Virus record (IMG/VR): IMGVR_UViG_3300025769_000204 | Span: 1 to 47,794 of that record | Strand: one strand, 5' to 3' | DNA length: 47,794 bases | Origin: a virus | Part shown: positions 1-47,794 of the stretch, piece by piece | Layout of the letters: every line of letters begins with the position of its first letter | Numbering within the stretch: position 1 is the stretch's first letter | The notes under the pieces: model-generated | Database searches by the model: none | What the model was told of the DNA's origin: nothing | What the model saw: the letters and a program-made list of their open reading frames with translations, nothing else | Position numbers and translations under genes: made by a program

Positions 1-1
1 A

Positions 2-2698
2 GAAGACATTGTAACAGACAACTTGAAGATTGCATTACACCATGGTGCCGTGCATTCTGCTAAAACAGATATAGGATATGAAATATCCAATGAGCATGTT
101 ACTACTGACTTGTTTTCCGGACACGACTTAACACTACTAGGTGACATTCATAAACCGGCTCAATTCTTAACTGAAACTATTGCATACCCTGGCTCACTTA
201 TACAACAAAATCATGGCGAAGCATTAGATCATGGAATACTTGTTTGGGATGTAGAAACAAGAAAAGCTGAATTTGTAGAAATACACAATGATTACGGATA
301 TGTAACTATAGAAACAGAAGGCTCTCAAATTGTCAAGTCACCACATCGTATGCCTAACAAGCCTAGAATAAGAATCAAGTTCAATGAAACCAGTGCAGCA
401 GATATGAAACGATTGGTTACTATGATTCGTAAAAAATACAATGTTCAAGATATTACCATACAACGAACCATATCTGCACAAAATAATGCTGAGTCTGGAA
501 CTATTACAATTGGCAATGTTCGAGACGTTGAATATCAAAATACATTATTAACTGACTTTATTAACACTAAATTTCCGCAAGCAACTACCGATGAGTTAGA
601 TGCAATAAGACATATTAATCGATCTATTAATTCTAAACTCCCAGCAGTTGAATCAGTACGTCATATAACATGGCATCCGGTATCATTCGAATTTGATAAT
701 ATGTTTTCATATGGAGAAGGTAACCGAGTAGACTTTAATAAAATGAGTGATGTGTGTGGTTTATTTGCTGCAAATACAAGTGGTAAGTCAAGTTTATTAG
801 ATGCTATAACATATACTATATTTGACAAATGTAGTAAAACAAGCAAAGCCCATGAAGTGTTAAACAATAAAAAGTCTGGATTTCGTGGAGTGTTTAAATT
901 TAAAATGAATGATGTTCTTTATACAATTGAACGTGTTGGTACTAAGAAAAAAGACAACCATGTAAAAGTAGACGTTAACTTTTATACTGAATCAGAAAAT
1001 TTAAATGGTGATGAGCGAAGTGATACAAATAAAAGTATACGTCGTTATTTAGGAACATACAATGATTTTATTTTAACTGCATTTTCACTTCAAGCAGATA
1101 ATAATAATTTTATAGAAAAGTCACAGCGAGAAAGAAAAGACTTATTATCTCAATTTTTAGACATCACGGTATTTGAACAACTTTATCATTTAGCAACAGA
1201 TGAAATAAAAGAAACAGCTGGTCGCCTTAAAGCATTTAAGAAAACTGATTTTGCAGAAACAATAACATCTGCAGACGCTGTTATTAATAACAATGAAAAA
1301 TTAATTGCTGACACTAACAAAAAAGAATCAGACAAACAAACTAAAAGAAATCAATTACAAGATTCTATAGTACAACTAATTGAAACAAAAAAACCTACAA
1401 GTTATGAAGGTGATGATATTAAAACGTTACAAGATACTGAAGTTGATTTAACTGAAAAAATAGAAAAGCTTCAAGAAACAATTGAAGAAACAGAACAAAC
1501 AATTTCAGAATATCAAGATAAAATTGATAATATAGAACAGACAATTGCAATACAAAATTACAATGTTGATAACTTAAAAGACAAAGACAAACAATTAACG
1601 GATACCGAATTTAAAATTGATGGTTTACGGGAAGAATTAAAAAAACAACAAAGAATAGTAAATGATAAGCAAACAAAAATTGAACATCTTGAGACGCACA
1701 AATATGACCCAAATTGTGAATACTGTGTGTCTAACGTTTTCGTGCAAGATGCAATACAAGCCAAGAACGACATTGATCAAGATAGAAAAGTATTAACAGG
1801 TATTGAAGATGATATCGAATTAAGTAAAAGTTTACAAGATAGTTTAACTGTATATAAAACGCAACTTAACGATTATAATACTGCAATCGATAATATCGAC
1901 ACATATAAAAATAAAATTGAAATTGCTGAGTTACAACTTCAGATTCATGAAAATGATCTGCAAACCAAAGAAACAGAATTAGAAAACAACATAGAAAGAC
2001 AAGAATCGTTTAAACGAAATGAGTCTGCTATTATTTGGAATAAAGATATTGATAAAAATATTAATGATTGTAAAGGTAAAATTGATACAATTTCTGGTCA
2101 AATAAAAACACTTCAAGATCAAATTAAAACCAATCATGGAGAAATACAAGTTGCTAAAACAAAAAAGAAAACAGCATTAGAGCAATTAGAAACATATCAG
2201 CAATTAGAAACAGAATATAAAGCATATGAATATTATTTAAAATCTGTTAAACGAGATGGTATTCCGTATGAATTAATATCCAAGGCAATTCCTAAAATAG
2301 AATCAGAAATAAACAATGTTTTAAATCAAGTAGTAGATTTTAACATGGTTATGAATACTGATGGTAAAAATATTAACGGATATATTATATATGATCAAGA
2401 CAATTATTGGCCATTAGAATTAACGAGCGGCATGGAAAGATTTATATCTAGTTTAGCAATACGCATAGCACTTATCAATGTTTCAGCATTACCACGTCCT
2501 AATTTTATAGCAATCGACGAAGGTTGGGGTAGTTTAGATGCAGAACATATTTCTGCAGTTGCAAATTTATTTGATTATTTTAGAACTAAATTTGATTTCT
2601 CAATTATTATATCTCACGTAGACACAATGAGAGATATGGTAGATAATTTAATTGAAGTAAATAAAAATGACGGATACAGCCAGATTCTTCATGTTTGA
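2..2698 (+). CDS. gp47-gp46 (Mre11-Rad50-like) fusion, 5' partial
   Basis: This is a DNA end-processing nuclease and ATPase of the SbcCD/Mre11-Rad50 type, used in recombination-dependent replication in T4. The frame is open from base 2, so the N-terminus lies outside the window; residues below are numbered from the TTG at 23. Residues about 1-80 match the end of an Mre11/gp47 phosphoesterase (LGDIHKP, then AYPGSLIQQ). The Rad50/gp46 half starts near residue 214, with a P-loop AANTSGKSS (about 249-257), long coiled coils, a zinc hook C565-EY-C568, an ABC signature-like TSGMERF, Walker B FIAIDE (D832, E833) and an H-loop SH (864-865). T4 encodes gp47 and gp46 as separate genes; here no stop or restart separates them. 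The first His of the usual GHxH motif is Asp (GDIH). Family assignment is secure; the functional consequence of the fusion is inference. Confidence 0.88.
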   Translation, partial: EDIVTDNLKIALHHGAVHSAKTDIGYEISNEHVTTDLFSGHDLTLLGDIHKPAQFLTETIAYPGSLIQQNHGEALDHGILVWDVETRKAEFVEIHNDYGYVTIETEGSQIVKSPHRMPNKPRIRIKFNETSAADMKRLVTMIRKKYNVQDITIQRTISAQNNAESGTITIGNVRDVEYQNTLLTDFINTKFPQATTDELDAIRHINRSINSKLPAVESVRHITWHPVSFEFDNMFSYGEGNRVDFNKMSDVCGLFAANTSGKSSLLDAITYTIFDKCSKTSKAHEVLNNKKSGFRGVFKFKMNDVLYTIERVGTKKKDNHVKVDVNFYTESENLNGDERSDTNKSIRRYLGTYNDFILTAFSLQADNNNFIEKSQRERKDLLSQFLDITVFEQLYHLATDEIKETAGRLKAFKKTDFAETITSADAVINNNEKLIADTNKKESDKQTKRNQLQDSIVQLIETKKPTSYEGDDIKTLQDTEVDLTEKIEKLQETIEETEQTISEYQDKIDNIEQTIAIQNYNVDNLKDKDKQLTDTEFKIDGLREELKKQQRIVNDKQTKIEHLETHKYDPNCEYCVSNVFVQDAIQAKNDIDQDRKVLTGIEDDIELSKSLQDSLTVYKTQLNDYNTAIDNIDTYKNKIEIAELQLQIHENDLQTKETELENNIERQESFKRNESAIIWNKDIDKNINDCKGKIDTISGQIKTLQDQIKTNHGEIQVAKTKKKTALEQLETYQQLETEYKAYEYYLKSVKRDGIPYELISKAIPKIESEINNVLNQVVDFNMVMNTDGKNINGYIIYDQDNYWPLELTSGMERFISSLAIRIALINVSALPRPNFIAIDEGWGSLDAEHISAVANLFDYFRTKFDFSIIISHVDTMRDMVDNLIEVNKNDGYSQILHV

Positions 2699-2706
2699 TA
2701 TTTATA
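2698..2706 (+). promoter_or_regulatory. ATATTTATA late-promoter-like motif
   Basis: An exact ATATTTATA followed by TAAAAA sits 18 nt before the ATG of the fibre gene at 2725 and overlaps the stop codon of the preceding gene. It belongs to a family repeated across the window; promoter function is inferred from position only. Confidence 0.6.
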
Positions 2707-2724
2707 TAAAAAGTGTAATTATCA

Positions 2725-5436
2725 ATGGAACGCAAACAAGCAGTCTATAAAGGTTTAGAATTTATTCCAGTTTTATATGAAGATGATTCATTAACATCTC
2801 CAGACTATTTTCAGATATCCGAATTTCCATTACGACTTACTGCTGGTAAAAATCTTTTTAAACTTCGAGGTCATCCTACTAATTTACGAGTTGGTGGTGC
2901 ACTAGGAATTGAAGTATTAGATTATAACGGTGATCCTATATATACTGAAGTAGTAGATTATATTGACGAAGATAAAAGTCGTGTTATAGCAATTTATATA
3001 TATGAAGACACATCACCTGGAGATTGTACTATTACCTTAGTAGCTGAAGCTACAACAATCGAAAATAATCCAGTGCCGATTGATTGGCAAGGCAAAGTAA
3101 ATTTAAGATGGAAGCGCACAGTACCTGTAAACCCAATGGTAGCAAACGTTTCTGAAATAATATTTGATAAATTACCCGTAGTAACAGTTCAAGAACAAAT
3201 TGGAGTTCAATTAGATCGACAATATGCTACAACCCAATTTCCTACTTATAACACCGGGACTGTTCGTTTCTTTTCACAAAACGGACAACCAGCTATTGAA
3301 TTAACCGGCGGAGAATTTGAATCTGATATGAAAACTGGAACTATTACTGTTTCGTCGCCTACAAATCCTACGCCTACACCTGCGTATCCGATTGTTAGCA
3401 CACCTTATGTGTCTACAATTAAAAAGATATTAACTCCAACTACTGCATTGTTAGATCAAGACTATACGGTGTATAGTAGCGAAAGTATATTTCCACACAC
3501 ATACAATGAATTTGAAAATAGTTCATATTCGTTATCATATGAATCTACTCCAGTATATATAGAAACTGAAAACTCACAATCATTTGCATATATACAAATA
3601 GAAGGATTAGAACCAGCTACTGGTGATGTTAGTCGAACTAAGGTTTATACTAATAATAAAGGAACAGTTGGCACATGGGAATTAGTTAATGATGTAGAAT
3701 TAGAAGAAACAGAAATATTTGTACCTAGCACATCATCATTATTACCAGACGTTAGCATTGGAACATTTGTAACACAGAGCACTATTGATACATATTGGGA
3801 AGCACATTCATATCAAGGAAAATCAGAAGGCACTGCTCCAACATTAACATGGACTACTGAATCATTAGATCGAGCTACATTAATAGATAGTTCTATAGAC
3901 ATAACTGCAAATAATAGCGTATTAACATTTCAAAATAAAGATGCATATAAAGGTGTATTTATTGCTACGAGTTCATATAAAGTAACATTAGATGCATTAG
4001 GAACTCGTAGCAGTGTTAGTAGTAACAATGATCCGGTAATTAGTATTTATATATCCGGAAGTGCATTTGATTATGATACTACAGATTTATTTAATCAAGA
4101 TTTACCAAAAACATTAGGAAAACGAATTGGTGAGCTTCGTGTTACTGGAGACTCTCAAAGATTTGATGACGAAACATTTAGTTTTGAAACTAATAGTGCA
4201 GGCCATGGAAGTATAATATTAGTAGTAGAAAGTGGAATTTGGCAAGTTGCTGATATTCGAACTACAACAGACAATGATGCAGGATATACTCCAAATTATA
4301 CCAGGATAAAAACATTTGTAGAAACTACACATAAAATAGACAATCAAATATCTTTTAAAGTAGAATATTACAATGTAGACGGTGTAGCTAGTAAACAAAT
4401 AACATATGTATATGATAAGAATTGGGAAGGCGGAAATCGTTATGTAGACGGTGATTTTTCAATGCTTACTGGATCTTTATATGTAGCAGATTCATTAAAT
4501 AGTGGTGTAGCTATAACTGGTAATAGTGGTACGGGATTTGTTAGATCATTGGGATATGATGGGTTTGAATCTGGATATCCCGGATTTTTATTGTGGAGTG
4601 GATCTGCACTACCTGGTTTTAATACTAAAGGCGGAGTTCCATATAGTGGTGTAGGATTAGAATTATATTTAGATAATAATAGTTATTTTAGATATTCTAC
4701 TACAGATGATGAAATATATATAGCAACACAAAATTTCTTTTTAGGAGATCCAAATACTGCGTTTATAAGTGGTAGTGATAGCAACATAGAAATATCTGCA
4801 AGTGGATTTCATTTAACACCAGAAGGAGATGTTACTGCATCTAGCTTTATCGCTCAGCAAGGAGGAAACACATTATTTGATAGTAACAATGAATTTGTAG
4901 ATGGAAAAAATATAGGCCGAGTAGTTTATTTTGATAGAGATGAATTTACACATACCGGAAATATTGGAACAAGTGGAGGAACTCCAGTAACGGCATCGGT
5001 ATTTGAAACGTTTATACTACCTGGAGAAACAAGAATGCAATTATCATGTATGCTTGAATTTAGGAACTCAGCTGGGTCAAATAAAAGTTTACAAACAGCT
5101 GTATATATACAATCTGCTAGCTATACATCATCAATATCAGATGATACTGCAGATCATTACGATTCTTGGAGTAATTCTACTTTATTAAGTACTACAACAT
5201 TATTATCAGTGATTGGAGCTGGAGATACCGGATCGACTGGTCGTACTACTGAACTCGTTACGGGAAATAATTTAGATAATTTTCAAGGTACATTTGTTAA
5301 AGTTTTTTTAATAGTACAACATCCAGGCGCAGGACACCTAGATTCATTATTAAAAATGAAAAATTTTGTATTTAGAACAAGTAGAACAGTTGGTGGAGCA
5401 ACAACGCCACCTTTAGCACCACTACCACCAGGATAA
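2725..5436 (+). CDS. Large tail-fibre-like structural protein
   Basis: A 903-residue protein rich in Ser, Thr, Gly and Asn, with the composition and beta-rich repetitive look of phage fibres or baseplate-attached adhesins. About residues 1-130 look like a compact head domain. A Thr/Pro linker (PTNPTPTPAYP) follows near residue 215. Around residues 690-720 the phrase GFHLTPEGDVTASSF resembles the repeat style of phage fibre shafts, and the protein ends in a Pro-rich tail (PPLAPLPPG). It has no Shine-Dalgarno sequence; the ATG was chosen because it follows the promoter-like motif by 18 nt. It sits between recombination and nucleotidyltransferase genes, away from the main adhesin cassette at 24-31 kb. 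Exact role and receptor are unknown. Confidence 0.6.
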   Translation: MERKQAVYKGLEFIPVLYEDDSLTSPDYFQISEFPLRLTAGKNLFKLRGHPTNLRVGGALGIEVLDYNGDPIYTEVVDYIDEDKSRVIAIYIYEDTSPGDCTITLVAEATTIENNPVPIDWQGKVNLRWKRTVPVNPMVANVSEIIFDKLPVVTVQEQIGVQLDRQYATTQFPTYNTGTVRFFSQNGQPAIELTGGEFESDMKTGTITVSSPTNPTPTPAYPIVSTPYVSTIKKILTPTTALLDQDYTVYSSESIFPHTYNEFENSSYSLSYESTPVYIETENSQSFAYIQIEGLEPATGDVSRTKVYTNNKGTVGTWELVNDVELEETEIFVPSTSSLLPDVSIGTFVTQSTIDTYWEAHSYQGKSEGTAPTLTWTTESLDRATLIDSSIDITANNSVLTFQNKDAYKGVFIATSSYKVTLDALGTRSSVSSNNDPVISIYISGSAFDYDTTDLFNQDLPKTLGKRIGELRVTGDSQRFDDETFSFETNSAGHGSIILVVESGIWQVADIRTTTDNDAGYTPNYTRIKTFVETTHKIDNQISFKVEYYNVDGVASKQITYVYDKNWEGGNRYVDGDFSMLTGSLYVADSLNSGVAITGNSGTGFVRSLGYDGFESGYPGFLLWSGSALPGFNTKGGVPYSGVGLELYLDNNSYFRYSTTDDEIYIATQNFFLGDPNTAFISGSDSNIEISASGFHLTPEGDVTASSFIAQQGGNTLFDSNNEFVDGKNIGRVVYFDRDEFTHTGNIGTSGGTPVTASVFETFILPGETRMQLSCMLEFRNSAGSNKSLQTAVYIQSASYTSSISDDTADHYDSWSNSTLLSTTTLLSVIGAGDTGSTGRTTELVTGNNLDNFQGTFVKVFLIVQHPGAGHLDSLLKMKNFVFRTSRTVGGATTPPLAPLPPG

Positions 5437-5447
5437 TTTAATTAAAC

Positions 5448-5456
5448 ATATTTATA
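5448..5456 (+). promoter_or_regulatory. ATATTTATA motif abutting a start codon
   Basis: An exact ATATTTATA ends only 4 nt before the ATG at 5461. If this is a -10-type element, transcription would start at or inside the start codon, implying a leaderless message. Confidence 0.55.
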
Positions 5457-5460
5457 TAAA

Positions 5461-7923
5461 ATGAATAAAACTACAGTACTTTTTCCAGGCGGGTTTAAAC
5501 CATTAACAGGTGCCCATTTAACATTAGCACAACGCTATGCAAATTCTTCCAATGTAGAACGAGTAATAATGCTCATCGGTCCAAAAGAACGAGATGGGGT
5601 AAGTCGTCAAGACAGCGAAGAAATATTTCGATTAATTAACACTAATCCTAAAATAGAAATACGTCCTACAGACTTTAACAGTCCAATAATGGCTGCGTAT
5701 GAATTTTTATTTGCACTGCCAGAAGATGATATGGGAACATATGCAATGGCTGCATCTAAAAAAGGAGATGATTACGCTAGGACATTGAGTTTTGCAGGAA
5801 ACGTAGAAAAATATAAAACTGTCGGAGACAAAAAAGGCAGAAAAATCCCGGCCGGCGTAGAAGTGAATCCATTAGAGATAGATGTTGAACCATTAACATA
5901 TAGTAACGGCGATCCTATTTCAGCCAGCACTATACGACAAGCAATTGCTAATAATGACTATGAAACATTTGCAGCATCATATCCTGGAACAAAAGAAGCC
6001 GTTCTTAAAAATATATGGCAAATGCTAACCGGAGTGCAGGAGTCAATATTTAGCAAATCGTGGTGGGGCAATCAATTAGCAGAAGATATAGACGAAGTAG
6101 CAGAAGGATATCAAACTCCTAAATTAGCTCGAGCTCACGATAAAAAAATAAAAAAACTAAGAAAACATTTAGATCGAAGTCGCGGAGAAGAATTTGTATA
6201 TGATTTTGCTAATTTTGGTAAAACTGTGTTTGGTGCACCATTATATGAAAATTATATTACGCGTGACGAATTAAAATCTATAGAACCAACCGTAGACAGA
6301 TTCTTTAAGCGTTACGGTATTGATGTAGACTTTCAAGGATATGCAACGCATTTTATGGACCGATTAAATGATCCTAGAAATGAAGGAACAATTACACTTG
6401 ACGATTTAGAAAATTTATTTTTAGATTTATCATCAGAGTATGGCGAAGAAATAGTCCAACAAGTAATGAGAGGCAATCCATCAGCAGTAACATCAGACTA
6501 TCAATTTGACGTTCCCATTCATATGCCATTTCAATTACATTTTGATCAGAGTTTAGGACAAATAAAATTGATTCCTAGAACAGTTAAATCACAACGACGT
6601 CCATGGAGATCAAATAATCCGTCTGATAAAATATATACAATAGAAAATGTATTAACAGAAGGCGGCGCAGCAGGACATATGAATCATCCTTATGACTCTC
6701 ATGGATTAACTTTCAATGACATGAAAGAAATAGTATCCAGAGCATTAGAAGGACGACTTGACATGGAAGAAGCCGTTACTGAAAAGACAGACGGACAGAA
6801 CATTCAAGTAACTTGGAAAAACGGACAACCAGGTTTTGCTAGGGGAATAAAAACTAGAAAAGATCCATTAACACCTGCAGAAATTGTTGCTGAATTTGAA
6901 GCAAAATATCAAAAGTCAGTTGAAGCTAATGGAGTTAAAGGGGCAGAAGGATATAAATTAGTAGTAGACGCATTTCGTGCAACAGCAGAAGATTTAACGG
7001 CATCTTTAAGCAAATTATCTAAAGAGACACTTATGCGTATATTTAAAAACGGTAAAGTGTTTGCAAACATGGAAATTATATATCCTGCTACTACCAATGT
7101 TATTGCTTATGAGCAAGCAGTGCTTCAATTTCATAATCTAGTTGAATATGACGAAAATGGAAAAGTAGTAGAAACAGATGTAACTGGTGGCACTATGCTT
7201 CAACAAGTAATACAAGATGCTAATGCACATATGCAAAAGACATTTTCATTTATTCCGCCTAACAAATTAAAATTGGGTCGTATAGAAGATTTTGAAGATC
7301 AACAAGCAGCATTCTTTGCTGAAATAGATAGTTTAAAAAATCAATTTGGTCTTAAAGAAACTGATCGTGTATCTGAATATCACAGAGCATGGTGGAAAGA
7401 CGTCGTACGAGAAAAAGCATATCAATTAGATTATGCTATACCACAAGATGTATTAGAAATACTAACTAACCGTTGGGCATTCAATGATAAGTCTACAAGA
7501 ATAAATAACGTAGTTAAAATGATAGACAATGAATCTTTTTCTGCATGGGTTTCGGCCTTTGATAAAAAAGATTTTAAAGCATACCAAAAACAAAATATAG
7601 AACCTTTTGAATCTATATTTTTAAAACTTGGTGCGGTAGTGTTAAAAAACATAAAAAACTATTTAGCAGTTAGTCCAGATAAAGCAGTTCGTCAAATTAA
7701 AAAAGACTTGATGTCATTGATTAAAGACTTACAAACATCAGATAATCCTGACACACTTAAAAAATTAGAAACACAATTAAAAAAAATAGAACGAATAGGT
7801 GGCTTTGATACTATAGTACCAATTGAAGGTATTGTATTTACATATGGTGGTAACACATATAAGCTAACAGGTTCATTTGCTCCAGTAAATCAGATACTAG
7901 GAGTGTTAAAATACGCAAGGTAA
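5461..7923 (+). CDS. NMN/cytidylyltransferase-like domain fused to KxDG ligase-like nucleotidyltransferase
   Basis: Two nucleotide-transfer domains lie in one 820-residue chain. Residues about 1-190 are an HxGH-type nucleotidyltransferase (NMN adenylyl- or cytidylyltransferase fold): GGFKPLTGAH at 10-19 supplies the T/HxGH motif and ISASTIR at 153-159 the ISxTxxR motif. Residues about 200-400 are a helical, charged region I do not recognise. From about 410 there is a covalent nucleotidyltransferase of the DNA/RNA ligase superfamily: motif I K442-TDG, a motif III-like NMEIIYP around E538, motif IV EGIVF at 789-793 and a motif V-like YKLTG with K801. K442 is the predicted adenylylated lysine. 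The start is fixed because the GGFKP strand needs this Met. Substrates cannot be read from sequence: NAD salvage plus nucleic-acid sealing is one possibility, RNA-end repair another. Confidence 0.75.
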   Translation: MNKTTVLFPGGFKPLTGAHLTLAQRYANSSNVERVIMLIGPKERDGVSRQDSEEIFRLINTNPKIEIRPTDFNSPIMAAYEFLFALPEDDMGTYAMAASKKGDDYARTLSFAGNVEKYKTVGDKKGRKIPAGVEVNPLEIDVEPLTYSNGDPISASTIRQAIANNDYETFAASYPGTKEAVLKNIWQMLTGVQESIFSKSWWGNQLAEDIDEVAEGYQTPKLARAHDKKIKKLRKHLDRSRGEEFVYDFANFGKTVFGAPLYENYITRDELKSIEPTVDRFFKRYGIDVDFQGYATHFMDRLNDPRNEGTITLDDLENLFLDLSSEYGEEIVQQVMRGNPSAVTSDYQFDVPIHMPFQLHFDQSLGQIKLIPRTVKSQRRPWRSNNPSDKIYTIENVLTEGGAAGHMNHPYDSHGLTFNDMKEIVSRALEGRLDMEEAVTEKTDGQNIQVTWKNGQPGFARGIKTRKDPLTPAEIVAEFEAKYQKSVEANGVKGAEGYKLVVDAFRATAEDLTASLSKLSKETLMRIFKNGKVFANMEIIYPATTNVIAYEQAVLQFHNLVEYDENGKVVETDVTGGTMLQQVIQDANAHMQKTFSFIPPNKLKLGRIEDFEDQQAAFFAEIDSLKNQFGLKETDRVSEYHRAWWKDVVREKAYQLDYAIPQDVLEILTNRWAFNDKSTRINNVVKMIDNESFSAWVSAFDKKDFKAYQKQNIEPFESIFLKLGAVVLKNIKNYLAVSPDKAVRQIKKDLMSLIKDLQTSDNPDTLKKLETQLKKIERIGGFDTIVPIEGIVFTYGGNTYKLTGSFAPVNQILGVLKYAR

Positions 7924-7931
7924 TATTTATA
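7923..7931 (+). promoter_or_regulatory. ATATTTATA late-promoter-like motif
   Basis: An exact ATATTTATA overlaps the last base of the previous stop codon and lies 20 nt before the ATG at 7952. Confidence 0.58.
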
Positions 7932-7951
7932 TTAAATAAACGGATAAAAGC

Positions 7952-8824
7952 ATGGCAAAAAACGAAACAAAGCATAAAAGCAAATACACTGCGCCTAAAG
8001 ATATGGCAAAGTCTCAAAAACCAGAAGTACGGTCTGATCTTAAAGATTATATTAAAGACATAGTTAGAGACTGTATGTGGGAAGTTTCTGGAGAAATTCA
8101 ACCAGGTATTAGAAAAGATGATAAATGGGATAAAGACGCAAAATCATATCCATTTGTTCACAACAATGCAGACGGAAAAGATGAAGCTCCAGACATGGTT
8201 CCAGATCGCAAAGATGCTGACAATGCATATCCGATTAAAATGATGCAAGATGGCGATCCTAAAATGGCAGCACATGCAAAAAAAGCTTTTGAAAAAAATA
8301 TTGAAAAAGACACAGAAGATTATTTAGAAGCCATGGCTCAACGTAACACCGGTGAAAAATTAAAAGAAGATATTAAAAAATTATCTGAATCACAAAAAGA
8401 GCAACTCGTACGAAAGTATATACGAAATAAAATTGTTAAAGTATTACAAGAACAAACTGAAATAGAGCCAACCGAAATGCCTGGTGCAGAAACGCCACCT
8501 GCCGAAGCACCTGCAGCCGAAGCACCAGCAGCTGAAGCACCACCTGCTCCTGAAGTCGAAGCCGACCCAGAAATTGACAGTGAAGATGCAAAAAAAGAAA
8601 AATTAAAAAACATACAAAAGTCTCCGGAATATTTTAAAGATTATTTAGAAATACACAAAGACAGTATGAATATACCTAAATTAATAAAAGTTGGTCTCGA
8701 TCCATTACTAGACACATTACAATCATTAGATGGAGATCAGAAGAAATTAGCAATGCGAATGATAATGCAGACTGTAGCTCGTTCTAAACAAGATTATGCT
8801 GCAGCTGATTTAGAAATAACATAA
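7952..8824 (+). CDS. Unknown acidic protein with Pro/Ala/Glu linker
   Basis: A 290-residue protein I do not recognise. The N-terminus is Lys-rich and polar. Residues about 171-208 form a low-complexity Pro-Ala-Glu segment (repeats of PAAEA and PAEAP) that looks like a flexible tether between two helical, charged parts. The C-terminal 80 residues are predicted helical by eye. There is no signal peptide or membrane segment. It is the first gene of a run (7952, 8832, 9478, 9825, 10205) ending in the large terminase and is preceded by a promoter-like motif. A structural or scaffold-associated role is possible but unsupported. Confidence 0.6.
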   Translation: MAKNETKHKSKYTAPKDMAKSQKPEVRSDLKDYIKDIVRDCMWEVSGEIQPGIRKDDKWDKDAKSYPFVHNNADGKDEAPDMVPDRKDADNAYPIKMMQDGDPKMAAHAKKAFEKNIEKDTEDYLEAMAQRNTGEKLKEDIKKLSESQKEQLVRKYIRNKIVKVLQEQTEIEPTEMPGAETPPAEAPAAEAPAAEAPPAPEVEADPEIDSEDAKKEKLKNIQKSPEYFKDYLEIHKDSMNIPKLIKVGLDPLLDTLQSLDGDQKKLAMRMIMQTVARSKQDYAAADLEIT

Positions 8825-8831
8825 AAAACAT

Positions 8832-9500
8832 ATGGGAAAAAATAAGTTACAAAACATCAAAGCTATCGAAAAAATGCTCGATGGCACACACAAGTTTCAA
8901 ACCAAAAAAACTATAGGATTTAGTGATACTGAGTCAACGTCTAAACAAAATGAACGACATGAAATTGGGGACATTTGGGAAGACGTCGATGCTAATGGCA
9001 ATATATATGTCATAGAACAACACGATGGATTTCGAACACGTAAACCAAAAAATTCTGAAGTATTAAGTGAAGTTCGAGAAGAATTGAGATCATTTGCAAA
9101 TTGTCCAAAAGAAACATGCACTTGTGATCCAACATATCATCTCAACAAAAAAATGAGAGCTATACACGGAATGTGTTTTGATTGTGTTATTGACATGGAA
9201 CATGAACTTAAAAAACAAGGAAAGTTTGAAAATTATGCTCGAGAAAAAATGCGAGCTAATGCATTAGCATGGTTACAAAAAGCAGAACAAGACGTTGATA
9301 TGCTCCGTGAGGCATATACTAAAGCATCTAAACTAGTTATCAATGGTCAAGGTGATACCGAGTCATGGGCAGCACAGATGACGCCAGAAGAGTTCGAAGA
9401 AAAAGTTACAAACGGATTTGAAAAATACAAAGAAGATTTTTTAAATAAATTAGATAAACACACAAACGGAGAAAATAATGAAAATTTGGAACAAGATTAA
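8832..9500 (+). CDS. Unknown protein with Cys cluster, possible zinc binding
   Basis: A 222-residue protein of unknown function. Its centre carries C91-x4-C96-x-C98 and, 16 residues on, C115-FD-C118, with His nearby: a plausible zinc site that may tie two short loops together. The flanking sequence is helical and charged, and the C-terminal 80 residues are rich in Glu and Lys. It starts 7 nt after the previous stop, and its own stop lies 23 nt inside the next gene, so the run is probably co-translated. It lacks the spacing of known phage zinc-finger regulators. Confidence 0.62.
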   Translation: MGKNKLQNIKAIEKMLDGTHKFQTKKTIGFSDTESTSKQNERHEIGDIWEDVDANGNIYVIEQHDGFRTRKPKNSEVLSEVREELRSFANCPKETCTCDPTYHLNKKMRAIHGMCFDCVIDMEHELKKQGKFENYAREKMRANALAWLQKAEQDVDMLREAYTKASKLVINGQGDTESWAAQMTPEEFEEKVTNGFEKYKEDFLNKLDKHTNGENNENLEQD

Positions 9501-9828
9501 ATCATCAGTATTATGGATAGGAATTGCTATAGTTGGACTATTAGGACTTATAGCAGCATTTGGTCGATTATTTACAAAACACACAAAAAAGAATATTCAG
9601 AAAAAAATTGACAACAACGAAAAAAAGATTGAACGAGTCAAAGGTAAAGAAGATCAATTAAAAACACAGAAGCGACAAGTTAAAAAAGAATTAACTGATT
9701 TAAAAGAAACAGTTAAGAAAACTAAAACCGTAAAACGTAAACCGGCACCAAAAAAAGTTCCTGCAAAAAAGAAAAATACTAGTTCAGCAAAGAAAAATAT
9801 TGTTTCTAAAACAAAAAGAAAAAAATGA
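9478..9828 (+). CDS. Small membrane protein with Lys-rich coiled-coil tail
   Basis: A 116-residue protein with a single hydrophobic segment near residues 11-29 (WIGIAIVGLLGLIAAFG), a heptad-like charged helix (about 40-85) and a very basic, Pro/Ala/Lys-rich C-terminus. The topology, an N-terminal anchor followed by a coiled coil, resembles an i-spanin (Rz) or another inner-membrane phage protein, but the strongly basic tail could instead bind nucleic acid. A GGAG ribosome site precedes the ATG. It overlaps both neighbours (23 nt upstream, a 4-nt ATGA junction downstream). Function is not established. Confidence 0.6.
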   Translation: MKIWNKIKSSVLWIGIAIVGLLGLIAAFGRLFTKHTKKNIQKKIDNNEKKIERVKGKEDQLKTQKRQVKKELTDLKETVKKTKTVKRKPAPKKVPAKKKNTSSAKKNIVSKTKRKK

Positions 9829-10205
9829 AACAAATAATTTTTATATTATTATTTCCAATAACATTATTCGGACAAACCGTAACTGATACGTGTTTTACAG
9901 AACAACAGATACACGACATATCAGAAACATTAGATGAATTATATTATCAAGATTCAGTTAATAATGCATTAATAACACAGCAAGAAGCAGTTATAGAAAA
10001 ACAAGATGAATTACTTCGTTTAGATTCTTTACAAATAGAATACAAACAACAACAGATTAATTTACTTGAAGAAAATATAGATTTATACGTAAAGCAACAA
10101 AAAAGGTTACAACCTAAATGGTATAATCATAAAGCTTTATGGTTTGGTAGTGGTATATTAACTACGATATTAACTGGTAAATTAATAGTAGGGGCAATTC
10201 AATAA
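9825..10205 (+). CDS. Secreted coiled-coil protein with C-terminal membrane segment
   Basis: A 126-residue protein with a clear signal peptide (MKQIIFILLFPITLFG|Q). The cleavage pattern, Gly before Gln, is typical of Bacteroidota exported proteins. A Gln/Glu/Leu-rich coiled coil spans about residues 30-95, and a hydrophobic segment near residues 107-125 ends the chain. Export signal, coiled coil and C-terminal membrane span together recall unimolecular or two-gene spanins, but no lipobox Cys is correctly placed (the Cys is at residue 23, after TDT). Its start overlaps the preceding small membrane gene (ATGA) and its stop overlaps the terminase start, so the pair is tightly coupled. A lysis role is inference. 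Confidence 0.62.
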   Translation: MKQIIFILLFPITLFGQTVTDTCFTEQQIHDISETLDELYYQDSVNNALITQQEAVIEKQDELLRLDSLQIEYKQQQINLLEENIDLYVKQQKRLQPKWYNHKALWFGSGILTTILTGKLIVGAIQ

Positions 10206-11785
10206 TGGCTAATCCTAACATAAAACAAATAATTCAACAGCAATATCAAATGTGTGCTGCTGACCCTGTTTTTTTTATGCGTCAATATTGTTATATACAA
10301 CATCCTAAACGAGGTAAAATTAAATTTAATTTGTTTGACTTTCAAGAAACGTCATTAACACAATTACAAAATAATAGATACAGTGTTATATTGAAATCTA
10401 GGCAATTAGGTATATCAACACTGTCTGCAGGATTTGCTTTATGGAGCATGTTATTTAAAGAAGACTTTAACGTGTTAGTTATTGCAACCACACAAGAAGT
10501 AGCAAAAAACTTAGTAACTAAAGTTCGGGTAATGCATGATAACTTACCAAGTTGGCTCAAGGGGTCAATTGAAGCAGACAATAAATTATCTTTAAAATTT
10601 CGTAATGGCTCACAAATAAAAGCCGTATCATCAGCAACTACCGGTGCACGTTCAGAAGCACTATCTTTACTAATAATTGATGAGGCTGCTTTTATTAGAA
10701 ATATTGAAGAAATATGGATAGCATCACAAGCAACCTTATCTACTGGTGGTGGTGCAATAGTATTATCTACACCAAATGGTATTGGTAACTGGTTTCATAA
10801 AACATGGGTTGATGGTGAAACAAATCCACAAACACAATGGCACAACATAATGCTTCATTGGACAGTTCATCCAGATAGAGATACTGAATGGAGAAATGAA
10901 CAAACACAATTATTGGGTGAACGGGGAGCAGCACAAGAGTGTGATTGTGACTTTGTTAGTTCAGGACATACTGTAGTTGATGGTAAAATATTAGCAGAAT
11001 ATGAATCTAAATGTTCAGAGCCATTAGAAAAACGTGGTTTTGATAACGGTTATTGGGTTTGGGAATATCCTGATTATTCAAAAAATTATATAATTGTAGC
11101 TGATGTTGCTCGTGGTGATAGTGCCGACTGGTCTGCATTTCATGTTATTGACGTCGAAACAGTTACTCAAGTAGCCGAATATAAAGGTAAACTACCTCCT
11201 AAAGATTTTGGAAATATGTTAGTTACCGTAGCTACGGAATGGAACAACGCGTTGCTAGCAATTGAAAATGCTAATATTGGTTGGGCAGCAATTCAACCAG
11301 CATTAGATAGAAACTATGAAAATTTATTTTATACATATAAAGATGACGGATATGTTGATGTTGATATTCAATTACAAAAAGGATACGACATGAAAGATAA
11401 AACTAAAATGGTTCCTGGAGTATCGACAACAAGTAGAACAAGACCACTAATGATATCTGCATTAGAAATGTATATGCGAGAAAATACACCAGTTATACGC
11501 AGTAAACGACTCATACAAGAACTATTTGTCTTTCAGTGGTTAAATGGCAAAGCACAAGCACAAGTAGGTTATAATGATGACTTGGTAATGAGTTTTTGTA
11601 TTGGCCTTTGGCTCAGAGATACATCTTTAAAACTAAGACAGCAAGGTATCGATCTAAATAAAAGAGCATTATCTCAATTTCAAAAAACAGATAGTGTTAT
11701 TTATACTGGAAAAAACAAACCAAGAGACTCCGGATGGGATTGGCACAACGGCCAAAACGATGAAGGTTTAACATGGTTATTGTAA
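10205..11785 (+). CDS. 17: Terminase large subunit (gp17)
   Basis: The DNA-packaging motor: its ATPase drives DNA into the prohead through the portal and its nuclease cuts concatemers. At 526 residues it is slightly shorter than T4 gp17 (610). ATPase motifs are SRQLGIST (65-72, Walker A type) and LLIIDEAAF with D159/E160 (Walker B). The RNase H-like nuclease domain starts near IVADVARG (D300), with a late acidic pair in NDDLVMSF (D458, D459). The start ATG follows the previous gene's stop in a TAATG arrangement with no Shine-Dalgarno sequence. No gp16-like small terminase was recognised beside it. Confidence 0.95.
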   Translation: MANPNIKQIIQQQYQMCAADPVFFMRQYCYIQHPKRGKIKFNLFDFQETSLTQLQNNRYSVILKSRQLGISTLSAGFALWSMLFKEDFNVLVIATTQEVAKNLVTKVRVMHDNLPSWLKGSIEADNKLSLKFRNGSQIKAVSSATTGARSEALSLLIIDEAAFIRNIEEIWIASQATLSTGGGAIVLSTPNGIGNWFHKTWVDGETNPQTQWHNIMLHWTVHPDRDTEWRNEQTQLLGERGAAQECDCDFVSSGHTVVDGKILAEYESKCSEPLEKRGFDNGYWVWEYPDYSKNYIIVADVARGDSADWSAFHVIDVETVTQVAEYKGKLPPKDFGNMLVTVATEWNNALLAIENANIGWAAIQPALDRNYENLFYTYKDDGYVDVDIQLQKGYDMKDKTKMVPGVSTTSRTRPLMISALEMYMRENTPVIRSKRLIQELFVFQWLNGKAQAQVGYNDDLVMSFCIGLWLRDTSLKLRQQGIDLNKRALSQFQKTDSVIYTGKNKPRDSGWDWHNGQNDEGLTWLL

Positions 11786-11811
11786 AAAATTGCTTGGATC
11801 TTTAACATGTT

Positions 11812-11820
11812 ATATTTATA
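11812..11820 (+). promoter_or_regulatory. ATATTTATA late-promoter-like motif
   Basis: An exact ATATTTATA followed by ATAAAAG, 16 nt before the portal gene ATG, in the 51-nt gap between gp17 and gp20. Confidence 0.62.
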
Positions 11821-11836
11821 ATAAAAGAAATACTAT

Positions 11837-13666
11837 ATGGCATCTTTAAGAAAACGTTTACAGAACTTGTTCAGCACCAATGTTATTGTTCGTGCATATG
11901 GCAAAGATAAACTAAAAGTTGTTGATACAAACAAACTTCAATCAGTTGGAAACTTAGCACAAACTAAATTAGCAGACCGATATACTAGGCTACATGGCTC
12001 TAATAAACATAAAGTAGGGGGCATACATGGAGGCTATGACTCTAATTACTATATGCATCAAAATCGTATACAATTGTATACTGATTATGAAATGATGGAC
12101 CGAGACCCGATTATACATTCGGCATTAGATATATACTCAGATGAGTCTACACTTGAAGATCAATTCGGTGATATACTCACTATCAAGACCAATAACACCA
12201 AGATACAAAAAATACTTTATAATTTATATTATGACATCCTTAACATTGATTTTAATATGTGGGCATGGATTCGTAACATAACAAAGTATGGTGATTTCTT
12301 TTTAAAATTAGACATTGCAGATGAAATTGGAATCATCAATGCCAGACCATTTTCTAGTTATGAAATAGAACGTTATGAAGAATATGATGAGGTTACTGGT
12401 GAATATGATATAAAATTCAAACACATTGGCGGCTATGATGAATCATATGAAGTATTTGAAATAGCACACTTTCGTTTGTTATCTGACTCAAACTTTTTAC
12501 CATATGGTCGTTCTATGCTCGAAGGGGCAAGACAAGAATTTCAAAAACTAACAATGCTTGAAGACGCAATGCTCATACACAGAATAATGAGAGCACCAGA
12601 GAAGCGTATATTCAAGATAGACATAGGTAACATACCACCTAACGAAGTTGATACATTCATGGAACAGATTATCAACAAGATGAAAAAAATTCCACACGTT
12701 GATCAACAAACTGGTAATTATAATCTTAAGTTCAATCTAAATAATATGCTTGAAGATTACTTTTTACCTGTTAGGGGCGGACAGTCATCAACACAGATAG
12801 ACACACTACCAGGAATGACATGGACTGGTACTGAAGATATTGAGTATGTGAAAAACAAAATGATGGCAGCTCTTAAGATACCGAAGCCATTTTTAGGTTT
12901 TGATGAGGGGGTTGAAGGTAAAACTACATTAGCGTCAATGGATATTCGATTTGCTAGAACCATTGAACGAATACAAAAAATAGTAATTTCTGAATTATAT
13001 AAAATTGGTATTGTTCATTTAGCAACACAAGGTTATGAAGGTGAAGATCTTATTGGTTTTGACCTATCATTGACACCACCATCGATAATCTACGATCAAC
13101 AGAAAGTTGCATTGATGAATGAAAAAATAAATTTAGCTAACACCATGAAAGACAGCAAATTGGTGTCAGATAAATATATATATGAATTCATATTTAATAT
13201 GTCCGAAGAACAGTGGCTACAAGAACGTGTTAATGTGATTGAAGATCTTAAGCTTAGATTCCGTCAAAATCAAATTGAACAAGAAGGTAACGATCCTACT
13301 ATAACAGGTGTCTCATATGGTACGCCACACGACCTAGCTTCAATGCATATGAGCACTGATGAAGTTGAAGACAAAGATGTAGGGGGTCGACCTAAAGAAG
13401 GAATTAAATACGGACAACATGCAAATGAATTTGGATGGGATCCAACTGGTAAGAAAACTATAGATCAAGCATTTAATCCTGAAAATCAAAAGACTGCTTT
13501 TCAACCTAATCCTAGGAGGCGAAAGGTAACTATGACTCAAGAATCTCAAAATGTTTTAAATTATTATAGAAAACAAAAAGGACAAAAAATTATAACAGAA
13601 ACGTTTAATTCTTCATCTAAAGATAATGATTTAGGAACAATGTTAGATGAAAACAATATTTTATAG
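11837..13666 (+). CDS. 20: Portal protein (gp20)
   Basis: The dodecameric head vertex through which DNA enters and leaves, and which nucleates prohead assembly. It is 609 residues against 524 in T4. The central region (about 70-480) carries portal-type sequence including DRDPIIHSALDIYSDE, FRLLSDSNFLPYGRSMLE and VKNKMMAALKIPKPFLGF, all characteristic of T4-type portals. The extra length is mostly a polar C-terminal tail (after about 500) ending in Asn/Asp-rich sequence. It is transcribed from its own promoter-like motif. Assignment is secure. Confidence 0.95.
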   Translation: MASLRKRLQNLFSTNVIVRAYGKDKLKVVDTNKLQSVGNLAQTKLADRYTRLHGSNKHKVGGIHGGYDSNYYMHQNRIQLYTDYEMMDRDPIIHSALDIYSDESTLEDQFGDILTIKTNNTKIQKILYNLYYDILNIDFNMWAWIRNITKYGDFFLKLDIADEIGIINARPFSSYEIERYEEYDEVTGEYDIKFKHIGGYDESYEVFEIAHFRLLSDSNFLPYGRSMLEGARQEFQKLTMLEDAMLIHRIMRAPEKRIFKIDIGNIPPNEVDTFMEQIINKMKKIPHVDQQTGNYNLKFNLNNMLEDYFLPVRGGQSSTQIDTLPGMTWTGTEDIEYVKNKMMAALKIPKPFLGFDEGVEGKTTLASMDIRFARTIERIQKIVISELYKIGIVHLATQGYEGEDLIGFDLSLTPPSIIYDQQKVALMNEKINLANTMKDSKLVSDKYIYEFIFNMSEEQWLQERVNVIEDLKLRFRQNQIEQEGNDPTITGVSYGTPHDLASMHMSTDEVEDKDVGGRPKEGIKYGQHANEFGWDPTGKKTIDQAFNPENQKTAFQPNPRRRKVTMTQESQNVLNYYRKQKGQKIITETFNSSSKDNDLGTMLDENNIL

Positions 13667-13674
13667 ATTCGTCC

Positions 13675-13683
13675 ATATTTATT
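13675..13683 (+). promoter_or_regulatory. ATATTTATT promoter-like motif
   Basis: An ATATTTATT variant followed by AATAAAG, 25 nt before the ATG at 13709. Confidence 0.55.
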
Positions 13684-13708
13684 AATAAAGAAAACTACTG
13701 GCTGCAGT

Positions 13709-14560
13709 ATGAAAAAATTAAAACATTCAAAATACAAGAATACCGGGATTCTTTTCGAGATGCTTGTAAGAAAGCTAACATCAGAAACAATGTCTTCTGA
13801 CAAAACAGTAACCGTCGATATAATTAAAAAATATTTTGGTAAAAATACTGAATTAGCAAAAGAATTAAACTTATATAATTCAATAATTAAAGAACAACAC
13901 AAATCAGAAGCTCGAGCGTTAGAATATATACGAACTATTAGAGAAGCATATACACGTCTTAATCAAAGTACTTTGAAACGTCAACGATATAATTTAGTAA
14001 AAGAAATATCTGAAAATTTTGTATTTGAACGAGTATCAAAAATACACATAAACAATTACAAAGCATTAGCATCGATATACATGTTGTTTGAATATAAAGA
14101 TTCAGACAATCCAAAAAGATTAATGGAATGTAAAAATGCAGTATTAGAACACACATTGTTAACAGAAAAAGCAATGCTTCCAAAAGATGAGTTGTTAGAA
14201 ACATTTTCTAAACAAGAAAAGGATACAAGATTATTAGCATATAAATTAATGATAGATAAATTTAACAACAAATATTCAGTACTTTCAGAATCACAGAAAC
14301 AGTTGTTAAACAAGTATATTACCAATGTTAATGACACAGAAGCATTACGTGAATATATTAGCAATGTTATTCCTACATTAAAAACACGTTTAGCAGAACA
14401 TTCAAAACATATAACAGATAATGTTACAAGAATAAAAGTTGAACGACTATCAGAAATGCTTTGCAATGTAGAAACAATGAAAAAATTAAAAGAATCACAT
14501 ATAGTGTCTTTAATGCGTTATATGGATTTAATTGATGAATTAAATAGGATACATAAATGA
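13709..14560 (+). CDS. Unknown helical head-cluster protein
   Basis: A 283-residue, almost entirely helical and strongly charged protein (Lys/Glu/Asn-rich), starting MKKLKHSKYKNTGILFEMLV. It occupies the gp20-gp21 interval, where T4 carries the small core proteins gp67 and gp68, but it is about twice their length and I see no convincing match. A prohead core or assembly role is suggested by position only. It ends in a 4-nt ATGA overlap with the next gene. Confidence 0.65.
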   Translation: MKKLKHSKYKNTGILFEMLVRKLTSETMSSDKTVTVDIIKKYFGKNTELAKELNLYNSIIKEQHKSEARALEYIRTIREAYTRLNQSTLKRQRYNLVKEISENFVFERVSKIHINNYKALASIYMLFEYKDSDNPKRLMECKNAVLEHTLLTEKAMLPKDELLETFSKQEKDTRLLAYKLMIDKFNNKYSVLSESQKQLLNKYITNVNDTEALREYISNVIPTLKTRLAEHSKHITDNVTRIKVERLSEMLCNVETMKKLKESHIVSLMRYMDLIDELNRIHK

Positions 14561-15204
14561 AATCATTCTTAAAACAAATAAACGAAAGTTTTCATGCACT
14601 TGACGAAAAAGCAGCAAAACCTGATTATTTAGATTTTGATGGCGATGGTGATAAAAAAGAACCAATGAGAAAAGCGTTAAAAGATAAAGAACAAAATGAA
14701 GCAGTAGATCAAGATAACGATGGTAACAATGATTTTGATGATGTTAAAATTGCAAGAATGATGGCATCGGGTATGTCAAAAGAAGATGCACTTAAAAAAG
14801 TTCAAGAAGAAAAAGAAATAGACGAAGCATCTACTTCTGCAGGCGCAGGTTCATATATGACTCCAAAAGCTTTTGGTAAAGCAGATGATGATACTGTTGA
14901 AGCCATGGGATATAAACGAGTTCAAGAAGCAATGGATCAAAAGTATGAACAACTTATTGAAGGCTATAAGCATTTTGCTCTAGGAGAAAATAATTCTTCA
15001 CCAACACAAACAGTAAATCGAGCTATTAGAGAAGTAGCAAAACAGTTAAAATCAATTGAAGAAACTGTTAAATACACAAGCAGATTAAAAACAGAATCTG
15101 GAATATCACATTCAGGATTTAGTAGCGGAACACATAATGCTTTAAGAAAAATATCAGAGCGATTAATTAAAATATCAGAGAGAGTTAGATCATTAGGAGA
15201 GTAA
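14557..15204 (+). CDS. EF-hand-like head-cluster protein, possible internal or core protein
   Basis: A 215-residue protein with two Asp-rich loops of EF-hand type: DFDGDGDKKEPM at 26-37 and D51-x-D53-x-D55-G-N-N-D59-x-x-D62. Both match the DxDxDG calcium-loop pattern. The N-terminus MKSFLKQINES resembles T4 capsid-targeting sequences that gp21 cleaves after an (L/I)xE motif; here the cut would follow INE. The rest is helical. It overlaps the preceding gene by 4 nt and lies 3 nt before gp21, so the three are probably co-expressed. It could be the functional counterpart of gp67/gp68. Calcium binding and processing are inferred. Confidence 0.65.
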   Translation: MKSFLKQINESFHALDEKAAKPDYLDFDGDGDKKEPMRKALKDKEQNEAVDQDNDGNNDFDDVKIARMMASGMSKEDALKKVQEEKEIDEASTSAGAGSYMTPKAFGKADDDTVEAMGYKRVQEAMDQKYEQLIEGYKHFALGENNSSPTQTVNRAIREVAKQLKSIEETVKYTSRLKTESGISHSGFSSGTHNALRKISERLIKISERVRSLGE

Positions 15205-15207
15205 GAT

Positions 15208-15828
15208 ATGTCAAAGCCATTATTAGTAGAATATATGAAGTTTAATCCAATTGGGTCACTCAATGAGTCAAATGGTGCAAAATATGGAATTCCAGGTGGA
15301 TTTGTAGTTCAAGGCATACTACAACGTAGTGGCGCAAAGAATCAAAATGGACGTGTATATCCTAAAAATATATTAATGCGAGAATGTCAACGATATCAAA
15401 AAGAATATATAGATCAAAACAGAGCTTTAGGTGAATTAGATCATCCAGAGTCAAGTGTTGTCAATTTAAACAATGTGTCTCATAATGTTTTAAAAATATG
15501 GTGGGAAGGCGATGATCTTAAAGGCGTAGTTCAAGTATTAGATACGCCGTCTGGTAAAATATTAAAGTCTTTATTCAAAGAAGGTATAACACTAGGAATA
15601 TCTAGTAGAGGTTTAGGTAGTGTTAAAGAATTAAGAAATGAAGGCGTTGTAGAAGTTCAAGATGATTTTGAATTGATTTGTTGGGACTTTGTTAGCAATC
15701 CATCAACACATGGAGCTTTTATGGGAATGATGAAAGAATCGGTTGAAAAAAATAAAACAAATAAATACGGAAAAGTTAATGATCTAATCACATCAATATT
15801 GTGTGAAGATGGTAAATGTAGGATATAA
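15208..15828 (+). CDS. 21: Prohead maturation protease (gp21)
   Basis: The serine protease that degrades the scaffold and trims head proteins during T4-type capsid maturation. It is 206 residues, close to T4 gp21 (212). The catalytic residues are visible: His79 in GELDHPESS and Ser132/Ser133 in GISSRG, as in the gp21 family. The N-terminal strand GGFVVQGILQRSG and the NQNGRVYPK segment are also typical. A GGAG site precedes the ATG. Likely substrates in this window are gp22, the gp23 N-terminus and the small proteins with (L/I)xE N-terminal motifs. Confidence 0.95.
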   Translation: MSKPLLVEYMKFNPIGSLNESNGAKYGIPGGFVVQGILQRSGAKNQNGRVYPKNILMRECQRYQKEYIDQNRALGELDHPESSVVNLNNVSHNVLKIWWEGDDLKGVVQVLDTPSGKILKSLFKEGITLGISSRGLGSVKELRNEGVVEVQDDFELICWDFVSNPSTHGAFMGMMKESVEKNKTNKYGKVNDLITSILCEDGKCRI

Positions 15829-15829
15829 T

Positions 15830-16240
15830 ATGAAATTTGAAAATAAACGATTGAAAATAATAAGAGATCTTGTTAATGAAGATGCATCTAAACAAACAGT
15901 ATTTAGTGAAGGACCAGCACCATTAACTACAGAACAAAAAAGACAATTTGTAGAAGCATGTAAAACATTTTCGCATATGGGAGAAAGTGTATATGGATCT
16001 GGTAAATTAAAAGAGATTGTAGAACGTATTACTAGTATTGTAGAAATTGGCTCACAACTTGTCACTGAAAAAGAAGATATAGTAGACAGTGTTTCAGCAA
16101 GTCGTCATATGAAAGGTATGGGTGTTGCTCTTAAAGAATTTCAAAAATCTGCAAATGAAGTAATGATTCACGAACGCAGAATGGAAGCTGCATTTGAAGA
16201 TATTGCAGAAGGTATTCAAAAATATTTCGATGTAGGATAA
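15830..16240 (+). CDS. Unknown small helical protein after gp21
   Basis: A 136-residue helical protein of unknown function. The frame extends upstream to 15803, but the ATG at 15830 lies 1 nt after the gp21 stop, avoids overlap and follows AGGATA, so I prefer it. The N-terminus (MKFENKRLKIIRDLVNED) is basic and then reaches an LVNE|D sequence compatible with gp21 processing. Two long amphipathic helices follow, including HERRMEAAFEDIAEGIQKYF at the C-terminal end. It may be a minor core or internal head protein by position. Confidence 0.62.
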   Translation: MKFENKRLKIIRDLVNEDASKQTVFSEGPAPLTTEQKRQFVEACKTFSHMGESVYGSGKLKEIVERITSIVEIGSQLVTEKEDIVDSVSASRHMKGMGVALKEFQKSANEVMIHERRMEAAFEDIAEGIQKYFDVG

Positions 16241-16253
16241 TTTGGACATTTAA

Positions 16254-16270
16254 ATATTTATTTATATAAT
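16254..16270 (+). promoter_or_regulatory. ATATTTATT and overlapping TTTATATAAT motif
   Basis: ATATTTATT (16254-16262) runs directly into TTATATAATATAAAAG, giving two overlapping versions of the promoter-like element 15-25 nt before the next start codons. Confidence 0.55.
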
Positions 16271-16284
16271 ATAAAAGAATGATA

Positions 16285-16746
16285 ATGAGTAAGTTTAAAA
16301 AAATGTATAAAGACTTTTTTAGTTTAAAAGAACAAAAAGTAACATATTCTGATGACGAAGTAGCTAATTTAACAAAAGCTGCAGATGAAGCAGAACGTTT
16401 AAAACAAGCTATTACATCTGAAGAACTTATAGACGAAGCTCAACTAGTAAACAACTTAACAGACTATGCAGGACATGTTATATATCAATTACGTGACCCG
16501 CAAGAAGCTAACGCAGTAGCCAAAGAAATACAACGATGGACTACTAAAAAGGGGTTTACTATTATTGCTCATAAAAAATCCAAATCAGGTCGCACAGGAT
16601 ATTTTTATTTCAGGGTAGGAGAAGATCCAGGATCGGAATCACAAAAGATTCAAGGATATTTTGCACAACTACCCGAGCTTAACAAATTTGCATTTAAAGC
16701 CCCTAGAAGCAAAGCCCCAAGAAGAAGACCAAGTAGAAAATTTTAA
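16285..16746 (+). CDS. Unknown basic-tailed small protein
   Basis: A 153-residue protein of unknown function. Two in-frame ATGs exist (16279 and 16285); I take the second, which gives MSKFKKMYKDFFSLKEQK, although either is possible. The C-terminal third contains a mixed alpha/beta segment (GFTIIAHKKSKSGRTGYFYF) and ends in an Arg/Lys/Pro-rich tail (SKAPRRRPSRKF), which could contact DNA or RNA. The first 20 residues contain LKE|Q, another possible gp21 site. It is transcribed just ahead of the bS21 gene. Confidence 0.6.
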   Translation: MSKFKKMYKDFFSLKEQKVTYSDDEVANLTKAADEAERLKQAITSEELIDEAQLVNNLTDYAGHVIYQLRDPQEANAVAKEIQRWTTKKGFTIIAHKKSKSGRTGYFYFRVGEDPGSESQKIQGYFAQLPELNKFAFKAPRSKAPRRRPSRKF

Positions 16747-16756
16747 AACAAGTTAT

Positions 16757-16996
16757 ATGAGTAAAAAACAAAAACACCACAAAAGTATCGTAGCCGGTAC
16801 ACCATCAGCTATTGCAGTAGTAGACAGAGACATTTCATTTGCATTGAGATCATTTAAAAGAAAAATGAAACAACTAGGAGTATTAGACGCATTAAAAGAA
16901 AATAGAACTTTTACTAAACCTAGTGTAAAACGTAGAGCTCAATTAATTAATGCAAAATATATGCAGAAAATTAGAGATATACATCAATACGATTAA
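16757..16996 (+). CDS. rpsU: Ribosomal protein bS21 (phage-encoded)
   Basis: A 79-residue small-subunit protein. The diagnostic core is DISFALRSFKRKMKQLGVLD followed by RTFTKPSVKRRAQL and KYMQKIRDI. It matches bS21 throughout (x-AL-x-x-FKRK, then an Arg-rich helix), and the TKPSVKRRAQ part resembles Bacteroidota bS21 rather than the enterobacterial YEKPTTERKR form. About 17 extra residues (MSKKQKHHKSIVAGTPS) precede the usual start. The open frame extends back to 16661, but the ATG at 16757 gives a normal-length protein just after the previous stop. Viral bS21 genes are known; in flavobacterial ribosomes bS21 helps bury the 16S anti-SD tail. That this copy remodels host translation is inference. 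A terminator follows directly. Confidence 0.85.
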   Translation: MSKKQKHHKSIVAGTPSAIAVVDRDISFALRSFKRKMKQLGVLDALKENRTFTKPSVKRRAQLINAKYMQKIRDIHQYD

Positions 16997-17017
16997 TAAA
17001 TAAATAATTTTTTTATG

Positions 17018-17046
17018 AGTCCTAGCAGAAATGTTAGGACTTTTTT
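17018..17046 (+). terminator. Intrinsic terminator after bS21
   Basis: A 7-bp stem AGTCCTA/TAGGACT (17018-17024 with 17035-17041), extendable by an inner CA/TG pair, is followed by six T. It ends the bS21 unit and separates it from gp22. Confidence 0.85.
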
Positions 17047-17066
17047 ACTGTTTTTGTACTAGCCTT

Positions 17067-17075
17067 ATATTTATA
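17067..17075 (+). promoter_or_regulatory. ATATTTATA motif for the gp22-gp23 unit
   Basis: An exact ATATTTATA lies 99 nt before the gp22 ATG and directly after a terminator. It is the only copy with a long downstream leader; all others are 4-28 nt from a start codon. Confidence 0.62.
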
Positions 17076-17174
17076 TTGGAAATACGCTATCTCTATATAG
17101 TGTCTATAAAAATAATATTCTATTAAGATTTCAAATAATCTTATTTCCAAAAAACAAATTTAAGGAGAAAACAA
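17076..17174 (+). promoter_or_regulatory. Structured 99-nt gp22 leader with strong Shine-Dalgarno
   Basis: The leader can form an outer 9-bp helix TTGGAAATA/TATTTCCAA (17076-17084 with 17142-17150). Two inner hairpins are CGCTAT/ATAGTG (17085-17090 with 17097-17102, one G-U) and AAGATT/AATCTT (17125-17130 with 17137-17142). A TAAGGAG site (17161-17167) follows, 7 nt before the ATG. If transcription starts about 6 nt after the promoter motif, most of the outer 5' arm would not be transcribed, leaving a 5'-terminal hairpin. mRNA protection or translational control is possible; AT-richness makes chance pairing a real alternative. Confidence 0.4.
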
Positions 17175-18260
17175 ATGGCAAAAACAGATTTGCTAAAAGA
17201 AGCAATTGCTGACGCTAAGGCCGTTAAAGAAACTGCATTAGCAAACGCAAAGATTGCGCTTGAAGAAGCTTTCGCTCCAAGAATCCAAAGCATGTTATCT
17301 GCTAAGCTATCCGAAGAACTCATGGATGAACAAGATGAGTTAGAAGATGCTGAATTAGATATGGCTGCTGGTGAAGAAGGTGATGTACCTGCTGAACTAG
17401 ATGGCGACATGGCTATGGATGATATGGGTGACGAAGGTGAACCAATGGATGTTGGTGATATCGAACTCGATACTGACATGGATGGTGAAATTGACTTTAC
17501 TGGTGACATAATGTCAAAACCAGGAACGGAAGCCGAACCAGCTATAGACGACATGGGTGAACCAGAAATGGATGCAGTTGATGCAGAATTAGACGGTCCG
17601 TCGGACGAAATGGGTATTGAAGAGATCATCAGAGAGTTAGAAGAAGATTTAGACGAAGGTGAAGGACATTATGCTGAAGAAGAAGAACCTGTAATGGGCG
17701 AAAATTATTCAGAAGAAAATAATGGAACTGACGAAGGACAAGTTTTAGAATCAACTGATAAATCTATTGACGAACTTATCGAAGCAATCTTAGCTGAAGA
17801 AGAAGAAGAGAAAGAAGAAGAGAAAGAAGAAGAAACAGTTGATGAATCAAATTGTGGCGGTACTCGTAAGAAAAACGAAGAGATGAAAGAAGCTCTCGAA
17901 GAAGCTTATGATACTGTAGGACATCTTAAATCAGTAATCAACGAAGTTAATCTTTTAAATGCAAAACTTCTTTACACAAACAAATTGTTCCGAAATTTTG
18001 AGTTGAACGAATCACAAAAAATGAAAGTGATTGAAAACTTTGACAGAGCTGGTAACACCAGAGAAGCAAAATTGGTATTTGCAACTTTAGCAGAATCATT
18101 CCATAAGCCTAGCAGAGGAAAAAAAGTAGTTAAAGAATCAAGATCAATGGCATCTAAGCCTGTTGCAACAACTGCTCCAAGCAAAGAGACAACTCAAGTA
18201 TTAACTGAAGGCTTTGAACAAGCCAACCGTTGGAAGAAACTAGCGGGTTTAATTAAATAA
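17175..18260 (+). CDS. 22: Prohead core scaffold (gp22)
   Basis: The major internal scaffold on which the gp23 shell assembles; it is degraded by gp21 on maturation. At 361 residues it is longer than T4 gp22 (269). The N-terminal helix (MAKTDLLKEAIADAKAVKE) and the C-terminal part (GHLKSVINEVNLLNAKLLYT, ending in QANRWKKLAGLIK) are typical. Between them lies a very acidic Asp/Glu/Met-rich insert (about 50-245), including runs such as EEEEEKEEEKEEE. It has one of the strongest ribosome sites in the window and is followed 24 nt later by gp23, so the two share a message. Confidence 0.92.
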   Translation: MAKTDLLKEAIADAKAVKETALANAKIALEEAFAPRIQSMLSAKLSEELMDEQDELEDAELDMAAGEEGDVPAELDGDMAMDDMGDEGEPMDVGDIELDTDMDGEIDFTGDIMSKPGTEAEPAIDDMGEPEMDAVDAELDGPSDEMGIEEIIRELEEDLDEGEGHYAEEEEPVMGENYSEENNGTDEGQVLESTDKSIDELIEAILAEEEEEKEEEKEEETVDESNCGGTRKKNEEMKEALEEAYDTVGHLKSVINEVNLLNAKLLYTNKLFRNFELNESQKMKVIENFDRAGNTREAKLVFATLAESFHKPSRGKKVVKESRSMASKPVATTAPSKETTQVLTEGFEQANRWKKLAGLIK

Positions 18261-18284
18261 CTTTAAAACAAAGGAAACGAAAAA

Positions 18285-19976
18285 ATGAGTTTAAATTCAT
18301 TATTACAAAGTCCTGATGCCTCTCAAAGAAATGCTGTTAAAGCACACGTTTCTAAATGGGAGAAAACAGGTCTTTTAGAAGGTCTATCTAATGAGACTGA
18401 AAAAGCCGGTATGGCTACTTTGCTTGAAAACCAAGCAAGACAATTAGTAAAAGAAGCAAATGCTACAGGTACAGCAGCTGGTTCTGAGGAATGGGCAGGA
18501 GTTGCTCTTCCATTAGTAAGAAGAATCTTTGCTGAATTTGCAGCTAAAGAATTCGTATCAGTACAACCAATGAACTTACCATCAGGTCTAGTATTTTACT
18601 TAGACTTTAAATATGGTACAGCTCGTCCAGGATTTGATGATGATAATGCCGATCCAGTATCAGCAAACGGTCATCCATTTGGAACTCCAGAAGCTGACGA
18701 TTCAATGTTTGGTGTTACTAATACATCAGGTGATCCATCAGGTGGTCTTTATGGTGCAGGTAGATTTGGATATTCAATTCCAAACGCAACTGGCGTTGCC
18801 GCAACTGTATCTGCAGGAGCCTCTACAGGTTCAGGAGCTGCTCACACAGCTGCAACTAGTGCATCATTGAACTTTGATTCACTTTACACTGCTAATTCTG
18901 GTCAGTATTTTAATTTAACAGTACCAGTACCAACTGATGCTGATGCATTAGCAGTTAGATCATTTACTTTGATTTCTGGTTCAACTGAAATTATTCCTGT
19001 ACAAGCATTCTCAACTATTGACGCTAACTTTACAGCATCAATGGTAGTAACTGCTTCATTGGCAGGCGGTGCAACTGGTATTCAAGTAGCAATCGATAAC
19101 AATGGCTTGAATGTTAACTATAGCAAAGCTCCAACCGATATTACAAGAGGTGACTTTGAAGATGCTAATCCGTTTAAAGGATCTGGTGCTAATACTGGTA
19201 TCGATGATGGTACAGATATTGACATTCCAGAAGTTAACTTAGAACTTCAGTCTGAGCCAATCGTTGCTAAGACTCGTAAGTTAAAAGCTGTATGGACTCC
19301 TGAGTTCGCTCAAGACCTTAACGCTTATCACTCAATCGATGCAGAAGCAGAATTAACTTCAATGTTGTCTGAGTATGTATCAATGGAGATTGATTTAGAG
19401 ATTCTTGATATGTTGATTTCATCTGCTCCAACTACTGAGTATTGGTCAGCAGTAAACAATGAGATCTGGAATGGTTCGTCATTCGATCAAACGTCTGCTA
19501 CTACTGGTGGGTTCTATAACACGCAAGGTGGATGGTTCCAAACACTTGGTACTAAACTGCAGAAAGTTTCAAATAAAATTCACCAAAAGACATTGCGTGG
19601 TGGTGCTAACTTCTTAGTTACATCTCCAGCAGTTGCAACTATCCTTGAATCTATTCCTGGATTTGCTGCAGACACTAATGGTGATAAAATGGAATTTGCC
19701 GCAGGTGTACAAAAGATTGGTGCAATCAATAACAGATACACTGTTTATAAAAATCCATACATGAAAGAGAATGTAATTCTTATGGGCTTCAGAGGAGCAC
19801 AGTTCCTAGAAACAGGAGCAGTTTTCTCTCCATATGTACCTCTTATTATGACTCCTTTAGTTTACGATCCAGTAAACTTCACACCAAGAAAAGGTGTCAT
19901 GACACGTTACGCGAAGAAAGTAGTTCGTCCAGAATTCTACGGAAAAGTATACGTGAAAGGATTGGAGACTCTTTAA
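18285..19976 (+). CDS. 23: Major capsid protein (gp23)
   Basis: The main shell protein of the head, HK97 fold. It is 563 residues against 521 in T4. The N-terminal delta region keeps GLLEGL and TLLENQ as in T4, and a predicted gp21 cut follows Glu57 in LVKE|AN. Typical sequence follows: LPLVRRIFAEF, VQPMNLPSGLVFYLDFKYG, and at the C-terminus LVYDPVNFTPRKGVMTRYAKK. Residues about 165-295 form a Ser/Ala/Thr/Gly-rich insertion that may be a surface domain. An AAAGGA site precedes the ATG. The gene shares the gp22 promoter and ends before a very strong terminator. Confidence 0.97.
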   Translation: MSLNSLLQSPDASQRNAVKAHVSKWEKTGLLEGLSNETEKAGMATLLENQARQLVKEANATGTAAGSEEWAGVALPLVRRIFAEFAAKEFVSVQPMNLPSGLVFYLDFKYGTARPGFDDDNADPVSANGHPFGTPEADDSMFGVTNTSGDPSGGLYGAGRFGYSIPNATGVAATVSAGASTGSGAAHTAATSASLNFDSLYTANSGQYFNLTVPVPTDADALAVRSFTLISGSTEIIPVQAFSTIDANFTASMVVTASLAGGATGIQVAIDNNGLNVNYSKAPTDITRGDFEDANPFKGSGANTGIDDGTDIDIPEVNLELQSEPIVAKTRKLKAVWTPEFAQDLNAYHSIDAEAELTSMLSEYVSMEIDLEILDMLISSAPTTEYWSAVNNEIWNGSSFDQTSATTGGFYNTQGGWFQTLGTKLQKVSNKIHQKTLRGGANFLVTSPAVATILESIPGFAADTNGDKMEFAAGVQKIGAINNRYTVYKNPYMKENVILMGFRGAQFLETGAVFSPYVPLIMTPLVYDPVNFTPRKGVMTRYAKKVVRPEFYGKVYVKGLETL

Positions 19977-20027
19977 TAGTTAAATAGTTAAACACTTTTT
20001 AATTTAAAGAATTAACAATTGAAAGGG

Positions 20028-20054
20028 AAAGGGAGGCTTCGGCCTCCCTTTTTT
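20028..20054 (+). terminator. Strong terminator after gp23
   Basis: A 7-bp GC-rich stem GGGAGGC/GCCTCCC (20031-20037 with 20042-20048) closed by a TTCG tetraloop and flanked by AAA and TTTTTT. It is the strongest terminator in the window. Confidence 0.95.
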
Positions 20055-20063
20055 ACTGTTTTG

Positions 20064-20072
20064 ATATTTATA
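20064..20072 (+). promoter_or_regulatory. ATATTTATA late-promoter-like motif
   Basis: An exact ATATTTATA followed by TAAAAAAG, 15 nt before the ATG at 20088 and just after the gp23 terminator. Confidence 0.62.
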
Positions 20073-20087
20073 TAAAAAAGAAATACT

Positions 20088-20363
20088 ATGGCAGTACCAA
20101 GAACGAAATACGAAATGTTTGCAGACATACGGTATGACGGTAGACTTGTAGACGTGTTAGACCGTATCCGAGCAATCCGTTTAGTTTTAATGGTTCATAT
20201 TGAACAAGATTTAGGACCACATAAAGAGTTAGTAAAAATCAAAGTACTAACGCCATATCCTGCGAATAAAACATTCGAAGCAATAAGACAAATGTGTTTA
20301 GGTAAAATTGAAACCCTTAAGGATATGTCTTACAGAAAATCAACACTTACAAAATTAAGTTAA
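20088..20363 (+). CDS. Unknown 91-residue protein upstream of PhoH
   Basis: A small mixed alpha/beta protein (MAVPRTKYEMFADIRYDGRL at the start) of unknown function. A pattern of short strand, helix and strand (RLVLMVHIEQD, LVKIKVLTPYP) suggests a compact ferredoxin-like fold. It is first in the unit containing phoH and gp13-gp15 and lies 12 nt before phoH. No membrane or export features are seen. Confidence 0.68.
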   Translation: MAVPRTKYEMFADIRYDGRLVDVLDRIRAIRLVLMVHIEQDLGPHKELVKIKVLTPYPANKTFEAIRQMCLGKIETLKDMSYRKSTLTKLS

Positions 20364-20375
20364 AAAAGTTACATT

Positions 20376-21041
20376 ATGGCAACATCAAATAGGGTAAAGA
20401 CCCCTCCAAAAAACAGCATTAAATTTTCTATAACATTATCAGAAGAACAGAAATATGCAAAAGCTAAAATATTAAAAACACCGTTTAACTTTATATTAGG
20501 TAAAGCTGGTAGTGGTAAAACATTATTAGCAGTTCAAGTAGCATTAGATAAATACTTTAAACGAGAAATTGATAAAATCATTATTACTAGACCAACCGTA
20601 TCAACCGAAGATAACGGCTTTCTTCCGGGATCATTAGAAGAAAAAATGAGCGAATGGCTTGTTCCAATACGAAGCAATATGAGAAAAGTTTATAATAAAC
20701 CTGAATTGCTAGAAAAAATGGAAAAGGAAGAAAATATAGAATTAGTAAGTCTTGCACATTTTAGAGGTCGGACATTTGATCATTCTATATGTATTGTAGA
20801 TGAATTCCAAAATCTAACTAAACAACAACTACAAATGGTTGTGAGTCGTTTAGGTAAACATAGCACTATGATTTTATGTGGTGATAGATATCAGATTGAT
20901 TTAAAATTTAGCAATGATTCTGCTATACATGAAGTCCCAAAAATAAAAGAATCTAAATATGTCAATGAAATTATTTTAACAGATAATCATAGACATGAGT
21001 CATTAGAAGAAATTTTGAACCTCCTAAATGAAAAGTATTGA
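20376..21041 (+). CDS. phoH: PhoH-like P-loop ATPase
   Basis: A 221-residue P-loop NTPase of the PhoH family, common in marine phages. Walker A is G42-KAGSGKT-49, Walker B is CIVDEFQN with D142/E143, and a sensor-like LCGDRYQID follows. Family proteins have been linked to RNA metabolism and helicase-like activity, and the phosphate-starvation link from E. coli does not always hold for phage copies. There is no extra PIN or KH domain, so this is the short form. It sits between the head genes and the neck genes. No Shine-Dalgarno sequence is seen. Confidence 0.9.
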   Translation: MATSNRVKTPPKNSIKFSITLSEEQKYAKAKILKTPFNFILGKAGSGKTLLAVQVALDKYFKREIDKIIITRPTVSTEDNGFLPGSLEEKMSEWLVPIRSNMRKVYNKPELLEKMEKEENIELVSLAHFRGRTFDHSICIVDEFQNLTKQQLQMVVSRLGKHSTMILCGDRYQIDLKFSNDSAIHEVPKIKESKYVNEIILTDNHRHESLEEILNLLNEKY

Positions 21042-21049
21042 TATTTATA
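21041..21049 (+). promoter_or_regulatory. ATATTTATA late-promoter-like motif
   Basis: An exact ATATTTATA overlaps the last base of the phoH stop and lies 13 nt before the gp13 ATG. Confidence 0.6.
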
Positions 21050-21062
21050 TTAAAGGATATTA

Positions 21063-22286
21063 ATGGACTACTCAGAAAATAAACCAATATGGCCCGGAAG
21101 CTCTTCATTTAGTAGCGGAAAAACACCATTTGGGTTTTTTGATGCAGACCCTTCTTTTCAGACTGAAGCAGATAGTTTTGCCAAGTTTGCAGCAAATCAT
21201 GTTGGGTATCCAATAATGGATGTTGAGTTAATTGATATTAATTTTTACACAGCATTTGAAGCAGCAGTAATTGAATATTCAAATCAAGTTAATCAGATAA
21301 ACATTGTTAATAATCTTGTTAATACATTGGGTATTAAAACAGGTAGTGATTTCTTTTCAAGTCAAGGTTTAACTGGAGCAGTTGTTGGTAATTCAATGGG
21401 ATATATTACCAAATTAGCAAAAGCATATGGCACAGAAGCTGATTCGGGTGGTAATGTCAAATGGTATAGTGCATCAATTGATGTTCAAGACGGAAAACAA
21501 ACATATAGTATACGAGAAGCAGTATCTGCGTCATTAGGAATAGAAGTTACCAATAACAATGGCATTGAGATTAAACGAGTATTACACAATACACCACCGG
21601 CAATTATTAGATATTTTGATCCATTTGTTGGTACTGGATTAGGTTCGCAACAAATGTTAGATGCATTTGACTTTGGTGGATTTTCTCCTAGTGTTAATTT
21701 TATGATGATGCCAATTCATATGGATTTATTTAGAATACAAACTATTGAATTCAATGACAGAATTAGAAAATCACATTTTTCTTTTGATATCCATGGTGAC
21801 GATATAAGAATATATCCAGTACCAGGAACACAAGGAACTATGTCAACTCCGTTTTATGATAAAGTATGGTTTGAATTTATTTTCGAAGAAGATAAAACCA
21901 ATGACGGGGTGTTATTTGGGAATAGCGCACTTTTAAACGATGTTATATCTGACGCATCTAATATACCATATACATATCAAAAGTACAATAACATTAATGA
22001 TATGGGTCGTAGTTGGATATATAGATATGGTGCTGCACTCATAAAAGAAACATTAGGTTATGTTCGTAATAAATATTCTAATGTACCAATACCAGGAGGA
22101 GAAGTAACACTAAATGGTAGTGATTTGGTATCACAAGGACAATCAGAAAAAGATGCTCTAATTACACAGTTAAGAGAATTTTTAGATAAACTAACAAAAG
22201 AACAAATGTTAACAAGACAAGGAACTGAAGCTACTCAACAAATGGAGATACTAGCAAAAGTTCCATTAAAAATATATATTGGATAG
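21063..22286 (+). CDS. 13: Neck protein (gp13)
   Basis: A head-completion protein that joins the portal to the tail connector in T4-type virions. It is 407 residues, longer than T4 gp13 (309) but comparable to marine T4-like forms. The N-terminal block PFGFFDADPSFQTEADSFA and then VGYPIMDVELIDINFYTAFE is diagnostic. The C-terminal region carries long helices (YGAALIKETLGYVRNKYS). An AAAGGA site lies upstream. It is followed 10 nt later by gp14, as in T4. Confidence 0.88.
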   Translation: MDYSENKPIWPGSSSFSSGKTPFGFFDADPSFQTEADSFAKFAANHVGYPIMDVELIDINFYTAFEAAVIEYSNQVNQINIVNNLVNTLGIKTGSDFFSSQGLTGAVVGNSMGYITKLAKAYGTEADSGGNVKWYSASIDVQDGKQTYSIREAVSASLGIEVTNNNGIEIKRVLHNTPPAIIRYFDPFVGTGLGSQQMLDAFDFGGFSPSVNFMMMPIHMDLFRIQTIEFNDRIRKSHFSFDIHGDDIRIYPVPGTQGTMSTPFYDKVWFEFIFEEDKTNDGVLFGNSALLNDVISDASNIPYTYQKYNNINDMGRSWIYRYGAALIKETLGYVRNKYSNVPIPGGEVTLNGSDLVSQGQSEKDALITQLREFLDKLTKEQMLTRQGTEATQQMEILAKVPLKIYIG

Positions 22287-22290
22287 GAGG
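22285..22290 (+). promoter_or_regulatory. Perfect AGGAGG ribosome site for gp14
   Basis: AGGAGG lies 6 nt before the gp14 ATG: a full anti-SD complement in a genome where many genes have none. Confidence 0.85.
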
Positions 22291-22296
22291 TAAAAT

Positions 22297-22818
22297 ATGG
22301 CACTGTTTGGAGGACAACGAGATGCTAAATTTTTAGCCGCTATCAATTCAGAACTGATCAATGCAGTAATAGACACTGAAATTGAATTTTATAAATTATT
22401 AGTAGAATCATCAGATTCAAATTTATATGGAGAATCAGAAAGCAAATCATATTATGATTCTATACTTATTCCTTGTGTAATTACTAAAGACGAAAAAAAT
22501 TCTAATATGGATGATTATGGTCATACATATACTAGAACAGGTAAATTTGCAATATCTAGAGATATATTAGTACGAGCAGACTTTTATCCTGAAGTTGGAG
22601 ATATATTGCTTTGGGACAATGAATATTTTGAAGTAGACAATGTAGATGCTAATCAGTATTTCATAGGAAAAAATCCAGAAACGTGGCCAAATGGAGATCA
22701 ACATGGTTATAGTGTGTCAGTGATGGTAGATGCTCATGTAACAAGACAAACACCACAAGGTATTAAAGATATAAGAAACGGAGGAAATAATAATTCTCCT
22801 GCATATAAAGGACATTAA
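22297..22818 (+). CDS. 14: Neck protein (gp14)
   Basis: The partner of gp13 in the neck, needed to attach tails to filled heads. It is 173 residues; T4 gp14 is 256, so this is the short marine form. Recognisable segments are MALFGGQRDAKFLAAINSEL, YYDSILIPCVI and RDILVRADFYPEVGDILLWD, then DNEYFEVDNV. The start is fixed by the AGGAGG site. Its stop overlaps the next start codon by one base (TAATG). Confidence 0.85.
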   Translation: MALFGGQRDAKFLAAINSELINAVIDTEIEFYKLLVESSDSNLYGESESKSYYDSILIPCVITKDEKNSNMDDYGHTYTRTGKFAISRDILVRADFYPEVGDILLWDNEYFEVDNVDANQYFIGKNPETWPNGDQHGYSVSVMVDAHVTRQTPQGIKDIRNGGNNNSPAYKGH

Positions 22819-24041
22819 TGCCAAGATATAACAGAAAAAATATCGATCGTAAAACAAATAAACCTAATCCTAAAAAAACGGAAGGTTTAAACAATGATCC
22901 AGTATTAAATCGAGCTGAACAAGTACGGCGTGATGATGATGTTATACGCACGGTTAAACGTACGGTATATGATATTGACTATGCAATAAAATGGTATATA
23001 GAAAATGAAATACAACCTCAAATAACCGCAAATAAAAATTTAATAGACGTTCCTGTAATATTTTCAAATGGTGAAAAATGGGACAATGTACGTCGTTTAG
23101 GTTATCTTCGTGACGAAAAGGGAATGTTACAATCTCCTCTAATAATGCTTAAACGTAATTCAATGCAAGAACGAGACAACACCCGAACACTTGACGTTAA
23201 TAGACCACAAGCAGGAAATCATATAATTTATCGTAGTAAATATAATAATAGAAATAGATATGAAGATGAATTATTTCCTATACCAACTAATGAGCCACAA
23301 CAATCTAAAAAAATATATGTAGTAGATGTTCCAAAATATGTTAATATAGAATATGACATGATGCTTTGGTGTGATTTTACTACGCAAATGAATGATCTAG
23401 TAGATCAAATAATGCCATATGGTAGATTTGCATGGGGAAATGAATCGAATAAATTTGCTACAGCAATGGGTAGTGTTAGTTTCGAGACTGTTAATACAGT
23501 AGGCGAAGACAGATTAGTTAGAGCAACTATTCCTTTAACAGTTATGGGAACACTGCTTTCAGAACAAGAAACAAGAAAGTCTACATTGAAAAAAATGTAT
23601 TCAGTAAAAAAAGTTGTTTTCCAAACAGTTATTGATTTAGATAACAATATATTTGAAACAACAAAAATACCAACTCAATTATTAGCAGCATCTCAAACTA
23701 TTGCAGGCGGAGGTAGTGTAATAGTAAATGGTGGTGGGACTAGTGCAACAGTTGATAGTAACTCAATGGCATACTTAATAGGTCTTGTAGATAAAACTGC
23801 AACATATGTTTCTGCCACAACAGTAAACGTAACAGGAACTCCTAAAATTAATCCAAGCACATTAGCTTATGCATCTGTCAATGAATTTGATGTATATGTA
23901 AACGGACAATACATAGACAAAGCAGCATATACATGGACGCCAGATGAAAACACAACACAAACAATAGTATTCGATACTGGCACATTAGGCTATGATATCT
24001 TGAATACTGACACTGTTATTGTTAATGGGAGATGGGCATAA
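22818..24041 (+). CDS. 15: Tail completion / sheath terminator protein (gp15-like)
   Basis: A probable gp15, the hexamer that caps the tail tube and sheath and binds the neck. It is 407 residues against 272 in T4. The core (about 65-265) has the gp15 layout: an N-terminal NLIDVPVIFSNGEKW strand, a PLIMLKRNS segment, VNIEYDMMLWCDFTTQMNDL, then QIMPYGRFAWG and RATIPLTVMG. About 140 extra C-terminal residues are Thr/Val-rich with a beta-sandwich look (NEFDVYVNGQYIDK) and may decorate the neck. Gene order after gp13 and gp14 supports the call. Confidence 0.75.
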   Translation: MPRYNRKNIDRKTNKPNPKKTEGLNNDPVLNRAEQVRRDDDVIRTVKRTVYDIDYAIKWYIENEIQPQITANKNLIDVPVIFSNGEKWDNVRRLGYLRDEKGMLQSPLIMLKRNSMQERDNTRTLDVNRPQAGNHIIYRSKYNNRNRYEDELFPIPTNEPQQSKKIYVVDVPKYVNIEYDMMLWCDFTTQMNDLVDQIMPYGRFAWGNESNKFATAMGSVSFETVNTVGEDRLVRATIPLTVMGTLLSEQETRKSTLKKMYSVKKVVFQTVIDLDNNIFETTKIPTQLLAASQTIAGGGSVIVNGGGTSATVDSNSMAYLIGLVDKTATYVSATTVNVTGTPKINPSTLAYASVNEFDVYVNGQYIDKAAYTWTPDENTTQTIVFDTGTLGYDILNTDTVIVNGRWA

Positions 24042-26764
24042 TGGCAAGACAAATAAGACCAGGACAACTTCAAGAAAATGTATTATATAATATATCTGCG
24101 AGTTTTGCTATATCAGCATCTCATGAAATTACACATGAAGTCTCTTCTAGTTATGCAGAAACAGCAAGTTTTGCTAATTTTGCTGCAACGTCTTCATATG
24201 TAATTAACACAAATATACCAGAAAAATTACATTTACAAGTCAGAAATGATGATGTTGTAACAATACCGGCTGGCACTCCTATATACTCAACAGGTGAAAT
24301 AGGAGGAAGTGAACGAATTAAAGTAAGAATAGCATCTGCTAGTAGTGCTGATAAAATGCCTTCTATCGGTATTGCTGAAACTGATTTAACTACCACCGGT
24401 AATACTAAAGATGGGTTTGCTATTATAAACGGAATTTATAATACCAACGTAACTCCAATATCAGGTACGCCTGCTATAGGAGATAATATTTATATTCATG
24501 AAAATAGTGGATTGACTACAATTAAACCGTCTGGATCTAACTTAATTCAAAACATAGGTACTGTATTAAAAACTAATGGTACTATAATACAAGGAATGAA
24601 AGTTTCTTCAATTGACAGATCAAATGATGTACCTAATCTGTTAACAGGAAATGTATTTTATGGTGTAGGAGATCAAGCAACACAATCGCCTTTAAGTGAT
24701 ATCATTAGCGGCAGTTTATTTTTATATAGCGGTTCATTTAGTGGTAGCTATGAAGGAGATGGATCGCAGTTATCAGGAATATCAACAACACCATTTCCAT
24801 TTACAGGAGACGCAGTTATAACCGGATCATTAGTTGTATCTGGCAGTGGCACGCAAGGAGGATTAAGAACTAATACTAGAAATATAATATTAGGACAAGG
24901 CGCCGGCCATGATCAAAATGCAACTAACGGTCCTTATAATGTAATGATCGGTTATCAGGCAGGGTATACTAATACAACGGGTGACTCCAATGTTTGTATA
25001 GGACAGAATGCTGGATATGCTTTAAGCACAAATGCGTCAGATGACAACATTTTTATAGGTAAATTAGCTGGAGCAGGAGGAACATCCCCTGCAGCTAGAA
25101 TGAGTGACGCTAATTATAATATTGCTTTGGGCTATGAGACTATGTTATATCTTACTAGTGGAGATAGTAATATTGGTTTTGGATTCCGAACAATGCGAAA
25201 CATATCATCAGGTAAATACAATCTAGCATATGGCGATGGAGCTCTATACAATACCGATACAGGTCAAAATAATATTGGTATAGGAAGAAGTGCAGGAGCT
25301 GAGCAAACAGCTGGAACTGGTAACATAACAATTGGTTCTGGTAGTTTAGGTGTAGCTGGTGAATCTAATCAACTTAGAATTGGTAACGGAAACACAATAA
25401 CCACAATATCAGCTTCATTAGAAACCGGAGACATAATTTTTGCTAGCACAGCAAGTGCAGAATATCTATCTACACCTGCAGGTAATTTATCTCCAATTTC
25501 CGCTTCATATGCTTTAACAGCTTCCCATGCACTTAATGCCGGCGGTACTACACCAACATTACAAGAAGTAACAGATCAAGGTGCTAGCACTTCAAATGAT
25601 ATTACAATTTCTGGAGATTTAACTGCCAGTGCAGATATATCATTGCCAACTAATGCCTCATCTATAAAATTTAATAGTGCTGAATTGCATGGTAGAGTAG
25701 GTGGATCATACCCAGGTCTTACAATTAATAGTGGTGTTTCTAGTGGTGATAGGATTTGGTTAAGAGATGCTCAAGGAGCAACAGGCCCAGTTACAATGAG
25801 TTTTATTGGGTTAGGTAAAATTGATGGCGTACAAAGTATTGAAGGTCAAGGAAATAGGCCATTAATTCTCCGGGGTGGAGCAGGTCCAAACGATGCTAAT
25901 GATGGTATACAAATGTTTACTGGAGATGCCTCTAATGTATATCAACAAAGGTTTCAAATCGAAGCAGATGGTACTAATGTAGATGCATATTTTCACAACA
26001 TAAACGGATTAGGTATTAATGACACTACTCCGACTGCTATGTTAGATGTGAATGGAAATATTAATGCTGCAACAGATATTACGGCTTCCGGAGACATACA
26101 TGCAATTGGTAATATATCAGCTTCAACTTTTATAGGGGATGGTACAAATGTAACAGGAGTAGTATCTGCTTCATATGCTATAACTGCTTCACACGCATTA
26201 AATAGTAGCGGAGGTGGAACACCAACCTTTATAGCATCTGGATCAACATCAGCCTCAGCAGCACCGAATACCGGAGTAGTTGTAGAACATAGTGGATCAA
26301 CCGCATTTAGTGTAATCGGAGATGTAGGAACACTGTTCTCCGTAGATGATGATTTAACCGGAACATTGTTTTCCGCAAATGACATATCGGGCTTCCCGGT
26401 ACTACAAGCAGATGCAACCGGCGAAGTGTATCTAGGAAAATCTCCGCAATCATTGTATACCACAGCAGTTATAAGTTCTAATACAGCAAATATAACACAA
26501 TCGATATACGGAATAAGCACAAGCTCATATGCAGGAGCATTTATAGAATACACTGCTTTTTCTGGATCACACGACGCTCGAGCAGGTAGCTTGATGGCTA
26601 TATGGAGCGGTAGTGCAGTAAATTTCACAGAAACAACTACTACTGATTTTGGCAACACTTCTAACTTATTGATGCAAGTAGCAATATCGCAGAGTCAAGC
26701 ACAAGTGCAATCATATTCAACTACTGCGGGATATAAAATCAAAACCATAATAAAAGCAATATAA
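24041..26764 (+). CDS. Long tail-fibre protein with YadA-like head repeats
   Basis: A fibre-type adhesin of about 907 residues. The frame opens at 24032, but the ATG at 24041 overlaps the previous stop in the TAATG pattern used throughout this cluster and has GGAG upstream, so I start it there. Residues about 10-60 are SxSYAxTAS-type coiled repeats. About 280-470 carry repeated G-x-N-x-x-I/N-G-x-G/Q-A-G units (NNIGIGRSAGAEQ and NVCIGQNAGYALS are examples), like the left-handed beta-roll heads of trimeric autotransporters. Further SASYAITASHALN repeats follow. Near the C-terminus is a VGTLFSVDD...NDISG module shared with the protein at 28160. No intramolecular chaperone domain is seen at the end. 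Confidence 0.72.
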   Translation: MARQIRPGQLQENVLYNISASFAISASHEITHEVSSSYAETASFANFAATSSYVINTNIPEKLHLQVRNDDVVTIPAGTPIYSTGEIGGSERIKVRIASASSADKMPSIGIAETDLTTTGNTKDGFAIINGIYNTNVTPISGTPAIGDNIYIHENSGLTTIKPSGSNLIQNIGTVLKTNGTIIQGMKVSSIDRSNDVPNLLTGNVFYGVGDQATQSPLSDIISGSLFLYSGSFSGSYEGDGSQLSGISTTPFPFTGDAVITGSLVVSGSGTQGGLRTNTRNIILGQGAGHDQNATNGPYNVMIGYQAGYTNTTGDSNVCIGQNAGYALSTNASDDNIFIGKLAGAGGTSPAARMSDANYNIALGYETMLYLTSGDSNIGFGFRTMRNISSGKYNLAYGDGALYNTDTGQNNIGIGRSAGAEQTAGTGNITIGSGSLGVAGESNQLRIGNGNTITTISASLETGDIIFASTASAEYLSTPAGNLSPISASYALTASHALNAGGTTPTLQEVTDQGASTSNDITISGDLTASADISLPTNASSIKFNSAELHGRVGGSYPGLTINSGVSSGDRIWLRDAQGATGPVTMSFIGLGKIDGVQSIEGQGNRPLILRGGAGPNDANDGIQMFTGDASNVYQQRFQIEADGTNVDAYFHNINGLGINDTTPTAMLDVNGNINAATDITASGDIHAIGNISASTFIGDGTNVTGVVSASYAITASHALNSSGGGTPTFIASGSTSASAAPNTGVVVEHSGSTAFSVIGDVGTLFSVDDDLTGTLFSANDISGFPVLQADATGEVYLGKSPQSLYTTAVISSNTANITQSIYGISTSSYAGAFIEYTAFSGSHDARAGSLMAIWSGSAVNFTETTTTDFGNTSNLLMQVAISQSQAQVQSYSTTAGYKIKTIIKAI
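26287..26440 (+). repeat. Fibre module copy 1
   Basis: Encodes a roughly 50-residue module (FSVIGDVGTLFSVDD, then NDISGFPVL) that recurs twice in the separate gene at 28160. The DNA is clearly related but diverged. Confidence 0.65.
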
Positions 26765-27456
26765 TGGGTATAAGGAGAGGTTCTATATCAACCCCAATAA
26801 TAGTAGACGGGCTGATGATTAATCATGATGCAGCTAATAGAGCAAGCTATATTCCTGACGCTACTACAACATATAATACAATTGACTTATCCAAAACAGG
26901 AACTTTTATAAACTCACCCACATTTGTAAGCTCTACACCCTCATGGGATTTCGATGGAACAGATACATCTATTAATTGTAGTGATTATGAAATGGACGGA
27001 TTCACCGGATTTGCTGTTGAAGCTTGGTTCAAATCAGATTCAACAAACAATCAAAGTAGAAGAATAGTCTCAAAAGATCAAGTAGGAGTTCCAGGTGCAT
27101 GGATATTATGGACTAATTCATCAGATTTGAAATTTCAGGCATATGATGGAGGATGGGTAACTGCTACATATTCAGCTTACTCAGAAGACAGCAATTGGCA
27201 TCATGTAATAGCCAACGCCGGCGGTGGCAGAATTGACCTTTATTTAGATGGTGTAAACGTTGCATTTGCTTCCGGATTCGGATCACTCGATGATGCCGAT
27301 AACGAAGTAATAGCAATAGGAGCAGATAGTGATACTTCTTCTCCAGAGCATGTATGGTACGGCCAAATTGCAAACGTAAGAGTATATAATAGAGGATTAG
27401 AAGAAAGCGAAATATTACACAACTACACCGCACTTAAAGGGAGATTTGGATTATGA
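26764..27456 (+). CDS. LamG-like lectin protein 1
   Basis: A 230-residue concanavalin A/LamG-type jelly-roll, a fold typically used for glycan binding. The signature is in order: an N-terminal TPIIVDGLMINHDAANRASY, then WDFDGTDTSINC, VEAWFKSD, the NWHHVIAN strand, IDLYLDGV, and a C-terminal VRVYNRGLEESEILHNYTAL. It is the first of five paralogues, separated from the fibre gene by a TAATG overlap. It is probably a virion adhesin carried by or near the fibre; the ligand is unknown. Confidence 0.8.
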   Translation: MGIRRGSISTPIIVDGLMINHDAANRASYIPDATTTYNTIDLSKTGTFINSPTFVSSTPSWDFDGTDTSINCSDYEMDGFTGFAVEAWFKSDSTNNQSRRIVSKDQVGVPGAWILWTNSSDLKFQAYDGGWVTATYSAYSEDSNWHHVIANAGGGRIDLYLDGVNVAFASGFGSLDDADNEVIAIGADSDTSSPEHVWYGQIANVRVYNRGLEESEILHNYTALKGRFGL

Positions 27457-28121
27457 ATTTTGGTAGTATACGGACTCCTATTATAACTGATGGATTGGTA
27501 TTCAATATGGATGCTGCCAATAGAGCTTGTTATCCTAGAACTGGTACTACTGCCACAGATACTATAGAAAATACTTCTGGCATCTTAAATGGTACTACTT
27601 TTGAAAATATTAATAGTGGAGTATTTAATTTTGATGGAATAGATGATAAAATTACTATTGAAGGTCTATCAGACTTTGGCGGTGGTAGTTTAACTATTTC
27701 ATTTTGGATTAAATCAGGTATTGATGCAAATAATGCCTATGTATTAATGAGAAGTGGTTTTTCATTTTATATATTTCAATCTGGCACCTCGTCAAATTTA
27801 AAATATAGAATCCAAACATCTGCTTTAAATACTATTAGTGGTGGTGCAATACTTGATAATAATTGGCATTATTGCGTAATGACGTTTGATAGTGCAGCAA
27901 ATAAATTTAAAGTTTTTGAAGATAGCACTCAGGTTGGTTCTACTGCAACAACATCTGGTGCTTTAGCAAGTAGTACATCAACTGTTTATTTAGCAACTTT
28001 TGCTAATGGCGCACCTTTTAAGAGTGGGTTTATCCCAAATATTCATATCTACAACCGCGCCTTATCAGCATCAGAAGTCCTACACAACTACAACGCATTA
28101 AAATCGAGGTTTGGCCTTTAA
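27453..28121 (+). CDS. LamG-like lectin protein 2
   Basis: A 222-residue paralogue of its upstream neighbour. It keeps TPIITDGLVFNMDAANRACY, FNFDGIDDKITI, LTISFWIKSG, NNWHYCVMTFD, FKVFEDSTQVG and the ending IYNRALSASEVLHNYNALK. It overlaps the preceding gene by 4 nt (ATGA). The middle strands differ strongly from copy 1, which is where ligand contacts would lie in this fold. Confidence 0.8.
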   Translation: MNFGSIRTPIITDGLVFNMDAANRACYPRTGTTATDTIENTSGILNGTTFENINSGVFNFDGIDDKITIEGLSDFGGGSLTISFWIKSGIDANNAYVLMRSGFSFYIFQSGTSSNLKYRIQTSALNTISGGAILDNNWHYCVMTFDSAANKFKVFEDSTQVGSTATTSGALASSTSTVYLATFANGAPFKSGFIPNIHIYNRALSASEVLHNYNALKSRFGL

Positions 28122-28122
28122 C

Positions 28123-28131
28123 ATATTTATA
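28123..28131 (+). promoter_or_regulatory. ATATTTATA late-promoter-like motif
   Basis: An exact ATATTTATA followed by TAAAAG, 28 nt before the ATG at 28160. It splits the adhesin cassette into separate units. Confidence 0.6.
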
Positions 28132-28159
28132 TAAAAGCAATCTTGGATAGGGAAAAGAT

Positions 28160-29095
28160 ATGGCAAATGAATTCATAATAAAAAATGGCTTTCATTCGAA
28201 AGGCGATTCACAAATAACAGGATCATTCACCGCAACCGGCGGTATGTCAGGATCATTCAGTGGATCATTTGAGGGAAACGCATCCTCATTGAGTGTAATT
28301 AATTCCGGATCAACCATATTTGATGTACAAGGTAGTGTAGGACAGTTATTTGAAGTTGCAGACGGATTAGACGGCGTATTAATGTCAGTCAACGACATAT
28401 CAGGTATTCCTATATTAACTGTATCTTCATCAGGTGATGTGTTTTTAGCAGCTGGATCAATCCTACAGGGTACTGCAGCAACTGCATCATTTGTGCCAGG
28501 TGTAACTGCAGCATTTCCATTTACCGGTTCAGGCGCAATATCAGGCTCATTGAATATCAACGGGTCTGGCTCTGGTATATTTGACGTCGACGGAACGGTA
28601 GGATCATTATTTTCTGTTAATGACGGACTAGATGGTATATTGATGTCTGTAAATGATATATCCGGACTACCATTATTTGAAGTATCGTCGTCTGGAAACA
28701 TAGAAATACACGAAGGTAATATATCCGGTTCATCAACATCAACAGCATCATTTGGAACATATGTAGGTGACGGTTCACAATTAACTAATCTGCAAAGACC
28801 AATAACAGCATCTGGAGTTAATTTTTCAGCTAGCATTGATAATGCCGGATATTATTTTAGAACCGGAGGAAATGTAACATGTTCTATAGGAACAACATCA
28901 GCAACAGGCATTGTCATTGGAACAGAATATGAATTTTTTCAAACAGCTTCTGCAGGAAATTTGTGTTTTGCAACTTCTAGTGGTGTTACATTAAATTCTA
29001 AATCAGGTAATATAAAATTAACAGGACAATTTTCAGCAGCTACACTTAAAAAAGTAGCAACTGATACTTATGATTTAATTGGTGATTTAAGTTAA
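28160..29095 (+). CDS. Short fibre protein with duplicated module
   Basis: A 311-residue Ser/Gly-rich fibre protein. After a short N-terminus (MANEFIIKNGFHSKGDSQIT) come SGSFSGSF-type repeats, then two tandem copies of a roughly 50-residue module (VGQLFEVADGLDGVLMSVND and VGSLFSVNDGLDGILMSVND) separated by a FPFTGSGAISGSL linker. The C-terminal third (from about 215) differs and may form a beta-rich tip domain. The same module occurs once in the long fibre at 24041. The cassette position suggests the two proteins assemble together or exchange parts. Confidence 0.7.
   Translation: MANEFIIKNGFHSKGDSQITGSFTATGGMSGSFSGSFEGNASSLSVINSGSTIFDVQGSVGQLFEVADGLDGVLMSVNDISGIPILTVSSSGDVFLAAGSILQGTAATASFVPGVTAAFPFTGSGAISGSLNINGSGSGIFDVDGTVGSLFSVNDGLDGILMSVNDISGLPLFEVSSSGNIEIHEGNISGSSTSTASFGTYVGDGSQLTNLQRPITASGVNFSASIDNAGYYFRTGGNVTCSIGTTSATGIVIGTEYEFFQTASAGNLCFATSSGVTLNSKSGNIKLTGQFSAATLKKVATDTYDLIGDLS
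28301..28711 (+). repeat. Fibre module copies 2 and 3 (tandem)
   Basis: Two diverged direct repeats (about 28301-28450 and 28559-28711) encode the VGxLFxVxDGLDGxLMSVNDISG module. They are likely substrates for recombination with copy 1 near 26.3 kb. Confidence 0.7.
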
Positions 29096-29098
29096 AGT

Positions 29099-29107
29099 AT
29101 ATTTATA
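29099..29107 (+). promoter_or_regulatory. ATATTTATA late-promoter-like motif
   Basis: An exact ATATTTATA followed by TAAAAAG, 15 nt before the ATG of the third LamG gene. Confidence 0.62.
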
Positions 29108-29122
29108 TAAAAAGAAACACAG

Positions 29123-29839
29123 ATGGCATTTCATCATTCACCGAGAATAGTATCAGAAGGATTAATTTTTTGCATGGATCCTGCGAATACGACAGGATAT
29201 GTATCAGGTAGTACGTCCGGAACTGATTTGATACAAGATACATCATATTCGCTTGTTTCTGCAGTTGAGTATCAATCAAACAATGCAGGTGTATGGAATT
29301 TTGGGGGAGTAGATGATTATATCAATGTTAATCCATTAACAAGTGGTATCACCGGAGATAATGCAACTACAATGGCAGCATGGGTATTGAGTACTAATAC
29401 CACGTTACGACAAGCAGTATTTAATTATGGTACTACGAGTTTTAATCAAACACGTGGTTTAGAAGTAGGTACCCCAGCATATGGAACAAGATATAATATT
29501 TCTTTTCATACATGGGGGCATGTATATAGTTCAAATAATAACGCATTTACAGAAAACGAATGGCATTATTGTGTCATAACATATGCTGGGGGAGGAACAA
29601 ATTCCACAAACATAAAACTTTATATCGACGGTACTGATGCTGGATATGTATTAGATCATGGGTCAGAAAACCAAACTCTCAATGCTACAAATAACAATAT
29701 AAGATTAGGAATGAGAAATGGTTCATATACTGATTTAGATCTTGCAGGTCAAGTAGGACCAGTACAAATGTATAACCGAGTATTAACGCCAGCAGAAGTA
29801 ATGCAAAACTATAACGCAATGAAAGTGAGGTTTGAATAA
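29123..29839 (+). CDS. LamG-like lectin protein 3
   Basis: A 238-residue LamG/concanavalin A-like protein. The signature is PRIVSEGLIFCMDPANTTGY, WNFGGVDDYINV, MAAWVLSTN, NEWHYCVITYAGGG, IKLYIDGTDAGY and the ending MYNRVLTPAEVMQNYNAMK. It starts a second run of three overlapping paralogues under its own promoter-like motif. Its stop overlaps the next start (TAATG). Confidence 0.8.
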   Translation: MAFHHSPRIVSEGLIFCMDPANTTGYVSGSTSGTDLIQDTSYSLVSAVEYQSNNAGVWNFGGVDDYINVNPLTSGITGDNATTMAAWVLSTNTTLRQAVFNYGTTSFNQTRGLEVGTPAYGTRYNISFHTWGHVYSSNNNAFTENEWHYCVITYAGGGTNSTNIKLYIDGTDAGYVLDHGSENQTLNATNNNIRLGMRNGSYTDLDLAGQVGPVQMYNRVLTPAEVMQNYNAMKVRFE

Positions 29840-30567
29840 TGGCAACTAATTATGGAACACTTCCTATAGTATCAGAAGGACTCATATGGAGAGTTGATGC
29901 TTCTAACAACCCTAAAAATTTAAATGTAAATGGCGCTAATAGTGTAATAGGAAACACTGCTACTATAGGATTTTCTGGATCATTGCAAGGTGGAATGTCA
30001 AGAGTTACATCTGAACCACAATACTGGGAGTTTGATGGAGACGATGATTATATACAATTTGCAGCGAATAGTACTATCAATGAAAGTAACGTGTTATCAT
30101 TATATGGTAAAACAACAGCAACATTTGAATTTTGGATAGCACCAGATTATGCAGGTGATTCATATCAAAGAATATTAGCCAAATCAAATGCCGGTGGTGG
30201 TGGTGTAGGAGGATATTCATTATTGTTAGAATCTAAACAGTTCTTGTTGTATATAGATAATGGTACTGGTACTCCAGTCAGTACTGCAGATTATATCACA
30301 TCAGCTAACGCCGGTGAATGGCTTCATATAGTAATAACTAGAAATGATACTTCATATGTTATGTATGAAAATGGTGTAGTAAAAGATACAAATACAGCTT
30401 CTGCAACATTTGTTAACACTTCAGCTGGGTTACGAATAGGATCATGGAATCATAGTACCGGAAGAGAATATAACGGTAAATTAGCGGTAGCAGCTATATA
30501 CAATGTAACATTAACTGCTGAACAAGTACTTCAAAATTATAACGCTTTAAAATGGAGATTTGAATAA
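29839..30567 (+). CDS. LamG-like lectin protein 4
   Basis: A 242-residue paralogue: LPIVSEGLIWRVDASNNPK, WEFDGDDDYIQF, ATFEFWIAPD, GEWLHIVITRND, YVMYENGVVKD and the ending IYNVTLTAEQVLQNYNALK. It is the member closest to generic phage and bacterial LamG domains. It contains an extra loop around residues 85-125 compared with copies 1 and 2. It joins the next gene by a TAATG overlap. Confidence 0.8.
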   Translation: MATNYGTLPIVSEGLIWRVDASNNPKNLNVNGANSVIGNTATIGFSGSLQGGMSRVTSEPQYWEFDGDDDYIQFAANSTINESNVLSLYGKTTATFEFWIAPDYAGDSYQRILAKSNAGGGGVGGYSLLLESKQFLLYIDNGTGTPVSTADYITSANAGEWLHIVITRNDTSYVMYENGVVKDTNTASATFVNTSAGLRIGSWNHSTGREYNGKLAVAAIYNVTLTAEQVLQNYNALKWRFE

Positions 30568-31259
30568 TGGCAGTATTTGGCGGACCAGATACGATAGTAA
30601 CAGATTCATTATTATTTATGATTGATCCAGCAAACCCGAAATCATATACATCAGGCTCTGCCACAATTACAGATATGATTGGTAATGTGTCTGCTGATAT
30701 TACGAATTGTGGATTCTCTGAGGAAAATTCTGGTGTGTTAACTTTTAACGGAACAGATACAGATATTGACATGGATGATTTTGATGGTTTAACAACAAAT
30801 GGCGGATCATCAATATCACTTTGGTTTAAAGGTACTGGACAAACTACTACGACAGATGCTTCTAATCAATTCTTTTCTGTACATGCAAGTGACTATTCAA
30901 ATATTTTAAGATTTGGAATTGCAAAAACCTCCGGTGGGATTTTTTATCGAGTTGGAAGTGGTACTGGTGTGATAGGAAGCAGCGATTATGATAACAGTGT
31001 TTGGTATAATATAACTCTTACCAAAGTTAAAGATAGTGCAGGAACTGTATATGTCAATGCATCATCTATAGGCTCTACGCCAAGTACTAATTTAACATTT
31101 GATGATGCTGTGCATTATTCCGTCGGTATGGAATATGACTCCGGACCTTCCAAAGGTGATTTTTTCAAAGGCCAAATATCATGTGTTCAAATTTATAACA
31201 AAGTTTTAACACAGGCAGAAGTTCTTCAAAACTACAATGCTCTTAAAGATAGATTTTAA
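30567..31259 (+). CDS. LamG-like lectin protein 5
   Basis: A 230-residue paralogue: TDSLLFMIDPANPKSY, LTFNGTDTDIDM, SISLWFKGTG, SVWYNITLTKVKD, VYVNASSIGS and the ending IYNKVLTQAEVLQNYNALK. It is the last of the five and lacks the usual Trp-His pair before the H-strand (WYN instead of WHH or WHY), a possible sign of altered ligand geometry. It is followed by a promoter-like motif for the next unit. Confidence 0.8.
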   Translation: MAVFGGPDTIVTDSLLFMIDPANPKSYTSGSATITDMIGNVSADITNCGFSEENSGVLTFNGTDTDIDMDDFDGLTTNGGSSISLWFKGTGQTTTTDASNQFFSVHASDYSNILRFGIAKTSGGIFYRVGSGTGVIGSSDYDNSVWYNITLTKVKDSAGTVYVNASSIGSTPSTNLTFDDAVHYSVGMEYDSGPSKGDFFKGQISCVQIYNKVLTQAEVLQNYNALKDRF

Positions 31260-31266
31260 TAACAAT

Positions 31267-31275
31267 ATATTTATA
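31267..31275 (+). promoter_or_regulatory. ATATTTATA late-promoter-like motif
   Basis: An exact ATATTTATA followed by TAAAAGGA, 14 nt before the ATG at 31290. Confidence 0.62.
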
Positions 31276-31289
31276 TAAAAGGAAATAAA

Positions 31290-31550
31290 ATGGATTATTC
31301 AAATAGAACATATGCCTTTGCTGATTGGGCAGATATAGGCTCGGTAGACTTTGCACAAGTAATGGAAACAAGTGCAGATACTGTGCGTAAATCAATAGAC
31401 GAAACCATGTTTATACTAAAATGGTATACGGCATCACAACCAACATTTATCACGGATAACAGTGTTACACTGCAATGGTCAGGATCACATTCACAATGCT
31501 TGCAACAATTGGTAGGACCAAATTGGACACCAACTGGTTCACAACCATAA
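31290..31550 (+). CDS. Unknown small tail-region protein
   Basis: An 86-residue protein of unknown function starting MDYSNRTYAFADWADIGSVD. The central DETMFILKWYTASQPTF and the ending VGPNWTP resemble small proteins found near tail and fibre genes of marine T4-like phages, so it is probably virion-associated. A GGA site and a promoter-like motif precede it. A different reading frame overlapping its end stays open well past its stop (see the following entry). Confidence 0.6.
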   Translation: MDYSNRTYAFADWADIGSVDFAQVMETSADTVRKSIDETMFILKWYTASQPTFITDNSVTLQWSGSHSQCLQQLVGPNWTPTGSQP

Positions 31551-31639
31551 ACATATTAAAAAAACAAGGAAACAATGTTCTTACTTTTACATATGGTTTA
31601 CCCTCATTTACATATACAGTAACATATACTACTAAATAA
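31496..31639 (+). CDS. Possible 47-residue overlapping or frameshifted ORF
   Basis: In another + frame an ATG at 31496 opens a 47-codon ORF that overlaps the end of the 31290 gene and runs to a stop at 31637-31639. Its second half reads INILKKQGNNVLTFTYGLPS and then FTYTVTYTTK: a hydrophobic/Thr alternation that looks like a genuine beta-hairpin and not a random frame. It fills an otherwise empty gap that ends just before the next promoter-like motif. It could be a small gene, a remnant, or an extension of the 31290 protein reached by a frameshift. Confidence 0.3.
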   Translation: MLATIGRTKLDTNWFTTINILKKQGNNVLTFTYGLPSFTYTVTYTTK

Positions 31640-31656
31640 TTTGGATAATGCAAAAT

Positions 31657-31665
31657 AAATTTATA
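31657..31665 (+). promoter_or_regulatory. Promoter-like motif, one mismatch
   Basis: AAATTTATA followed by TAATATAAAG, one base off the ATATTTATA consensus, 23 nt before the ATG at 31689. Confidence 0.45.
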
Positions 31666-31688
31666 TAATATAAAGAAAGGTTATAAAT

Positions 31689-31964
31689 ATGGCAACTAGA
31701 AAACTGGACAAAGAACATTTAGAACAAATTCAAACTCTACAACAGGGTTATGCAGACAACGCAAATATACTTGGAAACATTGCAATAGAGCGACACGCTT
31801 TACGAATGAGACTCGACCAAATTGAAGCAGAAGAGCAAAGCAAACTGCAAGAAATAGAATCTTTAAAACAGCAAGAATCAGAACTAATAGTTAAACTGCG
31901 AGAGCGTTACGGAGAAGGCGAAATCAACATTCAAGACGGAACATTCACAGAAGTTGATGTTTGA
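31689..31964 (+). CDS. Small coiled-coil protein upstream of gp18
   Basis: A 91-residue protein that is nearly all coiled coil (residues about 8-75, Glu/Gln/Leu heptads such as EEQSKLQEIESLKQQESELI), with a short beta-like tail (GEINIQDGTFTEVDV). There is no membrane segment. It lies between the adhesin cassette and the sheath gene. Function is unknown; a tail chaperone or small structural adaptor is possible. Confidence 0.65.
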   Translation: MATRKLDKEHLEQIQTLQQGYADNANILGNIAIERHALRMRLDQIEAEEQSKLQEIESLKQQESELIVKLRERYGEGEINIQDGTFTEVDV

Positions 31965-31976
31965 TACAAGTAGTAC

Positions 31977-31985
31977 ATATTTATA
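31977..31985 (+). promoter_or_regulatory. ATATTTATA motif for gp18
   Basis: An exact ATATTTATA, 25 nt before the sheath ATG, followed by a GGAG ribosome site. Confidence 0.62.
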
Positions 31986-32010
31986 AGAAAATAATTATAG
32001 GAGTATCATA

Positions 32011-34482
32011 ATGGCAGAAAGAATTGTCTCGCCCGGCGTATTTACGAATGAAGTAGATCAATCGTTTTTAGCAGGCGGAGTAGCACAGATAGGTGCAGCG
32101 GTAATAGGACCAACCGTAAAAGGTCCAGCTCTCATTCCTACACAAATAACATCGTTTGGTGATTTTGAAAAAACATTTGGATCGTTTACCGATGATTCAT
32201 ATGTTCCATTTGTAGTAAATGACTATTTAAGAAATGGAAACGTAATAACAGTAACACGTCTTTTATATGAAGATGGATATGAAATACCAAATGGCGCATT
32301 GGCCATACAGGCAGAATCTGGATCAGTAAAAATAGTAACTCATGTTCTTCATCCAACCCAAGCAGTATTAGGTGCCGGTAGTGTTGTGAATGCAAATTAT
32401 TTTGAAGACTCGGTTTTAAACAATGATTCATCTGGATCATTTGAAATTAAAATATCAGGATCATATGTAGCAGCTGCTAACCCAGCAATTGGATTTGATG
32501 GATCATTCCTAGTAGCAGAAGGATTATCTATATCTTCATCTATTAATAGCAGAAGCAATGATTATTTAACTAAATTATTCGGAAGGTCTCCTAAATCAGT
32601 AGATTATCCGGTATATGTTCAATATGAAAACGAAAATGCATTGCGCACATTGTTTAATAATATCGGTGATGTTTCAATATCACTTCATAAAATGGCAGAT
32701 TATGAATATCTTCAAGATTTTAAAACTGCAGCAACACCGTGGATAACCTCACAAAAAATTGGAAGCACTGCAAAAAATCTTATTAAGTTTCACACATTGT
32801 CTCATGGTAACTCTGTTAATGCAGAAGTTAAAGTAGGCGTACGCGACATAAGATTAGCATCTGAAGTATCTGATCCTAATGGATATGGTACATTTACAGT
32901 TGAAGTTCGCAGAGTGAATACTAATAATATACCAAATTCACCATATGCATCAGAAGACACAGATCAAACACCGGATATTGTTGAAACATTTTTAAATGTT
33001 AATCTAGATCCAAATTCGCCAAGATATGTATCCAGAGTGATTGGTGATCGTTATCAAACAGTTAGTGATGCTGGCGATGTTGTAGTAAATGGCGATTATC
33101 CAAATTTATCAGGATTTATACGAGTAGAAGTAACAGACGGTGTTAAAAATGCAACTAATGATAAAACATTGATTCCATTTGGAGCAAAAGCGCCATTGTC
33201 ACCTATAGCAAATGCATCTGCATCATTTAATTTAGAAGCAGTATCATACAAAACTACACAGATTGTTAATAGTTCATATAACAGCCGGGTATACTTTGGT
33301 TTTGATTATACCGACGTTGCTAACTTAAACTATTTAGCACCAACCCCAACTAGCGGTAGTACCGTTGGATTAAATACTGACTTTTATCTTGGTGATATGA
33401 ATCAAGATTCAGGTTCTTCATTCCCAACTGCAGCTGCAACATATAGTGGATCATTACAATCAGCATTAACTGCTGATACATTTACCACTAATATTGCATT
33501 GGCAACTAGAAAATTTATGGTTAGTTTTCAAGGAGGGTTTGATGGTGCACGACCAAATTTACCAAAATATAATGGTGCAAACATAGCATCAACAAACACA
33601 TTTGGTTTTGATTGTAGCACAGCAACAGCAACTGGTACTAAATCATATAATAAGGCATTTACATTGTTAGGTAACACTGATTATTATGATATGAACTTAT
33701 TAGTAACACCAGGTATTATTGACAGCTTACATAGCTCGGTCACAAATGGAGCGCGTAATTTAGTTCAAGATCGCCAAGACACATTCTATGTAATGGATTC
33801 AAATCCAGTGTCAGATAATATTGCCACAGTAACGAGTCAAGTAACAACACTAGACAACAATTACACTGCAACATATTGGCCATGGGTAAGAATACTTAAT
33901 CCAAATAAAAATGTTCCTTTATGGGTACCACCATCAGTTGTATTGCCAGGAGTATTAGCATTTAATGATGCCGTAAGTCAACCATGGTATGCACCAGCTG
34001 GTTTGAATAGAGGAGTTGTATCAGCAACTGATACATATGTAAGATTAACGCAATCTAACAGAGACACATTGTATGAAGCACGTGTTAATCCTATTGCAAA
34101 CTTCGTTAACGACGGAATATGCATATGGGGGCAAAAGACTCTACAAGCTAGACCAAGTGCATTAGACAGAGTCAATGTGCGACGTTTGCTTATCGCAGTT
34201 AAGAAGTTTATTGCATCATCTACCAGATATTTAGTATTTGAACAAAACACCAATCAGACTCGTGACAGATTCTTGAGCATTGTGAATCCTTATTTAGATC
34301 AAGTAAGAGCACAGCAAGGATTGTTTGCATTCCGAGCGGTAATGGATGACAGCAACAATACTCCAGACGTAATAGATCAAAATATTCTTTACGGACAATT
34401 GTTCTTGCAACCAACTAGAACCGCAGAATTTATAGTGTTAGACTTTAATATTCAGCCAACAGGAGCAAGTTTCCCAGAATAG
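32011..34482 (+). CDS. 18: Tail sheath protein (gp18)
   Basis: The contractile sheath subunit. It is 823 residues, longer than T4 gp18 (659); the extra length is in the protruding middle domains. The N-terminus ERIVSPGVFTNEVDQSF and GAAVIGPTVKGPALIP is diagnostic. The C-terminal domain is also typical: GICIWGQKTLQARPSALDRV, RRLLIAVKKFI, then YLDQVRAQQGLFAFRAVMDD and a closing FIVLDFNIQPTGASF. It has its own promoter-like motif, a GGAG site and a terminator, so it is expressed as an isolated unit. Confidence 0.96.
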   Translation: MAERIVSPGVFTNEVDQSFLAGGVAQIGAAVIGPTVKGPALIPTQITSFGDFEKTFGSFTDDSYVPFVVNDYLRNGNVITVTRLLYEDGYEIPNGALAIQAESGSVKIVTHVLHPTQAVLGAGSVVNANYFEDSVLNNDSSGSFEIKISGSYVAAANPAIGFDGSFLVAEGLSISSSINSRSNDYLTKLFGRSPKSVDYPVYVQYENENALRTLFNNIGDVSISLHKMADYEYLQDFKTAATPWITSQKIGSTAKNLIKFHTLSHGNSVNAEVKVGVRDIRLASEVSDPNGYGTFTVEVRRVNTNNIPNSPYASEDTDQTPDIVETFLNVNLDPNSPRYVSRVIGDRYQTVSDAGDVVVNGDYPNLSGFIRVEVTDGVKNATNDKTLIPFGAKAPLSPIANASASFNLEAVSYKTTQIVNSSYNSRVYFGFDYTDVANLNYLAPTPTSGSTVGLNTDFYLGDMNQDSGSSFPTAAATYSGSLQSALTADTFTTNIALATRKFMVSFQGGFDGARPNLPKYNGANIASTNTFGFDCSTATATGTKSYNKAFTLLGNTDYYDMNLLVTPGIIDSLHSSVTNGARNLVQDRQDTFYVMDSNPVSDNIATVTSQVTTLDNNYTATYWPWVRILNPNKNVPLWVPPSVVLPGVLAFNDAVSQPWYAPAGLNRGVVSATDTYVRLTQSNRDTLYEARVNPIANFVNDGICIWGQKTLQARPSALDRVNVRRLLIAVKKFIASSTRYLVFEQNTNQTRDRFLSIVNPYLDQVRAQQGLFAFRAVMDDSNNTPDVIDQNILYGQLFLQPTRTAEFIVLDFNIQPTGASFPE

Positions 34483-34500
34483 AAATATTGATAATTTTAA

Positions 34501-34529
34501 AAAGGTAGGATTTCGGTCTTACCTTTTTT
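34501..34529 (+). terminator. Intrinsic terminator after gp18
   Basis: A 10-bp stem (34501-34510 with 34517-34526, one G-U pair) with a TTTCGG loop and a T-rich 3' side. Confidence 0.88.
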
Positions 34530-34539
34530 ACTGTACGTT

Positions 34540-34548
34540 ATATTTATA
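34540..34548 (+). promoter_or_regulatory. ATATTTATA motif for gp19
   Basis: An exact ATATTTATA followed by TTAAAA, 21 nt before the tube gene ATG and directly after the gp18 terminator. Confidence 0.62.
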
Positions 34549-34569
34549 TTAAAATAAACAAGGACCAAT

Positions 34570-35097
34570 ATGGCATTAGAAGATCAATTAAACCCGGCGT
34601 TATCAGCAGCCAATCAAAATGAATTGTTTGATACCGCATTTTCCTGGGAACCAAAAAAGAAACATCAGTTTATACTTTCTATGGCTGATACTGGTATCCC
34701 TGCATATTTAGTGAAAATGGCTGATAAACCAAAATTAACTAACAACGAACAAGCATTGGATCTTATCAACGTAAAACGTTACGTTAAAGGTAAGTCTGAA
34801 TGGGATCAATTATCAATATCATTATATGATGCAATTGTACCAAGTGGTGCTCAAACTGTAATGGAATGGATTCGTTTACATCATGAGTCTGCAACTGGTA
34901 GAGATGGATATTCTGATTTTTACAAAAAACAATTAAAATTATATCAACTTTCTCCATTAGGTGAGCGAATTGAAGAATGGGTACTAAACGGAGCATTTAT
35001 TACAAATGCAGAATTTGGTAGCTATGATTGGGGAGATGATGCAGTACAAGAAATATCTTTAACATTGAGATATGATTGGGCATTCTTAAGCTTCTAA
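34570..35097 (+). CDS. 19: Tail tube protein (gp19)
   Basis: The inner tube subunit that polymerises beneath the sheath. It is 175 residues against 163 in T4. Recognisable features are WEPKKKHQFILSMADTGIPA near the start, a ISLYDAIVPSGAQTVMEWIR core, and the closing FGSYDWGDDAVQEISLTLRY with a terminal DWAFLSF. It is expressed as a single-gene unit between a promoter-like motif and a terminator, in keeping with its high copy number. Confidence 0.93.
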   Translation: MALEDQLNPALSAANQNELFDTAFSWEPKKKHQFILSMADTGIPAYLVKMADKPKLTNNEQALDLINVKRYVKGKSEWDQLSISLYDAIVPSGAQTVMEWIRLHHESATGRDGYSDFYKKQLKLYQLSPLGERIEEWVLNGAFITNAEFGSYDWGDDAVQEISLTLRYDWAFLSF

Positions 35098-35119
35098 ACA
35101 AAACTAAACTATACAATTT

Positions 35120-35146
35120 AAGTAGGGCTAAACCCCTACTTTTTTT
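35120..35146 (+). terminator. Intrinsic terminator after gp19
   Basis: A 7-bp stem AGTAGGG/CCCTACT (35121-35127 with 35134-35140), a 6-nt loop and seven T. Confidence 0.9.
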
Positions 35147-35154
35147 GTGAACAT

Positions 35155-35163
35155 ATATTTATA
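35155..35163 (+). promoter_or_regulatory. ATATTTATA late-promoter-like motif
   Basis: An exact ATATTTATA followed by ATAAAG, 24 nt before the gp26-like gene. Confidence 0.6.
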
Positions 35164-35187
35164 ATAAAGTTATAATAAGGAAACTAA

Positions 35188-35943
35188 ATGAGTAAAATGA
35201 CAGATCGAATCAGCACGTCAGTAGCTGCAGACCAAGCCAGAAAGCATTACGAAACAGAACAGCAAAACAAATTACCTAGCATGATTGTTCCATTAGTTAG
35301 TGGCGGTAAAATATATCCTAAGGATCATGCACTTCATGAAGGAAAAATAGAAATGCGTTATATGACTGCATATGATGAAGACATATTAACCAATGTTTCA
35401 TATTTACGAGACGGTGTTATGTTGGATCGATTAATTGAGTCTGTTAGTTTAACAAAGTTTGATATTGATGATATGTCTACATTTGATAAAGACGGACTAT
35501 TATTATATGCTCGTATATTATCATATGGTAAAGAATATACCGTATCAGTTACTGATCCAAAAACAAAAAATAAACTAGAAAGAGTAGTTGATTTGGAAAC
35601 AATACAAGCTAAACCATTTAAGTTGTCTGCAGACAATAACGGAGAATTTGAATATAAAACTAAAAAACATACTATTAAATTTACATATAATATTAAATCA
35701 ATTGAATCATTAACTCCTTCCGAATTCTGTAAAACAGTTATTACACAAATTGATGATTCAAGAACGCCTGAAGCAATCGAATATTTTACTAGATATCAAT
35801 TCCTAGCTCTCGAATCTAAAAAATTCAGATCATACTATGTCGACAACGCACCTGGTTTAGATTTAAATACACAATTTGAAGGTGAAAATGGAGGCACCTT
35901 CGAAACTCGGTTTCCCATCTCATCTGATTTTTTCTGGTTTTGA
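35188..35943 (+). CDS. 26: Baseplate hub assembly protein (gp26-like)
   Basis: A 251-residue protein resembling the gp26 family, chaperones of baseplate hub and tape measure assembly. Typical elements are KLPSMIVPLVSGGKIYPKDH, RYMTAYDEDILTN, then a C-terminal half with FCKTVITQIDDSRTPEAIEY and a Phe-rich end FPISSDFFWF. An AAGGA site lies upstream. Its 3' end overlaps the next reading frame by 56 nt. Gene order after gp19 and before the tape measure agrees with the assignment. Confidence 0.7.
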   Translation: MSKMTDRISTSVAADQARKHYETEQQNKLPSMIVPLVSGGKIYPKDHALHEGKIEMRYMTAYDEDILTNVSYLRDGVMLDRLIESVSLTKFDIDDMSTFDKDGLLLYARILSYGKEYTVSVTDPKTKNKLERVVDLETIQAKPFKLSADNNGEFEYKTKKHTIKFTYNIKSIESLTPSEFCKTVITQIDDSRTPEAIEYFTRYQFLALESKKFRSYYVDNAPGLDLNTQFEGENGGTFETRFPISSDFFWF

Positions 35944-36157
35944 TTCGCAGTATCGACTAAATCTTCATGAATCTATTTTTGATATAGTTTGGTTTGGCGA
36001 AGGCCGATGGTCTTGGCAAGATCTTTATACGATGCCAGTTTTTTTACGAAGATATTGGGTAAAACGTATCACTGCAATCATTAAAGAACGAAACGAATCA
36101 GCAAAACAACAACAAAAAGCTAATAAATCAAAAGCTTCAACAAAACGTCGTCGTTGA
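35888..36157 (+). CDS. 51: gp51-like baseplate assembly protein
   Basis: An 89-residue protein in the +1 frame relative to gp26. The open frame begins with TTG at 35876, but the ATG at 35888 has AAGG 7 nt upstream and is preferred. The core YRLNLHESIFDIVWFGEGRW then LYTMPVFLRRYWV matches the short hub-assembly proteins that follow gp26 in marine T4-likes; the tail is very basic (KASTKRRR). The 56-nt overlap with gp26 suggests translational coupling. A frameshift fusion at the GATTTTTTCTGG stretch is a less likely alternative. Confidence 0.65.
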   Translation: MEAPSKLGFPSHLIFSGFDSQYRLNLHESIFDIVWFGEGRWSWQDLYTMPVFLRRYWVKRITAIIKERNESAKQQQKANKSKASTKRRR

Positions 36158-36165
36158 TATTTATT
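36157..36165 (+). promoter_or_regulatory. ATATTTATT motif abutting a start codon
   Basis: ATATTTATT ends 5 nt before the ATG at 36171. As at 5448, promoter use here would give a leaderless message, or the true start is further downstream. Confidence 0.5.
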
Positions 36166-36170
36166 AATAT

Positions 36171-37910
36171 ATGACGCAATCACAATTCATACAACGCTTA
36201 AAACAGCAGCCTAGGATGGGTATCAGCATTGATGATCTGACAAATCTATTAGGAACTCTAGGTGACACCATAAGACAGACCCTCGAGGAAATTCCATCAC
36301 TTGGTAAAGCAATAGAACTACAATCCGGCGCATTTACAAAATCTAAAACAGCGTTATTAGACTTAAACAATGCAAATGCCAAGTATTTAACTGGGTTAGA
36401 AAGAGCTATAGCATTCAACCAAAGATCTGCAGAATCTTTTATGGCGATAAACAAAGAAGCATTGTTTTTTGAAAAGCGAAATGCATCGTTACAGAAAGGA
36501 TTAAATTTAACCAGACAACAAACTGCTAAATTAGCTCAAGAATTTGCCAAAGCTGGCGAAGCACTAAGTGTTTCTTCCGAGCTAGTTAACAGTTATGGAG
36601 GCAACATTAAAAAATTAATTCCGTCGATGGACTTAGCTAGCAATGTTAACAGTACATTTTATCAAGGTTTATTAGCCGTACAAGACGTTATAACTACAAA
36701 CATGGGTCTAAGTGCAGAACAAGCAGAAAATTATTCATTGTTTGCTGGTCAAGGTGGAGATAACGCAGCAATTGCCTTGAAAACAACCGCCAAGTTAAGT
36801 GCTCAATTAGACGCACAATACGGAATACAAGGAGCACAACAAGACATTGTAGAAGGTATATCAGAAGCTACTGCTACTACTGCTTTACAATACGGCCGAA
36901 TTCCTGGCACGTTAGAATTAGCAGTATTAAAAAGTAAACAATTAGGATTGTCTCTTAATGATTTAGCATCTACAGGTAAAAATTTACTAGATATAGAATC
37001 AAGTATTGGACAAGAATTAGAATATCAATTGTTAAGTGGTCACAGATTAACAATAGAAGGAGGTAAAAGTTTAACCAATGAATATCGAATGGCAACTTTA
37101 AAGGGAGACGCAAATCGCCAAGCTGATATCATGAATAAACTGTTAACAGAAGAAGGCGAAACATTAGAAAATAACATGTTAGCTCGTCAACAAATGGCTT
37201 CTATGCTAGGAATGAGTGAAGATTCATTGTCAAAATCTTTGCAAAAGCAAAAATTAATCAATCAATTAGGTGAGCAAGGTAAGATTTTGTTTGCATTAGA
37301 GGGCGAAAAAGATTTTTTAACAACTGCTCAGGCCATGGCTGACTCTGGAGAAATAACACAAGAAGAATTGAAAGCAGTCACCAAGTTAGGAGATAAACGA
37401 AAAACAGAAGATATATTAGAAGAGCAATTGGGAGTGTTAGAAGATATTCGTTTAAACGACTTTTTGCAAACAAAGCAAGGCTCAGAATTAAGCAGTTTAT
37501 TTGATACATTGGGAGAAGATTTTAAAGCATACAATAATGACTTATTTGATATTACTGCAGATATGGATAAAGCCCAAATTAGAGAACTTGGTGGTATACT
37601 GCAAAAGGCTACTGCAATAGGCGACGTAAAAAACATGAAAGACTTCTTGATAGATGCCAAAGCCGAAGTTACAGGTAAACCAAAAGAGGACTTCATGATT
37701 CGTAGTAGTGGAGAAGTTCTCAGCTTTACATCACAAGACGATGTAATAGGAGCTAAAAAAGACGGGCCGATTGATAAAATGTTAAATAGTTCTGGTGGCG
37801 GAGGTGGTTCATCTGTATTACACATAGACTATGATAAACTGGCATCGGCAATGACTAAAGTTAAATTAGAAGTAGCAGCAGATCCAGTAGCATATAGAGT
37901 ATCAAAATAA
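36171..37910 (+). CDS. 29: Tape measure / hub protein (gp29-like)
   Basis: A 579-residue helical protein close in length to T4 gp29 (590), the tail-length ruler attached to the hub. The central part has the typical Ala/Gln/Leu helices (NLTRQQTAKLAQEFAKAGEA, LELAVLKSKQLGLSLNDLAS) and ELEYQLLSGHRLTIEGGKSL. A short Gly-rich spacer (SSGGGGGSS) precedes the C-terminal strand. Downstream Met16 (position 36216) is an alternative start, since the promoter-like motif almost touches the first ATG. The context between gp26/gp51 and gp48-like genes supports the call. Confidence 0.8.
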   Translation: MTQSQFIQRLKQQPRMGISIDDLTNLLGTLGDTIRQTLEEIPSLGKAIELQSGAFTKSKTALLDLNNANAKYLTGLERAIAFNQRSAESFMAINKEALFFEKRNASLQKGLNLTRQQTAKLAQEFAKAGEALSVSSELVNSYGGNIKKLIPSMDLASNVNSTFYQGLLAVQDVITTNMGLSAEQAENYSLFAGQGGDNAAIALKTTAKLSAQLDAQYGIQGAQQDIVEGISEATATTALQYGRIPGTLELAVLKSKQLGLSLNDLASTGKNLLDIESSIGQELEYQLLSGHRLTIEGGKSLTNEYRMATLKGDANRQADIMNKLLTEEGETLENNMLARQQMASMLGMSEDSLSKSLQKQKLINQLGEQGKILFALEGEKDFLTTAQAMADSGEITQEELKAVTKLGDKRKTEDILEEQLGVLEDIRLNDFLQTKQGSELSSLFDTLGEDFKAYNNDLFDITADMDKAQIRELGGILQKATAIGDVKNMKDFLIDAKAEVTGKPKEDFMIRSSGEVLSFTSQDDVIGAKKDGPIDKMLNSSGGGGGSSVLHIDYDKLASAMTKVKLEVAADPVAYRVSK

Positions 37911-37919
37911 AAGGATAAA

Positions 37920-39743
37920 ATGAGTAACCCGACAACAGGAAACAACGCACAATTTACCAATCCTTTCAACATACTGCCTGATTTACAACCAGGTTCAAAT
38001 CCAATATTGGGTGCAAGTTCACAATTTCGTAAACCATTTGACATACTACCAAATCCTAGTTTAATTAAATTTAATCCAACTATAGGAAATATTGATCCCA
38101 CACGAGACTTTGACATACTGCCTAATTTAAAACCAGGCCTCAATCCTACTATAGGAAATATTGATCCAACGCAAAACTTTAGCACACTATTTAATCCTAC
38201 ATTAATTAAATTTAATCCAACTTACCGAAACGCACAACAATTTGCAAAACCTTTACAAATGGGTAGTTTTACTACATATGATATTGTAAACAATCCAAAT
38301 TCAGAATCATTGCCATTTCCAACTCCATTTACAAAAACTCCTTTAATATCTACAAATGGTGAAGCATTGCCAAGTCAATATTTTACTAGTTGGTATTATA
38401 ATCCATTTCAAAATTCACAATTTCGTTTTAATTTTACCGGGCAAAGCATTGCTTCTAATATTGCTAATGTAGGCCAAACACTTGGAGCCGCAGTTGGTGG
38501 AATATCTGATCTTGCTAGTTTAGCTAGTGCAGTATCATTAGTACCTAATTTTATATCTACAATTGGAGGCGGTAAATTTACCACACCATATGCCGCATTG
38601 CGTCTTGATCAATTAAATAACTCAACATCATTTTTAGGACTAGGCGGAGAAGAACCTGGCTTATTAGATTTTAGAAGTCGAATACCATCAAAACTAGTTA
38701 ACCGAAATGACGGTTTAGCAACATCAAAACTTAGCCCAACAGCAGAACAATATGCAGAAGCAGCAAAATCTAAACAAGGAGCATATTCTACATTTAATTT
38801 ACAATTAACATATGGATGGGGGTTACATGACGCACCTGGAGCAGATAGGAGTGATTTTACTGCAAGAACTGACGTAGCTACGAAATGGGATAATGAAACA
38901 AAACGATGGAAATCTTCAAAATTTGAAGATAGAGAGGTCAAATCACCGTTCCGGGGCGATAAAGTCAATGTTATTGATTTTCGTAAAGATCAAAAACTAA
39001 CACAAGTATATAAATGGAAATCAGTAACAACTGGAGCAGATAGTCCAATTGGAGCTGTTACAGAAACTGACTTTACGCAAGATTTTATTAAATTTTATTT
39101 TACTGGTCCTAAATTGCAAAATGGAGGCCCTGTAGATGCAACGGATGATATATTAGTGTTTCGAGCAGCAATTACCAATTTAGGAGATAGTTTTAACGCA
39201 AACTGGACACCGGTACCGTTAATTGGTAGAGCAGATCCTAACTATCATTATACAGGGTATAGTCGAGATTTAAGTTTAGGATTTGATGTGTATGCTACAA
39301 GTCGAGATGAATTAAAATTTATTTGGAGAAAATTAAATGCACTTGCAGGATATACTGCTCCAGAATATCGTCCAGAAAATATTGCGTTAATTGCACCATG
39401 GATGCGCATTACAATTGGAGATTTATTTGTGCAACAACCAGTTGTTCTAAACAGTTTAAATTTTGATTATGGCACAGATACATCTTGGGAGATAAACATT
39501 GAAGACGACCCAGAAAATATGCAAGTTCCATTTAAGATTTCTGTTACCACACAGTTTAACATGATCATGGATCATATACCAGAAAAAGGTGGTAGATTCT
39601 TCACATTAGCTAAACAGTTTGATGATTTTGGTAAACCTAAACCAGGCAACGATAATTGGTTGAGTGATGCAAAAGACAATAGTAGACTACCAAGCGTTTC
39701 AGCAGAACCAGTAACAGATCAAGAATTTATCACACAACGTTAA
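37920..39743 (+). CDS. Tail-tube cap protein (gp48/gp54-like) with repeat N-terminus
   Basis: A 607-residue baseplate protein. The C-terminal half (from about 360) fits the gp48/gp54 tube-initiation family: PLIGRADPNYHYTGYSRDLS, LKFIWRKLNALAGYTAPEY, then PWMRITIGDLFVQQPVVLNS and a strand FDYGTDTSWEINIE. The middle region has a hydrophobic Ala/Gly/Ser helix (about 178-205). Residues 3-115 are five imperfect repeats of 23-25 residues (see the repeat entry). Which of gp48 or gp54 it replaces is uncertain; only one such protein is visible. It begins 9 nt after the tape measure stop. Confidence 0.7.
   Translation: MSNPTTGNNAQFTNPFNILPDLQPGSNPILGASSQFRKPFDILPNPSLIKFNPTIGNIDPTRDFDILPNLKPGLNPTIGNIDPTQNFSTLFNPTLIKFNPTYRNAQQFAKPLQMGSFTTYDIVNNPNSESLPFPTPFTKTPLISTNGEALPSQYFTSWYYNPFQNSQFRFNFTGQSIASNIANVGQTLGAAVGGISDLASLASAVSLVPNFISTIGGGKFTTPYAALRLDQLNNSTSFLGLGGEEPGLLDFRSRIPSKLVNRNDGLATSKLSPTAEQYAEAAKSKQGAYSTFNLQLTYGWGLHDAPGADRSDFTARTDVATKWDNETKRWKSSKFEDREVKSPFRGDKVNVIDFRKDQKLTQVYKWKSVTTGADSPIGAVTETDFTQDFIKFYFTGPKLQNGGPVDATDDILVFRAAITNLGDSFNANWTPVPLIGRADPNYHYTGYSRDLSLGFDVYATSRDELKFIWRKLNALAGYTAPEYRPENIALIAPWMRITIGDLFVQQPVVLNSLNFDYGTDTSWEINIEDDPENMQVPFKISVTTQFNMIMDHIPEKGGRFFTLAKQFDDFGKPKPGNDNWLSDAKDNSRLPSVSAEPVTDQEFITQR
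37926..38265 (+). repeat. Five tandem 23-25-codon repeats in the tube-cap gene
   Basis: Each unit reads roughly NPTIGxxxxxxxFDILPN then LxPG or SLIKF. Units 3 and 4 share nearly identical DNA (CTATAGGAAATATTGATCC at about 38082 and 38150), and TTAATTAAATTTAATCCAAC recurs at about 38060 and 38201, so the array is recent and slippage-prone. Confidence 0.8.
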
Positions 39744-39767
39744 TTGCGGGTGATATAGAAGGATAAT

Positions 39768-40067
39768 ATGAGTAGATATACAACATCACAGACACTTAAA
39801 CGAGTAGCAGAACAACGCAGAATATCCACGGTAATAGTACCGGTTATTCCATTGTCTGATCAAGACACATACATTAAAACTACTACTCCAGAACGTTTAG
39901 ACAAGTTAGCTAATACATTTTATGATGATGCTACTCTTTGGTGGATAATTGCAGTTAGCAATGGTTTAGGTAAAGGATCATTGTATGTTCCAGAAAATAC
40001 CACTATACGAATACCTCCAAGTGCTAACATACAACAAATTATAAAACAAGCAAATCAGGAAAGATGA
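39768..40067 (+). CDS. 53: Baseplate wedge protein (gp53-like)
   Basis: A 99-residue protein with a LysM-like core as in gp53: TPERLDKLANTFYDDATLWW, then IIAVSNGLGKGSLYVPENTT and IRIPPS. In T4, gp53 joins wedges into the hexagonal baseplate and is 196 residues; this minimal form keeps only the LysM-like part plus an N-terminal helix. Preceded by GAAGGATA. Its stop overlaps the next start (ATGA). Confidence 0.75.
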   Translation: MSRYTTSQTLKRVAEQRRISTVIVPVIPLSDQDTYIKTTTPERLDKLANTFYDDATLWWIIAVSNGLGKGSLYVPENTTIRIPPSANIQQIIKQANQER

Positions 40068-42625
40068 GTCAAATATTTTATTCACAAGTTGATCCTAAGT
40101 TACAGGAAGAATTGAACGAACGAGCTATATCAGGTCGAAGGCGTACTAGTAAAGATATTGCGTTTATGACTGAAAAAATTGCTAACATTCAAATTGAAGC
40201 TTTTGCTCCAGCCCCAAGCGGAAGTAAACGAATTCATGGTGAATCGATATATAACGAAAAACCATTAGCACGACTTGGAGGCAAAGATGTTCGTTTTGGA
40301 AGATACACTCCATCTGGCCAGCTTGGATTCTTAAATTCTTCACAAGCAAAATATAAACGTACTGACGTAGTAATCAATGAAAATGCTGACGGAACACTTA
40401 CTGCAATAAAAAATGATATACAACAAACAGACAACAGTCGCAGAATAGCACCATATATTAAAGTTGCTGATTTTAATATCGGTGATGGGTCAATGGGATT
40501 GTTGAATAAAGCAAACATGAGCCTTTCTATTCCGAATCCAGATAGAGATCTAGACGAATTTGAATCAGTTTGGCTGCGACCCGGTCGTTATGTTCAAATA
40601 ACAGTGCAGCATCCTGAGTCAGCTACAATTAGCGAAGGCTTATTGTCAGACTTAGTTTTACCAGATGAAGACAAACTAAAAGAAATGTATCCCGAATGGA
40701 CAGATCTTCAAGAGTTAAAAGACAAAATACGCAAAATGAATGAATATACATTTTCTGGATTAATAACTTCTTTTGATCTTTCATATGATGCCGATGCATC
40801 GGTTAGTGTTACATTGCAACTAACTGGTACTAGTGATATATATACCGATGTAACCATGTTTATGAATCCGGATAAGAAAAAAGAAAATAATTTTAAATCA
40901 AAATACGCAAAAATTTCAACAAGTGGATCATCTGAAGAATTACGAAACGTTAATACTACGCCATCAACTACTGGTTCAGAAGCTCGTGTTGAATTATATG
41001 AAACTCTGTCAGATGCAGTAGATTCAGTTAGAAATAATTATCTACAAACTATAAAAACTGGGCTTTCACCTTTACAGACTGTGTCATTATTAGCATATGG
41101 CAAAGCTGGTATTGCTCCATTTTTAACAAACTCTAACTTTAATGATCGATTTATAATGTTTGGTCGTCCATATTATGAAGATTTAGATCGACAATTTGTT
41201 GCTGAAACAAAAGAAGCAAGACCATATACGGCATCGGCAGCATATAAAATAGACCAATCTCCCGATCCAGAAGCAGGCAAATATAATGTAGGCGGCGCCC
41301 CGTTTAATGAAACGTTGTGGCTGGCCGATGTTGCTGAATTTGAATCCGGATCATTAGCAGATGTAAATCAATGGAATGCACGTGAAAATACTCGTATTGA
41401 AGAAGACATAAAACGACAAGAGCAACAATATGAAGACGAAGAAAAGTTATATGATGAGTTGATCAATGATAATCGATACATTACATTGGGAGCTTTAATA
41501 AAATTTTTAAATGACGAAATATTGTTTAAACAAGGAAACACAACTGGTGAAGGAGTTCTTTGCGATGATGTGCAAATTGAAAGCACATACTATGAACATT
41601 TACGATCTTTAGACCCAGAGTCCGTTTTCTTTTTACCTAAACAACCAGCTGGAAATTTACAGTCTGTTTTCAAAGAAGGTGGAATTAATTGGTATGGCAA
41701 AACGGGATATTATGCCGATGTCATTGACAATCAAACAGATTATTCAGAAACATTACAACAAGCTGGATTATATCGAGAATGGAAAGGGGTTATAGATAAA
41801 AATAGCTCGAGTCAGGGCACAATGTATCCTAGTCGTATTTTTATTAATTTAGAAAGTATAAAAAAAATTATCGATGATTTAAGTAATTTTAATGCTCGAA
41901 GATTTACATTTGGAGCTTTTATTGAGAAAATAACGGCACTATTAAGATCAGCAACTGGTGGAGCTCTTGAAATGACATTAACTCCACATCCAGATATTCC
42001 AAACGCTGTGTTATATGCTGACGCAGAAAGCATAAAACTAAAAGAAATAATACCATATAAAATACCAATGTTTGCTAACGATCCACGTGGAACTATAGTT
42101 AGAGATTTTCAATTCTCTGCAAAATTACCTAATAGCGTTAAAAATTTAAGTTATGTTTTAAATCAAGGAACAGATATATCTACTGAAAAAATTGCTCCAT
42201 ATATGAATTTTATGTTTAATGCTGATAATACAGATGCAATAAACACAATCATAAAAAATTATGAAACAACACATTTTAAAACTATTCTTGAATTACATCT
42301 AGCACAAGCAGCATACGGAGAAGAACCACAAGATTCTGACAGAAGAAAAGAACTTCGCAGTGCAACAGCAGAATACCTAAAATACCCTACACCAGACGTA
42401 CGAAAGTCACAGCAATTAACTGCTCCAATATTTCCATTTGATGCATCATTTACAATTGACGGTATTAATGGCTTTAGATATGGAGACGTTTTAGAATTTC
42501 CTGGGCTTCCTAAAAAATACACTGTAAATACCGTGTTTAGCATTATTGGAATAAATCATACTGTTTCTTCAGACGGAGCATGGACCACAAAAGTAACTTG
42601 TATAATGAGACCTAATATATCATAA
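40064..42625 (+). CDS. Large baseplate hub-like structural protein
   Basis: An 853-residue protein that I place in the baseplate by position and style. Residues about 125-275 (RIAPYIKVADFNIGDGSMGL, WLRPGRYVQITVQHPES, YTFSGLITSFDLSYDADASV) resemble hub proteins of gp27 type, where paired beta-barrels form a ring. The C-terminal end also looks like a hub barrel (FSIIGINHTVSSDGAWTTKV). A highly charged coiled region (about 440-475, KRQEQQYEDEEKLYDELI) lies between. No lysozyme domain like that of gp5 is seen. A gp27 assignment is tentative. Confidence 0.55.
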   Translation: MSQIFYSQVDPKLQEELNERAISGRRRTSKDIAFMTEKIANIQIEAFAPAPSGSKRIHGESIYNEKPLARLGGKDVRFGRYTPSGQLGFLNSSQAKYKRTDVVINENADGTLTAIKNDIQQTDNSRRIAPYIKVADFNIGDGSMGLLNKANMSLSIPNPDRDLDEFESVWLRPGRYVQITVQHPESATISEGLLSDLVLPDEDKLKEMYPEWTDLQELKDKIRKMNEYTFSGLITSFDLSYDADASVSVTLQLTGTSDIYTDVTMFMNPDKKKENNFKSKYAKISTSGSSEELRNVNTTPSTTGSEARVELYETLSDAVDSVRNNYLQTIKTGLSPLQTVSLLAYGKAGIAPFLTNSNFNDRFIMFGRPYYEDLDRQFVAETKEARPYTASAAYKIDQSPDPEAGKYNVGGAPFNETLWLADVAEFESGSLADVNQWNARENTRIEEDIKRQEQQYEDEEKLYDELINDNRYITLGALIKFLNDEILFKQGNTTGEGVLCDDVQIESTYYEHLRSLDPESVFFLPKQPAGNLQSVFKEGGINWYGKTGYYADVIDNQTDYSETLQQAGLYREWKGVIDKNSSSQGTMYPSRIFINLESIKKIIDDLSNFNARRFTFGAFIEKITALLRSATGGALEMTLTPHPDIPNAVLYADAESIKLKEIIPYKIPMFANDPRGTIVRDFQFSAKLPNSVKNLSYVLNQGTDISTEKIAPYMNFMFNADNTDAINTIIKNYETTHFKTILELHLAQAAYGEEPQDSDRRKELRSATAEYLKYPTPDVRKSQQLTAPIFPFDASFTIDGINGFRYGDVLEFPGLPKKYTVNTVFSIIGINHTVSSDGAWTTKVTCIMRPNIS

Positions 42626-42627
42626 CT

Positions 42628-43260
42628 ATGGCAACAAGAAAAAAAATATATTATACCGCAGACGAAACAACAAATGATTTGTTTACAACAGGTCGACAAT
42701 GGATGACAACAGATGAAAAGGAATATGTAGGCGGGTATCATCGATATTTAACAGGAGAAATATTTACTGAATCAAAATGGAACCCTAAACTATCTAAACC
42801 ACTCGTTCCGTATCGAGAAAAAAATACTAATCCTAATGTTAGATTGTATAAAAAATTAAAACCTAAAGTTAAAACTAGATATAGAACACCAAATTCATTT
42901 ACTCCTACTATAAACAATAATAATATTAACGCCGGCGTAATAACTAGATATTTTTATAAAAAGTATGACGTTAAAACTATTTTAGAAACTGATCAGAAAA
43001 CATACAATCAAATACAAACTAATGTAGCTGATAATAAACTATACACTACTGTGATAATGAACTGGAAAATATCTGGAAATAAACAAGACGAATATAAAAA
43101 TGGTGCTGTTGTTCCTGGCGTAATTTCTGTTAATACCAAACAAATTAAAGTAGCAGAAAAAAAGATGCCAGGGATTTCTACTTATTTAAATAATCCATTA
43201 CAATACTACACTGATACAGACTTTATCAAACCCACAGACATAAACGGATTGGATTCGTAA
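42628..43260 (+). CDS. Unknown baseplate-region protein
   Basis: A 210-residue protein whose N-terminus (YYTADETTNDLFTTGRQWMT, then YVGGYHRYLTGEIFTESKWN) resembles proteins encoded beside baseplate genes in marine T4-like phages. It is rich in Lys, Asn and Tyr with short strand-like segments. It begins 2 nt after the hub-like gene. Structural role likely; specific function unknown. Confidence 0.6.
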   Translation: MATRKKIYYTADETTNDLFTTGRQWMTTDEKEYVGGYHRYLTGEIFTESKWNPKLSKPLVPYREKNTNPNVRLYKKLKPKVKTRYRTPNSFTPTINNNNINAGVITRYFYKKYDVKTILETDQKTYNQIQTNVADNKLYTTVIMNWKISGNKQDEYKNGAVVPGVISVNTKQIKVAEKKMPGISTYLNNPLQYYTDTDFIKPTDINGLDS

Positions 43261-43284
43261 AAATTATTTACTATTATATGTTAT

Positions 43285-44607
43285 ATGATAGTGGACTATG
43301 AATCTGATGTTACGACCTGCCTAAGCATAATAGCAGAAAACAAGACATTACTAGTTCCTATATACGCAAACCCAACCACGCATGAATCCCTGCAAGATGT
43401 ATATTCTGTGTATGTTTATTGTGAAGACGGCAGCGAATGGTTGATACCAATACAGCATACAGAACAAATAAGGGGCTTCAAAGAATATCTTAAGGACTTT
43501 TTGCAACTAGATAATATATTTATCCATGACAAGAAGCGGTGGCTTCAAACGGGTGGAAACGATGCCGTATGGGATGTAAAGACTTTGTGGTGGTATACAT
43601 ATAACGAAGCATATGATGAGTCACATTATCCTACACCAGCTCATGATTTTTATTGGCGTCGACTCAAATCGTTACCGCAAGTAAATGCAGTAATACCAAT
43701 GCAACAACATTTGGCTATGTGTCAGAAGATTAGACACTATGCATGGCCTATGATTGTCAATGCAAAACTTACTGATTCATATAAACAGTTCAATGAGTTG
43801 TATCCCAGAACATTTGCTGATATAGAACAAAATGGATTAGCAGTTAACGGCACTTTTCGAATGCCAGAACTAGTTAACGGCAATCGAGTATATTCCAGAT
43901 ACAACTATCATACCACAACGGGTCGACCAAGTAACGCATATGGTGGATTCAATTATGCGGCCATGAACAAAGAAGACGGAACTAGAGCAGCATTTGTAAG
44001 CAGACACACCGAAGGCGCTTTAGTTGAAATGGACTTTGATAGTTATCATGTTAGGCTGATTGCTAAACTTATTGGATACGATTTGCCTGCTACAAGTATA
44101 CATGACTATTTGGGCCGGTTCTATTTTGGTGTTGAAGAATTAACACAACAACAAAGAGAAGAAAGTAAAAGCATAACGTTTCGACTTTTATATGGAGGCA
44201 TAGACAAAGAGTTTTTAACTATTCCATTTTTTCAGCAAGTAAATGATTTTGTGTTTACGCTTTGGGCTACATGGAAACGCAGTGGTTGCATAAAAACTCC
44301 TATTATAGGCAGAAGCATTTGCAAAGACCAAGTTACCAACATGACGTCATATAAATTGTTTAACTATTATCTGCAGGCCACTGAAACGGAGGTGTCTGTT
44401 AAAAAATTAGCAGAACTACAAAAGTATTTGCGAGACTATGAAACATGTATAATATTGTATACATATGACTCCGTTCTATTTGATGTTCCTTTATCAGAAG
44501 CCAAAGGTTTATTGCCACAAATAAAAACTATCATGGAAATGGGTAATTTTCCGGTGAAATGTAAAGTTGGCGATATTTATGATAAAATGAGAACCATCAC
44601 GTTATGA
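43285..44607 (+). CDS. Compact family A DNA polymerase
   Basis: A 440-residue DNA polymerase I-type enzyme. Motif A is D250-FDSYHVRLIA, motif B is R291-EESK295-SITF299-RLLY303-G with exact canonical spacing, and motif C is Y394-D395-S396. Both catalytic metal-binding Asp residues (D250, D395) are present. Deviations from Pol I: motif A Glu (steric gate) is His, and motif C HDE is YDS. The first 150 residues look like a degraded 3'-5' exonuclease fold (DYE at 4-6, WDVKTLWWY near 95-103), and the thumb is nearly absent (T7 gp5 is 704 residues). T4 itself uses a family B polymerase, gp43. Overlaps the next gene by 4 nt (ATGA). Activity cannot be judged from sequence. Confidence 0.82.
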   Translation: MIVDYESDVTTCLSIIAENKTLLVPIYANPTTHESLQDVYSVYVYCEDGSEWLIPIQHTEQIRGFKEYLKDFLQLDNIFIHDKKRWLQTGGNDAVWDVKTLWWYTYNEAYDESHYPTPAHDFYWRRLKSLPQVNAVIPMQQHLAMCQKIRHYAWPMIVNAKLTDSYKQFNELYPRTFADIEQNGLAVNGTFRMPELVNGNRVYSRYNYHTTTGRPSNAYGGFNYAAMNKEDGTRAAFVSRHTEGALVEMDFDSYHVRLIAKLIGYDLPATSIHDYLGRFYFGVEELTQQQREESKSITFRLLYGGIDKEFLTIPFFQQVNDFVFTLWATWKRSGCIKTPIIGRSICKDQVTNMTSYKLFNYYLQATETEVSVKKLAELQKYLRDYETCIILYTYDSVLFDVPLSEAKGLLPQIKTIMEMGNFPVKCKVGDIYDKMRTITL

Positions 44608-45818
44608 ATATAGATTCTATAATTACAGAATGGACATACCGACTAGAAAAAGGTTATCCAGACTGCCCCGAAGATTACCAAGAGTTACGAAACGTATTAC
44701 GAGAACAAACTGATTTATCTATTAACGAGCAAGATGCTATTGTGCGCAGAGCAATGGGATTAGAAGAACAAGATTTAATACAAGAAATCGTAGATTTAGA
44801 AACAATTGAAAATGAAAAATTAATAGAATATTTAACTAGTATTAATAAAATACAAAGCTTTGAGTTAGTGTTAAAATCATTACCAACAAGTCTTGATAAC
44901 AATGTTATTGAATTTTTTAATAACTTGCCTGAATCCGAATTTGATAAATTTGGTAGATTATTACATAGTTTAGATCAAATTAATGAAAAATCTTTAAATC
45001 AAATAGATTATAAAAGTGGATTTAATAATGTATTATTTAATTTAATTAGTAGCGGTATTGGAAAAGGTGAATTTTTATTATCATGTATATTTAAAAATAC
45101 TGCAATACAAGGTAAAGAAACGCCATATGATTTAGTACAAGCAGGCATACAATACGAAGTTAAAGACTATTCGAATCCTAAGTTTGCAAACTCAAAACCA
45201 ATTAGAGTAGGTAAATCTGCAGTTGTTACGAATTTTGAATTTTGGGACGAATTGACAATGACACTAAAACGAATTAGTCAATTACAAGGTATTAAATCAC
45301 CTAAATATGATTTTTCGAAATATTTTGATAAAAAATTTATAAAAATAATTGATCATTTACAATCTAGAAAAAATTACATCTTAACAGGTAATCTAAATAA
45401 TAAAGATAAATTATATTTTGAACAATTTTATAAAGAAGCAAATGCTCTTAATTCTGATATACAAGGGTATACTAATGTTATTTTAAGAGGACCAAATGCG
45501 GCTCCTATAGAAATGTCAGTTGAACCAATTACAAAAACTTCAGATGGGACAATTTTAATAAAACCTATACAAGACGATAGTCAAACAATAACATATATAA
45601 ATACAGAACTACGTCGTCTTAAATACGTACGAGACCCAATGGAATTTAATAATGATTTACAAAAAGCAGTAGATGAAATTGTTGGTAATATACAATATAT
45701 TGTGTTTCGTCGTGATTATATTCGATTAACTAGTGATTTTCGTTATTCTAGAATCGAACAAGGGGCAGTTAGAATTGTTGAAAAATCAATAACACAAACG
45801 GATATGGATGAGGACTAA
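44604..45818 (+). CDS. Predicted PD-(D/E)XK nuclease
   Basis: A 404-residue protein with a restriction-like nuclease core: GKGE (153-156), then D176 in TPYDLVQ and E185-V-K187 in QYEVKDY, the D...ExK pattern. The N-terminal 140 residues are helical and acidic, and the C-terminal 130 contain mixed strands and helices of unknown function. It overlaps the family A polymerase start-to-stop (ATGA), so the two are translationally linked. A role in replication, repair or host DNA breakdown is plausible; a structural role cannot be excluded because similar GKGE...ExK proteins occur in many marine phages without known function. Confidence 0.65.
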   Translation: MNIDSIITEWTYRLEKGYPDCPEDYQELRNVLREQTDLSINEQDAIVRRAMGLEEQDLIQEIVDLETIENEKLIEYLTSINKIQSFELVLKSLPTSLDNNVIEFFNNLPESEFDKFGRLLHSLDQINEKSLNQIDYKSGFNNVLFNLISSGIGKGEFLLSCIFKNTAIQGKETPYDLVQAGIQYEVKDYSNPKFANSKPIRVGKSAVVTNFEFWDELTMTLKRISQLQGIKSPKYDFSKYFDKKFIKIIDHLQSRKNYILTGNLNNKDKLYFEQFYKEANALNSDIQGYTNVILRGPNAAPIEMSVEPITKTSDGTILIKPIQDDSQTITYINTELRRLKYVRDPMEFNNDLQKAVDEIVGNIQYIVFRRDYIRLTSDFRYSRIEQGAVRIVEKSITQTDMDED

Positions 45819-45822
45819 ATAA

Positions 45823-46206
45823 TTGAAAACACAACTACTATGCACATTTGCACATCAATCAGATTTAAACATTGTAACTGATTACATACAACAAAGTTAC
45901 ACTATACCAGAACAACGAATATTTGTGTTTTCCAATGCAGATCAACAAGATCAATTATATTGCACCTACAATGCAGACAGCACAACACGCAGAGGACAAA
46001 ACACCATAAGCATACATCGTAAAAAAGAAACCAATACTTTGTATACAGTCAATGCTCTCAATGCAATTATACGACGCGTCAACAACGGAGTGCTAGATAA
46101 ATCATATCAAGTAGATTGGTCACACTATCAAAATTCATTTATACTAACAGACGACGACAGTTACCGGGTTGTTGAATTAATATTTTTCAAGAAGATTTCT
46201 TGGTAA
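45823..46206 (+). CDS. Unknown conserved-type protein, TTG start
   Basis: A 127-residue protein resembling small conserved hypothetical proteins of marine T4-likes: LCTFAHQSDLNIVTDYIQQS, RIFVFSNADQQDQLYCTYN, then NTLYTVNALNAIIRRVNNG and a DWSHYQNSFIL end. No internal Met exists, so the start must be non-ATG; TTG at 45823, 4 nt after the previous stop, is the best choice. A mixed alpha/beta fold is likely; function unknown. Confidence 0.65.
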   Translation: MKTQLLCTFAHQSDLNIVTDYIQQSYTIPEQRIFVFSNADQQDQLYCTYNADSTTRRGQNTISIHRKKETNTLYTVNALNAIIRRVNNGVLDKSYQVDWSHYQNSFILTDDDSYRVVELIFFKKISW

Positions 46207-46210
46207 TGTG

Positions 46211-46219
46211 ATATTTATT
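46211..46219 (+). promoter_or_regulatory. ATATTTATT promoter-like motif
   Basis: ATATTTATT lies 20 nt before the ATG at 46240, followed by AGGAT. Confidence 0.58.
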
Positions 46220-46239
46220 ATATATAATAGGATAATAAT

Positions 46240-47253
46240 ATGATTCGACTTAAAAATATATTAACAGAGCAGCATATGGATTTCGATTCAAGTATGAAGT
46301 CTAATGACTCTGAAGCACCACAAGACAAAGTAATTGATATAAAAGGATCAGAACCTTATTACACTGTAATTTACAGACATGAAGGAAAAAATTATAAAAT
46401 CGAATTTGAAGATTATGAATTAATGGATCAAGTCGATGATTATGCTTGGTCGGGTGAACTTCTGGGTGTCGACCAAGAAGGAGGCGAATGGGCCGTAATG
46501 TGTCAAGCTGTAACATTAGGTGGTGGAGATTATGATTGGGAAGTAGATTGGGATACTGTACAGTATCAAGGAACCCCTAAACCAAAAACAGATAACAGAA
46601 ACATTGATATAGATGAAAAAGAAGATTTAATTTTCGATCTATGGGATAAGATTATTGATAATGACAGACAAGGTATAGAAAAAGGAATTTCTGATAATGG
46701 AGTAAAATTTGACTTTGATACAAGTGTTGTAGACAAAGCTGAATTCAAAGAATTTAGAAAAGAATTAGAAACAATGCTTGGCCCATGGCGACATAAAGTA
46801 TATCCTGGTTCTAAAGATCTTGTTGTAATAGAATTACTTGAAAACAAAATGCGACTTAAAGATTTAATACCAGAACAAATAAGAAATACACGTGATTATG
46901 ATATCATGATTAATTATGTAGAATATGACACTAACTTTCGAAATAGCACTTTAACTTTTAAAGAAGAATTAACATTAGAGCCATACATTGTTGAAGAAAT
47001 TATCGAGCAAATCAACGACGAAGTTGAAAGCGAAAACATAAAAAATCCGGAAACGGGTGAATATCAGTATGATATAACCAGAATACTAGACGGTAATATT
47101 AAATTTGATTGTTATATCGATACTGAATCAGGACAAATTGATTTAACTGTAACCTATAGTGATGAAGGAATGCTTGAAGATGTTGATATTAATGATCAAG
47201 TCATAGCAGACAAATACGGAATCACAGAAATGGATATAGCTGAAAGATTATAA
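46240..47253 (+). CDS. Unknown acidic protein with capsid-targeting-like N-terminus
   Basis: A 337-residue acidic protein of unknown function. It opens MIRLKNILTEQ, like T4 internal-protein targeting peptides that gp21 removes after (L/I)xE. Residues about 35-110 form a small beta-rich domain (YYTVIYRHEGKNYKIEFEDY), and the remainder alternates acidic helices and strands. Its position far from the head cluster is like that of T4 internal protein genes. Packaging inside the head is inference. Confidence 0.6.
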   Translation: MIRLKNILTEQHMDFDSSMKSNDSEAPQDKVIDIKGSEPYYTVIYRHEGKNYKIEFEDYELMDQVDDYAWSGELLGVDQEGGEWAVMCQAVTLGGGDYDWEVDWDTVQYQGTPKPKTDNRNIDIDEKEDLIFDLWDKIIDNDRQGIEKGISDNGVKFDFDTSVVDKAEFKEFRKELETMLGPWRHKVYPGSKDLVVIELLENKMRLKDLIPEQIRNTRDYDIMINYVEYDTNFRNSTLTFKEELTLEPYIVEEIIEQINDEVESENIKNPETGEYQYDITRILDGNIKFDCYIDTESGQIDLTVTYSDEGMLEDVDINDQVIADKYGITEMDIAERL

Positions 47254-47264
47254 AAAAACATAAC

Positions 47265-47606
47265 ATGAAACTAAAACAACTACTTGAAGGATATGCATGG
47301 GAACGTAAAGCAGATGGCTCTTTGCCGACTCTTGCGGATTCTACAGCAAAACATCAATCCAATTTAAAAGAACAAGGTGACTCAGAGTCTGATCCAGATG
47401 ATAAGTTTACCAAAATGGATGCAAATCCAACGGGCGAACAATTGGCTGAAGACATTTATGATGCAATTAACAATATCAATGACTCAATGAGTTATCAAGA
47501 TCTTGCGTTTGCTGTTGCTAGGGTGCTTGAAGACAGTTATGGAACACATAATTATGATCGTTTTATTTCAGAATTAAAGAGCAACTTAGACAAAATGCGT
47601 GACTAA
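47265..47606 (+). CDS. Unknown small acidic protein with LLE|G N-terminus
   Basis: A 113-residue protein starting MKLKQLLEGYAWERKADGSL. The first 9 residues fit the capsid-targeting pattern (basic, then L-x-E followed by a small residue). The middle is polar and probably disordered; the C-terminal 55 residues form helices (EQLAEDIYDAINNINDSMSY). It starts 11 nt after the previous stop and lies upstream of gp32. Function unknown. Confidence 0.6.
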   Translation: MKLKQLLEGYAWERKADGSLPTLADSTAKHQSNLKEQGDSESDPDDKFTKMDANPTGEQLAEDIYDAINNINDSMSYQDLAFAVARVLEDSYGTHNYDRFISELKSNLDKMRD

Positions 47607-47698
47607 AAAAACAATAAAAAAATTAAACAATTACTTGGACTTAACGATTTAATTATCTAATATATAATTAATAAATAAACATAAATTAATAACTTAAC

Positions 47699-47705
47699 AA
47701 AGGAG
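47699..47705 (+). promoter_or_regulatory. Strong ribosome site for the gp32-like gene
   Basis: AAAGGAG lies 7 nt before the ATG at 47713, one of the few near-perfect Shine-Dalgarno sequences in the window. Confidence 0.8.
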
Positions 47706-47712
47706 TACTTAA

Positions 47713-47794
47713 ATGGGACTTAACTTAGACGCCATCAAGGCAAAACTTAACCAATTAAACAAAACCGACGATCGTCGTAACAACCTATGGAAGC
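47713..47794 (+). CDS. 32: Probable ssDNA-binding protein (gp32), 3' partial
   Basis: Only 27 codons are present before the window ends. The opening MGLNLDAIKAKLNQLN then a basic, polar stretch ending in NNLWK matches the N-terminal cooperativity helix and the approach to the core (usually WKP...) of gp32-type proteins in marine T4-likes. The strong ribosome site fits a highly expressed protein. The 106-nt gap upstream is AT-rich, contains AATAAATA and no exact ATATTTATA. The assignment rests on a short stretch and needs the next few hundred bases. Confidence 0.55.
   Translation, partial: MGLNLDAIKAKLNQLNKTDDRRNNLWK

Follow-up and report, generated by a model that had tools for sequence, protein, structure and literature searches.

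A putative exchangeable adhesin cassette with five stacked LamG-like proteins, two fibres and a small partner protein in a T4-like myovirus

The interval between the tail terminator and tail sheath genes of an aquatic T4-like myovirus contains two fibre genes, five genes for LamG-like proteins and a gene for an 86-residue protein, p86. We consider it probable, at roughly 60%, that this region is an exchangeable modular tail-fibre adhesin cassette, with p86 as the assembly partner. The DNA analysed, hereafter called the window, spans the whole of a virus record of 47,794 bases, which is probably a fragment of the phage genome. The features of the region are listed in Table 1.

Table 1. Features of the slot between the gp15-like and gp18-like genes (positions in the window)
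Feature	Position	Strand	Evidence
gp15-like tail terminator	22818..24041	+	Profile match to T4 gp15 (4huh, E 6e-6); 100% identical in L091
Fibre protein, 910 aa	24032..26764	+	Matches PHROG families of virion structural and tail spike proteins
LamG protein 1, 230 aa	26764..27456	+	Laminin_G_3 E 8e-23; AlphaFold model; 85-89% identical copies in L170, L123, L121
LamG protein 2, 222 aa	27453..28121	+	Laminin_G_3 E 1e-18
Second fibre gene, 311 aa	28160..29095	+	Between LamG2 and LamG3
LamG protein 3, 238 aa	29123..29839	+	Laminin_G_3 E 8e-17; close relatives: none found except near-identical contig L006
LamG protein 4, 242 aa	29839..30567	+	Laminin_G_3 E 4e-19; 75-79% identical copies in L017, L071
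LamG protein 5, 230 aa	30567..31259	+	Laminin_G_3 E 1e-14; close relatives: none found except near-identical contig L006
p86, 86 aa	31290..31550	+	Adjoins LamG gene in 67/67 testable loci; AlphaFold pLDDT 93.7
Tail sheath (gp18-like)	32011..34482	+	PHROG tail sheath E 5e-65

Results

Homologues of gp13, gp15, gp18, gp19, gp23, the portal and the terminase were all found in the window, which identifies the source as a T4-like myovirus; besides the terminase, portal, gp23-like capsid, neck proteins and sheath, the window encodes PhoH and a tube protein. The LamG stack sits between the gp15 and gp18 homologues, with the gp13 and gp15 homologues upstream and the sheath gene downstream. As judged from sequence, the gp15-like gene is the conserved left border of a variable slot, and the gp18-like sheath gene is its conserved right border. 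The gene content between these borders varies among the relatives: the slot holds fibres and LamG genes here, while other relatives of the lineage have different fibres and no LamG gene. In cyanomyoviruses, the g15–g18 interval is a hyperplastic region, in which 4 to 14 genes are inserted (PMC2984593). A megablast search of the region against isolate phages returned no match. Elsewhere in the window, two large ORFs upstream of the terminase gene (2725-5436, 903 aa; 5461-7923, 820 aa) had no PHROG match at E 1e-5.

The original prediction described five tandem LamG-like proteins of 222–242 residues, linked by overlapping start and stop codons and interrupted by one fibre gene. All five ORFs are intact at the predicted positions, and the linkage is as described: one-base overlaps (TAATG) occur at 26764, 29839 and 30567, a four-base overlap (ATGA) occurs at 27453, and a single fibre gene interrupts the run. 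Each of the five is a single-domain Laminin_G_3 (PF13385) protein, with a score of 55–82 bits versus the curated Pfam cut-off of 27.6, and the assignment is therefore not due to chance. The full-length identity among the five proteins is about 24–34% (26–34% with the first copy); in sequence terms, the genes are not recent duplicates.

The AlphaFold model of copy 1, built from 95 aligned sequences, is a jelly roll (pLDDT 91.5, pTM 0.90), with low confidence at residues 1–5 and a C-terminal helix at residues 214–228. In the PDB, it is most similar to a carbohydrate-binding domain, domain 4 of the arabinanase AbnA (Z 22.0, rmsd 2.6, 194 residues), for which a structure with an arabinose oligosaccharide also exists, and many ConA-like domains match the model with Z 20–22. 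The concanavalin A-like fold, whose absence was to count against the original prediction, is thus present in the structure model, and the prediction stands on this point. The sequence profile matches of the LamG proteins also include sialidase lectin domains, pentraxins and laminin domains. Together with the AbnA match, they indicate that the modelled fold is that of a binding domain; the carbohydrate ligand is putative, as the fold alone is no proof of one. The clostridial neurotoxin binding domains, which are the top Foldseek matches of the LamG model, were set aside because they reflect only the common fold.

The same fold is common to several glycoside hydrolase families, and Foldseek finds many sialidase-associated domains, as would be expected if the LamG proteins were carbohydrate-cleaving enzymes (depolymerases). 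However, the matched AbnA and sialidase domains have binding or accessory rather than catalytic roles. Moreover, the central part of the LamG family has no nearly invariant acidic residue, which speaks against an enzymatic activity common to all members; most of the conserved positions are in the ends. We regard cleavage by these proteins as very improbable.

Among 95 members of the LamG family, the mean column entropy is about 1.2–1.5 bits over most of residues 17–68, 2.5–3.5 bits over most of residues 69–198, and 0.9–1.0 bits over residues 209–228. The pattern of shared ends and a differing centre, first noticed among the five copies, therefore extends to the whole set, although the predicted start motif is less strict than proposed, as copy 5 has DSLLFMIDPAN. 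Because the Pfam Laminin_G_3 domain begins at about residue 61–66, it covers neither the conserved first 60 residues nor the end of the C-terminal helix.

Are the conserved ends maintained by the protein or by recombination? At the identical residues of low-identity LamG pairs from different phages, the codon identity is 0.537 in the first 30 residues, 0.529 in the middle and 0.548 in the last 26, against respective expectations from codon usage of 0.487, 0.498 and 0.568. The conserved ends are thus mainly due to protein constraint, and junction recombination was rejected as a general rule. Recent common N-terminal ends occur in only a minority of the pairs (at the synonymous sites of the first 30 codons, 15 pairs have z>3 and none is below -3). 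In addition, short DNA blocks with 85–91% identity are present at some LamG gene junctions between phages, and these blocks and the common synonymous sites indicate that some junctions have recombined between phages.

Comparisons with relatives revealed a mosaic exchange of the LamG genes. The closest complete comparison is contig 3300021373_001755 (L091), which matches the source phage with 100% identity in gp13, gp15 and a 173-aa gene, with 99% identity in p86, and with 92% identity in the compared part of the sheath. This contig has three LamG genes in place of five, only 27–41% identical to those of the source phage, and carries a 676-aa gene that is absent from the window. Conversely, L170 has a gene with 89% identity to LamG1, whereas its sheath and gp15 are only 43% and 31% identical, respectively. 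For 181 of the 206 stand-alone LamG genes in stacks, the nearest relative resides in another phage, and the stacks therefore seem to grow as single genes are imported, rather than through recent duplication. Recent tandem duplication was rejected, as the best identity within a gene's own stack has a median of 36%.

The number of LamG copies in the related loci ranges from 1 to 12, with 1 to 7 being common. Several loci are overlapping pieces of one contig, and retrieval with LamG or p86 as the query introduces a bias, so that the gp15- and sheath-retrieved counts are the least biased for LamG. Twelve LamG genes are present in L195 (12675 bases) and nine in L243, which is part of a 316-kb contig, while L256 (a 173-kb contig) has 11 LamG domains in several places. 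The differences in copy number and gene content among near-identical phages fit a host-recognition cassette. The original prediction is supported in part: the lectin-like fold of the putative adhesin set is confirmed, and host recognition is consistent with the comparison among relatives. Fused and stand-alone forms coexist, as LamG domains are fused into proteins of about 490–800 aa in L198, L189 and L214. In L197, an ORF at 649-1404, with a fibre gene on one side and a LamG gene on the other, resembles a GIY-YIG homing endonuclease by eye and is a possible exchange agent.

The original prediction also offered a second reading, a reservoir for switching host range. In such a scheme, only one or two copies would be used, and the rest would be kept within the genome, to be switched in by recombination or inversion. 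The 85–91% junction blocks and the 15 pairs with common synonymous sites are in its favour. In contrast, all five LamG ORFs have start codons and are open, and most are translationally coupled. The dN/dS values over whole genes in close pairs, available for LamG1, LamG4 and one pair from other phages only, are 0.20–0.32, and this range shows purifying selection in the sequences of the copies with close relatives; the low identity within stacks is likewise at odds with a reservoir. No inverted repeats of at least 20 nt exist in 24000-32000, and an invertible fibre switch of the Mu/P1 type was rejected, because inverted repeats flanking the fibre segments were not found. An RVT_1 reverse transcriptase, as in a diversity-generating retroelement, was found neither in the window, itself a fragment, nor in 13 related contigs. 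The silent reservoir is thus left without support, and we consider it improbable.

How are the LamG genes connected to the fibres? The 910-aa fibre ends in a C-terminal domain of ~150 aa, and in most cases this domain is followed by a LamG gene. Among the uncut fibre ORFs with this domain, a LamG gene is directly next in 38 of 47, or in about 36 of 45 when fragments of the window itself are left out. In two of the exceptions, the LamG gene is ~190 bp away, and in others a different gene occupies the place, such as an Lcl_C-like ORF (sub-threshold) in L133 or an arabinofuranosidase-like ORF in L230. Many LamG stacks (75 cases) begin after an unclassified gene. In L095, part of an 848-aa fibre matches the 311-aa fibre with 93% identity over 85% of the latter, and LamG genes are again directly next; the source phage appears to have two fibre–LamG units, the second begun by the 311-aa fibre gene. 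The start of this fibre, ANEFIIKNGF, is shared with the large fibres of L135 and L161, and it probably marks a second fibre type. With a putative adhesin gene directly after a fibre gene, the region resembles the gp37/gp38 type, a fibre with a separate tip adhesin, in arrangement only, and the fibre-to-LamG link is one of genomic adjacency, not a physical one.

The original prediction was confined to the LamG stack, and missed both the fibre–LamG–p86 module order and the p86 partner. In the loci retrieved by gp15 or the sheath, p86 never occurs without LamG; both are present in 14, LamG only in 8 and neither in 138. Among the 79 p86-retrieved loci, a LamG gene lies within 150 bp in 63. The remaining 16 comprise 4 with a Laminin_G_3 ORF directly upstream and 12 with 403 or fewer bases upstream, so the pair is present in every testable locus. 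A scan of bacterial genomes for p86 yielded one match, on the contig of a Bacteroidetes MAG, where a LamG gene again directly precedes it. Usually one p86 accompanies a whole LamG stack, suggesting that it has the same role for every copy. Sequence searches with the p86 family found no relative in Pfam, PHROGs or the PDB, and a known chaperone was rejected on this basis. The structure searches were uninformative (Foldseek best PDB E 0.5; VIA-align Z of 4.5 or lower), and the viral proteins with significant matches are either unnamed or uncharacterised.

We also noted the motif ATATTTATA, which occurs 15 times in the window versus 3.3 expected, with no shuffle reaching 15. Its positions include 21041, 28123, 29099, 31267, 31977, 34540 and 35155, mostly about 20–35 bases upstream of start codons that come after an intergenic gap. 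The T4 late promoter core, TATAAATA, is present in the motif in reverse complement, and the motif may act as the lineage's late promoter. If so, it would divide the cassette into separate units.

Discussion

Assembly: In the proposed mechanism, the two fibres would be attached to the virion, and their C-terminal domains would carry or recruit the separately encoded LamG proteins. The first ~68 residues and the C-terminal helix of each LamG protein would form the assembly interface. As a shared chaperone or adaptor, p86 would fit any LamG protein to the virion, by aiding its folding or docking.

Recognition: The LamG proteins would serve as interchangeable tips for surface recognition, with the variable centre as the putative ligand-binding part that meets the host surface.

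Ig-like domains on capsids have been proposed to provide weak general attachment, and the LamG proteins might similarly decorate the head or neck, for attachment to cells, mucus or particles. The PHROG family that matches best, phrog_8510, carries the label “head and packaging, virion structural protein”, so a capsid location would be possible, and the LamG genes come after the neck genes gp13–gp15. However, PHROG labels are loose for large fibre-like structural proteins, the 910-aa fibre being labelled likewise, and the tie to the fibre C-terminal domain points to the fibres. Thus, decoration of the head or neck seems unlikely. The LamG proteins might instead be non-virion proteins, exported or displayed on infected cells, that block superinfection, and nothing specific speaks for this. 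The genes lie among late structural genes, the homologues in Flavobacterium phage vB_FspM_immuto (NC_055915.1) are annotated “structural protein” in the same slot, and in cyanophages the LamG domain is fused to large structural proteins; we give this explanation hardly any credence. In the literature searched, no paper gave a proteomic basis for the annotation in immuto, and little was found on LamG in phages.

A more speculative and rather unlikely extension of the cassette reading makes p86 a general loading factor, by which a single fibre type could be fitted with any LamG protein. One genome would then give rise to particles whose tips are mixed, and the LamG proteins would form a combinatorial, bet-hedging set of adhesins, exchanged gene by gene among phages. 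Immuto and the Bacteroidetes MAG suggest, by analogy, that the host may be a member of the Bacteroidota.

For most uncultured aquatic phages, known receptor-binding proteins are missing. The module of the fibre C-terminal domain, the LamG stack and p86 would allow such genes to be found by sequence alone, and the p86 family would provide a new handle on how such adhesins are assembled. The region would represent a system in which host recognition is divided among many small, separately exchanged genes.

Comparison with known systems

The immuto phage has the same neck-to-sheath slot, in which a fibre gene is followed by LamG genes (gp051, gp050 and gp049) and a p86-like ORF (gp048). Unlike the source phage, it has two stand-alone LamG proteins and one longer one (458 aa), the proteins are only ~27–31% identical, the p86 relative is longer (112 aa), and several more genes precede the sheath. 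In Synechococcus phage S-SKS1 (SWZG_00005 and SWZG_00004), a LamG-bearing protein is likewise directly followed by a p86 homologue, but LamG lies within a 960-aa protein and adjoins baseplate and fibre genes, not the gp15–sheath interval. Synechococcus phage S-PM2 p176, a virion structural protein, has a C-terminal LamG domain with ~30% identity, whereas this domain is fused to a 1058-aa structural protein, with no stand-alone stack.

The cyanomyovirus g15–g18 hyperplastic region shares the position in the T4-like structural module and the variable gene content, but host-derived metabolic genes reside there, in contrast to the fibres and LamG adhesins here (PMC2984593). Pseudomonas phage pPa_SNUABM_DT01 belongs to a different phage group, and the comparison covers its LamG genes; it has five LamG-containing genes, for which receptor binding was proposed (PMC8541153). 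Finally, the Streptomyces umbrella particle is a bacterial antagonism particle and not a phage, and the likeness is one of description; one kind of particle is served by a diversified set of lectins, as may hold for the LamG cassette (PMC13274773).
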